Shown: positions 1 to 64,000 of the stretch, piece after piece | Layout of the letters: every line of letters starts with the position of its first letter | Position numbering within the stretch: the first letter of the stretch is position 1 | Source: Paeniglutamicibacter sulfureus | GTDB lineage: Bacteria; Actinomycetota; Actinomycetes; Actinomycetales; Micrococcaceae | NCBI RefSeq assembly: GCF_039535115.1 | Contig: NZ_BAAAWO010000001.1 | Span: 62,001-126,000, forward strand | Direction: 5' to 3' | Length of the DNA stretch: 64,000 bases | Made by a program: the position numbers and the translations under genes | Notes under the pieces: generated by a model | Told to the model about the DNA's origin: nothing | The model's database searches: none | What the model saw: the letters and a program-made list of their open reading frames with translations, nothing else

Positions 1-131
1 ATGCCGGGCCAGCGTGGGGCCAGGACACCGGCCAGCCGAAGGCCGCTGACGGGTTCTGCGGCCGCCAGTTCGAGCAGCACCGGCTGGCCCAATGCGGGGG
101 AATTCAGCCGGATGTGGAGTTTCCCTGCCAC
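1..131 (-). CDS. Partial CDS, unknown product (N-terminus only)
   Basis: Only about 43 codons lie inside the window. Reading leftwards, a GTG at 131 is preceded 8 nt upstream by an AAAGG Shine-Dalgarno; a second GTG at 137 is in frame. The protein begins M-A-G-K-L-H-I-R-L-N and continues open to the edge. It is divergent from the tad operon. In related actinobacteria FtsK/SpoIIIE-type or FHA-type proteins occur beside tad loci, but nothing visible here proves that, so the function is left open. Confidence 0.4.
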   Translation of the reverse strand, partial: MAGKLHIRLNSPALGQPVLLELAAAEPVSGLRLAGVLAPRWPG

Positions 132-512
132 GAGCACCGCCTTTCGCTGGTTTAGGCCCTTGTGCCTTTGACGGACCGTGCCGGAAGCCGTAGTCGGCAA
201 CGTTCTCGGCGCCGGGCGGCGCGCCCTCCCAATCTAGGGAATCCGGAGACTGGCAACCACCGCGATCTTGCCCGTCTGTGGACGGGGGACCGAGACATAG
301 TCAATTGTCCACAGATTTGGCAGGAGCCTTGAAGCTGGCCCGGCGCGCGGGATAGGGTCGCCATATTGCGTCTAGCAACTAACTGGATACCGTCGCTCAC
401 CAGCACAAAGGGATGCCGAGCATGGCCACCGCCAAGAACCGCCTCCCCACGCGCTTCGGCGAACGGCGCCGCTCCCGGCAGTGTCCGGGACGGGTCACGG
501 TAGGGAAGCACG
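132..512. other. Divergent intergenic region upstream of cpaF
   Basis: 381 bp without a convincing gene, holding the control regions of the partial left gene and of the tad operon. It contains an inverted repeat TCTGTGGAC (275-283) / GTCCACAGA (307-315); the right arm overlaps a perfect actinobacterial DnaA-box word TTGTCCACA (305-313). A single box does not make an origin, but the dyad could be an operator. No clear -35/-10 pair was identified. Confidence 0.4.
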
Positions 513-1742
513 ATGGCTGACGGACTGGCGATAGTCGAGGATGAGGTACGCGAGCTCATCCGCAGGCATGGGCTCGACCCATCCACCCAGGTGGGCGAGG
601 TCCGGCGTCTGGTTGACGAAGTGGTCCGCGACTACGACGAACGTTCCCTGCTCGGCGTGTTGCCGGCGCTGGGGGAATTGGGCATCGCCCGCCGACGGGT
701 CATGGACGCTGTTGCCGGTCTCGGCGCCCTCCAGCCCCTGCTCGATGACCCGGACGTCGAGGAAATCTGGATCAACGGTCCGCACGAGGTTTTTGCCGCT
801 CGCGGAGGCACCTCGGAGCTGACTTCGATCAGATTGCTCGAGGCCGAGATTCCGGCACTGGTCGAGCGCATGCTCAAGTCCTCCGGGCGCCGCCTGGATC
901 TTTCCCAGCCCTTCGTTGACTGTCAGTTGCCAGACGGCTCGCGACTCCACGTGGTCATCCCGGATATCACCAGAAGACACTGGGCCGTGAACATTCGCAA
1001 GTTCATCGCCAGGGCCAGCCGGCTTGACCACCTGGTGGAGCTCGGCTCGATGTCCCGGCAAGCGGCGTACTACTTGGATATCGCCGTCGGAGCTGGGTTG
1101 AACGTGCTGGTTTCAGGGGCCACGCAGGCCGGGAAGACGACGATGCTCAACTGCCTTGCCTCCTCGATAGGCAGCCGAGAGCGCGTGGTGACGATTGAAG
1201 AGATTTTCGAACTCAAGATCAACCTGCGCGACGTGGTGGGACTGCAGACCCGGCAACAGAACCTCGAGGGCAACGGCGAAATCAACATGCGGCGGCTGGT
1301 CAAGGAAGCATTGCGCATGCGTCCTGACCGGTTGGTCATTGGCGAGGTCCGTGAGGCCGAGGCACTTGACATGCTGATCGCTCTCAACTCCGGGTTGCCA
1401 GGGCTCTCAACAATCCACGCGAATTCCGCGCATGACGCGTTGACCAAGATCTGCACCTTGCCGTTGCTGGCAGGAGAGAACATCTCGCCGAACTTCGTCA
1501 TCCCGACGGTGGCGGCCTGCATCGACCTGGTGGTGCATTGCCGGCGCGACGCGGCGGGAAAGCGCTTCGTGGGGGAGATCATGGCGCTGGGCCGGCGCGT
1601 GGAAAATGGTGCGATCGAAACAACGACGCTGTTCGAGCACGTTGAAGGGGTGCTGGAACTGCAACCCAGCGCGGACCTTGCACACCCGAAATTGCTTGAC
1701 GCCGGCATCGACGTCGCGGAACTGGGGAGGCTGGTGGCGTGA
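513..1742 (+). CDS. cpaF: CpaF/TadA secretion ATPase of the Tad pilus
   Basis: 409 aa. Hexameric GspE/VirB11-family ATPase that powers assembly of Flp/Tad pili at the cytoplasmic membrane. Walker A is GATQAGKTT (about residues 202-210), an actinobacterial variant of GATGSGKTT that still fits GxxxxGK[ST]. The Asp/Glu-box segment lies around VTIEEIFEL, Walker B is RLVIGEVREAEALDM, and the histidine motif is STIHANSA. The ATG at 513 follows GGTAGGGAAG with good spacing. It overlaps tadB by 4 bases (GTGA), so translation is probably coupled. The whole family length is present. Confidence 0.95.
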   Translation: MADGLAIVEDEVRELIRRHGLDPSTQVGEVRRLVDEVVRDYDERSLLGVLPALGELGIARRRVMDAVAGLGALQPLLDDPDVEEIWINGPHEVFAARGGTSELTSIRLLEAEIPALVERMLKSSGRRLDLSQPFVDCQLPDGSRLHVVIPDITRRHWAVNIRKFIARASRLDHLVELGSMSRQAAYYLDIAVGAGLNVLVSGATQAGKTTMLNCLASSIGSRERVVTIEEIFELKINLRDVVGLQTRQQNLEGNGEINMRRLVKEALRMRPDRLVIGEVREAEALDMLIALNSGLPGLSTIHANSAHDALTKICTLPLLAGENISPNFVIPTVAACIDLVVHCRRDAAGKRFVGEIMALGRRVENGAIETTTLFEHVEGVLELQPSADLAHPKLLDAGIDVAELGRLVA

Positions 1743-2590
1743 GTGTGTTCCTGGGACTCACCCTCGGCTTCGGGTTGCTGCTGGTTTATCGCTCTTTCAC
1801 CTCTGTGGCGGGAACGGGATCGCGAGCCGGCAATGGACATATCGAAACCCTGCTGCTGCATGCCGGGCTGGACAAGGTGACCCGGGGCGGATTCATCTCC
1901 GCTTCGATCACCGCCGGGGTCATCGTCGGACTGGTAGTTCTCATCCTGACCGGAGCGCCGCTGATCGCCCTGACCTTCGCCGGGTTCGGCGCGGGTGCCC
2001 CGTGGGTGCTCGTGGCGCACCAGGCCACCAAGCGCGCCGCGAATTTCCGGGAACAATGGCCTGACGTTGTCGACCACCTGCGATCGGCAATCAGAGCCGG
2101 GATGTCGTTGCCCGAGGCGCTCACCCAGCTGGGGCAACAGGGGCCCGAGGCGCTGCGTCCGGCATTCACGGAATTCGGCCTGGACTACCGGGCGACGGCA
2201 CGCTTCAACGATTCGCTCGAACGTCTGGCTGCACGCTTGGCCGATCCGGTCGCCGACAAGATTGTAGAGGCCCTTCGCATCACCCGCGAAGTCGGAGGCA
2301 CCGACTTGGGAGAGATGCTCGGCACACTCAGCTCTTTCCTGCGCGATGCTGCCCGGACTCGCGGTGAGCTCGAGGCCCGGCAGTCCTGGACGGTGTCGGC
2401 GGCCCGGCTTGCCATCGCCGCCCCGTGGGTCATCCTGTTGCTGTTGGCCGGGCAGCCGGCGGCGGTCTACGCGTATTCCACGGTCACCGGGATGCTGGTG
2501 CTCGCCGGCGGCCTGGCGGTGTCCTTCCTTTGTTACCGGGCGATGATGCGCATCGGACGCCTGCCCGAGGAAGAACGGGTGTTTCGATGA
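1739..2590 (+). CDS. tadB: TadB, inner-membrane platform protein (T2SS F family)
   Basis: 283 aa from a GTG that overlaps the cpaF stop codon. Membrane protein of the GspF/TadB family with hydrophobic segments near the N-terminus (VFLGLTLGFGLLLVY), at about 60-90, and two at the C-terminus (VILLLLAGQPAAV; MLVLAGGLAVSF). The central cytoplasmic domain carries the family pattern LRSAIRAGMSLPEALTQLG and ITREVGGTDLGEML. It forms the membrane base of the pilus machine with TadC and couples to CpaF. An ATGA overlap joins it to tadC. Confidence 0.92.
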   Translation: MSVFLGLTLGFGLLLVYRSFTSVAGTGSRAGNGHIETLLLHAGLDKVTRGGFISASITAGVIVGLVVLILTGAPLIALTFAGFGAGAPWVLVAHQATKRAANFREQWPDVVDHLRSAIRAGMSLPEALTQLGQQGPEALRPAFTEFGLDYRATARFNDSLERLAARLADPVADKIVEALRITREVGGTDLGEMLGTLSSFLRDAARTRGELEARQSWTVSAARLAIAAPWVILLLLAGQPAAVYAYSTVTGMLVLAGGLAVSFLCYRAMMRIGRLPEEERVFR

Positions 2591-3528
2591 GCACCACAAC
2601 GATCCTGGCATTGGTGTTGGGTCTGTGTTTGGGCAGCGGACTATGGCTCGTGCTGGTCCGGATCCCGGCGATGCGCCCTGTGACTTTCTCCCAGCGTCTG
2701 GCTCCCCACCTTCGCGCCGGCAGGAGCGGTTCACGAATCCTCGTCGAACCGCTCGCCGCGCAAACCCCCTTTGGGCCGCTCGGGCGCATCGTGGGTCCGG
2801 TCCTGGCCGATGTGGCACGAATGTCGCAGCGGCTGAATCCGAGCAACGAGGCCCTGGCACGGCGACTGGCGCGTGCAGGGCTGCGGATCGGCGTGTTGGA
2901 TTTTCGCGCCCAACAGCTTCTGTGGTCGGCCGGGTTGACGTTGCTCGGCGCCGCCCTGATCGGCCTGAACATTGTGGCCGGTCGCTTCAACCCGATGCTG
3001 GCACTGGTGGTCCTCGTCTTTTGTGCGGTGGGCGGCTACCTGCTGCGCGACTGGTACCTCGGGGAGCAGACCACCCGCCGCAGCAAGCGAATCCTGAACC
3101 AATTCCCCACGATCGCCGAGCTCATGGCGCTGGCCGTGGCCGCGGGGGAAAGTACTGTGGGCTCGATTGAACGGGTGGCGCGCACATCCAGAGGTGCACT
3201 CAGCGAGGAATTTTCCCTCACCCTTGCCCATGTCCGCGCCGGCGCGACACTGGCCGGCGCCCTGTCCGACATGTCCGACCGCATTCAGCTCACGGCAATG
3301 ACGCGTTTCGTCGACGCGATCATCGTGGCCAGTGAGCGCGGGACGCCAATCGCCGCGGTCATGCGGGCGCAGGCCCAAGACGTGCGTGACGCTGCCAAGC
3401 GGGAGCTGATGGAGACCGCGGGCAAGAAGGAAATCGGCATGATGGTACCCATAGTTTTCGGCATACTGCCCCTGACCATCGTTTTCGCGGTGTATCCGGG
3501 ACTTTCGCTGATCGACATGAACTACTAA
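2587..3528 (+). CDS. tadC: TadC, inner-membrane platform protein (T2SS F family)
   Basis: 313 aa. The ATG at 2587 is chosen because it sits in an ATGA overlap with tadB and gives a normal N-terminal membrane segment (ILALVLGLCLGSGLWLVLV); the frame is open further upstream only as an overlap inside tadB. The middle has paired membrane segments (about 110-155), then a T2SSF cytoplasmic domain (MALAVAAGESTVGSIERVA; IVASERGTPIAAVM) and a terminal membrane helix. Second platform protein of the Tad system. Confidence 0.92.
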   Translation: MSTTTILALVLGLCLGSGLWLVLVRIPAMRPVTFSQRLAPHLRAGRSGSRILVEPLAAQTPFGPLGRIVGPVLADVARMSQRLNPSNEALARRLARAGLRIGVLDFRAQQLLWSAGLTLLGAALIGLNIVAGRFNPMLALVVLVFCAVGGYLLRDWYLGEQTTRRSKRILNQFPTIAELMALAVAAGESTVGSIERVARTSRGALSEEFSLTLAHVRAGATLAGALSDMSDRIQLTAMTRFVDAIIVASERGTPIAAVMRAQAQDVRDAAKRELMETAGKKEIGMMVPIVFGILPLTIVFAVYPGLSLIDMNY

Positions 3529-3649
3529 CGAAAGGTGCAGAAGCAGGGCAAGCAGCGGAACCCGGACGGGATCCCGACGTGTCCGACTGTCGCGGGAACT
3601 CGGCAGGTACGGAGCGGCACCAAATTCATGGCTAGCAGCACCAGGCACT

Positions 3650-3668
3650 CGCGCCGGCGGACGGCGCG
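3650..3668 (+). promoter_or_regulatory. Hairpin between tadC and the pilin-like gene
   Basis: CGCGCCG (3650-3656) and CGGCGCG (3662-3668) form a perfect 7-bp stem with a 5-nt loop. It lies in the only large gap (166 bp) of the tad operon and ends about 13 nt before the pilin Shine-Dalgarno. It could cap or stabilise a separate pilin transcript or partly terminate the upstream message. No T-tract follows. Confidence 0.4.
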
Positions 3669-3694
3669 GCAACAAACCGGCAAGGAGAAATGAC

Positions 3695-3928
3695 ATGAGG
3701 ATCGCACGGCAGTTTGGATTGTTGATGTTCGGCATGGGCATGTGGGCAGGTACCCGCGCCACGGAGTTGGCCGAACGCGTAAAGCGCAATGAACGTGGCG
3801 ACGTGCCCGGATGGGTGATGATCACCTTGATGAGCGCGCTGTTGGTTGCAGCGCTGCTGGCTATCGCCGGTCCCCGGCTGGAAGAGCTGTTCAACCAGGC
3901 AATCAACCGGGTTTCGGGCCTGGGCTAA
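3695..3928 (+). CDS. Small Flp-pilin-like membrane protein of the tad operon
   Basis: 77 aa with Shine-Dalgarno AAGGAG 7 nt before the ATG. A charged N-terminal region ends in NERGDVPGW, followed by one hydrophobic helix (WVMITLMSALLVAALLAIAG) and a short amphipathic tail. Size, position between tadC and tadE and the RG-then-helix pattern make it the best candidate for the major pilin subunit. The canonical prepilin-peptidase context (Gly, then Glu at +5 and Tyr/Phe at +6) is not met: after the glycine come D-V-P-G-W. It may be a divergent pilin or an accessory assembly protein. Confidence 0.65.
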   Translation: MRIARQFGLLMFGMGMWAGTRATELAERVKRNERGDVPGWVMITLMSALLVAALLAIAGPRLEELFNQAINRVSGLG

Positions 3929-3938
3929 AGGGACGGGC

Positions 3939-4346
3939 ATGCCAGGGTTCGCCGTGCCCTCAATGAAAGAAGTGCGGGGCAACCAGCGCGGATCGGCCGT
4001 TGCCGAATTTGTGATGGTCTCCGCGCTGCTCATCGCCGTGTTTCTGGCCATCCTGCAGCTCACTCTTGCGCTTCACGTCAGGAATACCTTGATGGATGCC
4101 GCAGCGGCCGGTGCCCGGTATGGCACGTTGGCAGACCGTGGTCCCGGTGACGGTGTGGGTCGCACGCAGGACATCATCCGCGGAGCACTGAGCGATCGCT
4201 TTGCTTCCAATGTGCAGGCCAACGCCATCAGCATCGGGGGAACTCCCGGCGTGCGGATCACCGTCCGGGCGGGAATTCCACTCATCGGCATGATCCCGTT
4301 CGCAGGTGAGTTCGTGGTGCACGGAGAGTCGGTGCGATATGGCTAG
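3939..4346 (+). CDS. tadE: TadE-like pseudopilin
   Basis: 135 aa from the ATG at 3939, which is 10 nt after the pilin-like gene and follows AAAGGGACGGG; ATG 3963 is an alternative. The N-terminus carries the pseudopilin motif RGSAVAEFVMV, with Glu at +5 and Phe at +6 after the glycine, then a hydrophobic helix (ALLIAVFLAILQLTLAL) and the TadE pattern RNTLMDAAAAGARYGTLADRG. The rest is a small extracytoplasmic domain. It overlaps the next gene (ATGGCTAG). Confidence 0.88.
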   Translation: MPGFAVPSMKEVRGNQRGSAVAEFVMVSALLIAVFLAILQLTLALHVRNTLMDAAAAGARYGTLADRGPGDGVGRTQDIIRGALSDRFASNVQANAISIGGTPGVRITVRAGIPLIGMIPFAGEFVVHGESVRYG

Positions 4347-4779
4347 CCCGCCGCAGGACCATCGCGAGGCACCCGGGCCTCAGAGTGGTTCCTCCATCAT
4401 CGAATTCATCTTCCTGGTGGTATTGCTTCTGGTGCCGCTGGTGTACCTCGTGGTGGGCGCCGCACAGGTCCAGGCGGCAAGCTACGCGGCGGTCGGCGCG
4501 GCTGACCACGCCGCCAAGGTCTTCGTCACGGCGCAAAGCGAGGGCCAGGGACGTGCCCGGGCGGCGGATGCCGTTCAGCGGGCAGCCGCCAACATGGAGA
4601 TCGGGCCTGGACGCACCAATTTCAGTTACAGCTGCCAGGGGACATGTCTCTCACCCGGAAGCACCGTGACAATCAATGTGTCGGTCGAGACCGTCCTGCC
4701 GATGCTTCCCGATGGCTGGAACTGGCGCACGGGCAACGTGGGATCCAAGGCCACCCAGCGGGTCGATCGATATGGGTAG
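4339..4779 (+). CDS. TadE/TadF-like pseudopilin
   Basis: 146 aa. ATG 4339 overlaps the tadE stop. The segment QSGSSIIEFIFLVVLLLVPLVYLVV gives a Gly followed by Glu at +5 and Phe at +6 and then a membrane helix, so it should be a substrate of the same prepilin peptidase as TadE. The C-terminal part includes a Cys pair (SYSCQGTCLSPG) that may form a disulfide outside the cell. Minor pilin or assembly role; TadE and TadF cannot be told apart from sequence alone. Confidence 0.82.
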   Translation: MASPPQDHREAPGPQSGSSIIEFIFLVVLLLVPLVYLVVGAAQVQAASYAAVGAADHAAKVFVTAQSEGQGRARAADAVQRAAANMEIGPGRTNFSYSCQGTCLSPGSTVTINVSVETVLPMLPDGWNWRTGNVGSKATQRVDRYG

Positions 4780-5275
4780 CAGCAGCGGGGCCGCTGGACG
4801 CGTCATTGACACCGAAACAATGCCCGCCACCCGGTCACCTTCCCCGTCCAGAGCGGAAAGCGGGCAGTCGATGATATTGATCATCGGCATGGTCGCAATC
4901 TCGCTGCTGGCCATTAGCGTGGTGCTTGCGGCCACGGCTGTAAACGTGCAGGCACACAAGCTCCTTTCGGTGGCAGACGGGGCTGTCGCCGCGGCTGCCG
5001 ACAACTTTGAGCTCTCGGCAGGCGGCGGAGAGATCGCTTCGCTTCGGTTGCAGCCGTCCGAGGTCCGAAACGCAGCGGAAAAATACCTTGCGGACATTGA
5101 CGCCCGGGCAGGGTTCTCGAACCTGCGAATCGTCAGCGCCGGCGTGGAACCCGACGGAGTCACGGCGCACGTGCGCCTGGGCGCGGTGGTGCATCCACCG
5201 ATCATCGGCTGGGTGGTCCCGCGCGGGGTGTCTATCCACGTCGAATCCCACGCCCGCACGCTGCTCTCACGTTGA
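4772..5275 (+). CDS. TadG-like pilus assembly protein (Rv3654c-like)
   Basis: 167 aa from ATG 4772, overlapping the preceding stop. After a short cytoplasmic stretch comes ESGQSMILIIGMVAISLLAISVVLAATAVNV, a putative TadG-like N-terminal helix without the Glu+5 of true pseudopilins. The remainder is a small secreted domain. Last gene of the tad operon; a prepilin peptidase is not encoded in the window. Confidence 0.75.
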   Translation: MGSSSGAAGRVIDTETMPATRSPSPSRAESGQSMILIIGMVAISLLAISVVLAATAVNVQAHKLLSVADGAVAAAADNFELSAGGGEIASLRLQPSEVRNAAEKYLADIDARAGFSNLRIVSAGVEPDGVTAHVRLGAVVHPPIIGWVVPRGVSIHVESHARTLLSR

Positions 5276-5424
5276 ATAGCGGAATGCACCTGGCCAAGGC
5301 CGCCAGCGGGAACGGGTGGATCCGCCCTCGCCGTTGACTGGACCACGGCGTCCATCAGGATCACCGATGGGGCTTCATCTGTCATAACCAAGCCCCGAAG
5401 CAAATTGTGGCGCCTTATATGTCG

Positions 5425-5430
5425 TAGGCT
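5425..5430 (+). promoter_or_regulatory. Putative -10 box for prfB
   Basis: TAGGCT, matching the actinobacterial TANNNT -10 consensus, ends 10 nt before the prfB ATG. No Shine-Dalgarno is visible in the intervening GGAAACTACC, so the transcript may have only a few untranslated bases. The -35 is poor. Confidence 0.4.
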
Positions 5431-5440
5431 GGAAACTACC

Positions 5441-6556
5441 ATGGCTTCAACTGACTTTTCTGCCGAAATCAAATCACTGCGTTCCACCTACGCCTCCATC
5501 GAAGAGGTCTCCGATGTGCCGCGCATCCGCGCCGACATCGCGATGCTCTCCGAGGAAGCGGGTGTTCCCGATCTCTGGGACAACCCGGCCGCGGCGCAGG
5601 TGGTCACATCCAAGCTCTCGCACCGCCAGTCTGAGCTTGAGCGTCTGACGAGCATCCGCACCCGCATCGACGACTTGGAAGTGCTGGTGGAACTCGCCGA
5701 GATGGAGGCTGACGCCGATACCTTGCAGGAAGCGGAAACCGAGCTAAAGTCGGTGCGCAAGGCATTGGAGAACCTGGAAGTGGTGACGCTGCTCTCCGGT
5801 GAATTCGACGCACGCGAGGCGGTTGTGACAATTCGTGCCGGTGCCGGAGGCGTGGATGCCGCCGATTTCGCAGAAATGTTGATGCGGATGTACATGCGCT
5901 GGGCCGAAAAGCACGGCTACTCTACGCGGGTCATGGACACTTCCTACGCCGAAGAGGCTGGCTTGAAATCAGCCACCTTCGAAATCAACGCGCCCTACGC
6001 GTTTGGCACGCTATCGGTTGAGGCCGGAACCCATCGCCTGGTGCGCATCTCGCCCTTCGACAACCAGGGCCGACGCCAGACGTCATTTGCCGCTGTTGAG
6101 GTCATACCCCTGATTGAGCAAAACGATTCCATCGAGATCCCGGAAAACGAGATCCGCGTCGACGTATATCGTTCCTCGGGTCCGGGTGGACAGTCAGTGA
6201 ACACCACCGACTCGGCGGTGCGCATGACGCACATCCCCACTGGCATTGTGGTGTCTATGCAGAACGAAAAGTCGCAGATCCAAAACCGTGCGGCGGCTCT
6301 GCGCGTGCTCCAGTCGCGATTGCTGCTGGTGAAAAAGGCCGAGCAGGACGCACAAAAGAAGCAGATGGCCGGCGACGTCAAAGCCTCGTGGGGCGACCAG
6401 ATGCGCTCCTACGTGCTCAATCCCTACCAAATGGTCAAAGACCTGCGCACCGAACACGAGGTCGGAAACACTTCCGCCGTGTTCGATGGCGAGCTCGATG
6501 ACTTCATCGACGCCGGGATCCGTTGGCGGGCGGCACAGCGCCGTCCACAGTCCTAG
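5441..6556 (+). CDS. prfB: Peptide chain release factor 2 (RF2)
   Basis: 371 aa. Reads UGA and UAA stop codons and hydrolyses peptidyl-tRNA in the ribosome. The stop-recognition tripeptide SPF is at 204-206 (RISPFDNQG), the catalytic GGQ at 249-251 ([12 protein letters not shown]). Start chosen at ATG 5441 because the N-terminus [13 protein letters not shown] fits the family; an in-frame ATG at 5405 would add an unlikely extension. The programmed frameshift that autoregulates prfB in many bacteria is absent, since the frame is continuous with no early stop. Confidence 0.97.
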
Positions 6557-6613
6557 ACATTCACTCCGGCCGAACACCGGCCCGGCACCGAGCCGCACAG
6601 CGGACGAAGACAA

Positions 6614-6658
6614 GGGAGGTTCCCCGGGCACGTTCATCGCGTGCCCGGGGGGCCTCCT
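6614..6658 (+). terminator. Terminator downstream of prfB
   Basis: A long GC-rich inverted repeat (left arm ending CCCGGGCACG at 6632, right arm starting CGTGCCCGGG at 6639) with loop TTCATC-type sequence and a TTGTTAG tail. It lies 58 bp after the prfB stop and before the CoA-transferase genes. Confidence 0.8.
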
Positions 6659-6879
6659 TGTTAGTTTGGGGTACCTCTTGCAACGGCGCAAGGCACATCG
6701 CTCCAAGAACACGTTGCTGGAACGATTGTGTCCGGATGGGTGAATTCCGCCACTGGACGTCCTACGATGTGGCTACAGGGTAGTCGCAAGCCGGGGACCA
6801 ATTCCGCCGCGCGATAAGCCTGGTGCAGACAGGCCCGTGGCCTATCGCACCGTCCACCCGCAATCCCAGGAGCGCAGGA

Positions 6880-7686
6880 ATGCTAGACAAGACCTACGAA
6901 TCAGCAAATGCAGCGGTGGCGGACATTCCGGAGTCCGCGTCCATCGCCGTGGGCGGTTTTGGGCTTTCGGGCAACCCAAATGTACTGATACAGGCGCTGC
7001 TAGAGACCGGGGTCGGCGACCTGAAGGTCGTCTCTAACAATTGTGGAACCGACGACCACGGGCTGGGCATCCTGCTACGTTCCGGCAGGATTTCGAAGAT
7101 GACGTCTTCATACGTCGGCGAAAACAAGGAATTTGCACGCCGTTATCTCAGCGGCGAATTGGAGCTGGAGTTGACCCCGCAGGGAACGCTTGCCGAGAAG
7201 CTGCGTGCCGGCGGTGCTGGCATCGCTGCCTTCTACACGCGCACCGGCGTAGGTACCCAGGTAGCCGATGGAGGACTGCCCCAGCGCTACGGTCCCGACG
7301 GCGCGATTGTCCAGGCTTCCGTGCCCAAGGACCAGCGTGACTTCGCGCCCGGCGGCGAGCCGGGGACCTTCGTATTGGAGGAAGCCATCGTTACCGACTA
7401 CGCCCTGGTCCACGCCGCATACGGAGATCGCCATGGAAACCTGGTGTTCAACAAGGCTGCGCGGCAATTTTCTCCCGTGGCCGCAATGGCGGGAAGGATC
7501 TGCATTGCCCAGGTTGAGCACTTGGTGGAGCCCGGCGAGCTTGATCCCGATGCGATCCATTTACCCGGGGTTTTTGTGCACCGCGTGGTGGAGGTGGGGC
7601 CCGATATTGAGAAACCGATTGAAAAGCTGACGGTCCAGTCGGCCGGTGCCGCGTCCAACGACGCACCATTTGCAAAGGAGGGCTAA
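6880..7686 (+). CDS. scoA: 3-oxoacid CoA-transferase, subunit A
   Basis: 268 aa. Alpha subunit of a family I CoA-transferase that moves CoA from succinyl-CoA to a 3-oxoacid (acetoacetate or 3-oxoadipate), feeding ketone body or aromatic breakdown. The CoA-binding motif GGFGLSGNPN lies near the N-terminus, followed by SNNCGTDDHGLG and GGLPQRYGPDG typical of the subunit. ATG 6880 has AGGAGCGCAGGA upstream. Subunit B starts 3 nt after the stop, so the two form an operon. Substrate cannot be fixed without pathway neighbours. Confidence 0.88.
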   Translation: MLDKTYESANAAVADIPESASIAVGGFGLSGNPNVLIQALLETGVGDLKVVSNNCGTDDHGLGILLRSGRISKMTSSYVGENKEFARRYLSGELELELTPQGTLAEKLRAGGAGIAAFYTRTGVGTQVADGGLPQRYGPDGAIVQASVPKDQRDFAPGGEPGTFVLEEAIVTDYALVHAAYGDRHGNLVFNKAARQFSPVAAMAGRICIAQVEHLVEPGELDPDAIHLPGVFVHRVVEVGPDIEKPIEKLTVQSAGAASNDAPFAKEG

Positions 7687-7689
7687 CCA

Positions 7690-8322
7690 ATGCCTTGGTC
7701 ACGCAATGAAATGGCGGCCCGTGCGGCGCTTGAACTGCCAGACGGTGCCTATGTCAATCTCGGCATCGGCATGCCCACGCTGGTGCCGAACTATGTTCCC
7801 GCGGACCGCACGTTGGTGCTGCAATCGGAGAACGGGATCCTTGGGGTCGGCCCATATCCCTCGGAGGCAGATGTCGATCCCGATCTGATCAATGCGGGGA
7901 AGGAAACCGTGACGGTGCTTCCGGGCGCCAGCTACTTCGATTCTTCGACGAGCTTCGCGATGATCCGCGGCGGCAAGATCGATGCAGCGATCCTCGGTGC
8001 AATGCAGGTTTCCGCCGGCGGAGACCTCGCCAACTGGATGATCCCCGGCAAGATGGTCAAGGGCCCGGGCGGTGCCATGGATCTGGTCCAGGGAGCCAAG
8101 CGCGTCATCATCTTGATGGAGCATGTTGCGAAGGACGGAAGCGCGAAGATTCTCAAGGAATGCACCTTGCCTCTAACGGGCCGTGCGGTGGTGCAACGCA
8201 TCATCACGGATCTCGCCGTAATAGACGTCACAGCCAGCGGCTTGCAGCTGGTCGAATGCGCCCCCGGTGTCACTCCTGAACAGATCAGGGCCGCAACCGA
8301 CGCACCGTTGGCGCTACCGTAG
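7690..8322 (+). CDS. scoB: 3-oxoacid CoA-transferase, subunit B
   Basis: 210 aa. Catalytic beta subunit. The conserved SENG motif ([10 protein letters not shown]) places the catalytic glutamate at residue 47, which forms the glutamyl-CoA thioester intermediate. [14 protein letters not shown] and [16 protein letters not shown] are further family signatures. Full length. Partner of the preceding gene. Confidence 0.9.
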
Positions 8323-8613
8323 GAGTTCCAACCGTGCGTTGGTGGTCGGAATAACCCGAGGCCAATCGGTGGTTGCGCCGTGGGTCGGACGGCGGACGGT
8401 CCCACCGGGCTTGCTGACTGGCGGGTAATGCAGTTAGCCGGGAATCGGTCACGCAGGGTGCGTTCACCTGGCTCACAGATTCGTGACACACCCGCTTTTT
8501 GTGCCGACTGTGTGCCGCCGGGACGGATAGAGTGCAAGAGCTGGCTTTGCTACTTCCTTCAACAAAGTCCCGTGCCTGGATCATGCGCCGGCGATCCCGC
8601 GGGCAGAGTTGCG

Positions 8614-9441
8614 ATGATTAGATTCGAAAACGTCACGATGGTCTATGACCAGAAGTCGCGCCTTGGTTCGGAGAATGCGCGCCCTGGCCTCGACGACGTA
8701 AGCATTGAAATTGACCGTGGTGACTTTGCGTTTCTTGTTGGTGCCTCCGGCTCCGGCAAATCCACCTTCCTCCGGCTCATCCTGCGTGAAATCGTCGCCA
8801 CCGGTGGTTCCGTCCATGTCGCCGGACAAAATGTTGCACGCATTCCCTCATGGCGCGTGCCCAAGCTGCGTCGCGGCATCGGTGTCGTGTTCCAGGACTT
8901 CCGCCTGTTGCCGCAGAAGAACGTTTTCGAGAACGTCGCCTTTGCCATGCAGGTGGTGGGGGAGAGCCGAAGTGCAATCCGCGACCACGTGCCCGAGGTC
9001 TTAAAGCTCGTGGGTCTGGAGGGCAAGGAAAAGCGCCAGCCAGATGAACTTTCCGGCGGCGAACAGCAGCGTGTGGCCATTGCCCGCGCCATTGCCAACA
9101 AGCCGCAGATTTTGCTTGCCGACGAGCCGACCGGAAACTTGGACCCGGCTACGAGCGTCGGGATCATGAACGTCTTGGACCGCATCAACCAAAACGGCAC
9201 TACGGTCCTTATGGCAACGCACGACGATGGAATCGTCAATTCCATGCGTCGACGCGTCGTTGAGCTTTCCTTGGGCAGGATCATGCGCGATGAGAGCTCT
9301 GGCGAGTACACCTCGATGATCCCGGTGATTAATCAGGACGGAACACGCGAATTGCGGCAGGCCGATCACAGTACGTGGCAGAAACCGTCGAATCGCAGCC
9401 AGGCCTTCGCGCCGTTTGACACTGAGGACGACTTGCCATGA
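8614..9441 (+). CDS. ftsE: FtsE, cell-division ABC ATPase with C-terminal extension
   Basis: 275 aa. ATPase that with FtsX controls septal peptidoglycan hydrolases. Walker A GASGSGKS at 43-50, signature LSGGEQQR at 146-153, Walker B ILLADE at 166-171, H-loop ATHD. ATG 8614 gives the standard N-terminus [12 protein letters not shown]. FtsE proteins usually end near residue 229; here about 46 extra residues follow, polar and ending in an acidic tail (TEDDLP). An ATGA overlap joins ftsX. The 291 bp in front of the gene hold no other gene and presumably its promoter. Confidence 0.95.
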
Positions 9442-10352
9442 AACTCGGATTTATTCTCGGCGAAGTAGGCACTGGCCTCCGCCGAAACCTCTCCATGGTG
9501 GTCTCCGTAGTCTTGGTCACCTTCATTTCGTTGACTTTCGTGGGTACCGCGGCGCTCATGCAGATGCAGATCTCGCAGATGAAGGGCTATTGGTACGACA
9601 AGGTCCAGGTGGCCATTTATCTGTGCGGTGAGCACAACGAAGGAACCAACTGCACCGAAGGTGCCGTAACCGAGGACCAACGCGGCGAAATTGATTCGAT
9701 GTTGGGCTCCTCGGCGGTGAAGCCGTATGTTGACAGCTTCGAATACGAATCGAAGGAACAAGCCCTCACCCACTTCCGCGAACAGTTCGAAAACTCGTCC
9801 ATGAGCGAAACCGTGACTGCCGACCAGCTTCCGGAGTCGTTCCGGGTTTCCTTGGTTGATCCTGAAAAATACCAGATCATCAAGGAACTCTTCTCTTCGA
9901 TGGACGGAGTCGATGTGGTGGTCGACCAGCGGGAGCTGCTCGAGAAGATCTTCTCCATCATCAACATCGCATCCTTCGTTGCCATCGGCATTGCCGGCGT
10001 AATGATCCTTTGCGCGGTGTTGCTCGTTGGAACAACGATTCGCCTGTCCGCCTACTTACGTCGCCGCGAAACTGGCATCATGCGCCTGGTGGGGGCCTCG
10101 AAATCCTCGCTCCAGTTGCCCTTCATTTTGGAAGGCGTTATCTCGGCATTGATTGGCGCGTTGTTGGCCGGTGGCGTCTTGTGGGCGGCGGTAAGGTTCC
10201 TTATCGACGGGAAGCTTGCGCTCGACTACAAGGACACTGCCTTCATATCCACCGGCGAAGTTTTCCTGGTGGCACCGTGGTTGATCCTGCTGGGCGTGGT
10301 TTTGGCTGGTGTATCGTCGTTGGTAACCTTGCGGCGGTACTTGAAGGTTTAG
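9438..10352 (+). CDS. ftsX: FtsX, cell-division membrane protein
   Basis: 304 aa. Four membrane segments: one near residues 20-40, then three after about 175 ([56 protein letters not shown]). The large extracellular loop between the first two is where actinobacterial FtsX contacts a peptidoglycan hydrolase. [14 protein letters not shown] is the conserved FtsX/MacB-type coupling segment. Functions as a complex with FtsE. Confidence 0.95.
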
Positions 10353-10404
10353 GGCGCCGCCTACCTATGAATAATTCAGTTCACCGAGGACTCAAAGGAC
10401 ATTT

Positions 10405-11859
10405 ATGTTAGCCAAAGCAGTATGGTGCCGTATGGCGCGTTCGGGAGCCGTGGGCGCATTGTCGATCGCCCTCTTGGTTTCCGGGGGCGTGGGTGCACAC
10501 GCGGATGAGCTAGATGACCAAAAGCGCCAAGTTGAACAGAACATCGATCACCTCTCCGAGGACTTGGAAGTCCTCGATGACGATATCAAGGTCACCGATG
10601 CGAAGCTTCGAGGACTGCAGGCTCAGCTTCCCGGGGCTGAACAGGCCCTGGCAGATGCACAGGGCCGGGTGCGAAGGGCCGCGGATGAAGCGGCCGATCT
10701 GGCCCGGAGGGTCCAAGCGGCTCGCGAAACACGCGATCAGCTGAACGTGAAAATCGCCGAGGGCAAGGCGAAGCTTGAGGATTCCAAGCAAATCATCGGA
10801 CAGATTGCAACGGAAGCCTATAAGCGGGGCGGAGTCTCCTCGGACCTCTCACTGCTCATGAACGCCACTTCCGACGGCAATCTGGCCGCGGGCATGGATC
10901 TAGCAGACCAGGCCATGCGGTCGCAAAACGCCGCCCTCGATGCCTTGTCCGAACAGTCGGCGACCGACGCCAACGCGAAATTGCGTCTGGCTGCAGTGGA
11001 AGCTGAAATTACCGACCTCAAGTCCGCCGCCGATGCGGCGCTGGCGCGCGAGCAAGTCGCCCGTGACGATGCCGAGTCCAAGAAGCGTGAACTTGATGGG
11101 ATCATCTCCCAGACGGACGCGCTGAGTGCCGAGCTCCTCGCCCAGCGTCCGCGCATTCAGCAGAAGCTGCGCGCCGAAGAGGCTGACCAGGTCAGGATCA
11201 ACGGGGAAATCAAGGAGCGCCAGGAGCGCCTGATCCGTGAGGAAGCCGAGCGCAAGCGCAAGGCTGCCGAGGCTGAGCGCAAGCGCAAGGCTGAGGCCAA
11301 AGCGAAATGGGATCGTGAAGAGGCAGCTCGGGCCAAGGAGGCCAGGGAAGAAGCCGCTCGACAGAAGAAGAAGAACACGTACGTTAAACCCAAGTACGTT
11401 GCACCCGCTCCGCAAGCTGCTCCGCCAGAACGAAGCTCATGGGGCTTGATCAAGCCGGTGAGCGGCGGACGTCAGACCTCGGGCTTCGGTTGGCGGCCCA
11501 CTCCTGCGGGAACCATCGACTACGGTGGACGAGGCGGTTACGTGCATGCCGGAGTGGACTGGGGCTTCGGCGGACAATGTGGCTCTCCAGTGCGCGCAGC
11601 TGCGGACGGAGAGGTCTGGATGGCCGGCTGGGGCGGAAGCTCCGGAAACAAGGTCACGATCAGCCACGGCGTGGTCAAGGGCCGGGCACTGGCAACGAAC
11701 TACCATCACATGCAGCGGATTGTGGTCGGTGTCGGCCAGAACGTTCAGCAGGGCCAGCTCATCGGCTACGTAGGAACGACCGGCAACTCCACCGGCTGCC
11801 ACATGCACTTCGAAACGATTCTTAATGGTGCGGCCGTAAACCCATTGGGACTTCTCTAG
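10405..11859 (+). CDS. Secreted coiled-coil M23 peptidoglycan endopeptidase (EnvC/RipC-like partner of FtsEX)
   Basis: 484 aa. A signal peptide (hydrophobic LSIALLVSGG, likely cleavage after AHA at 33) is followed by long coiled coils (about 35-250), a KR/E-rich linker (250-320) and a C-terminal LytM/M23 domain. Zinc-ligand motifs are visible: HAGVDWGF, NYHHMQ and HMHFE (His466 and His468). The gene follows ftsX by 52 bp. By analogy with EnvC or RipC it is probably the hydrolase activated by FtsEX during daughter-cell separation. Confidence 0.9.
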   Translation: MLAKAVWCRMARSGAVGALSIALLVSGGVGAHADELDDQKRQVEQNIDHLSEDLEVLDDDIKVTDAKLRGLQAQLPGAEQALADAQGRVRRAADEAADLARRVQAARETRDQLNVKIAEGKAKLEDSKQIIGQIATEAYKRGGVSSDLSLLMNATSDGNLAAGMDLADQAMRSQNAALDALSEQSATDANAKLRLAAVEAEITDLKSAADAALAREQVARDDAESKKRELDGIISQTDALSAELLAQRPRIQQKLRAEEADQVRINGEIKERQERLIREEAERKRKAAEAERKRKAEAKAKWDREEAARAKEAREEAARQKKKNTYVKPKYVAPAPQAAPPERSSWGLIKPVSGGRQTSGFGWRPTPAGTIDYGGRGGYVHAGVDWGFGGQCGSPVRAAADGEVWMAGWGGSSGNKVTISHGVVKGRALATNYHHMQRIVVGVGQNVQQGQLIGYVGTTGNSTGCHMHFETILNGAAVNPLGLL

Positions 11860-11915
11860 CGGTAAGCTATAAGCTCGCCAAGTGACGAAACCACTCGCGG
11901 AGAGGAGTTGCCAAC

Positions 11916-12398
11916 GTGTCTAAGAAAGACCCGGAACAGCGGATTATTGCCAGCAACCGCAAGGCCAGACATGACTTCGAGATTCTCGATACCTACGAAG
12001 CCGGAATGGTGCTCAGCGGAACTGAAGTGAAATCCCTGCGCGAGGGCAAGGCTTCGCTGGTTGATGGATTCGGCCAGTTCTACCGCAATGAACTGTATGT
12101 GGAGAATGTCTACATCCCGGAGTACCTCAATGGCTCGTGGACGAACCATGCGGCCCGGCGGCGACGCAAGCTGCTCCTGCACCGCCAAGAGCTGCTGAAA
12201 ATTGAACGCAAGATCAATGAATCCGGTCTGACGATCGTACCGCTGAGCCTGTATTTCAAGAACGGGCGTGCCAAGATTGAAATTGGCGTTGCGCGCGGTA
12301 AGAAGGAATACGACAAACGCCAGAGCCTGCGTGAAAAACAGGACAATCGCGAGGCACTTCGCACGATGAGGGAACGTAATCGCGGAGCTCGTGAGTAG
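11916..12398 (+). CDS. smpB: SmpB, tmRNA-binding protein
   Basis: 160 aa. Binds tmRNA and delivers it to stalled ribosomes for trans-translation. Family motifs are complete: IASNRKARHDFEI, GTEVKSLREGKASL, YIPEYLNGSWTNHAARRRRKLLLH and the basic C-terminal tail GKKEYDKRQSLREK. Start supported by AGAGGAG upstream. The tmRNA gene follows 157 bp downstream on the same strand, the usual actinobacterial arrangement. Confidence 0.97.
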   Translation: MSKKDPEQRIIASNRKARHDFEILDTYEAGMVLSGTEVKSLREGKASLVDGFGQFYRNELYVENVYIPEYLNGSWTNHAARRRRKLLLHRQELLKIERKINESGLTIVPLSLYFKNGRAKIEIGVARGKKEYDKRQSLREKQDNREALRTMRERNRGARE

Positions 12399-12465
12399 TT
12401 GCGCATCCTCGTCTCGGGAACCCACCGGTTCCCTCCACTCCTTTTGGCCGCGGTCCAACAGGGAA

Positions 12466-12493
12466 TAGACGTGAGGCGATTGTGCGTTAGACT
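12466..12493 (+). promoter_or_regulatory. Putative ssrA promoter
   Basis: -35 TAGACG (12466-12471) and -10 TAGACT (12488-12493) with a 16-bp spacer. Transcription would begin near 12500, leaving about 55 nt of 5' precursor to be removed before the mature tmRNA end. Confidence 0.35.
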
Positions 12494-12555
12494 AGATATG
12501 CACGGTTGATGCGTGTGGTTGGGGCGGCGCAAGCTGCCCGTTGACAACAAAATAC

Positions 12556-12925
12556 GGGGATGATCGGTTTCGACGGTGTGAGTCGCGACATGTGAAGCGG
12601 GCCGAGGATGCAAAGTTATCTCGTTAACGCTCTTTGCAAAACAATAAGTGCCGACTCAAAGCGCACTGACTTCGCTCTCGCTGCCTAAGCAGCCAGACAG
12701 TCCGTAAGCCAGGGGATGCTATCGCCCCTGTTCCTTACGTCATTTAGATAGCCACTGCGGGAAGTTATCGTTACCGGAACGACCTGCATAATTTAGGTAA
12801 CTGTGCCCGGATCAGCCGCTTGTTTGCATGACGGCTGGGGCAGAGAAAATCCAACGCAAACTGCGCCCGGAGAAGACCTGGCAACACCACATCGGACGGG
12901 AGTTCAATTCTCCCCATCTCCACAA
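12556..12925 (+). ncRNA. ssrA: tmRNA (transfer-messenger RNA)
   Basis: The 5' end GGGGATG pairs with CATCTCC (12915-12921) to close the tRNA-like acceptor stem, with discriminator A at 12922. A T-arm GGGAG-TTCAATT-CTCCC precedes the 3' end. The 5' domain has the conserved GATCGGTTTCGACGG. The encoded end reads ACAA rather than ACCA, so CCA must be completed after processing. About 370 nt, as usual. It releases stalled ribosomes and tags the nascent peptide for proteolysis. Confidence 0.96.
12650..12688 (+). other. tmRNA proteolysis-tag reading frame
   Basis: From the resume codon GCC the frame encodes ADSKRTDFALAA and stops at TAA (12686-12688). The C-terminal ALAA is the protease recognition end. 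The preceding AGT triplet and A-rich context fit a resume site. Confidence 0.85.
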
Positions 12926-12927
12926 TG

Positions 12928-12962
12928 AACGCCCTGCGGATCTTCGGATCCGCAGGGCGTTT
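12928..12962 (+). terminator. Terminator of ssrA
   Basis: A perfect 15-bp GC-rich stem (arm ACGCCCTGCGGATC) closed by a C-TTCG-G tetraloop, followed by TTCTTG, starts 3 nt after the tmRNA end. A very stable intrinsic terminator. Confidence 0.92.
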
Positions 12963-13072
12963 CTTGCGTTAACGAGAACTCCCCGTTTCCAGAGGCGGCG
13001 AAAATCTGTGGACAAGCCGCTGCCGAGCCATCGAGGTTGGCTTCCAGAAGCTCAGGAGAGCCCTCCCTTGTG

Positions 13073-13078
13073 CGGGGG
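13073..13078. repeat. Target-site duplication, left copy
   Basis: CGGGGG immediately before the left IS end; an identical copy follows the right end at 15741-15746. Confidence 0.85.
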
Positions 13079-13147
13079 TGTATGGACGGAGCTTTCGGTA
13101 GCACCTGTGGAACGAACCGGTAGCACTGGTGCGAGAACCCGGTAGCG
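13079..13147 (+). repeat. Left end of IS21: terminal repeat with three 22-bp-spaced transposase sites
   Basis: CGGTAGC recurs at 13096, 13118 and 13140, exactly 22 bp apart, within the terminal inverted repeat. Such multiple terminal repeats are typical IstA binding sites. Confidence 0.85.
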
Positions 13148-13177
13148 CCCGGCCCGCCGCACCAGCACCCCACCGCT

Positions 13178-13951
13178 TTAGCTTGCCGGCTCAGCTCGTT
13201 GATCGGCGTGGGCACGTCGGCGCATATTCGGCCCGTCAAGCTGGATCAGCTCACTGCTGGAAACAATGCGGTTAAGGATCGACTCGGCGATCACCGCATC
13301 GTGCAGCGACTTGTACCAGTCCTCGGGATCGAACTGCGACGTCACCACCGTGGCGCCCCGGTGTTCACGTCCTGCGAGGATATTGAGCAGTTCGCTCGCG
13401 GTCTCCGGGCTGATCGGCGTGGTCAGGAAATCATCCAGGACCAGGACATCGCAGTCGTGCAGGTCTCCGAGGAACTTCAGCCGTTCGGAGTCCGCCCGAT
13501 GATAGACCGCGAGCTTATTGGCCAGGTCATCAAGCCGGAAGTAGCGTGCCGTGTGGTCGTGCCGGCAAGCCGCGTTGACCAAGGCCTGGGCCAGATACGA
13601 TTTGCCGACACTTGATTTCCCGAGGATCACCAGGTTCGTCGTCTGCTCAATCCACTGGCACGATGCGAGCCGTGCCACGACCTCCCGGTTCAGCGTCCTA
13701 TCGGGCAGATAGTGGATCTCTTCAATGCAAGCGGCCGGGTTGGGCGTTTTCGACTCCTTGAGCAGTTTCACCACCCGACGCTGGGCCCGGGCCGTGGTCT
13801 CCTGGTCCAAGGCGTGACGGACCTTGCGGGAGAACGTCCATTCGTCATAGGCCGGATCGTTGGCCATGTCGATGACAGCCTGGCCGAACGCGGTCATCCG
13901 CAACCTGGTAAACAGCCCCATGTCATCTTCCGTCAGGTGGTGGTCAAGCAC
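13178..13951 (-). CDS. istB: IstB, ATP-binding transposition helper protein
   Basis: 257 aa from a GTG at 13951, overlapping istA by 8 bases. AAA+ protein related to DnaC that assembles on DNA and selects the target for IS21. Walker A GKSSVGKSY, Walker B CDVLVLDDF. The N-terminus MLDHHLTEDDMGLFTRLRMTAFGQA matches the IstB N-terminal domain. Intact length. Confidence 0.95.
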   Translation of the reverse strand: MLDHHLTEDDMGLFTRLRMTAFGQAVIDMANDPAYDEWTFSRKVRHALDQETTARAQRRVVKLLKESKTPNPAACIEEIHYLPDRTLNREVVARLASCQWIEQTTNLVILGKSSVGKSYLAQALVNAACRHDHTARYFRLDDLANKLAVYHRADSERLKFLGDLHDCDVLVLDDFLTTPISPETASELLNILAGREHRGATVVTSQFDPEDWYKSLHDAVIAESILNRIVSSSELIQLDGPNMRRRAHADQRAEPAS

Positions 13952-15623
13952 GGCCTTCCCCCGTCGTCGGCTCGGTCAGGCTTGCGTTGGTCAGCGCCTC
14001 GAGACTGAACTGCGAGATCCCGTCCAGGTGGGCACGGCTGGTATCCCGGACGCCCACCGTTCTCCCCGTCGCAGCGGACGGCCCCGGGCCAGGAGCGAGA
14101 GTTGCAGGACGCCCGGCATGGTCCGCACGCAGGACGGCGATGCGATGCTTGACCGCGGTATAGCTGATCGGGTTCCTCGCGTCGTGCACGCAGAGGTCGT
14201 GGCAGGCCTGTTCCAACAGGCTGCGGTTGTTGCCTTTCCCCAGCTCGAGGATGTTCAAGCACGACCGGTAGCCCTGGGCTTCGATCTTCTTCCGCTCCAG
14301 CAACCGGGTCAAAGCCTGGACCGTGTAGGGGCCGACCTTGGTCGCTTGCCGGATGAAATAGGCCCGGGTCCATAGCAGTGAGGTGTCCTCATACCCGTGC
14401 GGCGCGTGGTCGGCGTCGGTGACGTAGGAATGACGCCGCGCCCCACGCTGGTGCGAAGCGATCACTGCCCCGTCGGCAAGGATCGTGACCTGCTCACCGA
14501 CCACCCGCACGTCCAGGGTCTGCCCGGCGTGCTGGTGCGGAACCGAGTATTTGATCGTGTCGACCTGCACGTGCCAGTCCCGCGAGACCTTCGCCTTGCG
14601 CCACTGAACTTCCCGCCACGGCTCATCCGGGAGGCCGATCAACTCGGGGCGCTCGGCTTCCTCGAACCACTCACGCCGGGAGCGGGGCTCACCGCGGAAG
14701 GGCGTCCGTTCGTTGATCATGTCCATCTGTTCGGCCACGGCCTCATTGAGCTCATCCAGGGTCGTGAAGCGCCGGTCGGCAAGATAGTGGATGATCCAGT
14801 TCGTCACGATCTTCACCCCGGCCTCGACGTGGCCTTTCTCTTGCGGCTTGTAGGATCCGGTCGGGACTGCCGCGCTCTGGTAATACTCCAGGAAAGCCTC
14901 ATAGGACTGGTTCACGTCCCGGGCCTTTTCATAGCGGCTGATCTGGTTCGAGGCGGTCGAGGCATTGTCGGGAATGACCAGTTGGGTCACGCCTTGAAAA
15001 TATTCAAAGGCCCTGCGGTGCATCTGGCACCACGCTGGAAGCTTCTCGTCCAGGGACCCGTACGCGAAGATCATGCCCGAATACGGCAACGACGCCACGA
15101 AGACCGAGACCTTCGTGGTTTCCCGGGTGATGGGGTCGGTCAGCTGCATCTTGGTCCCGGCCCAGTCGACCTGCATCGTGCGTCCGGGTTCGTGCGTAAG
15201 CGGGCTGGTCAGGTCGTTGGCCTTCACGTGCTCGGCAACGATCTGGCAGAACCGTTCATACCCGTAAAACCGGGCGGAGCCCGTGTGCGGGGTGTCCAGG
15301 TAGCGGGCCCACATGACCTTTAACGGTGGCTTTTTCCGGCCGATCCGGGCCTTCACCACGGCATCGATGTTGACGGGAACGAACTCGCTGGACACGTTCT
15401 TGCGGCCATCGCTGAAAAGCCGGTCAAGGTCCTCATCGCTGAGCGCGTCGACCTGATCAAGGGTGGTCAGTTTCTGGTCGTCAAGGACCTGGCGGGCCTT
15501 GGAGATCGTTCGATGCGAGCAACCGGCTCGCGCTTGGACCTGCCGATACGAATTGCCCTGCACCAGCAGGGCCATGATCTGTCTGTAATCAGCCACTACG
15601 GTCGGTTTCCTTTCACTGGCCAC
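13944..15623 (-). CDS. istA: IstA, DDE transposase of IS21
   Basis: 559 aa from a GTG at 15623. An N-terminal helix-turn-helix (SYRQVQARAGCSHRTISKARQ) precedes an rve integrase core with catalytic residues in TMQVDWAG (Asp), LVIPDNAS (Asp) and EKGHVEAG (Glu). The C-terminal domain contains DWHVQVDTIKYSVPHQHAG, typical of IS21. No frameshift or stop is seen. Confidence 0.96.
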   Translation of the reverse strand: MASERKPTVVADYRQIMALLVQGNSYRQVQARAGCSHRTISKARQVLDDQKLTTLDQVDALSDEDLDRLFSDGRKNVSSEFVPVNIDAVVKARIGRKKPPLKVMWARYLDTPHTGSARFYGYERFCQIVAEHVKANDLTSPLTHEPGRTMQVDWAGTKMQLTDPITRETTKVSVFVASLPYSGMIFAYGSLDEKLPAWCQMHRRAFEYFQGVTQLVIPDNASTASNQISRYEKARDVNQSYEAFLEYYQSAAVPTGSYKPQEKGHVEAGVKIVTNWIIHYLADRRFTTLDELNEAVAEQMDMINERTPFRGEPRSRREWFEEAERPELIGLPDEPWREVQWRKAKVSRDWHVQVDTIKYSVPHQHAGQTLDVRVVGEQVTILADGAVIASHQRGARRHSYVTDADHAPHGYEDTSLLWTRAYFIRQATKVGPYTVQALTRLLERKKIEAQGYRSCLNILELGKGNNRSLLEQACHDLCVHDARNPISYTAVKHRIAVLRADHAGRPATLAPGPGPSAATGRTVGVRDTSRAHLDGISQFSLEALTNASLTEPTTGEGRA

Positions 15624-15671
15624 GACCTGTTGCCGTGGGTGAAAGCAATCCTGACTCTGAATGCTCCGAAG

Positions 15672-15740
15672 TGCTACCGGATACTTACATGTTTGCTACC
15701 GGTTCGTTCCACAGGTGATACCGAAAGCTCCGCCTAAACA
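15672..15740 (-). repeat. Right end of IS21: terminal repeat with three 22-bp-spaced sites
   Basis: On the top strand TGCTACCG occurs at 15672 and 15694 and the variant TGATACCG at 15716, again 22 bp apart and mirror-image to the left end. Confidence 0.85.
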
Positions 15741-15746
15741 CGGGGG
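15741..15746. repeat. Target-site duplication, right copy
   Basis: CGGGGG directly after the right IS end, matching 13073-13078. Confidence 0.85.
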
Positions 15747-15816
15747 AGCGCCCTGCCTCGTTCGCGGGATTCATGCGTCTGAACGAAGCTCGGCTCCCGT
15801 CACCGGGCAGCCTAAA

Positions 15817-15876
15817 GGGGACGGACAGCGGCGGGGCACCGGATCGATTCCGGTGCGCTCCGCCGCCGTCCGCCCC
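15817..15876. terminator. Very long GC-rich hairpin between IS21 and pspA
   Basis: Paired blocks from outside in: GGGG/CCCC, CGGAC/GTCCG, GCGGCGG/CCGCCGC and CACCGGA/TCCGGTG around the loop TCGAT (15844-15848), with small bulges. It lies 46 bp downstream of the pspA stop (minus strand) and downstream of ssrA on the plus strand, so it may act as a bidirectional terminator, though neither side has a T-tract. Confidence 0.55.
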
Positions 15877-15921
15877 CTCAGTCGGCAGAGCGCGGGCTGC
15901 CATGGCGGGTGGGGGTGAAGG

Positions 15922-16668
15922 CTACTCGCCGGCGCCCGTGGTGATCGACGGCGCGGACTTCGGTGCCTTCAGCGCCGCGAGACGTGCCTCAATCTCGGTC
16001 TGCTCGCCCAGGTCCTCCAGCGAGTTGAACTGGGCGTCCAACGACGAGGAGGCGAGTTCGGCGGCACCGCGCACTCGGGCTTCTTCGCGACGGATCTTTT
16101 CCTCGAAGCGGCTGACTTCGCTGGTGGGATCCATGATGTCGATGCTCTTCACGGCTTCCTGCACCTGGTTCTGCGCCTGGGCGGACTTGGCGCGGGCAAC
16201 GAGTTCGTCGCGCTTGGAAAGGAGCTGCTGGCGCTTGGACTTCATGGCGTCCAGGCCCGACTTGAGCTTGTCAACGATGTCCCGCTGCGAGGTGATGGTT
16301 GGCTCGGCGGACTTCGCCTCCGACTCGGACTGCATCTGGCGCTGGATGGCGACCTTGGCCAGCGAATCGAATTTGTCGGCATTTGCGCCGTCGCCAGCGG
16401 AACGGAACTCATCGGCCTTGCCGGAGGCGGCCAGTGCCTTGTTGCCCCAATCCGAGGCGGCCTGGACATCCTCGGTGTAGTCTTCCTCCATCATGCGCAG
16501 GTTGCCGATGGTCTGCGCCACGGCGGTTTCGGCCTCGGCGATGTTGTCGGTGTAGTCGCGCACCATTTGGTCGAGCATCTTCTGCGGATCTTCCGCGGAA
16601 TCGAGCATGGCGTTGATATTGGCCTTGGCCAGCTGTGCGACACGACCAAAAATAGACTGCTTTACCAC
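15922..16668 (-). CDS. pspA: PspA/IM30 family membrane-stress protein
   Basis: 248 aa from a GTG at 16668 with Shine-Dalgarno GAAAGG. Almost entirely alpha-helical coiled coil, starting with an amphipathic helix (KQSIFGRVAQLAKANINAMLD) that binds stressed membranes, then EDPQKMLDQMVRDYTDNI, the family signature. ESCRT-III-like protein that protects membrane integrity. Its gene follows the TPM-domain gene by 134 bp on the same strand, suggesting co-expression. Confidence 0.92.
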   Translation of the reverse strand: MVKQSIFGRVAQLAKANINAMLDSAEDPQKMLDQMVRDYTDNIAEAETAVAQTIGNLRMMEEDYTEDVQAASDWGNKALAASGKADEFRSAGDGANADKFDSLAKVAIQRQMQSESEAKSAEPTITSQRDIVDKLKSGLDAMKSKRQQLLSKRDELVARAKSAQAQNQVQEAVKSIDIMDPTSEVSRFEEKIRREEARVRGAAELASSSLDAQFNSLEDLGEQTEIEARLAALKAPKSAPSITTGAGE

Positions 16669-16802
16669 GGTGAGACCTTTCGTTGACTGTCTTGTTGAAC
16701 TTTTCCCTGTCGCGCTTCCGTGTGCCGGAACTGCGTTACTGCAATCAAGGGGCGGGGCTGGCCGTGGCAGGTGGCCGTCAGGCCGGCCGGGGCGGCACCT
16801 GC

Positions 16803-18860
16803 CTAGAAGTTGCCCCCGTCGCCACCGCCGAAGCCGCCTCCGAAGCCGCCGCCTCCGCCGCCGCCGAATCCACCGAAACCGCCGCCGCCAAAGAGGCCGC
16901 CGCCGGAGTCGCCCGAGTGCGAACCGCCGCGCAGGATGGAATCAATAAGGATGCCGCCGAGGATGGCACCGCCAAGACCGCTGCCGCCTCCGCGCCCTCC
17001 GCCAAAGCCGCCGCCGCCGAAACCGCCGCCGAAGCCATCGACATCGTTTTCCGCCTCGCGTGCTGCCTGGTCGGCCAGTGCGGAGGCATGCTCGGCATGG
17101 GACAGGGCGGTGGATGGATCCGAGGGGGCCAGGCGCAGGGCCTCCTCAAGGTTGCGCTGGGCCTCGGCGAGACGGGTGCGCGCGGTGGCACCGACGCCGC
17201 CGCGCCTGGCCCTGATGAAGTCGTCGGTGCCGCTGATCTTCATCTGTGCGGTGCGGATGGCGGACTGCAGGGACTCGGCCGCGCGGTTGGCGCGTTCCTG
17301 CGCATCGCGGATCTGGTTCAGTTGTTCATTGAGCGGGCGAAGACCGGCATCGACCTCCGAGACGAGCGCCACCGGGTTCACCAGGCCGCTGCCGACCTGG
17401 GACTGGACCGAGGACAGCGCTGCCTCAAGGCGGGCGACGGAACCGGCAAGCTCGGGGTTGGAACCGTTGGCGACAAGGGCGCGGCCCTGCGCAAGGTCCT
17501 TCGCGGCGGTGGAAACCAAGGATTCGAGGTCCGCCCGGGCCTTGTCCAGGTCGTCTCCGGCGTGGGCGATCGCTTCAAGCAGCACGGTTGCCTGGTGCAC
17601 GGCGTCCTCGCCGGCCCGCACGGCCACGGCGGCCTCTGAGGTCTCGGACGAGGCGATCTTCGCCTCTGCGGTCAGCACCGCGGTGTTGGCGAAGTCGAGT
17701 CGGTCGGTGGCCTCGGCGATGTTGGTGTGGACCTGGTGCAGCGCGCCCTCGGTGTAGCGGGTGGCGAGTTCGGCGAGATGGTCCTTCACGGTGCCGACAC
17801 GTTGGCGCATGGGCTCGATCTGCGCTTTGAGCGAGGCGACGGCCGCAGGTGCGTTCTGTTCGAGCTCGCGCAACGAGGTGAACTCCTCCGTGTGCAGTTC
17901 CAGTGTTTCGTTCACTGCCTCACAGCGGCGGATGATCTCCCCGAGCCAGGAACGCTGGTCGGCTTCGGTGTCGGGGATGTGGTCGTCCAGCTGCTGCTGC
18001 AACTTGAAGGACTCGGACATGTGCTCCTTGGCGGCAGCAATGTCCTCGGCGAAGGGCTTGATGGCGGCCTCGCCGAATTGGGCCTGCGCGAAGCCGACCT
18101 CCTGCTCGGAGGAGCGAATGGCATCGTCGGCGGCAATCAGCAGGCTGCCGGCCTTGGTGCGCAGGTCGGGGATGCTCAGCGATGCCAGCGGATCCAGCGG
18201 CTTGCCGTCGGGGCCCGTGGCCACCGGCGGGGGACCTGCGGGAAGCTTCTTGCGGCGTGCCAGCGCCCAGGCCGTGGCACCGCCGACCACCGCGACGCCG
18301 CCGACAAGGATCCATCCGGCGCCGCCGCCGGAGCCGCCCGATTCGTTCGAAGCGGGCTCGCCGCCGGTGGGCGACAAGCCGTTGGCCACGTTCTCGATGC
18401 CCGTGACCGCTGCCAGCGCAGCGGCCGCCCAGTCTTGCTGGGACAACTGCGGGGCGACCATCCTGTTGTAGATGGTGCTGCTGTCTTCGGCGGAAATGTC
18501 ACCGTCCTCGTGGGCGACGAACTTCGCGTTGCGCTGCTCCACGGCGATGGCCAGGACCGCGTCGCTGGTGCCCATCTGCTTGGACTGCGCAACGGCATTA
18601 ACCCATTCGTCGGGGTCGGCCGGATCGGAGAAGGTATCCACGTAGATAACGAAGAGCGACTGCCCTGTGTCGAGGCGCAGCTGGTTTACGGCGTCGGTCA
18701 CTTCGGTGGCGTCGGACCCCAGAACCCGGGCCTGGTCCACCACGAATTCGCCCGGGGGAATCTGCACGGGGGAATCGGCCGAGGCCGGCGGTGCAAGCAT
18801 GAACAGGGACAAGATTCCTGCGGAGGCAACAAGTGCCATCCGCCGGGGGAGCGACTTCAT
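16803..18860 (-). CDS. TPM-domain membrane protein with coiled coil and Gly-rich tail
   Basis: 685 aa. A signal peptide (about 1-29, ASADS) is followed by an extracytoplasmic TPM domain (about 35-165: VVDQARVLGSDATEVTDAVNQL, FVIYVDTF), a membrane segment (AGWILVGGVAVVGGATAWAL, about 185-205), a long cytoplasmic coiled-coil region and a tail of GGGFGG repeats that may be disordered or condensate-forming. TPM (DUF477) domains occur with membrane-stress and photosystem-repair proteins. Upstream partner of pspA; divergent from the HtrA-like gene. Confidence 0.88.
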   Translation of the reverse strand: MKSLPRRMALVASAGILSLFMLAPPASADSPVQIPPGEFVVDQARVLGSDATEVTDAVNQLRLDTGQSLFVIYVDTFSDPADPDEWVNAVAQSKQMGTSDAVLAIAVEQRNAKFVAHEDGDISAEDSSTIYNRMVAPQLSQQDWAAAALAAVTGIENVANGLSPTGGEPASNESGGSGGGAGWILVGGVAVVGGATAWALARRKKLPAGPPPVATGPDGKPLDPLASLSIPDLRTKAGSLLIAADDAIRSSEQEVGFAQAQFGEAAIKPFAEDIAAAKEHMSESFKLQQQLDDHIPDTEADQRSWLGEIIRRCEAVNETLELHTEEFTSLRELEQNAPAAVASLKAQIEPMRQRVGTVKDHLAELATRYTEGALHQVHTNIAEATDRLDFANTAVLTAEAKIASSETSEAAVAVRAGEDAVHQATVLLEAIAHAGDDLDKARADLESLVSTAAKDLAQGRALVANGSNPELAGSVARLEAALSSVQSQVGSGLVNPVALVSEVDAGLRPLNEQLNQIRDAQERANRAAESLQSAIRTAQMKISGTDDFIRARRGGVGATARTRLAEAQRNLEEALRLAPSDPSTALSHAEHASALADQAAREAENDVDGFGGGFGGGGFGGGRGGGSGLGGAILGGILIDSILRGGSHSGDSGGGLFGGGGFGGFGGGGGGGFGGGFGGGDGGNF

Positions 18861-19130
18861 ATTATTCCTTCACCCTTGCATGGTCGGCCGCGGAAACGTC
18901 GGGTCGGATGCGTGGATACTCGCAACTTTCCGGTTTCTGCTGTCGATGTTGAGTCTATGGGGGGCGATGCACGCGAGTCCACAGAATCGCCGGATCATCC
19001 GGATGCTGATGGCGAACAACGCATTCTCACAGCTAACACTCAGGTGCCCCTTTTCGCCGCCACAGCCCAAAAGGGCATAGTTGTAACCAGGAAATGCAGG
19101 ATTATCCACCTTCAGGATGGGAAGAAAGCC

Positions 19131-20735
19131 ATGAGCGAGAACGAGTCACAGAACCCGGGAACCCCGGCCGACGGCCGGCCGCAGCCCGAAGCCGGCGCCG
19201 TGCCGCCGCGTCCCGTGGCACCGCCAACCACCCCCTCCAGCGGTCCGGACGCCGCGCAGCCGGTTGCCATGGAGCAGCCCGCCGCGGACGAAGGGCGGGC
19301 TCCGGTGGACAAGATCGAGGGCGCCGCGGACCAGACGCAGTCAATGCCGCGCCACACCGCCGCGCAGCAGGATGCCACCGGCCCGCAGCAGCCGGTGCAG
19401 CGGCCCGCCTACGGACAAGCCTGGAACTCGCAGGGACAGCATTCGGCCTCGCCCTACGGGTCCCCGACCCCCGAGGACCACGCCGCGGCCTTCGCCGTGC
19501 CCCCTGCCCAGAACAATTCCCCGAAGAAGTTCACCTCCGGCGCCCTGATCGTGGGCATGGTTGCAGCAGCGCTCGTGGGTGCCGGCGGCGCGGTGGGCGC
19601 CAACTACGTGATGTCCTCCAACGGGACCACCGTCTCTTCGAGCACCCAGACGCCCCAGGGCGACGTGGTCATCAACAACCCGGAGAACGTCACCGCTGTC
19701 ACCGCCGCTGCCGCCAAGGCCAGCCCCAGCGTCGTGACCATCGACGTCTCCGGCTCCGGCTCGGCCGGCTCGGGCTCCGGCATCATCCTGGACACCGCCG
19801 GACACATCCTCACCAACACGCACGTGGTGACCCTGGGCGGCACCACCGGCGACCCGTCGATCTCTGTGCGGACCTCGGACGGGAAGGTGCACAACGGCTC
19901 CCTGGTGGGAACCGACCCGCTCTCGGACCTGGCCGTGATCAAGATCGATGCACCGTCCCTGGTTCCGGCGACGCTGGGCGCCTCGTCCGAGCTGAACGTG
20001 GGTGACACGGCGGTAGCCATCGGTGCACCGCTGGGCCTGAGCGGCACCGTTACCGACGGCATCATCTCCACGCTGAACCGGACCATCTCCGTGGCCTCCT
20101 CGGCGGTGCCCGAACAGGACGAGAGCGCGGAGGGAGACGGGGGCGGCAACCAGTTCAACTTCCAGTTCCCCGGTGTCCCGGAGCAGCAGTCCGGGTCCGC
20201 CGGCTCGATCTTCATCAACGTGATCCAGACCGATGCGGCCATCAACCACGGCAATTCCGGCGGCGCACTGGTGGACGTCAACGGGGACATCATCGGCGTG
20301 AACGTCGCGATCGCCTCCTCCGGGTCCGGTTCCGAGGGCTCCTCGGACGGCGGGTCGATCGGCGTCGGCTTCGCGATCCCGATCGATTACGCCAAGCGCA
20401 TCGCCGACGACATCATCGCCGACGGCTCGGCCTCGCACGGCATGCTCGGGGTTGAGGTGCTGGCCAAGCCCGCATCCGTGGAGAACGGCGGATCGTCGTC
20501 CTTCAGCGTCGGCGCCGAGGTCAAGAAGGTCGTTGCCGACAGCCCGGCGGCCGCCGCCGGCCTGGAGGTCGGGGACGTGATCACCGGGGTGGATGCCCGC
20601 ACCATCTCCGACAGCACCTCGCTGACCGCCGCGATCCGTGAGCTCCCTTCCGGTGGAAAAGCGGAAATCCACTACATCCGCGGAGGGAACGCTGCCACCG
20701 CGAATGTGACGGTCGGGGAATCCCCGGCCAGCTGA
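19131..20735 (+). CDS. HtrA/DegP-like trypsin-type serine protease with PDZ domain
   Basis: 534 aa. A long Pro/Gln-rich cytoplasmic N-terminus (1-130) leads to one membrane anchor (about 136-158), then a protease domain with triad His231 (TNTHVV), Asp266 (SDLAVI) and Ser376 (GNSGGAL), and a C-terminal PDZ domain (about 430-525: DSPAAAAGLEVGDVITGVD). ATG 19131 is chosen because the upstream open frame runs antisense through the TPM gene and has no protease content. Extracytoplasmic quality-control protease. The 270-bp divergent spacer to the TPM gene contains both promoters. Confidence 0.93.
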   Translation: MSENESQNPGTPADGRPQPEAGAVPPRPVAPPTTPSSGPDAAQPVAMEQPAADEGRAPVDKIEGAADQTQSMPRHTAAQQDATGPQQPVQRPAYGQAWNSQGQHSASPYGSPTPEDHAAAFAVPPAQNNSPKKFTSGALIVGMVAAALVGAGGAVGANYVMSSNGTTVSSSTQTPQGDVVINNPENVTAVTAAAAKASPSVVTIDVSGSGSAGSGSGIILDTAGHILTNTHVVTLGGTTGDPSISVRTSDGKVHNGSLVGTDPLSDLAVIKIDAPSLVPATLGASSELNVGDTAVAIGAPLGLSGTVTDGIISTLNRTISVASSAVPEQDESAEGDGGGNQFNFQFPGVPEQQSGSAGSIFINVIQTDAAINHGNSGGALVDVNGDIIGVNVAIASSGSGSEGSSDGGSIGVGFAIPIDYAKRIADDIIADGSASHGMLGVEVLAKPASVENGGSSSFSVGAEVKKVVADSPAAAAGLEVGDVITGVDARTISDSTSLTAAIRELPSGGKAEIHYIRGGNAATANVTVGESPAS

Positions 20736-20826
20736 TTCCGGGCCCGCCCGCCACACGGGGTAACACGGCCGGTCCCGCCGCCCGCAACGCGGCGCAACAC
20801 GCCGCAACCTTGCGAAATGTCACGGG

Positions 20827-20879
20827 ACGCGGCGTGCCTGCAACAAGGACCACACCCCCTTCCTGCAGGCACGCCGCGT
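20827..20879 (+). terminator. Terminator downstream of the HtrA-like gene
   Basis: A perfect 16-bp inverted repeat: ACGCGGCGTGCCTGCA at 20827-20842 with its complement at 20864-20879, followed by TTTGG. The rest of the 322-bp gap (20736-21057) holds no gene; GATACGATATACGA near 20950 may contain the etfB -10. Confidence 0.8.
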
Positions 20880-21057
20880 TTGGTGCGTCGGGGCCGGGAA
20901 CGGGCAGCTCCCGGGGCCCGGGCAATGCCATCGGGCGGTGCCAGGCACCGATACGATATACGAGGGGAAGGGCCGGTCCCGCCCGCCTTTGGCGGAAGCC
21001 GGTGAGCACCGGCCGCCGTTTCCCCCCAGATCTGTCCACGTTTTCAGAAAGGCAGCA

Positions 21058-21879
21058 ATGAGCCAGAACACCGGCACGCCCTTGAACATTCTCGTGTTGG
21101 TCAAACACGTGCCAGATGTCCAATTCGAGCGCCAGCTGACAGGTCCGGGCAACCGACTGGACCGCAAGGATTCCGTCCTGTCGGAACTCGACGAGTACGC
21201 CATCGAGGCCGCCCTGGCGCTGTCCGAGTCCCGCGGCGGGGACAAGGCCGGCAACACCGTCACCGCGATGACGATGGGCCCGGACGCTGCGGCGAACGCC
21301 GTGAAGAAGTCCCTGCAGATGGGTGCCGCGAAGGGTGTGCATATTTCCGATCCAGCGCTGGCGGGCTCCGACGCCGGGGCCACGTCCCTGGTGCTGGCCA
21401 CGGCCATCAAGCAGCTGGGCGGCTTCGACGTGGTGCTGACCGGCATGGCCTCCACCGATGCGGAAACCTCGCTCGTGCCGGCGCAACTGGCCGAACGCCT
21501 GGGCATTGCGCAGCTGACCAACCTGTCCAAGGTCGAGCTCGACCCCGGATCCAACACGGTTACTGCGGTGCGCGAGGGCGAGGACGGGGCACAGACCCTG
21601 GAAGCCGGGCTGCCGGTGCTGCTCTCGGTCACCGACCAGGCCAACGAGCCGCGCTACCCGAATTTCCGCGGGATCCTGGCAGCCAAGAAGAAGAAGGTCA
21701 CCACGCTCACGCTCGCCGAGTTGGGCCTGGCCGAATCGGCAGTGGGCGCCGCCGGGTCCGCGACCCGCGTCCTGGGCGCCGATCCGCGCCCGCCGCGCGC
21801 CGCCGGCGAAATCATCACCGACTCCGGCCAGGCCGGCATCGCGCTGGTTGACTTCCTTGCCGACGCCAAGCTGATCTAG
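21058..21879 (+). CDS. etfB: Electron transfer flavoprotein, beta subunit
   Basis: 273 aa. With EtfA forms the FAD/AMP heterodimer that takes electrons from acyl-CoA dehydrogenases. Family features are ILVLVKHVPDVQFER, DEYAIEAALALSE, VVLTGMASTDAETSLVPAQLAERLG and the recognition segment EPRYPNFRGILAAKKKKV. Start at ATG 21058 with AGAAAGG upstream. etfA follows after 23 nt. Confidence 0.95.
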   Translation: MSQNTGTPLNILVLVKHVPDVQFERQLTGPGNRLDRKDSVLSELDEYAIEAALALSESRGGDKAGNTVTAMTMGPDAAANAVKKSLQMGAAKGVHISDPALAGSDAGATSLVLATAIKQLGGFDVVLTGMASTDAETSLVPAQLAERLGIAQLTNLSKVELDPGSNTVTAVREGEDGAQTLEAGLPVLLSVTDQANEPRYPNFRGILAAKKKKVTTLTLAELGLAESAVGAAGSATRVLGADPRPPRAAGEIITDSGQAGIALVDFLADAKLI

Positions 21880-21902
21880 CACCTACCCAAGGGGATACAC
21901 GC

Positions 21903-22856
21903 ATGATGAAGATATTGGTTTACATCCACGCCCCCGCCGGCACGCCGTCCAAGGGCCAGCGCGAGCTGCTGGCGCTGGCGGCACGGCTGGGCGATGCAAG
22001 CGCGGTGCTCGGCGGCCCGGCCGACGACGCGGCACTGGCGGGGCTTGGCGCAGCCGGCGCCACCGCTTTCTATGCCGCTGCCGGCGGCCTGGACGCCGAC
22101 GGGCTCATCGCCCCCGCCGTATCGCTGCTGGAGGCAGCGGTGCGCGCATCGGGCGCCTCGGCGGTGCTGTTACCCAACAGCGTCGAGGGACGCGAAATCG
22201 CCGCCCGGACTGCGGTGCGCCTGGACGCCGGAGTCATCACCGACGCCATCGACGTGGACGCCGAGCTGACCGTGACCAAGCCGGTGCTCGCCGGCAGCTG
22301 GACCGTGAAGGCACAGGCCACCCGCGGACCGGCACTGATCACGCTGAAGGCCAACAGCATCGAGGTGCCCGAGGCGACGCCCGCCGGCGGCACAACCGCG
22401 CCGGTGCACGAACTCGAAATCGGCGACACGGCCCCGGCTGCCCGCATCACCGCCACCGCACCGCACACCGCCACCGGGCGCCCGGAGCTCTCCGAGGCCC
22501 GCTTCGTGGTGGCAGGGGGCCGCGGCGTCGACGGGGATTTCGGTCCCGTCGAGGACCTGGCCGATGCGCTGGGCGCGGCGGTCGGCGCCTCGCGCGCCGC
22601 CACCGACGCCGGCTGGATCGACCACTCGGCGCAGGTCGGGCAGACCGGCACCACTGTCTCCCCGCAGTTGTACATCTCCGCCGGGATCTCCGGGGCCATC
22701 CAGCAAAAGGCAGGCATGCAGACGGCCAAGACCATCATCGCGATCAACAAGGACCCCGACGCCCCGGTCTTCGAGATCGCGGACCTGGGAATCGTGGGGG
22801 ACCTTGCCACGGTGCTGCCGCAGGCAGCCGCCGAGATCCGCCAGCGCAAGGGCTAG
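21903..22856 (+). CDS. etfA: Electron transfer flavoprotein, alpha subunit
   Basis: 317 aa (ATG 21903, or 21906 as a second Met). The C-terminal FAD domain is clear: [36 protein letters not shown], then [24 protein letters not shown] and [23 protein letters not shown]. The N-terminal half is variable, as usual. Partner of EtfB. Confidence 0.95.
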
Positions 22857-22861
22857 CGGGC

Positions 22862-23617
22862 GTGGGCATCTTTGACCCGGAGACCGAGCCGGTCAACCGG
22901 GTGCTGTGCTTCGGCGCGCACCCCGACGACCTGGACTTCGGGGCCTCGGGCACCGTGGCGGCCTGGACCGCTGCCGGCGTGCAGGTCGAATACTGCATCA
23001 TGACCGACGGTGACGCCGGGGGATTCGATACGCGCACCGCGGCGGAGATCACCGCCACCCGGCACGCCGAGCAGCGCGCGGCCGCCGCGCTGGTGGGCGT
23101 GCAAACCGTGCATTTCCTGGGGGAGGCCGACGGCTTCCTGGAACCCAACCACCGGGTCATGCAGCAGGTGGTCAAGCTGATCCGCACGCTGCGCCCCGAC
23201 GTTGTGGTGGCCATGCACCCGGAACGCAACTGGGAGCGGATCCAGCGCTCGCACCCTGACCACCTGGCCTGCGGCGAGGCGGTGACCCGTGCGATCTACC
23301 CGGCGGTGGAGAACCCGTTCTCCTACCCGGAGCTGCTGGAGGCCGGGCTCGAGGCGTACAAGCTGCCGTGGCTCTGGCTCTACGGGGCACCGGCGGAAAG
23401 GGAGAACCACCGGGTGGAGATCACCCAGGTGTTCGACCTCAAGCTCTCCGCGCTTCGCCAGCACCTGAGCCAGCACCCCGACGTGCCGGCCATGGAACGC
23501 TATGTGCGGGCCCAGAGCGCGGACCAGGGAGCCAAGGCGGGCCTGGCCCCCGGCGCCCTGGCGGAGGCCTTCCACGTGGTGGCGGTCAACGCGGCCGACA
23601 CCATCGCCGGTTTCTAG
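22862..23617 (+). CDS. PIG-L family deacetylase (LmbE-like)
   Basis: 251 aa from GTG 22862, five nt after etfA. Zinc-dependent N-acetylglucosaminyl deacetylase fold: metal-binding AHPDD at 19-23 and HPDH further on (RSHPDHLACG). Related enzymes act in mycothiol synthesis (MshB) or on other N-acetyl sugars; the sequence does not decide the substrate. In the etf operon by spacing, which may be coincidental. Confidence 0.88.
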   Translation: MGIFDPETEPVNRVLCFGAHPDDLDFGASGTVAAWTAAGVQVEYCIMTDGDAGGFDTRTAAEITATRHAEQRAAAALVGVQTVHFLGEADGFLEPNHRVMQQVVKLIRTLRPDVVVAMHPERNWERIQRSHPDHLACGEAVTRAIYPAVENPFSYPELLEAGLEAYKLPWLWLYGAPAERENHRVEITQVFDLKLSALRQHLSQHPDVPAMERYVRAQSADQGAKAGLAPGALAEAFHVVAVNAADTIAGF

Positions 23618-23635
23618 CGTTCATCGGACCAGAGC

Positions 23636-23678
23636 ACAGTGGGCCGTCTTCCCTGCGTAGGGGAAGACGGCCCACTGT
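23636..23678. terminator. Bidirectional terminator after the PIG-L gene
   Basis: A perfect 18-bp stem (left arm begins ACAGTGGGCC at 23636, right arm ends GGCCCACTGT at 23678) with a 7-nt loop, between convergent genes. Confidence 0.88.
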
Positions 23679-23708
23679 CGTCTGCGGCGCGGGTGCGCCG
23701 ATGAATCG

Positions 23709-24266
23709 CTACTTCGGCTCGGGAAGGTCAAGCACGGCAAGCGGCGCGGAGCTCGGTGCGGTGCTGCTGCCATCGGCGGGCTCCAGCGAGACCATGACGG
23801 AGGCGATCTTCTCGACGCCGTTGAATCCCTCCTGCGCCGGTTCCTCCCCGGGAACGACGTTGGCCAGCAGGGTGGGCCTGTCGGTGGAGGCCTCGATGAG
23901 CCACACCGAGTAGGTCTCGCTCGAGCCCACGTCCGGCAGGCCGGTGAGCTCGATCATGCCTGCATCGGCCTTCGCCGAGGTGGTGAGCACCGCGTTCCCG
24001 CCGCCTTCCAGCTCCGCCTGAACGACGACCTGGTCGGAGGCGCGCTCGACCTTGGAGACGTAGTTGGTCGGGACCAGGGTCGACAGGCCCGCGATGAGGC
24101 CGATCAGGAGCACTGCCAGGCCTGCAACCACGAGCACCCACCTCTTGAGCGGGCGTCGGGCCGGGCGCTCGGCATCGGTGGACACCTGGTCCACCAGATC
24201 CATGCCGAGGTCCTCTTCGTTCTCGTCGCCGCGGTGCGCGGGGGTGGCGGGATCGGTGCCGGTCAT
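23709..24266 (-). CDS. Membrane protein with RskA-like C-terminal domain
   Basis: 185 aa. ATG 24266 is preceded by GAAGGACGG. A charged cytoplasmic N-terminus (1-50), one membrane helix (WVLVVAGLAVLLIGLIAGL, about 53-72) and an extracellular domain resembling the anti-sigma-K factor C-terminus (MIELTGLPDVGSSETYSVWLIEAS). The zinc-finger anti-sigma domain expected at the N-terminus is missing and no sigma factor gene is adjacent, so it is either a degenerate anti-sigma factor or an independent surface domain. Confidence 0.7.
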   Translation of the reverse strand: MTGTDPATPAHRGDENEEDLGMDLVDQVSTDAERPARRPLKRWVLVVAGLAVLLIGLIAGLSTLVPTNYVSKVERASDQVVVQAELEGGGNAVLTTSAKADAGMIELTGLPDVGSSETYSVWLIEASTDRPTLLANVVPGEEPAQEGFNGVEKIASVMVSLEPADGSSTAPSSAPLAVLDLPEPK

Positions 24267-24385
24267 GAGTTGCCGTCCTTCGGAAATCGAGTTGGGGTGG
24301 CCGGGGAATGCCACGTGTAAGCATAGGCGAGAAGCCTAGGTGTTTAGTGTGTGCCGGCCGGATACCGGCCGCATGCACCGGGCGC

Positions 24386-24862
24386 CTAGCGCGTGCCGGT
24401 GCCGGTGCCGGCGAAGCCGTGCTGTCGCCAGGCCTCGTACAGCGCGATCGAGGCGGAGTTGGCCAGGTTCAGCGAGCGGCGGGCCTCCAGCATGGGCAGG
24501 CGCACCGTGGCGGTCACATGCGCGTCCTGCTTCACCACGGTGGGCAGGCCGACGGATTCGGGGCCGAAGAGCAGCACGTCGCCCGGCTCGTAGGCCACAT
24601 CCGTGTACATGGTCTCTCCCTCGGAGGTGAAGGCGAAGACGCGTGTGGGGGCCAGCGCCGCCCACGCTGATTCGAGGTCCTTGTGGACGGTGACCACTGC
24701 CAGGTCGTGGTAATCGAGGCCCGCACGGCGCAGCTTGGAGTCCTCGAAGTCGAAGCCCAACGGCTCGACGAGGTGCAGCTGCGCGCCGGTGACGGCGGCC
24801 AGGCGGATGGCATTGCCGGTATTGCCGGGAATTTCGGGAGTGTAAAAAAGGATTCGGAACAC
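24386..24862 (-). CDS. trmL: tRNA (cytidine(34)-2'-O)-methyltransferase
   Basis: 158 aa. Smallest SPOUT-family methyltransferase; methylates the wobble ribose of certain tRNA-Leu species. Knot motifs are present: PEIPGNTGNAIRLAA, LLFGPESVGLP and LNLANSASIALYEAWRQ. Start is GTG 24862; a -10-like TAAACT lies 7 nt upstream on the minus strand with no Shine-Dalgarno, so the message is probably leaderless. A short GGCCGG-ATA-CCGGCC hairpin (24356-24370) downstream may terminate it. Confidence 0.93.
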   Translation of the reverse strand: MFRILFYTPEIPGNTGNAIRLAAVTGAQLHLVEPLGFDFEDSKLRRAGLDYHDLAVVTVHKDLESAWAALAPTRVFAFTSEGETMYTDVAYEPGDVLLFGPESVGLPTVVKQDAHVTATVRLPMLEARRSLNLANSASIALYEAWRQHGFAGTGTGTR

Positions 24863-24958
24863 GCCCCCCAGTTTACGGTGCCGGGGCCTCGACGCCAGCA
24901 GGGGCCCGGTCCATGGCGCGGCCCGCGGTCCGCCCGGGCGGGCAGCCGTCCCGCGTGG

Positions 24959-25885
24959 TTAGTACATTCCGCCCAGCAGGCGCGCCAAAATGGTGCGATC
25001 CACCACATGCGGGGCCGGCCCGGTGCCCAGGAACATCTTCATTTCCCGCACCAGGTTGATGGCGTTGACGACATTCAGCGCGTTGATGGGGCCGGGTTCG
25101 GCGCCGCGGGCATAGTCGATGACAGGTTCGTGCAGGTTCCCGTCCGGGGACAGGATGACCGTCCAGCCGGTGACGTTCAGCTCGGGGAAAAGGCGCTGCA
25201 TCTCGTGCACCAGCGGGGCAATGCGCGGCGGGTCGATGTGCTTGCCGTCGCGCAGCAGCGAGGCACCGTCCCAGCGGTAGACGCCCTTGGGCAACATCAT
25301 GGAGTGGATCAGCGCCAGCCGGTAGCCGCCCAACAGGACGTGGTCGATGTAGCCGCCGCCCGGGGCATGCAGCCCGTTGACCAGGCGCGTGGAGGGCAGC
25401 GACGGCAGCACCCTGCGGACCAGCAGTTGGACCGTGCGGTTCTCCCGCGCGAGCCGGGCCTGGGCGCCGAAGATCCCGCGCTTGCGCGGGGTGCCATGCA
25501 CCTGGCGGACCGAGGTTTCCCGGTCAATGGCACCGGGGACATCGAGCGCCGGGAGGTAGGTCGTGGCGTCGGTGGCCGAGGGGCGGGCATTGCCGGTCCC
25601 AAAACGCATCGAGCCGCCGTCGGACGGGCTTCCGCCGGCCTCGGGGGCTGGCGCCTTGCCGCGCAGGTAGCTTGATTCGGTGCCGTAGCTGCGGTCATAG
25701 CGGGTGCGGGCAGCAGAGTCGATCAACGTTTCGTAGGCCAGCGTCACGGCGGCGAAGTCCCGGGCGTCTCCGCCGTGGTCCGGATGGGTCAGGCGGGCAG
25801 CCTTGCGGTAGGCGGACTTGATCTCGGTGGCGCTGGCGGTGGGGGCAACGCCCAGGACCTCGTAATGGGTTTTCCGCTGGGCCAC
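24959..25885 (-). CDS. DnaJ-domain (J-domain) protein
   Basis: 308 aa from GTG 25885 (GAAAGG upstream). An N-terminal J domain (about 6-66) holds the HPD motif at 34-36 (RLTHPDHGGD), which stimulates an Hsp70. The rest is not DnaJ: no Gly/Phe stretch, no Cys zinc repeats. The C-terminal part (about 130-308) resembles a nuclease-related or tubulin-like unknown region and is conserved only in actinobacteria as far as can be judged. A specialised co-chaperone; client unknown. Confidence 0.8.
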   Translation of the reverse strand: MAQRKTHYEVLGVAPTASATEIKSAYRKAARLTHPDHGGDARDFAAVTLAYETLIDSAARTRYDRSYGTESSYLRGKAPAPEAGGSPSDGGSMRFGTGNARPSATDATTYLPALDVPGAIDRETSVRQVHGTPRKRGIFGAQARLARENRTVQLLVRRVLPSLPSTRLVNGLHAPGGGYIDHVLLGGYRLALIHSMMLPKGVYRWDGASLLRDGKHIDPPRIAPLVHEMQRLFPELNVTGWTVILSPDGNLHEPVIDYARGAEPGPINALNVVNAINLVREMKMFLGTGPAPHVVDRTILARLLGGMY

Positions 25886-25943
25886 GTGGCTGCCTTTCGG
25901 ATCGGGAATGCAGGCATCGATGCGCGATGTTGCTCAAGCGATC

Positions 25944-26729
25944 TTACCGGTTGCCGATGGACGTTTGCCCTGCAGGACCGCTCCCGTGCGCCCGGCGGTA
26001 TTCGGCCAGCAGGCCGCTATCCTCCTCGAGCAGAAGGTGCAGGGACATCTCGCGGGACACATCCGTGGGGGTGCCGCGGGCAATCCGGCGCGAGTCCCCG
26101 CCCACCAGCAGCGGGGAGAAGGTCACGCAGAGGCTGTCCACCGCATCGGCCCGCTGGAAGTCGCCAAGGAGCGTGGGCCCGCCCTCGGAATGGATCACGC
26201 GCAGGCCCTTGCCGTGCAGCGTCCGGATGATCCACCGGGGGTCGATGACAGGCCCCGGGTCCCCGGAAGCGATGACCTCCGCCACCGCGCCCAGGGCCGC
26301 CGCCCGCTCCGGATTCGCGGCGCCCGAGGTGAGGACCAGGATCTTGCCGGGGTTCGTGGTGAACAGTTCGCTCCCGGGATCCAGGTCCAGGTGGCCGGAG
26401 ACCACCGCCAGCAACGGGCGCTCGGGCATGCCGCGCGCCAGGCGCCAGGCGCGCGAGGGGGCATCGAGCAACTCGCCGTCGTAGCCCTCGGCCCGCACCG
26501 TCCCCGCACCCACCAAAATGACATCGGCCACCCGGCGCAACAGCATGAACACGCGCTTGTCGGCATCCGTGCCCAGGTCACCGGAAAGGCCGCCGAGCGT
26601 TGCCGCACCGTCGATCGAGGAGATGAAGTTGAAGCGGACGAAGGGGTCCCCTGAGCCCGGCGGCGCGTAGGACTCGAGCAGGGCTGTGTCGTCGAGGTCC
26701 GGGGCGGGGTCGGGGAGCAGGCGCCGCAT
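25944..26729 (-). CDS. RibD C-terminal/DHFR-like pyrimidine reductase family protein
   Basis: 261 aa. NADPH-binding reductase fold of the RibD C-terminal domain: FVRFNFISSIDGAATLGGLSGDLGTDADKRVFMLLR, VILVGAGTVRAEGY, SEGGPTLLGDFQRADAVDSLCVTFSPLLVGG. No deaminase domain. Rv2671 of M. tuberculosis is a similar stand-alone RibD-like reductase able to act as a dihydrofolate reductase. Its ATG overlaps the stop of the preceding DHPS paralogue (TGATG), so the two are translationally coupled, suggesting a role in pterin or folate chemistry. Confidence 0.82.
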   Translation of the reverse strand: MRRLLPDPAPDLDDTALLESYAPPGSGDPFVRFNFISSIDGAATLGGLSGDLGTDADKRVFMLLRRVADVILVGAGTVRAEGYDGELLDAPSRAWRLARGMPERPLLAVVSGHLDLDPGSELFTTNPGKILVLTSGAANPERAAALGAVAEVIASGDPGPVIDPRWIIRTLHGKGLRVIHSEGGPTLLGDFQRADAVDSLCVTFSPLLVGGDSRRIARGTPTDVSREMSLHLLLEEDSGLLAEYRRAHGSGPAGQTSIGNR

Positions 26730-27709
26730 CAGGAACCTTCCCGGGCGGTTCTGCGGACGGAGAGGTCATCATGGACCGGGGAACCGGACGGGGCCCCGGG
26801 GTGCGCCGGGGGATTGACCTCGCCCATGTTGTGCACCAGGTACGCCGGCTCGCGCCACCCCATGGCCGCCTCGAGCATCCGGATGGTGGAGACCGATTCG
26901 GGGATGTTGTGCATGCGGATGATCCGTGCCCCGTTCATGATGCACATGCTGGCCGCCGCCATCGAGCCGGCGGTGCGTTCGGACTTGGGTACATCCAGGG
27001 TTTCGCCGATGAAGTCCTTGTTGGAGACGGCAGCCAGGCTCGGGTAGCCCAGTGCGGCGATGGCCTCGAACCCGGCGGTGATGGCCAGGGTGTGGAGCGT
27101 GTTCTTGTTCAGGTCGTGGCCGGGATCCACGATGATCTTCTCCTCGGCGATCCCCAGGGAGAGTGCGAAGTCGACCTTCCGGCGCAGGTACCCCGTGACC
27201 TCAGCGACCACGTCGTCATAGGTGGGGCGCGGGTAGATGGTGCGAGGTGCGGCGAGCGAATGGGTGATGACCAGGTGCGCCCCGGCCTCGGCCACGGCGC
27301 GCCCGAGCTGCGGGTCGCTCAGGCCGGTGGTGTCGTTGATGACGTCGGCTCCCGCGGCCATGGCGGCGGAAGCGACCTCGGGCAGGAACGTGTCGGCTGA
27401 GATGATCACGTCGCTTTGCGCCCGAACCGCCCGGATGACGGGGACGATCCGCTGGGCCTCTTCCTGCCAGGACAGCGCGGGTCCGGGAGAGAAGGGCACC
27501 CCGCCGATGTCGATCCAGTCGGCCCCGGCGTCCACCGCCTCCAGCGCCGCGTCCACCGCGGAGCCCAGGGCGAAGGTGGCCCCGGAATCGTAGAAGCTGT
27601 CGGGCGTGCGGTTGATGATCGCCATCAACGCGACCCGCGCGCTGAAATCAATGCTGCGGTGCGCGAAGCGGTGGACCGGGTGGCGAAGTGCGGGTAGGTA
27701 CATGCTCAT
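26729..27709 (-). CDS. folP: Dihydropteroate synthase paralogue (FolP2-like)
   Basis: 326 aa. ATG 27709 is preferred (TAGGAGCCCGC upstream) over an in-frame ATG five codons earlier. TIM-barrel pterin-binding enzyme. The pyrophosphate-loop region reads MAIINRTPDSFYDSGATF, the FolP2 form, rather than the GxLNVTPDSFSDGG of classical FolP. Other motifs: DAGADWIDIGG, SADTFLPEVASAAMAAGADVINDTTG and PGHDLNKNTLHTL. Mycobacterial FolP2 is reported to lack clear DHPS activity, so canonical folate synthesis by this protein is uncertain. Coupled to the downstream reductase. Confidence 0.85.
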   Translation of the reverse strand: MSMYLPALRHPVHRFAHRSIDFSARVALMAIINRTPDSFYDSGATFALGSAVDAALEAVDAGADWIDIGGVPFSPGPALSWQEEAQRIVPVIRAVRAQSDVIISADTFLPEVASAAMAAGADVINDTTGLSDPQLGRAVAEAGAHLVITHSLAAPRTIYPRPTYDDVVAEVTGYLRRKVDFALSLGIAEEKIIVDPGHDLNKNTLHTLAITAGFEAIAALGYPSLAAVSNKDFIGETLDVPKSERTAGSMAAASMCIMNGARIIRMHNIPESVSTIRMLEAAMGWREPAYLVHNMGEVNPPAHPGAPSGSPVHDDLSVRRTAREGS

Positions 27710-27843
27710 GCGGGCTCCTAGCAACGATCTGTTAGACCATTCTTACCAGTTTTAGAAGCTTTGGGGAGGATGAAGCCCAGTGCAGGTCTCCAAGGGCGGA
27801 CGGCACGGCGCACCGCGGGCGCGGGCTTGGGTACCCTGTATGA

Positions 27844-28755
27844 ATGACTTTGAACTTCGTCGCCCCCGATGCCGGCGCATGGATAGTGCAGGCCCTGCAG
27901 GAACAAGGCCGGGACGCAGACACCGCAAACCTGGTCGCGGGCCAGGTGCCCCGCGGCTTTGCCGCCTACGCACGGATCTTCCACCCGGCCATGGGGACCG
28001 ACGGGCAGCCCGTGCGCTGGGATGCGATCGCCAAGCGGCGCGGCAGCACCATGCACGCCCTGGCGCAATTCGCCGCACTCTCCGGGATCGGCGAGGACGG
28101 GGTGCCACTGGCAGAGGACTCCTGGGAGGGGGAAGCCCCGGGCTGGGACGGGCTGGGTGCCGCCGAGCTGCGCGCCATCGCCCCGCTGCTGGCGGCGCAC
28201 ACCGCGACCCCTGGCGAAATCCACCTGGCGCTCTGGAACGGGCTGGCGTTCATCCACGGCGGCGACCAGGTCGAGGTAGTGATCGAGAACGACCCCGCCC
28301 TCACCGAGGAAGAAAACGCCAGGCGCGCCGAGGAACTTGCCGCCCGTGCCAAGGCACCGGCATTTTCCGAAGAGGTCAGGAACGCGCCGACCTTGCAGAT
28401 CGGTTCCGGCTACCGCTCCTTCTACGTTTTCCGCGGCGATGCGGAGGACCTGGCCAGCCCGCTGTGGGCACGGACCTCCCTGGGCGAACAGCGCCAGTCG
28501 CCCAACCTGGCCTGGCCCCAAGACCGCGCCTGGCTGATGTCCACCGAGCTCTACGAGGATTCCACCATCGTCGGCGGCAGCCGCGGGCTCATCGACGCCC
28601 TGCTGGGCTGCGCCGGCATCGAGGCCTGGGAAGTCGACGCCGACTCCCGGCTCGATGCGGCCGGAGACACCCGCAACGAGCTGCCGGCGGCGGATGACGA
28701 ACCCTTCGATCCCGAGGAACTGGCGGGGGAGTACTTCCAGGGGGAAGGCAACTAG
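27844..28755 (+). CDS. Conserved actinobacterial protein, unknown function
   Basis: 303 aa, soluble and acidic. Begins MTLNFVAPDAGAWIVQAL; the middle and C-terminus contain YRSFYVFRGDAEDLAS, NLAWPQDRAWLMSTELYEDSTIVGGSR, which looks like a conserved core. No signal peptide, membrane segment or catalytic motif is recognised. A -10 box TACCCT (27832-27837) ends 6 nt before the ATG and no Shine-Dalgarno is seen, so it is likely leaderless. Divergent from folP. Confidence 0.75.
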   Translation: MTLNFVAPDAGAWIVQALQEQGRDADTANLVAGQVPRGFAAYARIFHPAMGTDGQPVRWDAIAKRRGSTMHALAQFAALSGIGEDGVPLAEDSWEGEAPGWDGLGAAELRAIAPLLAAHTATPGEIHLALWNGLAFIHGGDQVEVVIENDPALTEEENARRAEELAARAKAPAFSEEVRNAPTLQIGSGYRSFYVFRGDAEDLASPLWARTSLGEQRQSPNLAWPQDRAWLMSTELYEDSTIVGGSRGLIDALLGCAGIEAWEVDADSRLDAAGDTRNELPAADDEPFDPEELAGEYFQGEGN

Positions 28756-28831
28756 CCCCCTGCGGGCGCGTGGGAGGGGGATGCGGGGGCGTTGTGAGGA
28801 ATCACTCCGCCCCGGAGACCCGCAACAGGGC

Positions 28832-28837
28832 TAGAAT
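28832..28837 (+). promoter_or_regulatory. -10 box of the cysteine desulfurase-mnmA operon
   Basis: TAGAAT, six nt before the GTG start at 28844; no Shine-Dalgarno between, consistent with a leaderless transcript. No recognisable -35. Confidence 0.5.
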
Positions 28838-28843
28838 TGTTCG

Positions 28844-30079
28844 GTGTCCACGAGCCCCATTTACCTAGACCACGCAGCCACGACACCCATGTCCGGCCCA
28901 GCGCTCGCCGCCATGACCCATGAGCTGGCGCAGACCGGCAACCCCTCCTCGCTGCACGGCGCCGGCCGCCGCGCCCACCGCGTCACCGAAGAAGCCCGCG
29001 AGCAGCTGGCCGCCGCGGCCGGGGCCCACCCCTCGGAAGTCATCTTCACCTCCGGCGGCACCGAATCGGACAACCTCGCCCTCAAGGGCCTGTACTGGAA
29101 CCGGAACGCCGCCGACCCGGCACGCAAGCGCATCCTCTGCTCCGTGATCGAGCACCACGCGGTGCTTGACACCGTGGAATGGCTTCAGGCCCACGAAGGG
29201 GCGGACGTCACCTGGCTGAACGTGGACACCGACGGGGTCATCGACCTCAACGCGCTGGAATGCGAAATCGCGAAGAACCCCCACGACATTGCCCTCATCA
29301 CCATCATGTGGGCCAACAACGAGGTCGGCAGCGTCCAGCCAGTGGCGAAGGTGGTTGCGCTCGCCGACCCCCACGGCATACCGGTGCACTCGGACGCGGT
29401 CCAGGCCTTCACCTCGGTGCCGACCCGCTTCGCCGACTCCGGGCTGGCCACGATGGCGGTATCCGGGCACAAGATCGGCGGGCCGGTGGGCATCGGCGCA
29501 CTCTTCGTGCGACGCGACGTGGTGCTCACTCCCGTGCAGCACGGCGGCGGGCACGAACGCGCACTGCGCTCGGGTACGCTGAACGCCGCCGCCACGGCCG
29601 GGTTCGCCGCCGCAGCCACGCAGGCCGCAGCCAACCTGGAGGCCGAGGCAGAGCGCCTGGCCACGCTGCGCGACACACTCATCGACGGGGTGTCCAGGCT
29701 GGTTCCCGAGGCCGTGTTCAGCGGCACCGCGGATCCCGGACACGCGGGCACCCGCTTGCCGGGCAACGCGCACTTCACCTTCCCGGGCTGCGAGGGAGAC
29801 TCGCTGCTTTTCGTGCTGGACATGCTCGGGATCCATTCCTCCACCGGCTCCGCCTGCACCGCCGGGGTGCCGCGCCCCTCCCACGTGCTCTTGGCCATGG
29901 GGCGGGACGAAGCGACGGCACGTGGCGCACAACGCTTCACCCTCGGGCATACAACGAGCGCCTCCGACGTTGAGAAGTTGGTGGCGGCATTGCCCGAGGC
30001 CTATGCGCGGGCCAAAAAGGCCGGCATGGCCGCACAAGTCAGCAGCATCCAAACGGCAGGGACAGGGTTCACACGATGA
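28844..30079 (+). CDS. Cysteine desulfurase (IscS/NifS family)
   Basis: 411 aa from GTG 28844. PLP enzyme that takes sulfur from cysteine. [10 protein letters not shown] at the N-terminus, PLP lysine K210 in VSGHKIGGP, and catalytic Cys338 in the loop [11 protein letters not shown]. An ATGA overlap with mnmA shows it supplies sulfur for tRNA 2-thiouridine, as in other actinobacteria; it may also serve Fe-S assembly. Confidence 0.94.
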
Positions 30080-31212
30080 AGGTTTTGGCAGCAATGAGCG
30101 GCGGGGTCGACTCCGCGGTCGCGGCGGCACGCGCCGTCGAGGCCGGCCACGAGGTCGTCGGCGTGCACCTGGCACTTTCCCGCATGCCCGGGACCCTGCG
30201 CACCGGTAGCCGCGGTTGCTGCACCGTCGAGGACTCCAACGACGCCTGGCGGGCGTGCGACAAGCTCGGCATCCCCTACTACGTCTGGGACTTCTCCGAG
30301 CGCTTCAAGGAAGACGTGGTCGACGACTTCATCGCCGAGTACGAGGCAGGACGCACCCCCAACCCCTGCATGCGCTGCAACGAGCGCATCAAGTTCGCCG
30401 CGCTGCTGGAAAAGGCCATCGCGCTGGGCTTCGACGCGGTCTGCACCGGGCACTACGCCAAGGTGATCCGGGATGGGGAAGGCAACCCAGAGCTGCACCG
30501 CGCCGCCGACTGGGCCAAGGACCAGTCCTACGTGCTGGGCGTGCTCACCCACGAGCAGCTGGAGCACTGCATCTTCCCGCTGGCCGAGACCCCCTCCAAG
30601 GCCGAGGTCCGCGCCGAGGCAGAGGCCCGCGGGCTCTCGGTGGCGAACAAGCCCGACAGCCACGACATCTGTTTCATCCCCGATGGGGACACCCGCGGCT
30701 GGCTGGCCGAGCGCATCGACATGACCAAGGGCGAGATCGTGGACCAGGAGGGCAAGGCCCTGGGCGAGCACGAGGGCGCCCACGCCTTCACCGTCGGCCA
30801 GCGCAAGGGCCTGAAGCTCGGCACCCCGGCGGCCGATGGCAAGCCGCGCTTCGTGCTGGAGATCCGCCCGAAGGAAAACAAGGTCATCGTTGGCCCCGAG
30901 GCCCTGCTGGCCGTCGACGAGCTGCGTGGCATCAGGATCTCCTGGGCCGGGCTGCCCATCGCCGACGCCGAGGCCGGCATCGAGTTCGACTGCATGGTGC
31001 AGGTGCGTGCGCACGGCGACCCCGTCGATGCCCGCGCCCGCGTCGAGCCGCAGGAAGACGGGTCCAACGTCCTGGTCGCCACGCTCATCGAGCCGATGCG
31101 CGGGGTCGCCCCGGGCCAGACCATGGTGATCTACCAGGGCACCCGCGTGCTGGGCCAGGCCACCATCGATTCGGCCCGCTCCACCGCATGGGACCCGTCA
31201 CTCGTCTCATAG
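30076..31212 (+). CDS. mnmA: tRNA-specific 2-thiouridylase MnmA
   Basis: 378 aa. ATP-dependent thiolation of wobble U34 in Lys, Glu and Gln tRNAs. PP-loop [13 protein letters not shown] at the N-terminus; catalytic cysteines in [12 protein letters not shown] and [12 protein letters not shown]-terminal barrel with [14 protein letters not shown]. Receives sulfur from the overlapping desulfurase. Confidence 0.96.
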
Positions 31213-31284
31213 CCGGGAGGCCTGCAATTCGTAGCGTGGTTGAAGCCGGGACATACCGTGTCAAGCGTCCGCTAGGGTTGCCGC

Positions 31285-31992
31285 ATGACGCTAAGACCCA
31301 GCACCGTCTCAACTGTTCAGCTGGCGTGGGCACAAATCCTGGGGGTGGATCAGGACGCCCTGGCTGACGGCGGTATGAGGATCCACTGCGAAAAAGACGA
31401 CAGCTCCGTGCTCACGTTTGTGTCGTTGTTTGGAACTGGCGTTCTGGTGGGCCCGGGGTGGGCAATTGAAGCAGCCGAAGACCTGACTGACGCCGAACTC
31501 GCCAGCCATTCAAAATTATTGGAGATCAGTTCACCGTACGGTGGACAACCGCTCGGTGAAGCTGCACTTTATTTTTGCGACGATGGCCCTGCCATACCGG
31601 GTGTCGGTCAGACGGTGAGCCGCGATCCAAGACATGCCGTCGCTTTGGAAGGTGCCTGCCCGACAAATGATTCCACGGAAGTTCTCCTGAGCGAGATGGC
31701 CAATACGTTCGTCTTGCTAGATGACAGTGTTGATCCGCCATTCCCGCACGCAGGTGCTGGATATGACATTCGGGCAGGCAGCCTGGCTCAGATGGGCGTG
31801 CTCACCGCGCCCGAAGTACGGCGTCGCGGGCTCGCCCTCAAGGCCGCCACGATAGCCATGGGTCAGGCTATGGCCTCCGGGCTCATTCCACAGTGGCGAG
31901 CCAGAACCGATAACACGGCGTCGATTCGCACAGCCGTCAGCGCAGCGTTCGAGTACGCGGGAACCCAAACAAGCGTGGTTCTCAGGCCCTGA
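31285..31992 (+). CDS. GNAT-family N-acetyltransferase
   Basis: 235 aa. The C-terminal half has a GNAT acetyl-CoA fold, with MGVLTAPEVRRRGLALKAATIAMGQAMASG as motif A (RRRGLA pyrophosphate loop) and WRARTDNTASIRTA afterwards; the N-terminal half is less conserved. A -10 box TAGGGT (31273-31278) ends 6 nt before the ATG, without Shine-Dalgarno. Base composition is less GC-rich than its neighbours, suggesting an acquired gene. Substrate unknown. Confidence 0.78.
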   Translation: MTLRPSTVSTVQLAWAQILGVDQDALADGGMRIHCEKDDSSVLTFVSLFGTGVLVGPGWAIEAAEDLTDAELASHSKLLEISSPYGGQPLGEAALYFCDDGPAIPGVGQTVSRDPRHAVALEGACPTNDSTEVLLSEMANTFVLLDDSVDPPFPHAGAGYDIRAGSLAQMGVLTAPEVRRRGLALKAATIAMGQAMASGLIPQWRARTDNTASIRTAVSAAFEYAGTQTSVVLRP

Positions 31993-32406
31993 ATGGCGGC
32001 TTGCGTAGTGCTGGGGAAATGGATCGATGACCATCCTCGGCCCCTTCAAACGCTTTAAGCCCCGCGCTCCGTCCTAAGTCTTCGACGGCCCGTGCCCCGG
32101 GCCAGGCGTTAACCACGCGATTGAGGATGTTGGCGTGCGCGGAATAGGCCGTCGCGCATACGAAACGTCCAATACATCAATCGCCTGGCCGGTGTGGACG
32201 GGCACCAGCCCGAGCAGCGCCAGGATGGGTGCCACCTTGTGACGCCGAATATTTTCTGCGGGCCCGGCGTATTGGTCCGGTGGACCGCCTGTCGCTGCAC
32301 CGAGCGGCTTGAAGTCCCAAGCCATCATGCTGCCGCGTCTTTGTCCTTTACCGGATTTCAGATTAGGTCGTCGATATTTTCAGGTGTGCCCAAGACCAGG
32401 GGTTGC
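31993..32406. other. Intergenic region without a convincing gene
   Basis: 414 bp between a GNAT gene and the leader/ligase unit. A minus-strand frame of 84 codons (32074-32328) exists but has no Shine-Dalgarno, no recognisable family and a Pro/Gly-rich composition; it may be a decayed remnant. Nothing else seen. Confidence 0.4.
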
Positions 32407-32435
32407 TTGGACAGGAACATGCAACCTGCTAGCCT
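32407..32435 (+). promoter_or_regulatory. Promoter of the leader peptide-ligase unit
   Basis: -35 TTGGAC (32407-32412), a 17-bp spacer, -10 TAGCCT (32430-32435). The expected start of transcription falls at 32442-32443, i.e. on the leader-peptide ATG. Confidence 0.7.
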
Positions 32436-32442
32436 CGGCAAC

Positions 32443-32514
32443 ATGCGTAACTCACTGCGATTTATCAGCCCCCGACCGGTTGCCGGTCGCGAGGGCTCTG
32501 AGGCGCGCGCCTAG
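32443..32514 (+). CDS. Putative leaderless leader peptide upstream of the PheS-like ligase
   Basis: 23 codons, beginning MRNSLRFISPRP and arginine-rich, ending at TAG 32512. It starts 7 nt after a well-formed -10 box with no Shine-Dalgarno, so it would be translated from the first base of the mRNA. A TTT Phe codon (rare in this GC-rich genome) is codon 7, directly before the left arm of a hairpin (from 32467). It ends 62 nt before the ligase ATG. The layout is that of a transcription or translation attenuator; expression is not proven. Confidence 0.55.
   Translation: MRNSLRFISPRPVAGREGSEARA
32467..32497 (+). promoter_or_regulatory. Leader hairpin 1 (inside the leader peptide frame)
   Basis: AGCCC (32467-32471)/GGGCT (32493-32497) outside and CGACCGG (32473-32479)/CCGGTCG (32483-32489) inside, with a 3-nt loop. 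The right-arm CCGGTC can alternatively pair with GATCGG of hairpin 2. Confidence 0.6.
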
Positions 32515-32530
32515 GTCCTGGCGGCGGAGC

Positions 32531-32555
32531 GGATCGGGGGACTATCCACCGATCC
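32531..32555 (+). promoter_or_regulatory. Leader hairpin 2 (before the ligase ribosome-binding site)
   Basis: GGATCGG (32531-32537) and CCGATCC (32549-32555) form a 7-bp stem with an 11-nt loop, 10 nt before the AAGGA Shine-Dalgarno. Its left arm overlaps the segment that could pair with hairpin 1, so the two structures may be mutually exclusive. Confidence 0.5.
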
Positions 32556-32576
32556 AGACCCACCCAAGGACTTCCC

Positions 32577-33695
32577 ATGACTACTTATCTTTCCGCAGAT
32601 GAACTCCACGACGCTCTAACGCTGCGTGACCTCTCCAATCCCGAGCATGGCCCACACGCCATGCAAGAGCTGCTGGGCCAGGTCACCACGGCTCTCACGC
32701 GTCGTTGGGGCGTGGTGGCCAAGACGGTGCGAAACAGCCCACTGGTCTCGGTCACAGACAACTACGACAACCTGGGCTTCTCCGCGTCGACCGTGACCCG
32801 CGACCAACGGTATTCGCGATACGTGAGCCCCACGGTGATGCTCCGGAGCCACACCTCGGCATCGGTCCCTGGGTTGCTCAGGAATCTGCCGCGAACCGGC
32901 GGGTTGGACGAACTGGTCGTCATGCCCGGGTTGGTGTATCGACGGGACGCCATCGACCGGACACACGTCGGCGCACCCCACCAGGTGGACCTCTGGCGGA
33001 TATGTCCATCCCCGGCACTGGGGCCGGTCGACCTTGAATCGATGATCGCCGTTCTGGTCGAGGCGGTCTTGCCCGGTGCCCGATGGCGCACGGTGCCTGC
33101 CGTCCATCCCTACACGACCAACGGGCTGCAAGTGGATGTCCTGGTTGGCAGCGCATGGTTGGAACTCGCCGAGTGCGGCATGATGGCGCCGCACCTCTTC
33201 GCCGAGGCCGGACTCGACCCGGAACAGTGGTCGGGCCTCGCCCTGGGCATGGGCCTGGACCGGGCCCTGATGCTGCGCAAGGGCATTCCCGACATTCGAC
33301 TCCTGCGTGCCCGCGACCAACGCATCGGATCCCAGATGCTCGATCTGGCGCCGTGGCAACCGGTCTCGCTTCTTCCCCCGATTCGGCGCGACATCTCGAT
33401 CGTCGTCCCCACATCCTTCGACGAGGAGATCCTGGGCGACGAAGTCCGCCAAGCGCTCGGGGAGCGCATGGACGACCTTGAATCGGTCGGGCTTCTTGGA
33501 CTGACCGACTGCGAGGACCTGCCTGCGGCGGCACGGGACAGGCTGCAGATCGAACCCGGGCAGGCGAACGCACTGATTCGCATTACGCTCCGGCCGATCG
33601 AAAGCACCCTCACCGCGCGGGAAGCCAATCTCATGCGCGACGATATTTACAGGGCACTGCACCAGGGCCGTGTCGTGGAACTCATCGCAGGCTAG
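32577..33695 (+). CDS. srmL: Stand-alone PheS-like class II ligase with FDX-ACB domain (SrmL-type)
   Basis: 372 aa, AAGGA 6 nt before the ATG. A class II synthetase core related to the PheRS alpha subunit: motif 1 region MLRSHTSASVP (88-98), motif 2 LVYRRDAIDRTHVGAPHQ (about 119-136), WLELAECGMMAPHLFAEAG (194-212) and motif 3 GMGLDRALMLRKGIPDIR (224-241). A C-terminal ferredoxin-fold anticodon-binding domain (about 265-370) normally belongs to PheT, so the protein resembles the monomeric mitochondrial PheRS. The Phe pocket motif FPFTEPS is replaced by HPYTTNG (177-183), so the substrate is probably not phenylalanine. This matches proteins called PheS-related mystery ligase. Function unknown. 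Confidence 0.85.
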   Translation: MTTYLSADELHDALTLRDLSNPEHGPHAMQELLGQVTTALTRRWGVVAKTVRNSPLVSVTDNYDNLGFSASTVTRDQRYSRYVSPTVMLRSHTSASVPGLLRNLPRTGGLDELVVMPGLVYRRDAIDRTHVGAPHQVDLWRICPSPALGPVDLESMIAVLVEAVLPGARWRTVPAVHPYTTNGLQVDVLVGSAWLELAECGMMAPHLFAEAGLDPEQWSGLALGMGLDRALMLRKGIPDIRLLRARDQRIGSQMLDLAPWQPVSLLPPIRRDISIVVPTSFDEEILGDEVRQALGERMDDLESVGLLGLTDCEDLPAAARDRLQIEPGQANALIRITLRPIESTLTAREANLMRDDIYRALHQGRVVELIAG

Positions 33696-33842
33696 ACGGG
33701 CATGGTCGCGGTCGGCGCCAACTAGCCGGCCGACCGCGACCAACAGCCAAGTTACAGGATGCCGGAGCCCGCCAGGCGATTCAGCACCATCCCGGGCCCT
33801 TGATAGGTTGGCCAAGTCCCCGCCAACTGCGAAAGAGACTCA

Positions 33843-34331
33843 ATGCAGCAACCTCCGCCCATTACCCTGCAGCCATTTCAAGAGTCCGATGCGGCATTTT
33901 TCGCGGGCATGGCCTCCGACGAGCGGGTGACTCGCTTCGTTGGGGACGGACGGCCATGGGATCAGCAAACCATCAATGACCGTGTTCGCGCAGCCCTTCA
34001 GGAGGACGCTCTCGATCTCGCGGGAGCATCGCGCTGGTTCCTGGCCAAGGAGGCAGACGAACCTGTCGGCATCGTGGTTTCCACTCGGAAGGACGAGGGC
34101 ATTGAGATCGGATACTGGGTGTCACCCGAGCACTGGGGTCGCGGCATTGCCGGGGCCATGGTCGATGGCGCGCTGACCACGATTCCCGAGGTGTACAAAT
34201 CCCGGGAACTCTTTGCCCGCGTGGACCCAGCCAACACCGTTTCCGCCAAGCTGCTCACCCGACGCGGCTTCCAACTTGAGGTCAACCAATGTGGGCTTGA
34301 CCGCTACACCCTCGTACCGGTCAATTCGTAG
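33843..34331 (+). CDS. GNAT-family N-acetyltransferase (RimJ/RimL type)
   Basis: 162 aa. Acetyltransferase_3-like: ITLQPFQESDAAFFAGMASDERVTRFVG at the N-terminus, the acetyl-CoA loop WVSPEHWGRGIAGAMVDGAL and the C-terminal VDPANTVSAKLLTRRGFQLE. GAAAGAGA precedes the ATG. Single-gene unit after the ligase gene. Substrate could be an antibiotic, a ribosomal protein or a metabolite; no sequence evidence decides. Confidence 0.85.
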   Translation: MQQPPPITLQPFQESDAAFFAGMASDERVTRFVGDGRPWDQQTINDRVRAALQEDALDLAGASRWFLAKEADEPVGIVVSTRKDEGIEIGYWVSPEHWGRGIAGAMVDGALTTIPEVYKSRELFARVDPANTVSAKLLTRRGFQLEVNQCGLDRYTLVPVNS

Positions 34332-34613
34332 ACAGCCAGGCCGGCGGAACTACTGCCAGGTTCCATGCTTCCGCACCGCAAACCGTCCGATAGGGGTCCC
34401 CAAACCGTGACCACCTGTGACCCGTGGAACGAAAGCGGATAACTGTCGACCCGGTTCGCGGTGGTCCGATGCCACGAGTCATGAACGGGGTGGTGAGCCT
34501 GCGATGCCGCGGGTGAATCGTTCACGTGATGCATGCAGGACGCTCTTGATCCGAAGTGAAATCGTGAATTGGTGGACCTGTCCATGGCCCACGTCCTGGT
34601 CTACTGTGATCCC

Positions 34614-34994
34614 ATGTCCAGTCGTATAGCTGCCGTTGCCATCGATGCGATCAGGCCACGGGTAGTGGCCGATTTCTGGTGCGCCGTCTTGGACTGGCAC
34701 ATTGTCGAAGAGGACAACGACGGAATCAGCATCGCGCCAAAAGACGAAACCTGGCCTTCCATCGATGTTTTTGCGGTGCCCGAGGGAAAGACCGTGAAGA
34801 ACCGGCTGCATTTCGACCTGCGGGCGGATGGTGTGTCCACGGCCGAGGAGCTCGAGCGCCTGCTCGCCCTTGGCGCGAAGCGGACGGACGTGGGCCAGGG
34901 GACGGAAGTCAGCTGGGTCGTCTTGGGCGATCCCGAGGGAAATGAGTTCTGCCTGCTGTCGCGGTCCGTGCAGGAGGTCAAGAACCAACACTGA
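34614..34994 (+). CDS. VOC/glyoxalase-like domain protein
   Basis: 126 aa. One vicinal-oxygen-chelate module pair: IAAVAIDAIRPRVVADFWCAVLDWHI at the N-terminus and KNRLHFDLRADG with WVVLGDPEGNEFCLL at the C-terminus, giving the usual His and Glu metal ligands. The ATG at 34614 is chosen because a -10-like TACTGT (34602-34607) ends 6 nt before it; 15 codons upstream remain open. Likely leaderless. The 282-bp gap in front (34332-34613) holds nothing else recognisable. Could be a dioxygenase-like enzyme or a drug-binding protein. Confidence 0.78.
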   Translation: MSSRIAAVAIDAIRPRVVADFWCAVLDWHIVEEDNDGISIAPKDETWPSIDVFAVPEGKTVKNRLHFDLRADGVSTAEELERLLALGAKRTDVGQGTEVSWVVLGDPEGNEFCLLSRSVQEVKNQH

Positions 34995-35188
34995 GACACA
35001 CCCTGCCCTGAAGGGCGGATCATTTGTCCGCAGCAACTCATTGGCCTTGGGCCATGTGAATGGAAAAGTCGCAGCACCCCCGAAGAAGACCAGTAGGGCC
35101 TGGCTTTTGTCGATTCGAGGCCCCGGTCGGACACTGGCTGCAGGGGAGGTCCGGTGGACACCATGCGACTGATCAGGGGAACGGCATC

Positions 35189-35809
35189 ATGGGCGAGCTA
35201 CACGTCAATATGAACATCACGCTTGACGGCGTGATCCAGGCCAATGGCGGCCCAAACGAACAAGACGGGGACTTCGAGTACGCCGGATGGGAACGTCCAT
35301 TCTGGGATCAGGAGTCATCCGACAAGCTGATAGAGGACGTGCAGGCATCCGACGCGCTGCTGCTGGGCCGGACAACCTACGACATCTTCCGCGGCTACTG
35401 GCCGAGCGCGACCGACGAGATCGGAAGCGTCTTCAACCGCGTGCCCAAGTACGTTGCATCACGCGGCAAACCGGAATTGACCTGGGCCACCAGCACTCAG
35501 GTCGCCGATGCCGCACAGGAGGTTCGCGACCTGCGGCAAAGGCACCGGCAGATCCACACCTGGGGAAGCGCGAACCTCCTGCAGACCCTGTTTCGCGAAG
35601 GCCTGGTTGACCGGGTGAACCTGTGGGTCTGCCCGGTGGTGATCGGGGAGGGAAAGCGGCTCTTTCCGGCAGGCACGGCACCGACCCGCTTCGAAGTGGT
35701 CGAGCCTCCGAGGTCCTTCAAAAGCGGTGTGATGCTGGTCCGCTACCGGCGGCTCGAGGGACCTCCGGAAACGGTAAACGCCGCCAAGGCCATCGACAGC
35801 GAGCAATAA
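35189..35809 (+). CDS. Dihydrofolate reductase family protein (RibD C-terminal fold)
   Basis: 206 aa from ATG 35189 with AGGGGA upstream. MGELHVNMNITLDGVIQANGGPNE, ALLLGRTTYDIFRGYWP, HTWGSANLLQTLFREGLVDRVNLWVCPVVIGEGKRLFP are the pattern of YyaP/YwjB-type DHFR-like reductases. True DHFR active-site motifs are absent, so the substrate is unknown. Second such fold in this window (the other overlaps folP). Confidence 0.85.
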   Translation: MGELHVNMNITLDGVIQANGGPNEQDGDFEYAGWERPFWDQESSDKLIEDVQASDALLLGRTTYDIFRGYWPSATDEIGSVFNRVPKYVASRGKPELTWATSTQVADAAQEVRDLRQRHRQIHTWGSANLLQTLFREGLVDRVNLWVCPVVIGEGKRLFPAGTAPTRFEVVEPPRSFKSGVMLVRYRRLEGPPETVNAAKAIDSEQ

Positions 35810-35971
35810 CCCAGCGTTGTTCCCATCCGGTCTCGACCGATTGTTTCGGTTGCCCCTTCGGACCGGCAGCCGTTGGGCCAGAGGCCCTGCGCACTTGTTC
35901 CCGGTTCCCACGGCTCGGGGGAGCACACTCGACGGCACGTTCTCACACTCCGGGTGGCGCATCCCACACGC

Positions 35972-36025
35972 AAACGTCCCGTCTTCCGTCCCCGCGGGAA
36001 GCGGGAAGGTAGACGGGACGTTTGA
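35972..36025. terminator. Bidirectional terminator between convergent genes
   Basis: CAAACGTCCCGTCT (35972-35985) and its perfect complement (36012-36025) form a 14-bp stem, with further pairing inside (TTCC/GGAA, CCCGC/GCGGG). Ends in GTTTG on both strands. Confidence 0.85.
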
Positions 36026-36040
36026 ATGCCAAAGGTGCGG

Positions 36041-36406
36041 CTAGGCCTTGGCCTCGTCGACGATTCCGTACATGCGCGGGGTGATGTCCGGGTATTCCAG
36101 GCGCGTCTTGCCAGCTTCGAGCCGCGGGAGCTGGGCCGGGCCGTGCTCGGCGCAGTGCACGAAATCGAATTCCGGCCACCACTTCTTGGGTCGCTCGGTC
36201 TCGGCGAAACCGCAAACGGCGCAGGTCAGGTGAACCCACACGGGGCGCTTGCCGGTGCGGTTGGCGCGCGACTGGATGAGCCAAGCCGGGGGATTGGCGT
36301 TCATTTCGGCGAATGCGGCCTCGCTCAGGCGCGGCGGGATGCCGTGGCGCTTGGCCATTTCCATGGGGATATCCAACGCAATCGCAGCGTCTCTTCGTGT
36401 CATCAT
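36041..36406 (-). CDS. Small protein with putative zinc site, unknown function
   Basis: 121 aa from ATG 36406 (36403 is a second Met). The pattern Cys62-X2-Cys65 ... Cys85-X2-His88 with a Trp-rich stretch between (RPKKWWPEFDFVHCAEHG) suggests a single zinc ribbon-like site. The N-terminus MTRRDAAIALDIPMEMAKRHGIPPRLSEAAF looks like a helix-turn-helix or adaptor region. A -10-like TAGGGT is 8 nt upstream of the first ATG on the minus strand and no Shine-Dalgarno is seen. No family recognised. Confidence 0.7.
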   Translation of the reverse strand: MMTRRDAAIALDIPMEMAKRHGIPPRLSEAAFAEMNANPPAWLIQSRANRTGKRPVWVHLTCAVCGFAETERPKKWWPEFDFVHCAEHGPAQLPRLEAGKTRLEYPDITPRMYGIVDEAKA

Positions 36407-36630
36407 CGTGCTTAACCCTAGGCCACTTCGCCGGGACCCGGGTACGGACAAGGTTGCGGCAGGGCCGGATGAACGTGCCCAGGGGACCAACGCGGACCGC
36501 CTGGTTACATTTTCATTTCGATACGACTGAGGGCGACAGTTGATGGCGTTTAGTGACGATGATCACCTAGGCTGTATGAAGCATGTGTTTTCTATCACCT
36601 CGCATGCTCGCTGACAGAAAAGGAATGCTC

Positions 36631-38268
36631 ATGGCCCGCAAGAAAAACGGACTGCGACTCGCCGCAGCCGTTATCGGCATCTCCGCCCTGGCCCTGACCG
36701 GTTGCACCGGTCCGGCCGAAACACCCAGCACCGGCACCGGCGGCGAAACCGCCCCTGCCAGCGGCCCAATCACCGTGGGAACCACGGACAAGGTCACCTC
36801 GCTCGACCCGGCAGGCTCGTACGACAACGGTTCGTTCATGGTCATGAACCAGGTCTTCCCGTTCCTGCTCAACTCGGTGCCCGGCTCGGCGGACCCGGTG
36901 AACGACATTGCCGAATCGGCCGAGTTCACCACGCCAACCGAGTACACCGTGAAGCTCAAAGCCGACCTGAAGTGGGCCAACGGCACTGCCCTCGATTCGA
37001 AGGACGTCAAGCACTCCTTTGACCGCCAGCTGAAGATCGCCGATCCCAACGGACCGTCTTCGCTGCTTGGCAACTTGGACAGCGTCGCGGCACCGGATGC
37101 CACCACCGTCGTGTTCACGCTCAAGAGCGGTAACGACCAGACCTTCCCGCAGGTGCTCACCAGCCCCGTCGGCCCCATCGTCGACGACGAGGCCTTCCCC
37201 GCCGACAAGGTCGCCTCCGACGAGGACATTGTCGCCGCGAAGTCCTTCGCCGGTCCGTACACGATCGAAAGCTACGCCAAGAACTCGCTGGTTTCCTTCA
37301 AACCCTATGAAGGCTACAACGGCCTGCTGGAAGCCCCGGCGAACAGCGCTGCCAACATCAAGTACTACGCGGACTCCAACAACCTGAAGCTCGACGTGCA
37401 GCAGGGCAACATCGACGTCGCCTGGCGCGCACTTTCGCCCACCGACGTGGAGGACCTGGGCAAGGACTCCAAGGTCAAGGTCCTCACCGGCCCGGGCGGC
37501 GAGCTGCGCTACATCGTGTTCAACTTCGACATCATGCCGTTCGGTGCCAAGACCGACGACGCCGATCCGGCCAAGGCACTGGCCGTTCGCCAGGCGGCGG
37601 CCAACCTGGTTGACCGCGAGGCGATTGCCACCGGTGTCTACAAGGGCACCTACCTGCCGGCATACTCCTTCGTGCCGCAGGGCTTCACCGGGGCCATCGA
37701 ACCGCTCAAGGACATGTACGGGGAAGACGGGAAGCCGTCGCTGGACAAGGCCAAGGCGGTCCTCGAGGCGGCAGGGGTCACTACACCGGTCGACCTCAAG
37801 CTCCAGTACAACCCCGACCACTACGGCCCCAGCTCGGGCGATGAGTATGCCCTGGTCAAGAGCCAGCTGGAAAAGGGCGGCCTGTTCAAGGTCGACCTGC
37901 AGTCCACCGAATGGGTGACTTACCAGAAGTCGCGCGTCACCGACTACCCGTCCTACCAGCTCGGTTGGTACCCGGACTACTCAGATGCCGACAACTACCT
38001 GAGCCCGTTCTTCGCCAAGAACAACTTCCTGGGAAACGCCTATGACAACAAGGAAGTGGACACGCTGATCAGCGAACAGCGTGTGGAAACCGATGCTGCC
38101 AAGCGCACCGCCTTGATCGAGGAAATCCAGACCAAGGTCGCCGGCGACCTTTCCACCATTCCGCTATTGCAGGGTGCCCAGGTTGCCGTCGCGGGAGCCA
38201 ACGTCTCGGGAGTCGAGAAGACCCTCGACCCGTCGTTCAAGTTCCGCATGGGTGTCATCTCCAAGTAG
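36631..38268 (+). CDS. Peptide ABC transporter substrate-binding lipoprotein
   Basis: 545 aa. Lipoprotein signal with lipobox ALTGC, lipidated Cys at 25. Family 5 extracellular solute-binding protein: TVGTTDKVTSLDPAGSYDNGSFMVMNQVFPFL, LKWANGTALDSKDVKHSFDRQ, VRQAAANLVDREAIATGVYKG. ATG 36631 is preferred over two upstream in-frame starts because AAAAGG is properly spaced and the signal peptide begins here. First gene of a dipeptide/oligopeptide import operon. Confidence 0.93.
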   Translation: MARKKNGLRLAAAVIGISALALTGCTGPAETPSTGTGGETAPASGPITVGTTDKVTSLDPAGSYDNGSFMVMNQVFPFLLNSVPGSADPVNDIAESAEFTTPTEYTVKLKADLKWANGTALDSKDVKHSFDRQLKIADPNGPSSLLGNLDSVAAPDATTVVFTLKSGNDQTFPQVLTSPVGPIVDDEAFPADKVASDEDIVAAKSFAGPYTIESYAKNSLVSFKPYEGYNGLLEAPANSAANIKYYADSNNLKLDVQQGNIDVAWRALSPTDVEDLGKDSKVKVLTGPGGELRYIVFNFDIMPFGAKTDDADPAKALAVRQAAANLVDREAIATGVYKGTYLPAYSFVPQGFTGAIEPLKDMYGEDGKPSLDKAKAVLEAAGVTTPVDLKLQYNPDHYGPSSGDEYALVKSQLEKGGLFKVDLQSTEWVTYQKSRVTDYPSYQLGWYPDYSDADNYLSPFFAKNNFLGNAYDNKEVDTLISEQRVETDAAKRTALIEEIQTKVAGDLSTIPLLQGAQVAVAGANVSGVEKTLDPSFKFRMGVISK

Positions 38269-38301
38269 CCACCCACCCCGGCGGGTTCCGCCGACACCCC
38301 G

Positions 38302-38336
38302 GCCCCGGTTCCCCTTCGATGGAGGGGAGCCGGGGC
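38302..38336 (+). terminator. Intercistronic hairpin after the binding-protein gene
   Basis: GCCCCGGTTCCCCT (38302-38315) pairs with AGGGGAGCCGGGGC (38323-38336), 14 bp with one G-T. No T-tract. Such hairpins after binding-protein genes stabilise that part of the mRNA or reduce read-through so that the binding protein is made in excess over the permeases. Confidence 0.65.
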
Positions 38337-38390
38337 GGGCCATGTCAGGCCCGCCTCCCACAGCCCCAACCTAGCTAGGACGCACCATCC

Positions 38391-39485
38391 ATGGCCATCA
38401 TGACCGACCTCGCCGAAGCCGAGTCGCCACCACCGACACCGGCAGCAACGGCAACCAAGGCAGGGGGCAGCTTTGTACGTTACCTCGTCACACGCTTCCT
38501 GCTGATTTTCCCCACCATCTTCATCCTGGTGACACTCGTGTTCTTCCTGATGCGCGTCACCGGAGACCCGATCACCGCCGCCCTCGGCGGTCGCCTGACC
38601 CCCGACCAGCTGGCCGAGCGCATCGCCGCCGCGGGCTATGACCGCCCGGTCCTCATCCAGTACTTCGAGTACCTCGGACAGGTGTTCACCGGCAACTTCG
38701 GCCGGACCCTCACCGACAACCGCGCGGTGACCGAGGTGCTGGCCACCTATGGCGCCGCGACCGCCGAGCTGGCCTTCAACTCGCTGGTCGTCGCCCTGCT
38801 GATCGGCATTCCCTTCGGCCTGCTCTCGGCCAAACTGCGCGACCGCTGGCCCGACGCGATCCTGCGCGTCTTCGCGATCCTTTGCTACGCCACCCCGGTG
38901 TTCTTTGCCGGGCTGCTGCTCAAGCTCATCTTCGGCGTCTGGCTGGGCTGGCTGCCCATTGCCGGCCGGGCCGGGATCAACGCCGAACTTGCCCTGACAT
39001 CGCTGCAGAACCCCAGCGGCATCTTCCTGCTTGACGCGCTGCGCTCCGGGAACATGGCCGCGGCATCCGACGTCATCGAGCACGCGATCCTGCCGGCGGT
39101 CGCCCTGGGACTGCTCACCGCCGGGGTGTTCCTGCGCCTGGTGCGCACCAACGTCATCGGCACCCTGGGCCGCGACTACGTGGAGGCCGGCCGCTCGCGC
39201 GGGGTCTCCGAATACCGACTGCTCACCAAGCACGCCTACCGCCCCGCGTTGATCCCGATCATCACGGTCATGGGCCTGCAGATCGCGCTGCTGCTCGGCG
39301 GCGCGGTGCTCACCGAGACCACCTTCGAGTGGAAGGGCCTGGGCTTCCAGCTGGCCGAGTACCTCACGGCCCGGGACTTCGTGGCCGTGCAGGGCATCGT
39401 GGTCCTGCTGGCGGTCATCGTCGCGCTCACCAACTTCATCGTGGACATCATCGCCGCGCTCATCGACCCCCGAGTGAGGTTCTAG
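38391..39485 (+). CDS. Peptide ABC transporter permease (DppB-like)
   Basis: 364 aa. A Pro/Thr-rich N-terminal tail (1-27) and six membrane segments, the first FLLIFPTIFILVTLVFFLM. The cytoplasmic coupling segment RTNVIGTLGRDYVEAGRSRGVSEYRLLTKHAYRPALIPII is the EAA loop that docks on the ATPase. Ends with IAALIDPRVRF, characteristic of DppB. Next gene starts 2 nt later. Confidence 0.94.
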   Translation: MAIMTDLAEAESPPPTPAATATKAGGSFVRYLVTRFLLIFPTIFILVTLVFFLMRVTGDPITAALGGRLTPDQLAERIAAAGYDRPVLIQYFEYLGQVFTGNFGRTLTDNRAVTEVLATYGAATAELAFNSLVVALLIGIPFGLLSAKLRDRWPDAILRVFAILCYATPVFFAGLLLKLIFGVWLGWLPIAGRAGINAELALTSLQNPSGIFLLDALRSGNMAAASDVIEHAILPAVALGLLTAGVFLRLVRTNVIGTLGRDYVEAGRSRGVSEYRLLTKHAYRPALIPIITVMGLQIALLLGGAVLTETTFEWKGLGFQLAEYLTARDFVAVQGIVVLLAVIVALTNFIVDIIAALIDPRVRF

Positions 39486-39487
39486 CC

Positions 39488-40462
39488 ATGGCCACCACAA
39501 CCCCCACGGCCCTCGGGGCCAGGAAGCCGCTGTGGACGCGGCTGCCGATCATCTCCCACTACCGGATGAGCGCCGGGCTGCAGCGCGGCATGCTCGTGGC
39601 CGGCCTGGTCCTGACCGCACTCTTCCTGCTGGCGGCGATCTTCGCCCCGCTGCTGGCGCCCTACGGCTACGCCCAGGCCTCCGATGCCGAGGGAAACTTC
39701 CCCACGCAGGCCGCCCCCGGCGGCAGGTTCCTCTGGGGCACCACGGTGGGCGGGTTCGACGTCTTCTCCCGCACCCTCTGGGGCGCCCAGACGGCGGTCG
39801 CGGTGATCGTGGTCGCCGTGGTCTTCTCCATCTTCCTCGGCGTGATCCTGGGACTGCTCTCCGGGTACATCGGCGGCTGGCTGGACCGGGTGCTGGTGGT
39901 GCTGGCCGACGCCATCTATGCCTTCCCCTCGCTGCTGCTGGCCATCGTGATGTCCATTGTGATTTCCCGGGGCCAGTCGAGTCTGTGGGGCGGGATCATG
40001 GCCGCGGCGATATCCATCACCGTGGTCTTCATCCCGCAGTACTTCCGCGTCATCCGTGCCGAAACCGTGCGGCTGAAGGCAGAGCCCTTCGTCGAATCCG
40101 CCAAGGTCGTCGGTGCCTCCAACGTGCGCATCATGGCCAAGCACATCTTCCGCAACGCCACCCGCACGCTGCCGCTGATCTTCACGCTCAACGCCTCCGA
40201 GGCGCTGCTGACCCTGGCGGGCCTGGGCTTCCTGGGCTTTGGCATCGAACCGACCAAGGCCGCCGAGTGGGGCTTTGACCTGAACCGTGCACTCTCGGAT
40301 GCCACCAGCGGCATCTGGTGGACCGGAGTCTTCCCGGGCGCCGCCATCGTGCTCACGGTGCTCGGGCTGACCCTGGTGGGCGAATCGATGAACGACCTGG
40401 CGGACCCGCGCCTGCGGATGCGCCGAAAAGCAAAGCGTCGCGGCGGAAAGGCCACAGCATGA
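39488..40462 (+). CDS. Peptide ABC transporter permease (DppC-like)
   Basis: 324 aa. Six membrane segments after a cytoplasmic N-terminus; GTTVGGFDVFSRTLWGAQTAVAV and the EAA loop AEPFVESAKVVGASNVRIMAKHIFRN are DppC features, as is GESMNDLADPRLRMRRKAK at the end. ATG 39488 directly follows the dppB-like stop. It overlaps the ATPase gene by 4 bases. Confidence 0.94.
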   Translation: MATTTPTALGARKPLWTRLPIISHYRMSAGLQRGMLVAGLVLTALFLLAAIFAPLLAPYGYAQASDAEGNFPTQAAPGGRFLWGTTVGGFDVFSRTLWGAQTAVAVIVVAVVFSIFLGVILGLLSGYIGGWLDRVLVVLADAIYAFPSLLLAIVMSIVISRGQSSLWGGIMAAAISITVVFIPQYFRVIRAETVRLKAEPFVESAKVVGASNVRIMAKHIFRNATRTLPLIFTLNASEALLTLAGLGFLGFGIEPTKAAEWGFDLNRALSDATSGIWWTGVFPGAAIVLTVLGLTLVGESMNDLADPRLRMRRKAKRRGGKATA

Positions 40463-42141
40463 ATGCGCACCGAAAGGACGTGATTGGCCGTGCCGACGGC
40501 ACGGTCCTGGAAATCAGGGATCTCGAGGTCACCTTCACCACCGACGCCGGGGAGGTCCCGGCTGTGCGCGGGGTCGGCTTCGAGGTCGCGGCCGGCGAGG
40601 TCGTGGCGGTGGTCGGCGAATCCGGCTCCGGCAAGTCGGTGACGGCCCGCACCATCCTGGGGCTGCTCGCCGAGACGGCGGTGGCCCGAGGGGCCGTGGT
40701 GCTCAAGGGCAACAACATGCTCACCCTGGGTGCCCGCGAATTGCGCGCGGTGCGCGGGGACGAGGTCTCCATGGTGTTCCAGGAACCCTCCACGGCGCTG
40801 AACCCGGTGTACACCGTGGGCTGGCAAATCGCCGAGGGCATCCGCGCCCACGGCAAGGTCGGACGCAAGGAGGCCAAAGCCCGCGCCATCGAGGTGCTGC
40901 GCAAGGTCGGCATCCCGGAGCCGGAGAAGCGGGTCAACTACTACCCGCACCAGTTCTCCGGCGGGCAGAAGCAGCGCGTCATCATCGCCGCGGCCCTGGC
41001 CCTGAACCCGGCGCTGATCGTCGCGGACGAACCGACCACGGCGCTGGATGTCACGGTGCAGGCCGAGATCCTGGAGCTGCTGCGCGAGGTGCGCGACGAC
41101 TTCAACACCGGGATCGTGCTGATCACCCACAACATGGGGGTGGTGGCCGACCTGGCAGACCGGGTGGTGGTGATGTACCAGGGCAAGATCGTCGAGAGTG
41201 CGCCGAGCGCCGAGCTCTTCGCCGCGCCCCGGGAGGAATACACCAAGGCGCTGCTGGCGGCGGTGCCGCACCTGGGCAGGAACTCGGCATCGGCCGGGAT
41301 GACCTCCCGCTCCGGCCAGGACAAGGAGGTGCTGGTTCAGGCCACCAACCTTTCCATCGTCTATCCCGGGCGCCTGGGAACGCCCTCGTTCACGGCCGTT
41401 GACGACGTTTCCCTGCAGATCTGCGCGGGGGAGGTCTACGGGCTGGTTGGCGAGTCCGGCTCCGGGAAGACCACCATCGGCCGGGCCATCGCCGGGCTGA
41501 ACAAGGTCAGTTCCGGTTCGCTGAAGGTCTTCGGCTACGAGATGCTCGACTTCAAGGAGCGCACCTTCAAGAAGCTGCGCCAGGACATCGGGTTTGTGTT
41601 CCAGGACCCGGCGGCCAGCTTCAACCCGCAGCTGAGCATCGGCGAATGCGTGGCCGAACCGCTCCTGGTGCACAAGGCTCTCGATGCCCGGGCCGCCCGC
41701 AAGCGGGTCGACGAGCTGCTCGAGGCGGTGCAGCTGCCGGCCGCGTTCGCCGCACGCTTCCCGCACGAACTCTCCGGCGGACAGCGCCAGCGTGCCTCGC
41801 TGGCGCGGGCGCTGGCCCTTGACCCGAAGCTGCTGGTAGCCGACGAGCCGACCAGTGCGCTGGATGTCTCGGTGCAGGCCAAGGTGCTGGAATTGTTCAA
41901 GGAGCTGCAGGCCGAGCTGGGCTTCGCGGCCCTGTTCATCTCCCACGACCTGGCGGTGGTCGACATGCTCTCGACCTGGGTGGGGGTGCTGTACCGCGGA
42001 AAGCTCGTGGAGGAAGGCATCGGGAACCAGGTCATGGGCGACCCGCAGCATCCCTACACCCGCAGGCTCATTGCCTCGCTGCCGGTGCCGGACCCCGTGG
42101 AGCAGGCGGTGCGACGCGAGGCGTTCCTCAACGCCGTCTGA
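40459..42141 (+). CDS. Fused dual-ATPase subunit of the peptide ABC transporter (DppD-DppF fusion)
   Basis: 560 aa with two complete nucleotide-binding domains. First: Walker A GESGSGKSV (about 53-61), QFSGGQKQR, LIVADEPTTALD. Second: Walker A GESGSGKTT, LSGGQRQRASLARAL, LLVADEPTSALD. Each is followed by an oligopeptide-transporter C-terminal segment (HPYTRRLIASLPVPDP in the second). A single fused gene replaces the usual dppD and dppF. ATGA overlap with the permease gene. Confidence 0.95.
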   Translation: MNAHRKDVIGRADGTVLEIRDLEVTFTTDAGEVPAVRGVGFEVAAGEVVAVVGESGSGKSVTARTILGLLAETAVARGAVVLKGNNMLTLGARELRAVRGDEVSMVFQEPSTALNPVYTVGWQIAEGIRAHGKVGRKEAKARAIEVLRKVGIPEPEKRVNYYPHQFSGGQKQRVIIAAALALNPALIVADEPTTALDVTVQAEILELLREVRDDFNTGIVLITHNMGVVADLADRVVVMYQGKIVESAPSAELFAAPREEYTKALLAAVPHLGRNSASAGMTSRSGQDKEVLVQATNLSIVYPGRLGTPSFTAVDDVSLQICAGEVYGLVGESGSGKTTIGRAIAGLNKVSSGSLKVFGYEMLDFKERTFKKLRQDIGFVFQDPAASFNPQLSIGECVAEPLLVHKALDARAARKRVDELLEAVQLPAAFAARFPHELSGGQRQRASLARALALDPKLLVADEPTSALDVSVQAKVLELFKELQAELGFAALFISHDLAVVDMLSTWVGVLYRGKLVEEGIGNQVMGDPQHPYTRRLIASLPVPDPVEQAVRREAFLNAV

Positions 42142-42163
42142 GGATCGGCGCGTCTGGCGCGCC

Positions 42164-42209
42164 GGAGGGGGGAGCGCGGTCCACCGAGGTGGATCGCGCT
42201 CCCCCCTCC
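42164..42209 (+). terminator. Terminator of the peptide transporter operon
   Basis: A near-perfect 21-bp stem (left arm GGAGGGGGGAGCGCG..., right arm ...CGCGCTCCCCCCTCC) with a CGAG loop, 22 bp after the ATPase stop. Confidence 0.85.
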
Positions 42210-42334
42210 GTCCGTCGCCGCCAGGCAATCATCGGCCGCCGTGGGGAGCGGCGCGGGGGCACCGCCCCTGTCAGCCCATGGCTGATTGGCTCCCGGGCCG
42301 CGCGTCACGGTTGGGCGCAATGAAGAGGCAACCC

Positions 42335-42340
42335 TAGACT
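42335..42340 (+). promoter_or_regulatory. -10 box of the chorismate mutase operon
   Basis: TAGACT, with -35 TTGGGC at 42311-42316 (18-bp spacer). It ends 6 nt before the chorismate mutase ATG, so the transcript is probably leaderless. Confidence 0.55.
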
Positions 42341-42346
42341 TGAACC

Positions 42347-42739
42347 ATGAGCCAACAGAAGAACCCGCAGGCCGCGGACGACGCGGAATCCGGCGCCTAC
42401 GACCCCACTGCCAGCTCCCTGGCCGACACCGTCCCGGATGAGGTCATGGCGGAGTTGCTGTCGATCCGCAGCAGCATCGACAACTTCGACGCCACGCTGG
42501 TCTACCTGCTGGCCGAACGCTTTAAAGCCACCCAGCGCGTGGGCCACCTCAAGGCCGTGCACGCGCTGCCGCCGAGTGACCCGGGACGGGAAAAAGCACA
42601 GATCGAGCGCCTGCGCAGCCTTGCCCACGAGGCGCACCTGGACCCGGAATTCGCCGAGAAGTTCATGAACTTCATCATTTCCGAGGTCATCAGGCACCAC
42701 AACAACATTTCCGCCACACACGCCGAGTCCGGAAACTAG
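42347..42739 (+). CDS. Chorismate mutase (AroQ type)
   Basis: 130 aa. All-helical AroQ-class enzyme converting chorismate to prephenate for Phe/Tyr synthesis. LLSIRSSIDNFDATLVYLLAERFKATQRVGHLKAVHALPPSDPGREKAQIERLRSLA contains the active-site Arg and Lys residues. A 40-residue polar N-terminal extension precedes the domain. The next gene starts 3 nt downstream. Confidence 0.9.
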   Translation: MSQQKNPQAADDAESGAYDPTASSLADTVPDEVMAELLSIRSSIDNFDATLVYLLAERFKATQRVGHLKAVHALPPSDPGREKAQIERLRSLAHEAHLDPEFAEKFMNFIISEVIRHHNNISATHAESGN

Positions 42740-42742
42740 CCG

Positions 42743-43816
42743 ATGCCCCCGATGGACCCCATGCACGAGGAACTTTCCACCGAACCGGCAGAACGCCAGG
42801 TGCAGGCCAGCGCGCACGGACCCATGCCCGGAACCGACCCGCTGGAAGCGGTGCTGATGGTCCGCGGCGAGATCGGGGAACCGAACCTGCCGCACCTGCA
42901 GCAGCTCCCTGCCCGCGGCGTCGGCTCTGACAACATCGGCCGCGGCGCGCAATTGCTCGAGGACCTCGCGGTGGACCTGCAGCCCTACGGCTGGCGCCTG
43001 GCCGATGCCCCCGGGATTGACGCCAGGCGCGCCGCCTCGGCGCTGCGAACTGACCTGAACGTTCTGTCGGATGCCATCGGCGCCGAGGAAAAACCCGGCA
43101 CCGAGCTGAAGATCCAGTTCCCCGGCCCCGCCACGTTGGCCGCGAACCTGTACCTGCGACACGGCGAACGTGCCGTGTCCGACCACGGGGCGCGCCGCGA
43201 CCTGGCCCAGTCCCTGGCGCTGGGAGCGGTCCGCCACCTGCAGATCCTGTCCCGCACCACCGGCGCGCAACAGGTCACGGTGTACATCGATGAGCCCGAC
43301 GCCGGCGCGGTGCTCAACGGGACGCTGCCCACCGCCAGCGGCTACCGCACGCTGCGCTCGGTTCCGGCCAGCGAGATCCGCGGCTGGTGGAGTGAACTCA
43401 CCGACGGGCTGCACCAGGCGGGAGCCGCCGCCGTGGTCATCGGCGCCGATGCCGAGCCCGGCACCTGGACGACGCTGGCCACCACAGCGCTGGAGTCCGG
43501 CGCCGACGGGCTGGGTGCCAACGCGGCATCGCTCACCGTCCCGGGTTGGGAGCTGCTGGCGGCAGCTGTGGAATCCGGTAGCAGGCTCTGGCTGGGGTGC
43601 CTGGAGCCGGGGTCCCAACCGCCCGGCGTCGTGGATGCCGTCAACGCGATCCGGCGCCCTTGGCGTCAGCTCGGCCTGCCGGACTCGGCCTTGGGCGCAC
43701 TGGTGCTGAGCCCCACCGCGGGACTGGCCGATCTCTCCCCGTCCGGGGCCACCGCCGTGCTGGGGCACCTGGCCGGCTATGCGGAAGCGCTGAACCAGGT
43801 CCGCGTCGACGCCTAG
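42743..43816 (+). CDS. MetE-like TIM-barrel protein lacking the zinc ligands
   Basis: 357 aa. Similar to the C-terminal barrel of cobalamin-independent methionine synthase, as in many actinobacterial proteins annotated methionine synthase: GPMPGTDPLEAVLMVRGEIGEPNLPHLQQLPARGVGSDNIGR, QFPGPATLAANLYL, YIDEPDAGAVLNG. Active MetE needs His-X-Cys, Glu and Cys ligands; here the only obvious Cys is in LWLGCLEPG and the C-terminal Cys motif is replaced by LSPTAGLADLS. Methionine synthesis is therefore doubtful. Probably co-transcribed with chorismate mutase; its stop overlaps the convergent membrane-protein gene by 4 bases. Confidence 0.75.
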   Translation: MPPMDPMHEELSTEPAERQVQASAHGPMPGTDPLEAVLMVRGEIGEPNLPHLQQLPARGVGSDNIGRGAQLLEDLAVDLQPYGWRLADAPGIDARRAASALRTDLNVLSDAIGAEEKPGTELKIQFPGPATLAANLYLRHGERAVSDHGARRDLAQSLALGAVRHLQILSRTTGAQQVTVYIDEPDAGAVLNGTLPTASGYRTLRSVPASEIRGWWSELTDGLHQAGAAAVVIGADAEPGTWTTLATTALESGADGLGANAASLTVPGWELLAAAVESGSRLWLGCLEPGSQPPGVVDAVNAIRRPWRQLGLPDSALGALVLSPTAGLADLSPSGATAVLGHLAGYAEALNQVRVDA

Positions 43817-44985
43817 CCTCGGGGTTCAGCCGCGCCCCGGGCGCCGTAGCCGGGAATGGGATGGTTCCGGGGATCCTGCGCCTCGGCCGCCAGCACCAAG
43901 TCCAGGCGTTCGCGGCGGATCCGCAGGTCCACCTGCAGCATGGTGAGCATGAGCTGGGTCAGCACCATGCCCACCGCCCCGACCAGGGCATTGACAACGA
44001 TGGCCATGGACAGCACCGCATCGGTCGTGGCAGCGGAGCCAAATAGCTGGCCGCCGACCACGGCCGCAAGCTGCGAGAGCACTCCGCCAAGGATGCCGAG
44101 CACCACCGCCACCACCAGCAGGATCCCCATGATCCGCCACCAAGACCCGTGGGTCAGCGACCACGAGGACCGCACGGCCCGACGGATCCCCGGCGGCCGG
44201 GTCACCAGCAGCGTGGGCACCAGGCAGATCCGGATGGCGATCCAGAGGGCCAACGGCGCCAGCACCAGGAGCATGCCCAGCAGTCCGAGCGCCGCCACCG
44301 CAAGGCCAACCGAGCGGGCCAGCAGCAGCGCAACCGCCACCGGAACCGCGACGACGACCATGGCCGCGGCACCGAGCAGCACATGCCACCCGGCGATGCG
44401 CAGCATCCCGCCGCGTGCCAGGGCCAGCCCCTGCCCCCATCCGGTGGGCATCCCCAGCACCGCGCGCATTCCCGCGACGGCGGCCGGTCCCACGACCAGC
44501 ACATTGGCCAGCAATTGCAGCGTCAGCACGGCAACCGCGGTGCCCGCGTAGACCGGCCAGGGGTGCGGAAAGGCCTCGGCCCAGGACACGGAGCCGGCAG
44601 TATCCGGGTCCAGGGTGCGCTCGAGGACGGCCAGCGGGACATCGAGCCGCTGCACCAGCAACAACGCGACCAGCGCGGGCAACAGCTGGGCGAGCACTGC
44701 ATTGGCCACGGTGGCCAGCGGGGCGCGGCGGACCACCGCGAAGGTGGCATCCAGCAGGTCGGCGAAGCCCAGGGGCCGCAATTCCACCACACCTGGCCTG
44801 GGTGCCGGCCACTGGCCGGAGGGTCCGGCCGGACCATGCGGCTGCCGGGCAGGCCGTTGGTCCCGGCCAGCCGGCCCGCCATCGCCCGCCGGCTCGTTCC
44901 ATCCGGGAGGGGGCTGGCCCCAGCCGCCCTCGGAGCCCGCGGGGTCGCCGGGACCGGGCACCGGTGAATCGCCGTCTGTATTCAT
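43813..44985 (-). CDS. Polytopic membrane protein (GDPD membrane-domain-like), unknown function
   Basis: 390 aa. A 70-residue Pro/Gly-rich cytoplasmic N-terminus is followed by RPLGFADLLDATFAVVRRAPLATVANAV, the opening pattern of glycerophosphoryl-diester-phosphodiesterase membrane domains, and about six long hydrophobic segments. No catalytic domain is attached. Preferred over another long open frame on the same strand because only this frame gives membrane helices. Shine-Dalgarno GGGAAG before ATG 44985. Divergent from mtrA. Confidence 0.8.
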   Translation of the reverse strand: MNTDGDSPVPGPGDPAGSEGGWGQPPPGWNEPAGDGGPAGRDQRPARQPHGPAGPSGQWPAPRPGVVELRPLGFADLLDATFAVVRRAPLATVANAVLAQLLPALVALLLVQRLDVPLAVLERTLDPDTAGSVSWAEAFPHPWPVYAGTAVAVLTLQLLANVLVVGPAAVAGMRAVLGMPTGWGQGLALARGGMLRIAGWHVLLGAAAMVVVAVPVAVALLLARSVGLAVAALGLLGMLLVLAPLALWIAIRICLVPTLLVTRPPGIRRAVRSSWSLTHGSWWRIMGILLVVAVVLGILGGVLSQLAAVVGGQLFGSAATTDAVLSMAIVVNALVGAVGMVLTQLMLTMLQVDLRIRRERLDLVLAAEAQDPRNHPIPGYGARGAAEPRG

Positions 44986-45204
44986 CGCTTCCCGCTCTCA
45001 TCGCGTTCCCGCATGTGGTGCAAGGATTCGGAACCAGGCGCCGGACCCTTGGGTTTGCTCCAGTCTAGCGCCGGGTCCGGGAGGGTGAATGGTGAGGTGG
45101 ATTGCCGTTTCCGCGCCGATTTGCCCGGCATGCTCATGTAGTCTTGAGGTATCCGGGCGCATGCTTTTCGCGGCGTCCAGCGCAAGGCTACGGAAGGGCA
45201 GATT

Positions 45205-45882
45205 ATGAAGGCACGCATCCTGGTTGTCGACGACGACGAGGCGCTGGCCGAAATGATCGGCATCGTGTTGCAGAACGACGGTTTCGAGGCCGTGTTCTGC
45301 TACGACGGTGCCAAGGCATTGGGTGTTTTCCGCGAGGTCAAGCCCGATCTGGTGCTGCTTGACCTGATGCTTCCCGGGTTGGACGGCATCGAGGTCTGCA
45401 AGCTGATCCGCGCCGAGGACGACGTGCCCATCGTGATGCTGACCGCCAAGTCGGACACGGCCGACGTGGTCCGCGGCCTGGAATCCGGTGCCGACGACTA
45501 CGTCCCCAAGCCCTTCAAGCCGGCCGAACTCGTCGCCCGCGTGCGCGCACGGCTGCGCCCCGGCGAACAACATGCCCCCGAGACCCTGAAGATCGGCGAC
45601 CTGAGCATCGACGTCGCCGGACACCGCGTCACCCGCGCGGGGGATCCCATCGGCCTGACACCGCTGGAGTTCGACCTGCTGGTCGCCCTGGCCCGCAAGC
45701 CGTGGCAGGTGTTCACCCGCGAGCAGCTGCTTGAACAGGTATGGGGCTACCGCCACGCCGCGGACACCCGCCTGGTCAACGTGCATGTGCAGCGCCTGCG
45801 CTCGAAGGTCGAGCTCGACCCCGAAAACCCGGGCGTCGTGCTGACCGTTCGCGGCGTGGGATACAAGGCGGGACAGGCCTGA
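45205..45882 (+). CDS. mtrA: MtrA, OmpR-type response regulator
   Basis: 225 aa. Receiver domain with acidic pocket VDDDE and phospho-acceptor Asp53 (LLDLMLPGLDG), signalling residues LTAK and KPF, then an OmpR winged-helix domain (LTPLEFDLLVALARKPWQVFTREQLLEQVWGY; DTRLVNVHVQRLRSKVE). Essential actinobacterial regulator of cell-wall hydrolases, osmotic adaptation and division. GGAAGGGCAG lies before the ATG. First gene of mtrA-mtrB-lpqB. Confidence 0.97.
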   Translation: MKARILVVDDDEALAEMIGIVLQNDGFEAVFCYDGAKALGVFREVKPDLVLLDLMLPGLDGIEVCKLIRAEDDVPIVMLTAKSDTADVVRGLESGADDYVPKPFKPAELVARVRARLRPGEQHAPETLKIGDLSIDVAGHRVTRAGDPIGLTPLEFDLLVALARKPWQVFTREQLLEQVWGYRHAADTRLVNVHVQRLRSKVELDPENPGVVLTVRGVGYKAGQA

Positions 45883-45902
45883 GCCAGGAGGTGGCGGGAA
45901 CC

Positions 45903-47711
45903 ATGGACACCGTCGAGCCGGTGCGACCCGCACCCGCAACCCCGGCGCAACCTGCCCGGGTGACATCCTGGATCCGCCGCGCGCTGGCTGCGCTGGTGCG
46001 CACGCGCAACACCATGCGTTCGCGCTGGACCCGCTCGCTGCTCTTCAGGACGGTCACCTCCGCGATGCTGCTCAGCGCCGTGGCCATGCTGGGCGCCGGG
46101 GCTTTCCTGTCCAACCAGATCGCCACCGGCCTGTTCCAGGAGCGCTTCAACCAGGTCGAGTCCGAATCCCTGCGCGGGTTGAACCAGGTCCGCGCCATCT
46201 TCGACTCCGCGGCCACCACCGACCGCTCCAGCACGCACTCTCTGGTGACCAGCACGCTGAAGATCCTCGAGGGCGAGACGGCCCTGGTGCCGCGCGACTT
46301 CGTGCTGGTCCCGCTGCCCGGTGCCGACGACCTCTACGTGGGCCCCACCGCCAGCGGCAACCTGACCTCCCGCATCGTCCCGGAGGCGTTGGCCGACCAG
46401 GTCAAGGAGTCCAACGCGACCTATTGGCAGTCCATCGAGGTCAACGCCGGGGACAGCGCCGGGCCGGGCCTGATCTTCGGTACCAAGGTGACCCTGCCGC
46501 CGGGCCGCGAATACGGCCTGTACCTGGTCTACGACCTCTCAAGCGTGCAGGACACCCTCGACTTCATCAACCGGGCCATGGGCTTGATCGGCGGACTGCT
46601 GTTGCTGGTGGTCGGCGGCATCACCTGGTACGTGACCCGCGCCGTGGTGCGCCCCGTGGCGGCCGCCGCGCAGGTCTCCGAGAAGCTTGCCGCCGGGCAG
46701 CTGGAGGAACGCATGGTCGTCTCCGGGGAGGACGAGATCGCCCGGCTGGGCAACTCGTTCAACCACATGGCCGCGTCCCTGCAGGACCAGATCAACCAGC
46801 TAGCCATGCTCTCGCAGATGCAGCAGCGCTTCGTCTCCGACGTCTCCCACGAGCTGCGCACCCCGCTGACGACGGTGCGGATGGCCGCCGAGGTGCTTCA
46901 CGACGCGCGCGAGGACTTCGACCCCATCAACAAACGCTCAGCGGAGCTGCTCTACAACCAGGTCGAGCGCTTCCAGATCCTGCTCAACGACCTGTTGGAG
47001 GTCTCGCGCTTCGACGCCGGGGTTGCGGTTCTCGATGCAGAGCCCACCGACCTGGTCTCCGTGGCCCGGCGCGTGATCGACGCCGCCACCCCGCACGCCG
47101 ACGCCATGGGCTCGGTGCTGCGCCTGAGCACCCCGACCGGGGGAGCGGTGGCGGAAATGGATGCCCGGCGCATCGAGCGCGTGGTGCGCAACCTGGTGAT
47201 GAACGCCGTGGAACACGGCGAGGGCAACCCCATCGACATCACGGTGGGCGGGAACGCCAACGCGGTGGCCATCACGGTGCGCGACCGCGGCATCGGCATG
47301 AGCCCGGAGTCCGCCGGCCGGGTCTTTGACAGGTTCTGGCGTGCCGACCCCGCCCGCGCCCGCACCACCGGGGGGTCGGGGTTGGGCCTGTCCATCGCGA
47401 TGGAGGACACCCGGCTGCACGAGGGCAGGCTCGAGACCTGGGGGGAGCGCGGCGTGGGATCCTGTTTCCGGCTGACCCTGCCGCGGATCCTGGGAAACCA
47501 GATCGTCGCCTCGCCGCTGCCGCTGGAACCCATCGTGCTGGCGGACGCGGTCCTGGACGACGGCATGGTCGTCTCCTTCCCGTTGACCGGGGAAATCCCC
47601 GCCATAGGCTTCAAACCGGCACCGCCGCTGATCCCCGAGGAAACCCCGGGCAGCGACGCGGATGTCCAGGGCACCCCCCGCGCGCACCCCAGGAAGGCAC
47701 CACCCGCATGA
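45903..47711 (+). CDS. mtrB: MtrB, sensor histidine kinase
   Basis: 602 aa from ATG 45903 (AGGAGG upstream; in-frame GTG 45891 possible). Membrane helices at about 52-72 and 225-245 enclose an extracellular sensor domain; then HAMP, a dimerisation domain with phospho-acceptor His316 (FVSDVSHELRTPLTTVRMA), and an ATPase domain with NAVEHGEGNP (N box), VRDRGIGMSP and GGSGLGLSIA. C-terminal Pro-rich tail. Phosphorylates MtrA. Its stop overlaps lpqB (ATGA). Confidence 0.97.
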   Translation: MDTVEPVRPAPATPAQPARVTSWIRRALAALVRTRNTMRSRWTRSLLFRTVTSAMLLSAVAMLGAGAFLSNQIATGLFQERFNQVESESLRGLNQVRAIFDSAATTDRSSTHSLVTSTLKILEGETALVPRDFVLVPLPGADDLYVGPTASGNLTSRIVPEALADQVKESNATYWQSIEVNAGDSAGPGLIFGTKVTLPPGREYGLYLVYDLSSVQDTLDFINRAMGLIGGLLLLVVGGITWYVTRAVVRPVAAAAQVSEKLAAGQLEERMVVSGEDEIARLGNSFNHMAASLQDQINQLAMLSQMQQRFVSDVSHELRTPLTTVRMAAEVLHDAREDFDPINKRSAELLYNQVERFQILLNDLLEVSRFDAGVAVLDAEPTDLVSVARRVIDAATPHADAMGSVLRLSTPTGGAVAEMDARRIERVVRNLVMNAVEHGEGNPIDITVGGNANAVAITVRDRGIGMSPESAGRVFDRFWRADPARARTTGGSGLGLSIAMEDTRLHEGRLETWGERGVGSCFRLTLPRILGNQIVASPLPLEPIVLADAVLDDGMVVSFPLTGEIPAIGFKPAPPLIPEETPGSDADVQGTPRAHPRKAPPA

Positions 47712-49423
47712 CTAGGAAACGCCCCTCGACCTCTTCGCTCCTGGCCGTGCTGCTGGGCGTGGTGCTGGTGCTCACCGGATGCTCGGAGATCCCGCGCAAC
47801 TCGCCGGTGCAGTCCATCGCCCTGGACGGGAACAACAACGAGGAGGGCGGGGACGTGCAGTTTACCGCCCCGGGCCCGACGGAGGGGGACGGCCCGCGCA
47901 AAATCGTCGAGGACTTCATCCAGGCCGGCGTCGCGTCGCAGGACGACTACAAGGTCGCCCGCGAATACCTGACCCCGAAGCAGTCAGGTGTCTGGAAGGG
48001 CTCGGTGCGGACCCTGGTCTACGATGACCGCCCTTCGGTGATCCCCGGGTCCAACCCCAACACCTACACCATCCAGCTGGAGCTCGTCTCGGAGATCGAC
48101 GAGGCGGGCATAATGACCGAAATGCCGCCGCACACCACCCGGGCGCTTGACGTATCGCTGGAAAAGGTTGACGGGCAGTGGCGCATTTCGCAGCTGCCCG
48201 ACGGCATCATGCTGGACACCGCCAACTTCGCCCACGTCTTCTCCCCGCAGACTCTGTATTTCTACGACGTCACCTTCGAATACGCCGTGCCCGATGTGCG
48301 CTGGTTCCCGAACCGCACGGGCGTGGCGGCCGCCATGGTGGAGGCCCTGCTGGCGGGCCCCTCCGAGTACCTGGGAAACGCGGTGGTCTCCGCCTTCCCC
48401 GGAGGAAGCAGCCTGGTCCGTACCTCGGTGCCCATCGAATCACAGCGGGCCACGGTGGACCTGGGCTCGGCCACGTTCCTGGAGTCCACCGAGCTTTCGC
48501 GGCAGCTGATGCAACAGCAGCTTGAGCTGACCCTCGGAGGGCTGGGCAGCGTGCGCTCGGTGGTGATGAGCGATGAGCAATCCGAGATAAAGATCGGATC
48601 CAAGGATCCGCAGTTCGAGGTCGCGGAAGTCAACCCCGCCGTTCCCGACACGCAGATCGGGGTCGTCGACGATGCGCTGTACTACCTCAAGGGCAGGTCC
48701 CTGCGGTTGGTGGGCGGCATCGGCGACATTGCCGGATACCAGCCGCGGCTGCCGGCCATGAGCCCGCTGGGGAACCGCTATGCGTTCCTGAACGGATCCC
48801 TCACCTCCCTCATCGTCGTCGACGAGGAAGGCCGCAGTTCCGTGGTCGCTAGGGGCGAAGACCTGGTGCGGCCCTCCATGGACGCCCACGGATGGACCTG
48901 GACCGTGGACAATTCCTCGACCACCAGCGTGCTGGCGGTGCCCGCCGACACCACCGTGAACGGGAAGGTACGCCCGATCACCGCCGACGGCCTCACCGAG
49001 GCCAACGTCTCCTCGCTGCGCATCTCGCGCGACGGCACGCGCGCGTTGATCGTCTCCAGCAAGGACGGCGAGACCAGCGTGGCAATCGCCGGGATCCTGC
49101 GGGATGCGGACGGCGCACCGCGCGGCTTCGCGCCGCCGAAATACATCTACCCGGACGTACCTGCGACGCAGGCGGTGTGGAATTCGGATGTCTCGGTGAT
49201 TGTTTCCTCCGCCAGCACCACCGAAAGGGTCACGGCCGAGGAAATCAGCCTGACCGGCACCCGGGTCAAGTACCTGCCGCTGCTGGGGATGGTCGGCCTG
49301 TCCGCCGGGCCCGGGGATCGCCGCCCCGTCTACGCCGAGACGAATGACGAAATCTACTCGCGCGTGGGCAGCTCCTGGCATGAAATGGAAGACATGGTGC
49401 GGGACTTGTCCTACCCCGGCTGA
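47708..49423 (+). CDS. lpqB: LpqB, lipoprotein partner of MtrAB
   Basis: 571 aa. Lipobox VLTGC, lipidated Cys25. A GerMN-type domain (about 150-270, RWFPNRTGVAAAMVEALLAGPSEYL) is followed by a beta-propeller-like C-terminal half (LpqB domain). It interacts with the sensor part of MtrB and modulates the MtrA response. Third gene of the operon by ATGA overlap. Confidence 0.95.
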   Translation: MTRKRPSTSSLLAVLLGVVLVLTGCSEIPRNSPVQSIALDGNNNEEGGDVQFTAPGPTEGDGPRKIVEDFIQAGVASQDDYKVAREYLTPKQSGVWKGSVRTLVYDDRPSVIPGSNPNTYTIQLELVSEIDEAGIMTEMPPHTTRALDVSLEKVDGQWRISQLPDGIMLDTANFAHVFSPQTLYFYDVTFEYAVPDVRWFPNRTGVAAAMVEALLAGPSEYLGNAVVSAFPGGSSLVRTSVPIESQRATVDLGSATFLESTELSRQLMQQQLELTLGGLGSVRSVVMSDEQSEIKIGSKDPQFEVAEVNPAVPDTQIGVVDDALYYLKGRSLRLVGGIGDIAGYQPRLPAMSPLGNRYAFLNGSLTSLIVVDEEGRSSVVARGEDLVRPSMDAHGWTWTVDNSSTTSVLAVPADTTVNGKVRPITADGLTEANVSSLRISRDGTRALIVSSKDGETSVAIAGILRDADGAPRGFAPPKYIYPDVPATQAVWNSDVSVIVSSASTTERVTAEEISLTGTRVKYLPLLGMVGLSAGPGDRRPVYAETNDEIYSRVGSSWHEMEDMVRDLSYPG

Positions 49424-49490
49424 TCTGTGTGGGGACGGGACCGTCCACAGCACGTGGCCTGCGTGTCCCAGCCATGGAACATGAGGGGAC

Positions 49491-50384
49491 ATGCTGGACG
49501 GCATGAAGGACCGGAAGCGACCTGATCCCGACGCCATCTGCAAGCGGGCACTTCCCGTCGCCGGCGTTGCGGCACGGACCTGGCTTGGGCGTGTCGATGC
49601 CTGGTGGGCGCACGGTGCCGCGTACGCCGTGCGCTCGGCAATGCGAGGCACCGCGGCCCTGCTGCTTCCGGTGGATTGCGTCTGCTGCCGACGTCCGGAC
49701 GCCGTGCTGTGCGCCCCCTGCGCCAGGGCGATGCGCACCGCCTGCCTCCGCCCCCGGAGGGTCGAGCATCGTGCCGAGTCGCTGCCGCTGAATCACCGCA
49801 ACGAGCCGCTGCCGGTGGTTGCGGCGGGCGCCTACGAACACGAGCTGGCCGCTGTCATCCTGGCCTTTAAGAACCGACAGATGCCGGGCCTGGTCGGAAT
49901 CCTGGTGCCGCCGCTGGCCCGTGCCGTAAAGTCCGCCATAGACACGCTCGTTGAGCCCGGAGCGCCCGTGGTGCTGGTGCCGGTGCCGACCCGGCTGCAG
50001 GCGCGCAACCGGCGCGGTTATTTCCCGGTGGGCCTGTTGCTGCGCCGGCTGCGAAGAACGCGGGTGCTCCCGGATCGGGTGCTGGTCGCCGGGCTGGTGC
50101 GCTACCGGGCGACGCGGCAATTCACCTCGGCGCAGAAGGGCAAGGGGCGACGCGCCCGGGGCGCAGTGCGGAATTCGATGTGCGCGGGCGGCGGCGGATT
50201 GCCGGCCCGCCTCGCCGTCTTGGGTGCTCGGGTCCTGCTCGTGGACGATGTGCTGACCACCGGATCAACGCTTGCCGAGGCGAAACGCGTGTTGGCCGAG
50301 GCAGGGCTGCAGGTGTGCGGTGCAGTAGTCCTGGCGGCGACTCCGGCACCCGATGAAAAACGCGGTGTTCGCTCAACGCGATGA
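49491..50384 (+). CDS. ComF family phosphoribosyltransferase-like protein
   Basis: 297 aa; GAGGGGAC precedes the ATG. An N-terminal zinc finger (CVCCRRPDAVLCAPC) and a type I PRTase domain with the PRPP loop VLLVDDVLTTGSTLAEAKRVL and VPVPTRLQARNRRGYFPV. ComFC relatives take part in DNA uptake and recombination; in actinobacteria the gene sits between lpqB and hpf, as here. A basic N-terminal extension of about 50 residues is unusual. Confidence 0.9.
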   Translation: MLDGMKDRKRPDPDAICKRALPVAGVAARTWLGRVDAWWAHGAAYAVRSAMRGTAALLLPVDCVCCRRPDAVLCAPCARAMRTACLRPRRVEHRAESLPLNHRNEPLPVVAAGAYEHELAAVILAFKNRQMPGLVGILVPPLARAVKSAIDTLVEPGAPVVLVPVPTRLQARNRRGYFPVGLLLRRLRRTRVLPDRVLVAGLVRYRATRQFTSAQKGKGRRARGAVRNSMCAGGGGLPARLAVLGARVLLVDDVLTTGSTLAEAKRVLAEAGLQVCGAVVLAATPAPDEKRGVRSTR

Positions 50385-50403
50385 AGTAATAATCCGTACA
50401 TCC

Positions 50404-50431
50404 TTGATTATCCTTCCATCTGTCATAGGGT
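50404..50431 (+). promoter_or_regulatory. hpf promoter
   Basis: -35 TTGATT (50404-50409), 16-bp spacer, -10 TAGGGT (50426-50431). Predicts a 5' untranslated region of roughly 95-100 nt before the hpf start. Confidence 0.6.
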
Positions 50432-50470
50432 GAGGTATGGGCACCCCGCAAGGGGAAAAGAACCCATCTT

Positions 50471-50504
50471 CAGCGACCGAAAGGAGTGAATTCCTCGGTC
50501 GCTG
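50471..50504 (+). promoter_or_regulatory. Hairpin in the hpf leader
   Basis: CAGCGACCGA (50471-50480) pairs perfectly with TCGGTCGCTG (50495-50504). The 14-nt loop exposes AAGGAG, a Shine-Dalgarno-like word. It lies 32 nt before the hpf ATG and may control mRNA stability or translation. Confidence 0.6.
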
Positions 50505-50535
50505 ATGTGTCACCTGAGCAATGATGGAGGACACC

Positions 50536-51252
50536 ATGGAGATGACGATCAACGGACGCAATGTCAGTGTTACGGATCGCTTCCGCGAGTACGTGGACGA
50601 GAAGATTGACAAGGTCGATCAGCTTGCAACGAAGATCCAGCGCTTGGACATCAAGGTCACCAAGGAGCAACACGCCCGCAACGCGGACACTGCTCTGACC
50701 GTCGAATTGACGGTTCTGGGCCGTGGCCCCGCGATCCGCGCCGAGGCCAAGGCCGCGGACAAGTTCGCCGCCTTTGACACCGCGTTTGCAAAGCTCCTGG
50801 AGCGTTTGCGCAAGGCCCGGGATCGTCGCAAGATCCACCACGGACGCCAGACACCGACGGCCGTCCACCAGGCCACCAGCAACCTGGAACCGGCCAACAG
50901 CACGCTTCCGCTGCACGAATCGACTCGCCTGGCCCAACAGGAAGAAGAAGCCCGGCTGGCCGCGGACGCCGACCAAAACGGCGCTCCACCCATCGAAATC
51001 CGGCGCAAGGTCTTCCCGGCGGAAACCATGAGCGTCGATGACGCGGTTGACCGCATGGAAATGATCGGCCATCCCTTCTACCTCTTCGTGGACGCGGCAA
51101 CCGGGGCACACTCGGTCGTGTACGCCCGCAAGGGCAAGGGCACCCAGCAGTACTCCTACGGAACCATCACCCTGGATCCGGACGCCACCGACGAGGCGAC
51201 CCTGGAGACCCGCCGATACCGCGACCCGGAACCGGCAACGGCCAACGCCTAG
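50536..51252 (+). CDS. hpf: Ribosome hibernation-promoting factor, long form
   Basis: 238 aa. ATG 50536 is chosen (GGAGG 5 nt upstream) over 50521. The N-terminal RaiA/HPF domain (MEMTINGRNVSVTDRFREYVDEKIDKVDQLA) sits in the decoding centre; the C-terminal dimerisation domain (RRKVFPAETMSVDDAVDRMEMIGHPFYLFVDAATG) joins two ribosomes into 100S particles in stationary phase. Directly before the secA region as in other actinobacteria. Confidence 0.95.
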   Translation: MEMTINGRNVSVTDRFREYVDEKIDKVDQLATKIQRLDIKVTKEQHARNADTALTVELTVLGRGPAIRAEAKAADKFAAFDTAFAKLLERLRKARDRRKIHHGRQTPTAVHQATSNLEPANSTLPLHESTRLAQQEEEARLAADADQNGAPPIEIRRKVFPAETMSVDDAVDRMEMIGHPFYLFVDAATGAHSVVYARKGKGTQQYSYGTITLDPDATDEATLETRRYRDPEPATANA

Positions 51253-51276
51253 CATCGCGGGACCTACGATGGGTTC

Positions 51277-52497
51277 ATGAGCAGGATTCTTTCCGCATCG
51301 CAGGCCCGCCGCATCGCATTGGCAGCCCAAGGGCTGCATCGGGTCCGGCCCACCGCACCGATCAACCTCGGTGCGGTGGGCCGGACCTTTGCGCGTCTGG
51401 AACTGATCCAGATCGACTCGGTCAATGTCCTGGCCCGCGCACAGTACCTGCCGATCTTTTCGCGGCTGGGCCCTTACGCCCCGGACCTTCTGGACAGGCT
51501 CGCGGTGAGACACCCGCGGAAGGTGGTTGAATACTGGGCGCATGAGGCCTCCCTGGTGCGCAGCGAGCATTTCCACGACCTCGTGCCGTGGCAGCAACGC
51601 TCCTGGCCCGGAAGCATGAAGACCATCGACGAAGACGGGCGAGTGCTGGCGCACCGGATCCTGGAGTTGCTTGCGCAGGGACCGGCGCTGACGGCCCGGG
51701 AAGTCGCCACCGAACTCGGCCATGAACATGTCAAGGACCAGGAATCCTGGGGCTGGAACTGGTCCGCAGTCAAGCGTGCCCTTGAGGCGTTGTTTGCGGA
51801 GGGAATGATCAGCACCGAGGGCCGCAACGGTGCCTTTGAACGCCGCTACACCTCACTGCACCGGGTGTTTCCCGAATCCCGTGCCCCCGCGACGGAGCAG
51901 GAACGCCGACGCGGGATGGAACGGCTGCTGCTGGCTTCCGCCAAGGCGCACGGGGTGGGCAGCGTGCACTGCCTGGCCGACTATTTCCGGTTGCCGCTGC
52001 GGCAAAGCGCCGTGGCGCTTGAAGACCTGGCGGGGCGCGGTGCGCTGGAACGCGTGGGCGTCCAAGGGCTGAAGGACGCATTCTATGTGCTGCCCGGCAC
52101 CGTCGTTCCGCGGGCGGCGACCGGCCGGGCCCTGTTGGGACCTTTTGACTCGATGGTGTTCAATCGCCGACGCATCGAAAAGCTGTTCGGGTTCACTTAC
52201 CGCCTGGAGATCTACACGCCCGAGGCCAAGCGCGTCTACGGATACTACGTCCTGCCGTTCCTGCTGGGAGAGCATCTGGTTGCCCGGGTCGACTTGAAGG
52301 CGGACCGGGCTAACAGACTGCTCCTGGTCCGCGGGGCCTTCGCCGAGGCCGGCGCACCAATGCAGACCGCGGCCGAGCTGGCAGCCGAATTGCGGCTCAT
52401 GGCCCGGTGGTTGGGTCTCGATGAAGTGGTGGTTTCGGCTCGGGGGAATCTGGCAGCAGCCTTGGAGTTTTCACTTAGCTCGCCCGAATCCAGCTAA
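51277..52497 (+). CDS. AlkX/YcaQ-like DNA glycosylase (HTH_42 family)
   Basis: 406 aa. Winged-helix DNA glycosylase family that removes alkylated bases or unhooks interstrand crosslinks. Catalytic-type motif Gln45-Ile-Asp47 in [23 protein letters not shown] (Q-hydrophobic-D, the YcaQ/AlkX form rather than Q-x-Q of AlkZ). Later motifs: [40 protein letters not shown] and [14 protein letters not shown] -10 box TACGAT (51265-51270) ends 6 nt before the ATG, suggesting its own leaderless transcript. Confidence 0.88.
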
Positions 52498-52574
52498 AAG
52501 CCACAGGTGAAAGCATTCCCTCACGTAGACTGAACACGCCAGAATTCCTGTGCTTGAGATTTGGGAGCTGCCTC

Positions 52575-55294
<2,720 letters not shown>

Positions 55295-55298
<4 letters not shown>

Positions 55299-55978
55299 CC
55301 GATTTCGAGGGCGGTAACCTGCCAGCGTCCGTGCCACCGCTCTATTCTTAGGGCGGTGGCGCGGACTTTTTGCATGTCCCGCAGGATCACTGCGGCCTCG
55401 AAGACCAGCGGCAGGACCTGGGTGATACGCATGCGCATGACCCGCGGATTGGAGTACGTGCAGTCAGCGGGGTCTGGCCGGTGAATCGCACCCAGACGCA
55501 TGTGCTGCTCCAGCTTGTCCAGGCAAGTCGGGCTCAGGGCATGGTGAAGTTGGCGGACGGGACGGGCACCGGCCAGCACCTCCAGGACCGCAGGTGCCGC
55601 CGCGTGGACGACTGCCGCCACGGATTCTTCGAGGCCCAAAAGCGCGTTGGTGGGTGGGAAAAGCTGTTCGAGCACCACCCTTACCGCAGGGTTGGGGGTC
55701 CGCGCCGGATAATCCTCCTCGGACTCACAACCCAATTCCGCGGCGGAGTTCGCTTGGCGATCTTCGGAGGACGTTACGCCGCGCGGCGGTGACTCGGGGC
55801 CCGGCTCGGGGCTGAAGCACCTCCGGGGACGGGATCCGGCTCCTGCGCGCAGCGCTTCGGGGAACCGCCTGACCTCGATCGCCGGTGCCGTTGCATTGCC
55901 CGGCGTTGCAAACACGTTCTCGTGCAAGAGCAGCGGCTCGGCGTTTATTGTGGAAGATGTGATCGCTGTGGTGCTCAT
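55295..55978 (-). CDS. Rv3235-like protein (DUF6459 type), unknown function
   Basis: 227 aa from ATG 55978 with AGGAG upstream. The N-terminal half is low-complexity; the C-terminal about 110 residues are the conserved part: [33 protein letters not shown] ... [37 protein letters not shown]. tuberculosis Rv3235 lies in the same genomic neighbourhood near secA1. A SecA-like or protein-binding role has been guessed for such domains, but nothing here proves it. Follows the LysM gene by 53 bp on the minus strand. Confidence 0.75.
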
Positions 55979-56031
55979 GAGGGGCTCCTGGTGTGCGGGC
56001 AGGTTGTCGGTACGGGTGGCGAACCTGCAGG

Positions 56032-56820
56032 TCAGGATCGCAGTGATGCGCTTTGGGGTGCCTGGAGCACCATGCCGATGTAAAGCTTGTTGGGGTCCGG
56101 GCCAATGAGCTGGCGGTTGGCCTCGTACCAGCGCGGCCAAGATGCGGATATTTCCTCGGCGCTGGCACCTTCCGGCAGGTTTCGGGCGGCGATGGACCAG
56201 AGGCTGTCGCCGGGGCTTACGACCACTTCAGCGACGGGGCGCGTGTTGCCGCCCCCGACGAGCCGTTGCATCTGTAACGGGACCCGGTGGGGAATCCATC
56301 CCGGGCTGAGCAACTCAGTTTCGCCGGGCGGGACCACCGCTTCGGGCGGCAACTTCACGACCTGATGGACAGGGAATGCCCCGGGGGAAGTCTCGGGCTG
56401 CATTTGCGGCAGTGCAGGGGCTTCAACGGAAATGGCGGTGGCGGCACCGGCAGGTCCGGCTGTGAGGGAGCACGTCGCCAGCACCAGCGATCCACCCAGG
56501 CCCGCAAGTGCCAGCCGGGCAACGAATGCGGGGACGACTCCGGCCAGGATCGCTGCTTGGCGCCGGTGGCCGCAGGCATATGCCAGACGGGCCACAAGTG
56601 CCAGTCCGAGGCAGACCAACAGCCAGGCGAGCACCAGCCCGCCCAGGAGGCCCAGGACCAATCCGGTGAGTTGTTCCAGCGACGTCGCATCGAGCGTCGT
56701 CCCGGTGAAGGAACGCGCGTCCAGGGAGCGCCAGATTCCCGCGCTTGCCCCAAGCATGCCCAGTGACAGGCAGGAAATGCCGGCGAGGGACAGCGTATCG
56801 CGGACGCCTTGGGTGACCAT
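56032..56820 (-). CDS. Membrane protein with C-terminal LysM domain
   Basis: 262 aa; AAGGAGA lies before ATG 56820. Three hydrophobic segments (about 8-28, 50-75, 88-120), then a Pro-rich linker and a LysM domain (about 200-256: VVVSPGDSLWSIAARNL ... ANRQLIGPDPNKLYIGMVLQAP) that should bind peptidoglycan. Likely links membrane to cell wall. First gene of a minus-strand pair with the Rv3235-like gene; a 10-bp tandem repeat lies directly upstream. Confidence 0.85.
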   Translation of the reverse strand: MVTQGVRDTLSLAGISCLSLGMLGASAGIWRSLDARSFTGTTLDATSLEQLTGLVLGLLGGLVLAWLLVCLGLALVARLAYACGHRRQAAILAGVVPAFVARLALAGLGGSLVLATCSLTAGPAGAATAISVEAPALPQMQPETSPGAFPVHQVVKLPPEAVVPPGETELLSPGWIPHRVPLQMQRLVGGGNTRPVAEVVVSPGDSLWSIAARNLPEGASAEEISASWPRWYEANRQLIGPDPNKLYIGMVLQAPQSASLRS

Positions 56821-56830
56821 GCCGATCTCC

Positions 56831-56864
56831 TTAGATGTTGTTTGATGTCATTTGATGTTGTTTG
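56831..56864. repeat. 10-bp tandem repeat, probable operator of the LysM gene
   Basis: Top strand reads TTAGATGTTG, TTTGATGTCA, TTTGATGTTG, TTTG: three units and a half with exactly 10-bp period (consensus TTTGATGTYR). It abuts the Shine-Dalgarno of the minus-strand LysM gene. One helical turn per unit suits a protein binding cooperatively along one DNA face. Confidence 0.75.
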
Positions 56865-56928
56865 TAGAAGCATGATGACACTTCGTGATGGAGGAAGCTA
56901 GGGGGTAGGCGGAAAACTTTTGAGCATC

Positions 56929-56934
56929 TAGGGT
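56929..56934 (+). promoter_or_regulatory. -10 box of the unknown gene at 56941
   Basis: TAGGGT, ending 6 nt before the ATG; no Shine-Dalgarno between. A weak -35 TAGGCG (56906-56911, spacer 17) precedes it. Confidence 0.5.
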
Positions 56935-56940
56935 GTGCTC

Positions 56941-57486
56941 ATGAGATGGGAAGCGCTCTTTGCAGATCTTGAAGCGGAATTCGGGGCCGAGGCTGCTCGG
57001 GAGCAGAACAGCGAGATCCAGGAATTCGTGCGGATCGAGCGTGCACGGCAGTCCTTGATGCAGCGGCTGGCCCGGCACGTGGGCACCCGCATTGACGTGC
57101 AGCTGCTGGGGGCCGAACGCATCGGTGGACGGCTGGCGGGAATCGGCAAGGACTGGCTGATGCTCCAGCACGGAGGTAGCGAGGAACTGATCCCCGTCCA
57201 GGCGGTAGCCTGGTGGGCCGCACTCGAGGCGGGACGCGCGCCCGAGCCCGGGGAGCGGCGGGTCAGATTCTCCCAGGCCCTTCGGGTGCTGGTGCGCGAC
57301 CGGGCCCGGGTCAGCGTCGGCGGGATTGACGGCCAGCTTCTGGCCAGCGGCACCCTGGACCAGGTGGGTCAGGACTTCCTCGAGGTGGCGCTGCATGCCC
57401 GGGACGAGTTTCGCCGGCCCGGCGCGCTGTTGGGCAGGACCGTGATTCCATTCGCCGCGCTGGCCAGGGTGCGCCGCGAGGGCTGA
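56941..57486 (+). CDS. Conserved protein of unknown function
   Basis: 181 aa. MRWEALFADLEAEFGAEAAREQNSEIQEFVRIERARQSLMQRL forms an acidic then basic helical N-terminus; the rest has two similar beta-rich segments (GTRIDVQLLGAERIGGRLAGIGKDWLMLQHG and RVSVGGIDGQLLASGTLDQVGQDFLEVALH), looking like a tandem of Sm-like or SH3-like folds. No catalytic motif. Likely leaderless from the -10 at 56929. Divergent from the LysM gene. The 193 bp after it contain a TTATCCACA word (57502-57510) and nothing else notable. Confidence 0.7.
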   Translation: MRWEALFADLEAEFGAEAAREQNSEIQEFVRIERARQSLMQRLARHVGTRIDVQLLGAERIGGRLAGIGKDWLMLQHGGSEELIPVQAVAWWAALEAGRAPEPGERRVRFSQALRVLVRDRARVSVGGIDGQLLASGTLDQVGQDFLEVALHARDEFRRPGALLGRTVIPFAALARVRREG

Positions 57487-57679
57487 GCGACTGGCCGCCA
57501 GTTATCCACATTGTTACGCGGCCTGCTGTTCACCGGTCGCCGCCGCGGCGTAGGGTGGCCCACAAGGACCGGAAAGGGACCAGTGGTCCCGGGGTTGGAG
57601 CATTCCATCCATCGTGCGCACCGGACAACGGACGGATGTCCGCGCGCGGGGAGATGGGCGGCGGAGGGTGCAATGGGAC

Positions 57680-58336
57680 ATGGAGAAGGCACGCGATCAG
57701 GTTTCCGCGGCGGCGAGCCGGCTGGGCAGACCGAGCTGGAAGGATCCCCGGTTGTTGCTCGGCATTCTCATCGTGCTGGCTTCCAGCGTAGGGGTGGTTG
57801 CGTTGACCAGTTCGATGGACCGCACCACGCCCATGTACTCGGCCAAGTCAGACATCTCGCTGGGCGAGGAAATCACCGCTGAGAAGCTCCACGTGGTCAA
57901 CGTGAAGCTGGACGCGCTGGAAGCTGGCTACGTGCCGGCGGATCCCGGAATGTTGTCCGGGACGCGGGCCAACTCCCTGATCCGTGCCGGGCAGCTGCTT
58001 CCGCGCAGCGCGCTCGGGCTGAACGACGGCACCAACCGCCGCCCGGTCTCCATCGACTTGCCCGACGCCCTGCCTTCGGCCATCACCGCCGGTGCACATG
58101 TCGATGTCTGGGTGTCACTGAAGGACCGCTCGGCCAACGCCTATTCGCCACCCACCCTGCTGCTGCCCGCCGCGGAAGTGACGGCACGCACCGAACGCGC
58201 CACCGGATTCGGCGGCACCGCCGGGACCTTGGTCGAGATCCTTGTGGTGGACACCGGGTTGGCCGACCTGCTCGAGGCCATGGCCAACGATGCCCGCATC
58301 ACAGTGGTCTTCAATCCCGGAGCCAGTGCCTCATGA
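57680..58336 (+). CDS. SAF-domain protein, CpaB-like (Tad pilus/Flp assembly)
   Basis: 218 aa from ATG 57680 (GTG 57668 possible). One membrane helix (LLLGILIVLASSVGVVALTSS, about 25-47), then a SAF domain (MYSAKSDISLGEEITAEKLHVVNVKL ... GTRANSLIRAGQLLPRSAL) and a RcpC/CpaB-like C-terminal domain (GAHVDVWVSLKDRSAN). CpaB proteins guide the pilus through the envelope. ATGA overlap with the CpaE-like gene supports a Tad function, although the main tad operon is about 52 kb away. Confidence 0.8.
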   Translation: MEKARDQVSAAASRLGRPSWKDPRLLLGILIVLASSVGVVALTSSMDRTTPMYSAKSDISLGEEITAEKLHVVNVKLDALEAGYVPADPGMLSGTRANSLIRAGQLLPRSALGLNDGTNRRPVSIDLPDALPSAITAGAHVDVWVSLKDRSANAYSPPTLLLPAAEVTARTERATGFGGTAGTLVEILVVDTGLADLLEAMANDARITVVFNPGASAS

Positions 58337-59583
58337 ACATTTCCGTGGTGGTGCACGGGGACGACGGTGTCGTGGTGGACAAGCTGGAAAGCCACCGCGG
58401 CGTCCTCACGGTGGCCCGCAGTTGTGCGGAAATAGCAGAAGTGATCGCGCTTTGCGAAACCGGGCTCGCCGACGCGGTCATCCTGGCCGGTCCGGCGGAA
58501 GAGGTGGATACGCAGGACATCGATTCCATGATCGAGCGCGGCGTTCCGGTGGTGGTGCTCTGCGACGACGTTGCGCAGGGCCAGCGGTTGGGTGCCGCCG
58601 GTGCCTACGTGTCGCCGACCGGAACGCTGGCGGCCGAACTGGGCATCCTGGTCACCCGCGCCCGTGCCGAGCTTGGCCACCGCGAGCGCGGACCCGACCC
58701 TGCCCACGCCGGCGAACCGGCGAAGGGGACGACGGGGAAGCGTGCCCGCGTCGTGGTCTTCTGGGGTCCGGTAGGGTCTACTGGTCGCTCCCTGGTGGCG
58801 TTGAACTACGCGGTTGAATGTGCCTTGGGCGACGAGGACGTGGTGCTGCTGGACGCCGACACCTACGGAGCGTCCCAGGCGGTGCAGCTGGGCCTGCTCG
58901 ACGAGGCGGCGGGCATAGCCCAGATTTGCCGCACCGTGGATTCAGGCAGGTTCGATGCGACGAAGCTGGAGCGAATCTGTGCGCCAGTGGTGATTGCCGG
59001 TGCCCGTATGCGTGTCGCTACCGGGCTGCCGCGGGCCAGCCGGTGGCCCGAGCTGCGCCCGACCGCGCTGCGCCGGGCGGTGCTTGCCCTGCAGGAAGGC
59101 TGCGACACGATCGTCGTCGACGTCGCGGCTCCGCTGGAACTCGACGAGGAACTGTCCTTCGACACCGCTGCCCCGCAACGCAATGGCGTCACCGCGGCGA
59201 TGCTGCGCGTTGCCGATGAAATCTACGCCGTCGGCGCGGCCGACAGCATCGGTGTGCCCAGACTGATCCGGGCGCTGGAGGAATTGCACGAGGTGCTGGG
59301 GGAGCTGGAGGTGAAAGTGGTCTTCAACAAGGTCTCCGCGGCCAATGTTGGCGCCTCGCCGCGCCAGGCTCTTGCCGAGACATGGGAGCGCTTCGGACCC
59401 GAGATCCCCGTCGCGGCCTACCTGCCGCACGACGCCGCGGCGGTCGACGCCGCCCTGCTGGCAGGCAGCGCCCTAGCAGAAATTGCCCCGCATTCCGGAC
59501 TCCGCGTGGCGATCGCAGGCCTGGCCGGGCGTCGAATTAGGGCCAAAACGCCGCTTCTGCGCAGATTTACCCCCTCGATGTGA
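58333..59583 (+). CDS. CpaE-like ParA/MinD-family ATPase
   Basis: 416 aa. An N-terminal receiver-like domain (1-115) is followed by a P-loop domain. The deviant Walker A reads WGPVGSTGRSLVALN (144-158), with Arg152 where Lys is expected; Walker B-type segments are VVLLDADTYGAS and CDTIVVDVAAPLE. Such proteins localise Tad machinery or septum-related complexes. Complete, coupled to the SAF-domain gene. Confidence 0.82.
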   Translation: MNISVVVHGDDGVVVDKLESHRGVLTVARSCAEIAEVIALCETGLADAVILAGPAEEVDTQDIDSMIERGVPVVVLCDDVAQGQRLGAAGAYVSPTGTLAAELGILVTRARAELGHRERGPDPAHAGEPAKGTTGKRARVVVFWGPVGSTGRSLVALNYAVECALGDEDVVLLDADTYGASQAVQLGLLDEAAGIAQICRTVDSGRFDATKLERICAPVVIAGARMRVATGLPRASRWPELRPTALRRAVLALQEGCDTIVVDVAAPLELDEELSFDTAAPQRNGVTAAMLRVADEIYAVGAADSIGVPRLIRALEELHEVLGELEVKVVFNKVSAANVGASPRQALAETWERFGPEIPVAAYLPHDAAAVDAALLAGSALAEIAPHSGLRVAIAGLAGRRIRAKTPLLRRFTPSM

Positions 59584-59608
59584 CGTCCGTAACCCGGCGG
59601 GATAGTGT
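59580..59608 (+). promoter_or_regulatory. Putative promoter of the glutamate dehydrogenase gene
   Basis: -35 GTGACG (59580-59585), 17-bp spacer, -10 TAGTGT (59603-59608). Just downstream, GTGTTGTAACAC (59605-59616; arms GTGTT/AACAC) and the palindrome TTGCGCAA could be operators. Confidence 0.45.
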
Positions 59609-59669
59609 TGTAACACAAGCGTTGCGCAATGGAGCGAAACGCAAACTCGATATCCACGGAGGCGTTCTT

Positions 59670-62600
59670 TTGAACACGTCGGAGTCCAGCATGTCCGAAA
59701 CTTTCATCGCTGAGACACTTACGCCCGATTTGGTAAACACTTACTACGGGCAATTGGCACAAGAGGACGAAGCGGGGTACTCGCCGCAGCAGCTCGAATC
59801 CCGGGTGGCTGCCCACCTTGACGTGGGGTGGCAGCGGGCGGCCAAGACCGCCGGCGTTGCTGTCACCCGGCACGGCGCGACCACCATGGTCTACGTGGTC
59901 ACCGACGACATGCCGTTCCTGGTCGACTCGGTCACCGCCGAGATCGTGCGGCAAAAGATCGCCATCAACGTGGTCGTTCACCCCACCTTCCTGGTGACCC
60001 GCGATGCATCCGACGGACACATCACCACCCTCCACACCGTTTCCGCCAACAGCCACCTGGCCAGTGGCGACACTGCGGCAATGCCGTCGATCTCCGCGCT
60101 GGTCGCCGAAAACAGCGACACCGCCATCGAATCGTGGATTTCCGTTGAACTGGGCGGGGACCCGAGCGACGAGGCGGTCTCCGACCTGGTCGCCGGGCTC
60201 GAACGCATCCTGAAGGACGTGCGTGCGGCCGTTGAGGACTGGGTCCCGATGCGCAACAAGGCGCACGAGATCGCCGATTCGCTGGCCAACGTCACCGGCG
60301 CCGAGGACATCGCGGACCTGAACGCGGCCGTGGACCTGCTGCACTGGCTCGACGACGGCAACTTCACCTTCCTGGGTTACCGCGAATATGACCTCATCAC
60401 CGAGAACAACGAAGACGTGTTGCGCCTGCAGGTCGAGTCCGGCCTGGGGCTGATGCGCAACGCGGTACCTGCAAGCGGCCTCCAGCACCTGACCAAGCGC
60501 GGCCGGGCCATGGCCCGCGACAAGCGCGCCCTGGTGATCACCAAGGCCAACTCCCGCTCCACCGTGCACCGCGGGATCTACCTGGACTACGTGGGCGTCA
60601 AGCGTTTTGACGCCGAGGGCAACGTCAACGGCGAACGCCGCTTCATCGGCCTCTTCGCCTCCAGCGTCTACACCTCCTCGGTACGCAGCGTCCCGGTGGT
60701 CCGCGAGAAGGTCGAAGCAGTGCTCAAGCGTGCCGGCTTCGCCCCCGACTCGCACTCCGGCAAGGACATCGTCACGATCCTGGAGACCTACCCGCGCGAC
60801 GAGCTCTTCCAGATCTCCGTGGAGGACCTCACGCACACCGTGCTGGGCATCCTGCGCCTACAGGAACGCCGCCGCACTTCGCTCTTCCTGCGCCCCGACG
60901 TCTACGGGCGCTTCATGTCGGCACTGGTGTACCTGCCGCGTGACAGGTACACCACCGGCGTTCGCCTGCGCATCGAGAAGGAGCTGACGGCGGCGTTCAA
61001 CGCCGAGTCAATGGACTTCGAGGTCCGCATGAGCGAATCCTCGCTGGTCCGGCTGTTCTACCGGATCCGCCTGCAGCGCCACGGGCTGACCCCGGTGGTC
61101 GACCGCGCGGCGCTGGAAACCCGCCTCGTTGCCGCCGTGCGCTCGTGGTCCGAAGGCATCGCCGTGGCCGCCAACGAACGGTACGGACCCGAGCAGGGCA
61201 CCGAGCTGGCCGCCCACTGGGCCGAGGCCTTCCCCGCCGCGTACCGCGTCGAGTTCGAGGTCGAGGATGCCCTGGCGGACATCGAGCGCTTCGGGCTGTA
61301 TGAAAAGCCCGGCCACACCGGGCCGGTCGTGAAGTTCGTCGTCCCCGAGGAGGACGAGGACTCGGAGATCAACGCGCGGATGAAGCTGTACCTCACGGCG
61401 CCGCTCTCGCTTTCGAAGATCCTGCCGGTGCTGCAGAACCTGGGCCTTGAGGTCATCGACGAACGACCCTTCGCCGTTACCCCCTCCCGCGCCGAGGACC
61501 GCTACCTCTATGACCTGGGCCTGAAATTCCCGGCCGGAATCGACCCGCTGGCCGCCGAGCCGATGCTCGCAGAGGCCTACGGCGCCGTCGTCACCGGCGA
61601 GGCCGAGTCCGACCACATGAATCGCCTGGTGCTGCTCGAAGGCGTGTCCTGGAGGCAGGTCGCGATGCTGCGCGCCTACTCGAGGTACCTGCACCAGCTG
61701 GGCGTCTCCAACTCGTACACCTTCATGTCCGACGCACTGGTCGGCAACCCGGAGGTCACCCACGGAATCATCGCGCTCTTTGAGGGCACCTTCAACCCTG
61801 CCCTTGGCGCCGAGGAATCCGCCCGGGAGATCGAGGCTGCCCACGCTGTGCTTGCCGAGGCCCTGGAAAAAGTGCCGACGCTGGATGCCGACAAGCTGCT
61901 GCGCCGCTTCGTGAACCTCATCGAGGCCACGCTGCGCACCAACTACTACACCGACCCGGCCGCGCTGGCCTTCAAGCTCATGCCCGGGAAGATCACCGAC
62001 GCGCCGTTCCCGCGGCCCAAGTACGAGATCTGGGTCTGCTCCCCGCGGTTCGAGGGCGTGCACCTGCGCTTCGGCGAGGTTGCCCGCGGCGGGCTGCGCT
62101 GGAGCGACCGGCGCGAGGACTTCCGCACCGAGGTGCTGGGCCTGGTCAAGGCCCAGATGGTGAAAAACGCCGTGATCGTGCCCACCGGCGCCAAGGGCGG
62201 TTTCTACGCCAAGCAACTGCCCAACCCCGCCGAGGACCGCAACGCCTGGCTGGAAGAGGGAAAGGCCGCCTACCGCATCTTCATCCGTTCGCTGCTGGAA
62301 ATCACCGACAACCTGGTCGCGGACGAAAACGGCGAGCGGGTCGTACCGCCCGCCAACGTGGTGCGTCTTGACGGGGACGACACCTACCTGGTGGTCGCCG
62401 CCGACAAGGGCACCGCTGCCTTCTCCGACATCGCCAACGCGATCTCCGCGGAGCGCGGCCACTGGCTGGGCGACGCCTTCGCCTCCGGTGGCTCGGTGGG
62501 CTACGACCACAAGGCCATGGGCATCACCGCCCGCGGTGCCTGGGAATCGGTCAAGCGCCACTTCACCGAGTTCGGCGTCGACACCCAGACCCAGGAATTC

Positions 62601-64000
62601 ACCGCCGTCGGTGTGGGCGACATGTCCGGGGACGTATTCGGCAACGGACTGTTGCGCACCCGCACCGTCAAGCTGCTGGCGGCCTTCGACCACCGCGACA
62701 TCTTCCTGGACCCGCACCCGGAGCCGGGAGCCTCCTTCGACGAACGGGCGCGGCTCTTCGAACTGCCCCGTTCCTCCTGGGCCGACTACAACAAGGAATT
62801 GATCTCCGCCGGCGGCGGGGTGTACTCCCGGGCCCTGAAGTCCATCCCGATTTCCCCCGAGGTGCGCGAGGCCCTGGGCCTGGGCACCACGGTCAGCTCC
62901 ATGGCACCGAACGAGTTGCTCAAGGCCATCCTCGGCGCTCCCGTCGACCTGCTCTACAACGGCGGCATCGGGACCTACGTCAAGGCGTCCGGCGAATCGC
63001 ACGCCGAGGTCGGGGACCGCGCCAACGACGCGATCCGGGTGGACGGGGCGCAGGTCCGGGCCCGCGTCATCGGCGAGGGCGGCAACCTGGGCATGACCCA
63101 GCGCGGCCGCATCGAGGCGGCGCTGCACGGGGTCATCCTGAACACCGACGCCATCGACAACTCCGCCGGCGTGGACTGCTCGGACCACGAGGTCAACATC
63201 AAGATCTTCGTTGACCGCATGGTCGTCGCCGGGAAGCTGGCGGCCTCGGAGCGCGCCGACTTCCTGCAGTCGATGACCGACGAGGTCGCCCGCCTGGTGC
63301 TGAAGACCAACTTCGACCAGAACGTCATGCTGCTCAACGACAAGCAGGAGCTGGCCGCCATGTCCCCGGCCTACGAACGGCTTATGGATTGGCTGGAGGA
63401 ACACGCGGAACTGGACCGGGACCTGGAGTTCCTGCCCACCACCGCGGTGCTCGAGGAACGCCTGGCCGCCGGCGGCTCGCTGACCACCCCTGAGCTGTCG
63501 GTGCTGGTGGCGTACGCGAAGATCCAGCTGGCCGGCGCGCTGGCCGCCAGCGACCTGCCCGATGACCCGTACTTCGCCGCCACCCTGCGCAACTACTTCC
63601 CGGCACAGCTGGCCGAGCGCTTCGGCGCGGAGCTGGCGAACCACCCGCTGCGCCGGGAAATCATCGCCACCGTGGTGGCCAACGACATGGTCAACATCGG
63701 CGGCACCACCTACGCGTTCCGGGTCATGGAGGAGACCGGTGCCAACGAGGCGCAGGTTGCCAAGGCCTTCGTGGCGCTGCGCGAGATCTACTCCTTCGAC
63801 GATGAGATCGGCGCGATCAACGCGCTTCCCGCATCCTTCGACGCGCAACACTGGTGCCGGCTGCACCTGGACATGCGCCGGCTGCTGGATAGGGCCACCC
63901 GCTGGTTCATCCACCATGTGGATCGCGACGAGCCGGTCGACGGTGCCATTGCGTCGCTGGCCCCCACCGTGCGGTCGCTGCGCCCGGTGGTCGGTTCGCT
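59670..64000 (+). CDS. gdh: Large NAD-dependent glutamate dehydrogenase (GDH-180 type), 3'-truncated by window
   Basis: About 1,443 codons visible, continuing past the edge. Start is TTG 59670, with a perfect GGAGG 7 nt upstream; ATG 59691 is in frame but lacks a Shine-Dalgarno. The long N-terminal ACT-like regulatory region ([31 protein letters not shown]) precedes the catalytic core: [42 protein letters not shown] (about 805-845, substrate lysines) and the NAD-domain [15 protein letters not shown] (about 980). It deaminates glutamate to 2-oxoglutarate; related to M. tuberculosis Rv2476c. Confidence 0.95.
   Translation, partial: [1443 protein letters not shown]

Follow-up and report, generated by a model that had tools for sequence, protein, structure and literature searches.

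In translational attenuation of the ermC/ermD type, pairing conceals the Shine-Dalgarno (SD) site until a ribosome stalled in the leader exposes it, and the leaders of pheA and pheST in Escherichia coli have several Phe codons as well as an SD. According to the part of the literature cited here, attenuation of E. coli pheA, with its leader pheL, is governed by Phe-charged tRNA and pheST is regulated "similarly" (PMC11802643). In Streptomyces coelicolor, an auxiliary TrpRS, described in the cited passages as resistant to indolmycin (PMC9437257), is reported to be under ribosome-mediated transcriptional attenuation (work cited in PMC4787780). Attenuators of Streptomyces trpS and leuS are included in a survey of Actinobacteria, the cited section of which describes phenylalanine operons as having no conserved RNA structures (PMC1262725).

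Here, we describe a locus from Paeniglutamicibacter sulfureus in which a small frame precedes srmL, a gene for a PheRS-like enzyme. The window, i.e., the whole stretch of DNA that was analyzed, comprises 64,000 nt (NZ_BAAAWO010000001.1, 62,001-126,000, forward strand), and all coordinates are window positions. The leader of srmL is probably an attenuator in which a translating ribosome gauges how much Phe-tRNA is available, the controlled product being a PheRS-like enzyme for emergencies.

The srmL locus and the encoded enzyme

The features of the locus are collected in Table 1. The promoter, the ATG at 32443, the 23 codons followed by TAG, TTT as codon 7 and the hexamers CCGGTC and GATCGG had all been located correctly by the sequence-only reading that this work follows up. 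A generic scan of positions 31800-33200 gave 0 promoters and 0 terminators, so that the window promoter rests on conservation; no intrinsic terminator with a U-tract was found in this interval either, and the number of Rfam families, T-box included, matching the leader (32380-32620) was 0 up to E = 1. The case therefore rests on comparison. Elsewhere, the window contains a tmRNA gene (12556-12925; RF00023, 154.5 bits).

Table 1. Features of the srmL leader and its surroundings in the window
Feature	Position	Strand	Basis or remark
Promoter TTGGAC-17-TAGCCT	32407..32435	+	Sequence; -10 core conserved in leaders; missed by generic scan
TTGGAC and TAGCCT, 17-base spacer	32407-32412 and 32430-32435	+	Sequence
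Small frame, predicted leaderless, 23 codons, MRNSLRFISPRPVAGREGSEARA	32443..32514	+	ATG 32443, stop TAG 32512-32514
Putative sensor codons 6-7, CGA (Arg) and TTT (Phe; 32461-32463)	32458..32463	+	CGATTT in 67/70 leaders
Arm L, CCCCCGACCG, 5 bases 3' of the Phe codon	32469..32478	+	Pairs with R or D; covariation
Arm R, CCGGTCGCGAGGGC, hairpin 1 right arm; 3' half can pair with anti-SD	32483..32496	+	
Anti-SD GGTCCT, at the stop of the small frame	32514..32519	+	Shuffle test, covariation
Arm D, GGATCGGGGG, includes hairpin 2 left arm	32531..32540	+	L:D pairing
Hairpin 2 right arm CCGATCC	32549..32555	+	Predicted in window; weak across relatives (9/70)
SD of srmL, AAGGAC	32566..32571	+	
srmL, 372 aa, single-chain PheRS-like enzyme, 3 Phe	32577..33695	+	NF051887, Phe content, fold
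GNAT acetyltransferase gene, downstream, possible partner	33843..34331	+	PF13302

The product of srmL belongs to NCBIfam NF051887, "PheS-related mystery ligase" (523.1 bits vs. a cut-off of 300). It contains the class II synthetase core (PF01409, 107.9 bits) and reaches 24.7 bits, below 31.1, for the anticodon-binding FDX-ACB domain PF03147, with the C-terminal part being aligned in the match to 3tup. An AlphaFold2 model of SrmL (mean pLDDT 84.9, pTM 0.71) matches the open, tRNA-bound form of human mitochondrial PheRS (3tup) with a TM score of 0.71 over 421 columns at ~24% identity, and six other entries of the same enzyme give TM scores of 0.56-0.60 because the domains sit differently. Residues R122, R123 and R229, which have a role in ATP binding, are invariant in 27 SrmL sequences. 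The Phe-pocket motif FAF reads LAL or LAM in 27 aligned SrmL sequences and LAF in 1 of the 119 motif matches among P0001-P0120, so Phe may not be the substrate of SrmL. As the genome encodes a second PheS-like protein elsewhere (G000:C1:4532996-4533586, 33% identity), SrmL constitutes an extra copy. SrmL also matches a phage protein family without an assigned function (phrog_19793, 81 bits, residues 53-253); an anti-phage role was considered and rejected, since PADLOC gave no match for either SrmL or the GNAT protein. With regard to the literature, no paper on SrmL was found among most of those listed for the name, and other searches yielded analogues only.

The occurrence of SrmL is patchy. 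It is present in 3 of 396 genomes drawn from the phylum, in 53 of 395 genomes of the window's family and in 3 of 35 genomes of the family of one distant actinobacterial match; further occurrences are found in 23 of 249 Pseudomonas genomes, in 7 of 24 genomes from the family of Anaeromyxobacter oryzisoli and in 44 of 249 genomes from the family of Pseudonocardia lacus (29 loci were taken from named genomes). Gene neighborhood comparison revealed no partner gene general to srmL loci. A GNAT gene (PF13302) lies near srmL in five of the compared loci, three from Paeniglutamicibacter including the window and two from Rhodococcus (~37% identity). RimL is an acetylase that confers resistance to microcin C analogues, and the GNAT protein encoded downstream of srmL is distantly RimL-like (NF007539, 19.3 bits, far under the cut-off of 184). 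Resistance to such analogues via acetylation is described in the cited part of PMC3817062. A PheRS-directed natural product could, as a speculation, be the selecting agent.

The most conspicuous property of SrmL is its near lack of Phe. Taken together, 52 SrmL proteins contain 47 Phe in 19674 residues (0.24%), with none at all in 31 of them, and 17 true PheS proteins contain 320 Phe in 6125 residues (5.2%); the value for seven window genes is 3.3%, and the window SrmL has 3 Phe. Low contents are likewise found among 120 database matches (249 Phe in 44734 residues), the best 120 relatives of the Pseudomonas protein (163 in 45684) and the SrmL proteins from 24 Pseudomonas loci (49 in 8863), as well as in 20 SrmL proteins from the Pseudonocardia family, two of which (L157 and L160) are also among the 52 (2 in 7295; 18 of the 20 without any Phe). 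At 16 alignment columns where 80% or more of the PheS sequences have Phe, this residue fills 10 of 480 SrmL cells; most often its place is taken by Leu or Tyr. That enzymes required when an amino acid runs short are themselves poor in it is a principle described in PMC4209129.

Occurrence and codons of the small frame

Upstream of srmL, a small frame with Arg-Phe was collected from 70 distinct leaders, mostly from the window's family, with duplicates having been merged before counting. As the search required Arg/Gly-Phe-x-x-Pro in frame with a start, the presence of Arg-Phe in all 70 leaders is due to selection by the search pattern; codon choice, spacing and the small number of misses are its free results. 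The misses are L040, L060 and L112, for which CGATTT is absent in any frame in the 420 bases upstream, while L050, the contig of which begins 17 bases upstream, was left aside. A set of 38 representatives below 85% similarity was also used. When the leader pattern was searched in the 395 genomes of the window's family, 56 places were found, 49 of them at srmL or an srmL remnant (48 at srmL by comparison of positions and one, L116, at a remnant), and a control with the reversed pattern gave 1 place in the same genomes. The remaining 7 of the 56 places (L117-L123) were inspected as candidates for leaders before other genes and dismissed; they lie inside long open frames with no SrmL match in 2 kb. 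In L116 (G771:C52), a leader with the full pattern directly precedes an srmL remnant for 65 C-terminal residues, and no other SrmL match is found in 3 kb.

Leaders of this type also occur in two further families, those of Pseudonocardia and Anaeromyxobacter, and an Azotobacter plasmid carries one as well. In the Pseudonocardia family, 20 of 44 SrmL matches were read, and the Arg-Phe frame was found in all 20 loci, with CGATTT in 18. Among seven loci of the Anaeromyxobacter family, the frame was identified by script in four and by eye in three; the latter (L148-L150) contain CGATTT, their small frame having been seen by eye only. These three loci exhibit a tandem pair of codon-plus-hairpin units, by eye with CGATAT (Arg-Tyr) in the first and CGATTT in the second. 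For L136, L143 and L150, the called start is probably wrong. Two plasmid-borne copies may be mentioned here. On a Glutamicibacter nicotianae plasmid (L113, NZ_CP142605.1), srmL and its leader adjoin a gene for a Cmx/CmrA chloramphenicol exporter. A Corynebacterium diphtheriae plasmid (L115, OV884290.1) carries, flanked by erm(X) and tet(65), a truncated piece that corresponds to SrmL residues 155-370; CGATTT is absent from the 420 bases upstream of this piece.

In Pseudomonas, such a leader precedes srmL in 0 of 24 loci (L135 is the same as L060). Phe avoidance is kept in these organisms without the leader, so this trait of the enzyme extends beyond the loci that have the leader. The Pseudomonas srmL genes (L124-L147) instead share a block resembling TTATTTGTGTAGG...TCTGTAGT...TTCTGAAA, which lies about 100-150 bases upstream and is well conserved in 9 aligned loci. 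A Phe-rich small frame (e.g., MGFVFFES) was considered for Pseudomonas and discarded, as Phe codons number 22, 17 and 15 across the three frames of 14 loci, i.e., without enrichment.

A -10 core of the type TA...T lies 6-9 bases 5' of the small-frame start in 65 of the 70 leaders and at 0.6% of random positions, the first figure being a favorable one as the start was chosen for the best -10. None of the 70 small frames is preceded by a 5 of 6 match to AGGAGG, which lends weak support to a leaderless start because srmL itself reaches this match in only 11 of 70. From the position of the -10 core together with the lack of a good SD, the small frame is therefore predicted to be leaderless. The ATG lies five codons before Arg in 63 of 70 leaders. 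The sequence-only reading had suggested a test for a conserved start and for covariation of both hairpins; hairpin 1 (L:R) covaries, as detailed below, and hairpin 2 is weak.

The codons themselves are strongly biased. TTT serves as the Phe codon in 69 and CGA as the Arg codon in 67 of the 70 leaders, with the combination CGATTT in 67; for the 38 representatives, the numbers are 37 (TTT) and 36 (CGA). As background, the PheS controls contain 320 Phe codons, of which 16 are TTT, and 470 Arg codons, of which 12 are CGA, and the corresponding values for seven window genes are 12 of 70 and 7 of 116. Peptide positions 2-5 vary among the 38 representatives, and before the hairpins only Arg-Phe is fixed. 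Selection acts on the codons of Arg-Phe and not on the residues alone. The number of Phe codons at the fixed site is one, not several in a row. In L097, L099, L101 and L108, all from one genus, the frame is shifted in the region of R with the hairpin arms being kept; the peptide 3' of the Phe codon thus follows the RNA.

Pairing of the leader arms

Pairing was compared with dinucleotide shuffles at P 0.05 or better. Arm L with arm D performs better than shuffles in 67 of the 70 leaders (48 when only D is shuffled) and L with R in 50. The stretch before D, which holds the anti-SD, exceeds shuffles in 32 leaders when paired with R and in 34 when paired with the SD. Masking of the SD by D (3/70) or by the stretch after D (0/70) was rejected on the same test. 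D with the downstream stretch that includes the hairpin 2 right arm passes in just 9 leaders. The sequence-only reading had proposed attenuation by a leaderless leader peptide, with a switch in which CCGGTC of R (32483-32488) pairs with GATCGG of hairpin 2 (32532-32537). Attenuation of this kind is supported by conservation, by covariation and by new loci. The proposed switch can form in the window with 6 pairs including one G-U and exceeds shuffles in 4 of 70 leaders; it is not conserved. The conserved competitor of L:R is instead L:D.

Among the 38 representatives, changes on both sides number 29 for L:D (mean 9.4 and maximum 18 in 1000 partner swaps), 19 for L:R (mean 3.2, maximum 9) and 24 for SD:anti-SD (mean 7.7, maximum 16), with the swaps taking no account of kinship. 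When mapped on a tree built from 52 proteins, position 4 of L (C/U) and its partner in D (G/A) change 4 times each and jointly 5 times. Since D belongs neither to the small frame nor to srmL in its called extent, the covariation of L:D is no by-product of coding. The helices L:R and L:D are mutually exclusive and both covary. In 21 loci outside the earlier set, i.e., omitting L151, L152, L157 and L160 as already among the 70 and L150 and L153 because of misread frames, L:D is found in 15, L:R in 16, R with the anti-SD stretch in 8 and SD with the anti-SD stretch in 3. The core of the element is thus an arm at a distance of five bases from the Phe codon, with R and D as its alternative partners, and the output probably differs between lineages.

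The fold of the window leader by itself is modestly better than shuffles (z -2.12; 4 of 200 shuffles equally good). When L is blocked to +15 or +18 from the start of CGATTT, the window model predicts a drop of anti-SD:SD from 0.94 to 0.02 or 0.00, a rise of R:anti-SD from 0.02 to 0.98 or 1.00 and an increase of unpaired SD from 0.06 to 0.65 or 0.67. Across the 70 leaders, blocking of L changes mean SD accessibility slightly, from 0.22 to 0.25 (18 up, 11 down, P 0.06) or, in a second calculation, to 0.26, and in the first model a ribosome at the small-frame stop has a larger effect (0.31; 37 up, 8 down). Masking and release of the SD on leader block are thus strongly predicted in the window and weak as a mean over the 70 leaders. 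In the window's family, the SD is predicted to be masked by the anti-SD. Full-length leaders modeled without a ribosome favor L:R (0.84) over L:D (0.10), and transcripts that end at D with L free show R:anti-SD with a mean of 0.74.

The copy on the Azotobacter plasmid has the same CGATTT followed by a terminator with a U-tract, the 5' arm of which (T5) can pair with R instead. As long as D is not yet made, R:T5 reaches 0.89 in the model with a ribosome at the Phe codon, 0.89 without a ribosome and 0.05 with a ribosome at the stop. Once D is present at equilibrium, blocking of L yields the terminator (0.89), whereas with L free the terminator is absent and L:D reaches 1.00; when a ribosome sits at the stop, L:D is at 0.79 and the terminator at 0.19. 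Among these modeled states, only the one before D is made fits the classical expectation. The direction of the switch is therefore inferred rather than computed.

Proposed sensing of Phe-tRNA and alternative explanations

According to the attenuator reading, a ribosome would begin leaderless at 32443 and would have to decode the rare TTT as codon 7. With plentiful Phe-tRNA it would run on, L:R and anti-SD:SD would form and srmL would be off. When Phe-tRNA is short, the ribosome would stall at codon 7, cover the 5' part of L and prevent L:R, whereupon R would take the anti-SD and leave the SD free for a translational output. As a conserved alternative to L:R that is compatible with R:anti-SD, L:D may hold the on-state; this simple model does not explain why L:D is the best-conserved pair, because a ribosome waiting at the Phe codon would keep L from D as well. 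SrmL, the enzyme thereby produced, would charge tRNA-Phe and, having hardly any Phe residues, could still be synthesized when charged tRNA-Phe is scarce. A Phe-poor relative of PheRS behind a rare, fixed Phe codon points to expression when Phe-tRNA is short. Several observations stand against this interpretation. Classical amino-acid leaders carry several regulatory codons, whereas one Phe codon is present here at the fixed site; the mean gain in SD accessibility on blocking L is small and that with a ribosome at the stop is larger; in Azotobacter with D present, blocking of L favors the terminator; anti-SD:SD is weak in the new loci; the altered pocket motif raises the possibility that Phe is not the substrate; and Phe-poor SrmL occurs without the leader in Pseudomonas, with L040 and L112 also lacking it. 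In a further reading, failure of Phe-tRNA would lead SrmL to charge tRNA-Phe with some other amino acid in place of Phe, such that Phe codons are temporarily recoded and translation continues, with the leader being on only when a ribosome waits at the Phe codon; srmL would then avoid Phe codons because its own product must stay right. We regard such recoding as improbable.

The sequence-only reading had also considered an antibiotic-stalled ribosome as the signal, in which case the leader would be erm-like and SrmL part of a drug response. The Arg just before the stall site, the near-constant distance from the start, the neighboring chloramphenicol exporter gene in Glutamicibacter and the truncated piece between erm(X) and tet(65) in Corynebacterium would agree with this. 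A drug stall, however, predicts a conserved peptide, whereas positions 2-5 vary and synonymous codons are fixed instead; moreover, the family matches of SrmL are synthetase families and no known resistance family, and its Phe avoidance would be left unexplained. We consider this explanation unlikely, and charged tRNA-Phe is favored as the signal because the position of the Phe codon is constant, nearly all leaders use the rare TTT for it and the enzyme encoded downstream avoids Phe. It is also unlikely that the switch works with the reversed sign, in which case uninterrupted translation of the small frame would lead to L:D and to expression of srmL, and a pause of the ribosome at the Phe codon would shut the gene off. 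The conservation of L:D, the R:anti-SD pairing in transcripts ending at D, the Azotobacter model with D present and the freeing of the SD by a ribosome at the stop all speak for such a sign, but it would be hard to see why an enzyme made solely under ample Phe-tRNA should be nearly free of Phe, and full-length leaders without a ribosome favor L:R over L:D. Very unlikely, finally, is the possibility that the small frame and the hairpins sense nothing and serve mRNA stability or basal translation as a static 5' element. Pseudomonas homologs do live without the leader, but such an element would not be expected to show two covarying pairings that exclude each other, nor a rare codon pair fixed at a constant distance.

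The proposed Phe-tRNA attenuator offers a testable function for a "mystery ligase" family in the form of a nearly Phe-free enzyme behind a sensor for a Phe codon. If true, SrmL would be a back-up for failing Phe charging, perhaps against a natural product that targets PheRS, with an occurrence that spans actinobacteria, myxobacteria and pseudomonads and includes some plasmids. Its leader would then represent a leaderless attenuator in which one rare codon acts as the sensor.

Compared with E. coli pheA and pheST, the likeness would lie in an attenuator that is governed by Phe-charged tRNA and acts on Phe metabolism or PheRS; the leader described here differs in having one Phe codon, a predicted leaderless start and no terminator found in the window, and its target is a Phe-avoiding extra enzyme instead of the housekeeping PheRS controlled at pheST. 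With the auxiliary TrpRS of S. coelicolor it would share the arrangement of a second synthetase behind an attenuator, although that system concerns another amino acid and has a transcriptional output, and SrmL is a single-chain enzyme of the mitochondrial type and no copy of the cell's two-subunit PheRS. The attenuators of Streptomyces trpS and leuS, as far as the cited section of the survey describes them, resemble the locus in that synthetase genes lie behind leader peptides in Actinobacteria. An SD that is hidden and then freed on stalling, as predicted here, is reminiscent of ermC/ermD, but beyond Arg-Phe there is no conserved arrest peptide and codons are conserved instead. Human mitochondrial PheRS (3tup, 3cmq) is likewise a single chain with a class II core and a C-terminal domain, and differs from SrmL in the pocket motif (FAF replaced by LAL/LAM), the identity being ~24%. 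Finally, the cited part of PMC4209129 deals with a low cognate bias of biosynthetic enzymes, whereas in SrmL the cognate residue is nearly absent and the enzyme is synthetase-like.
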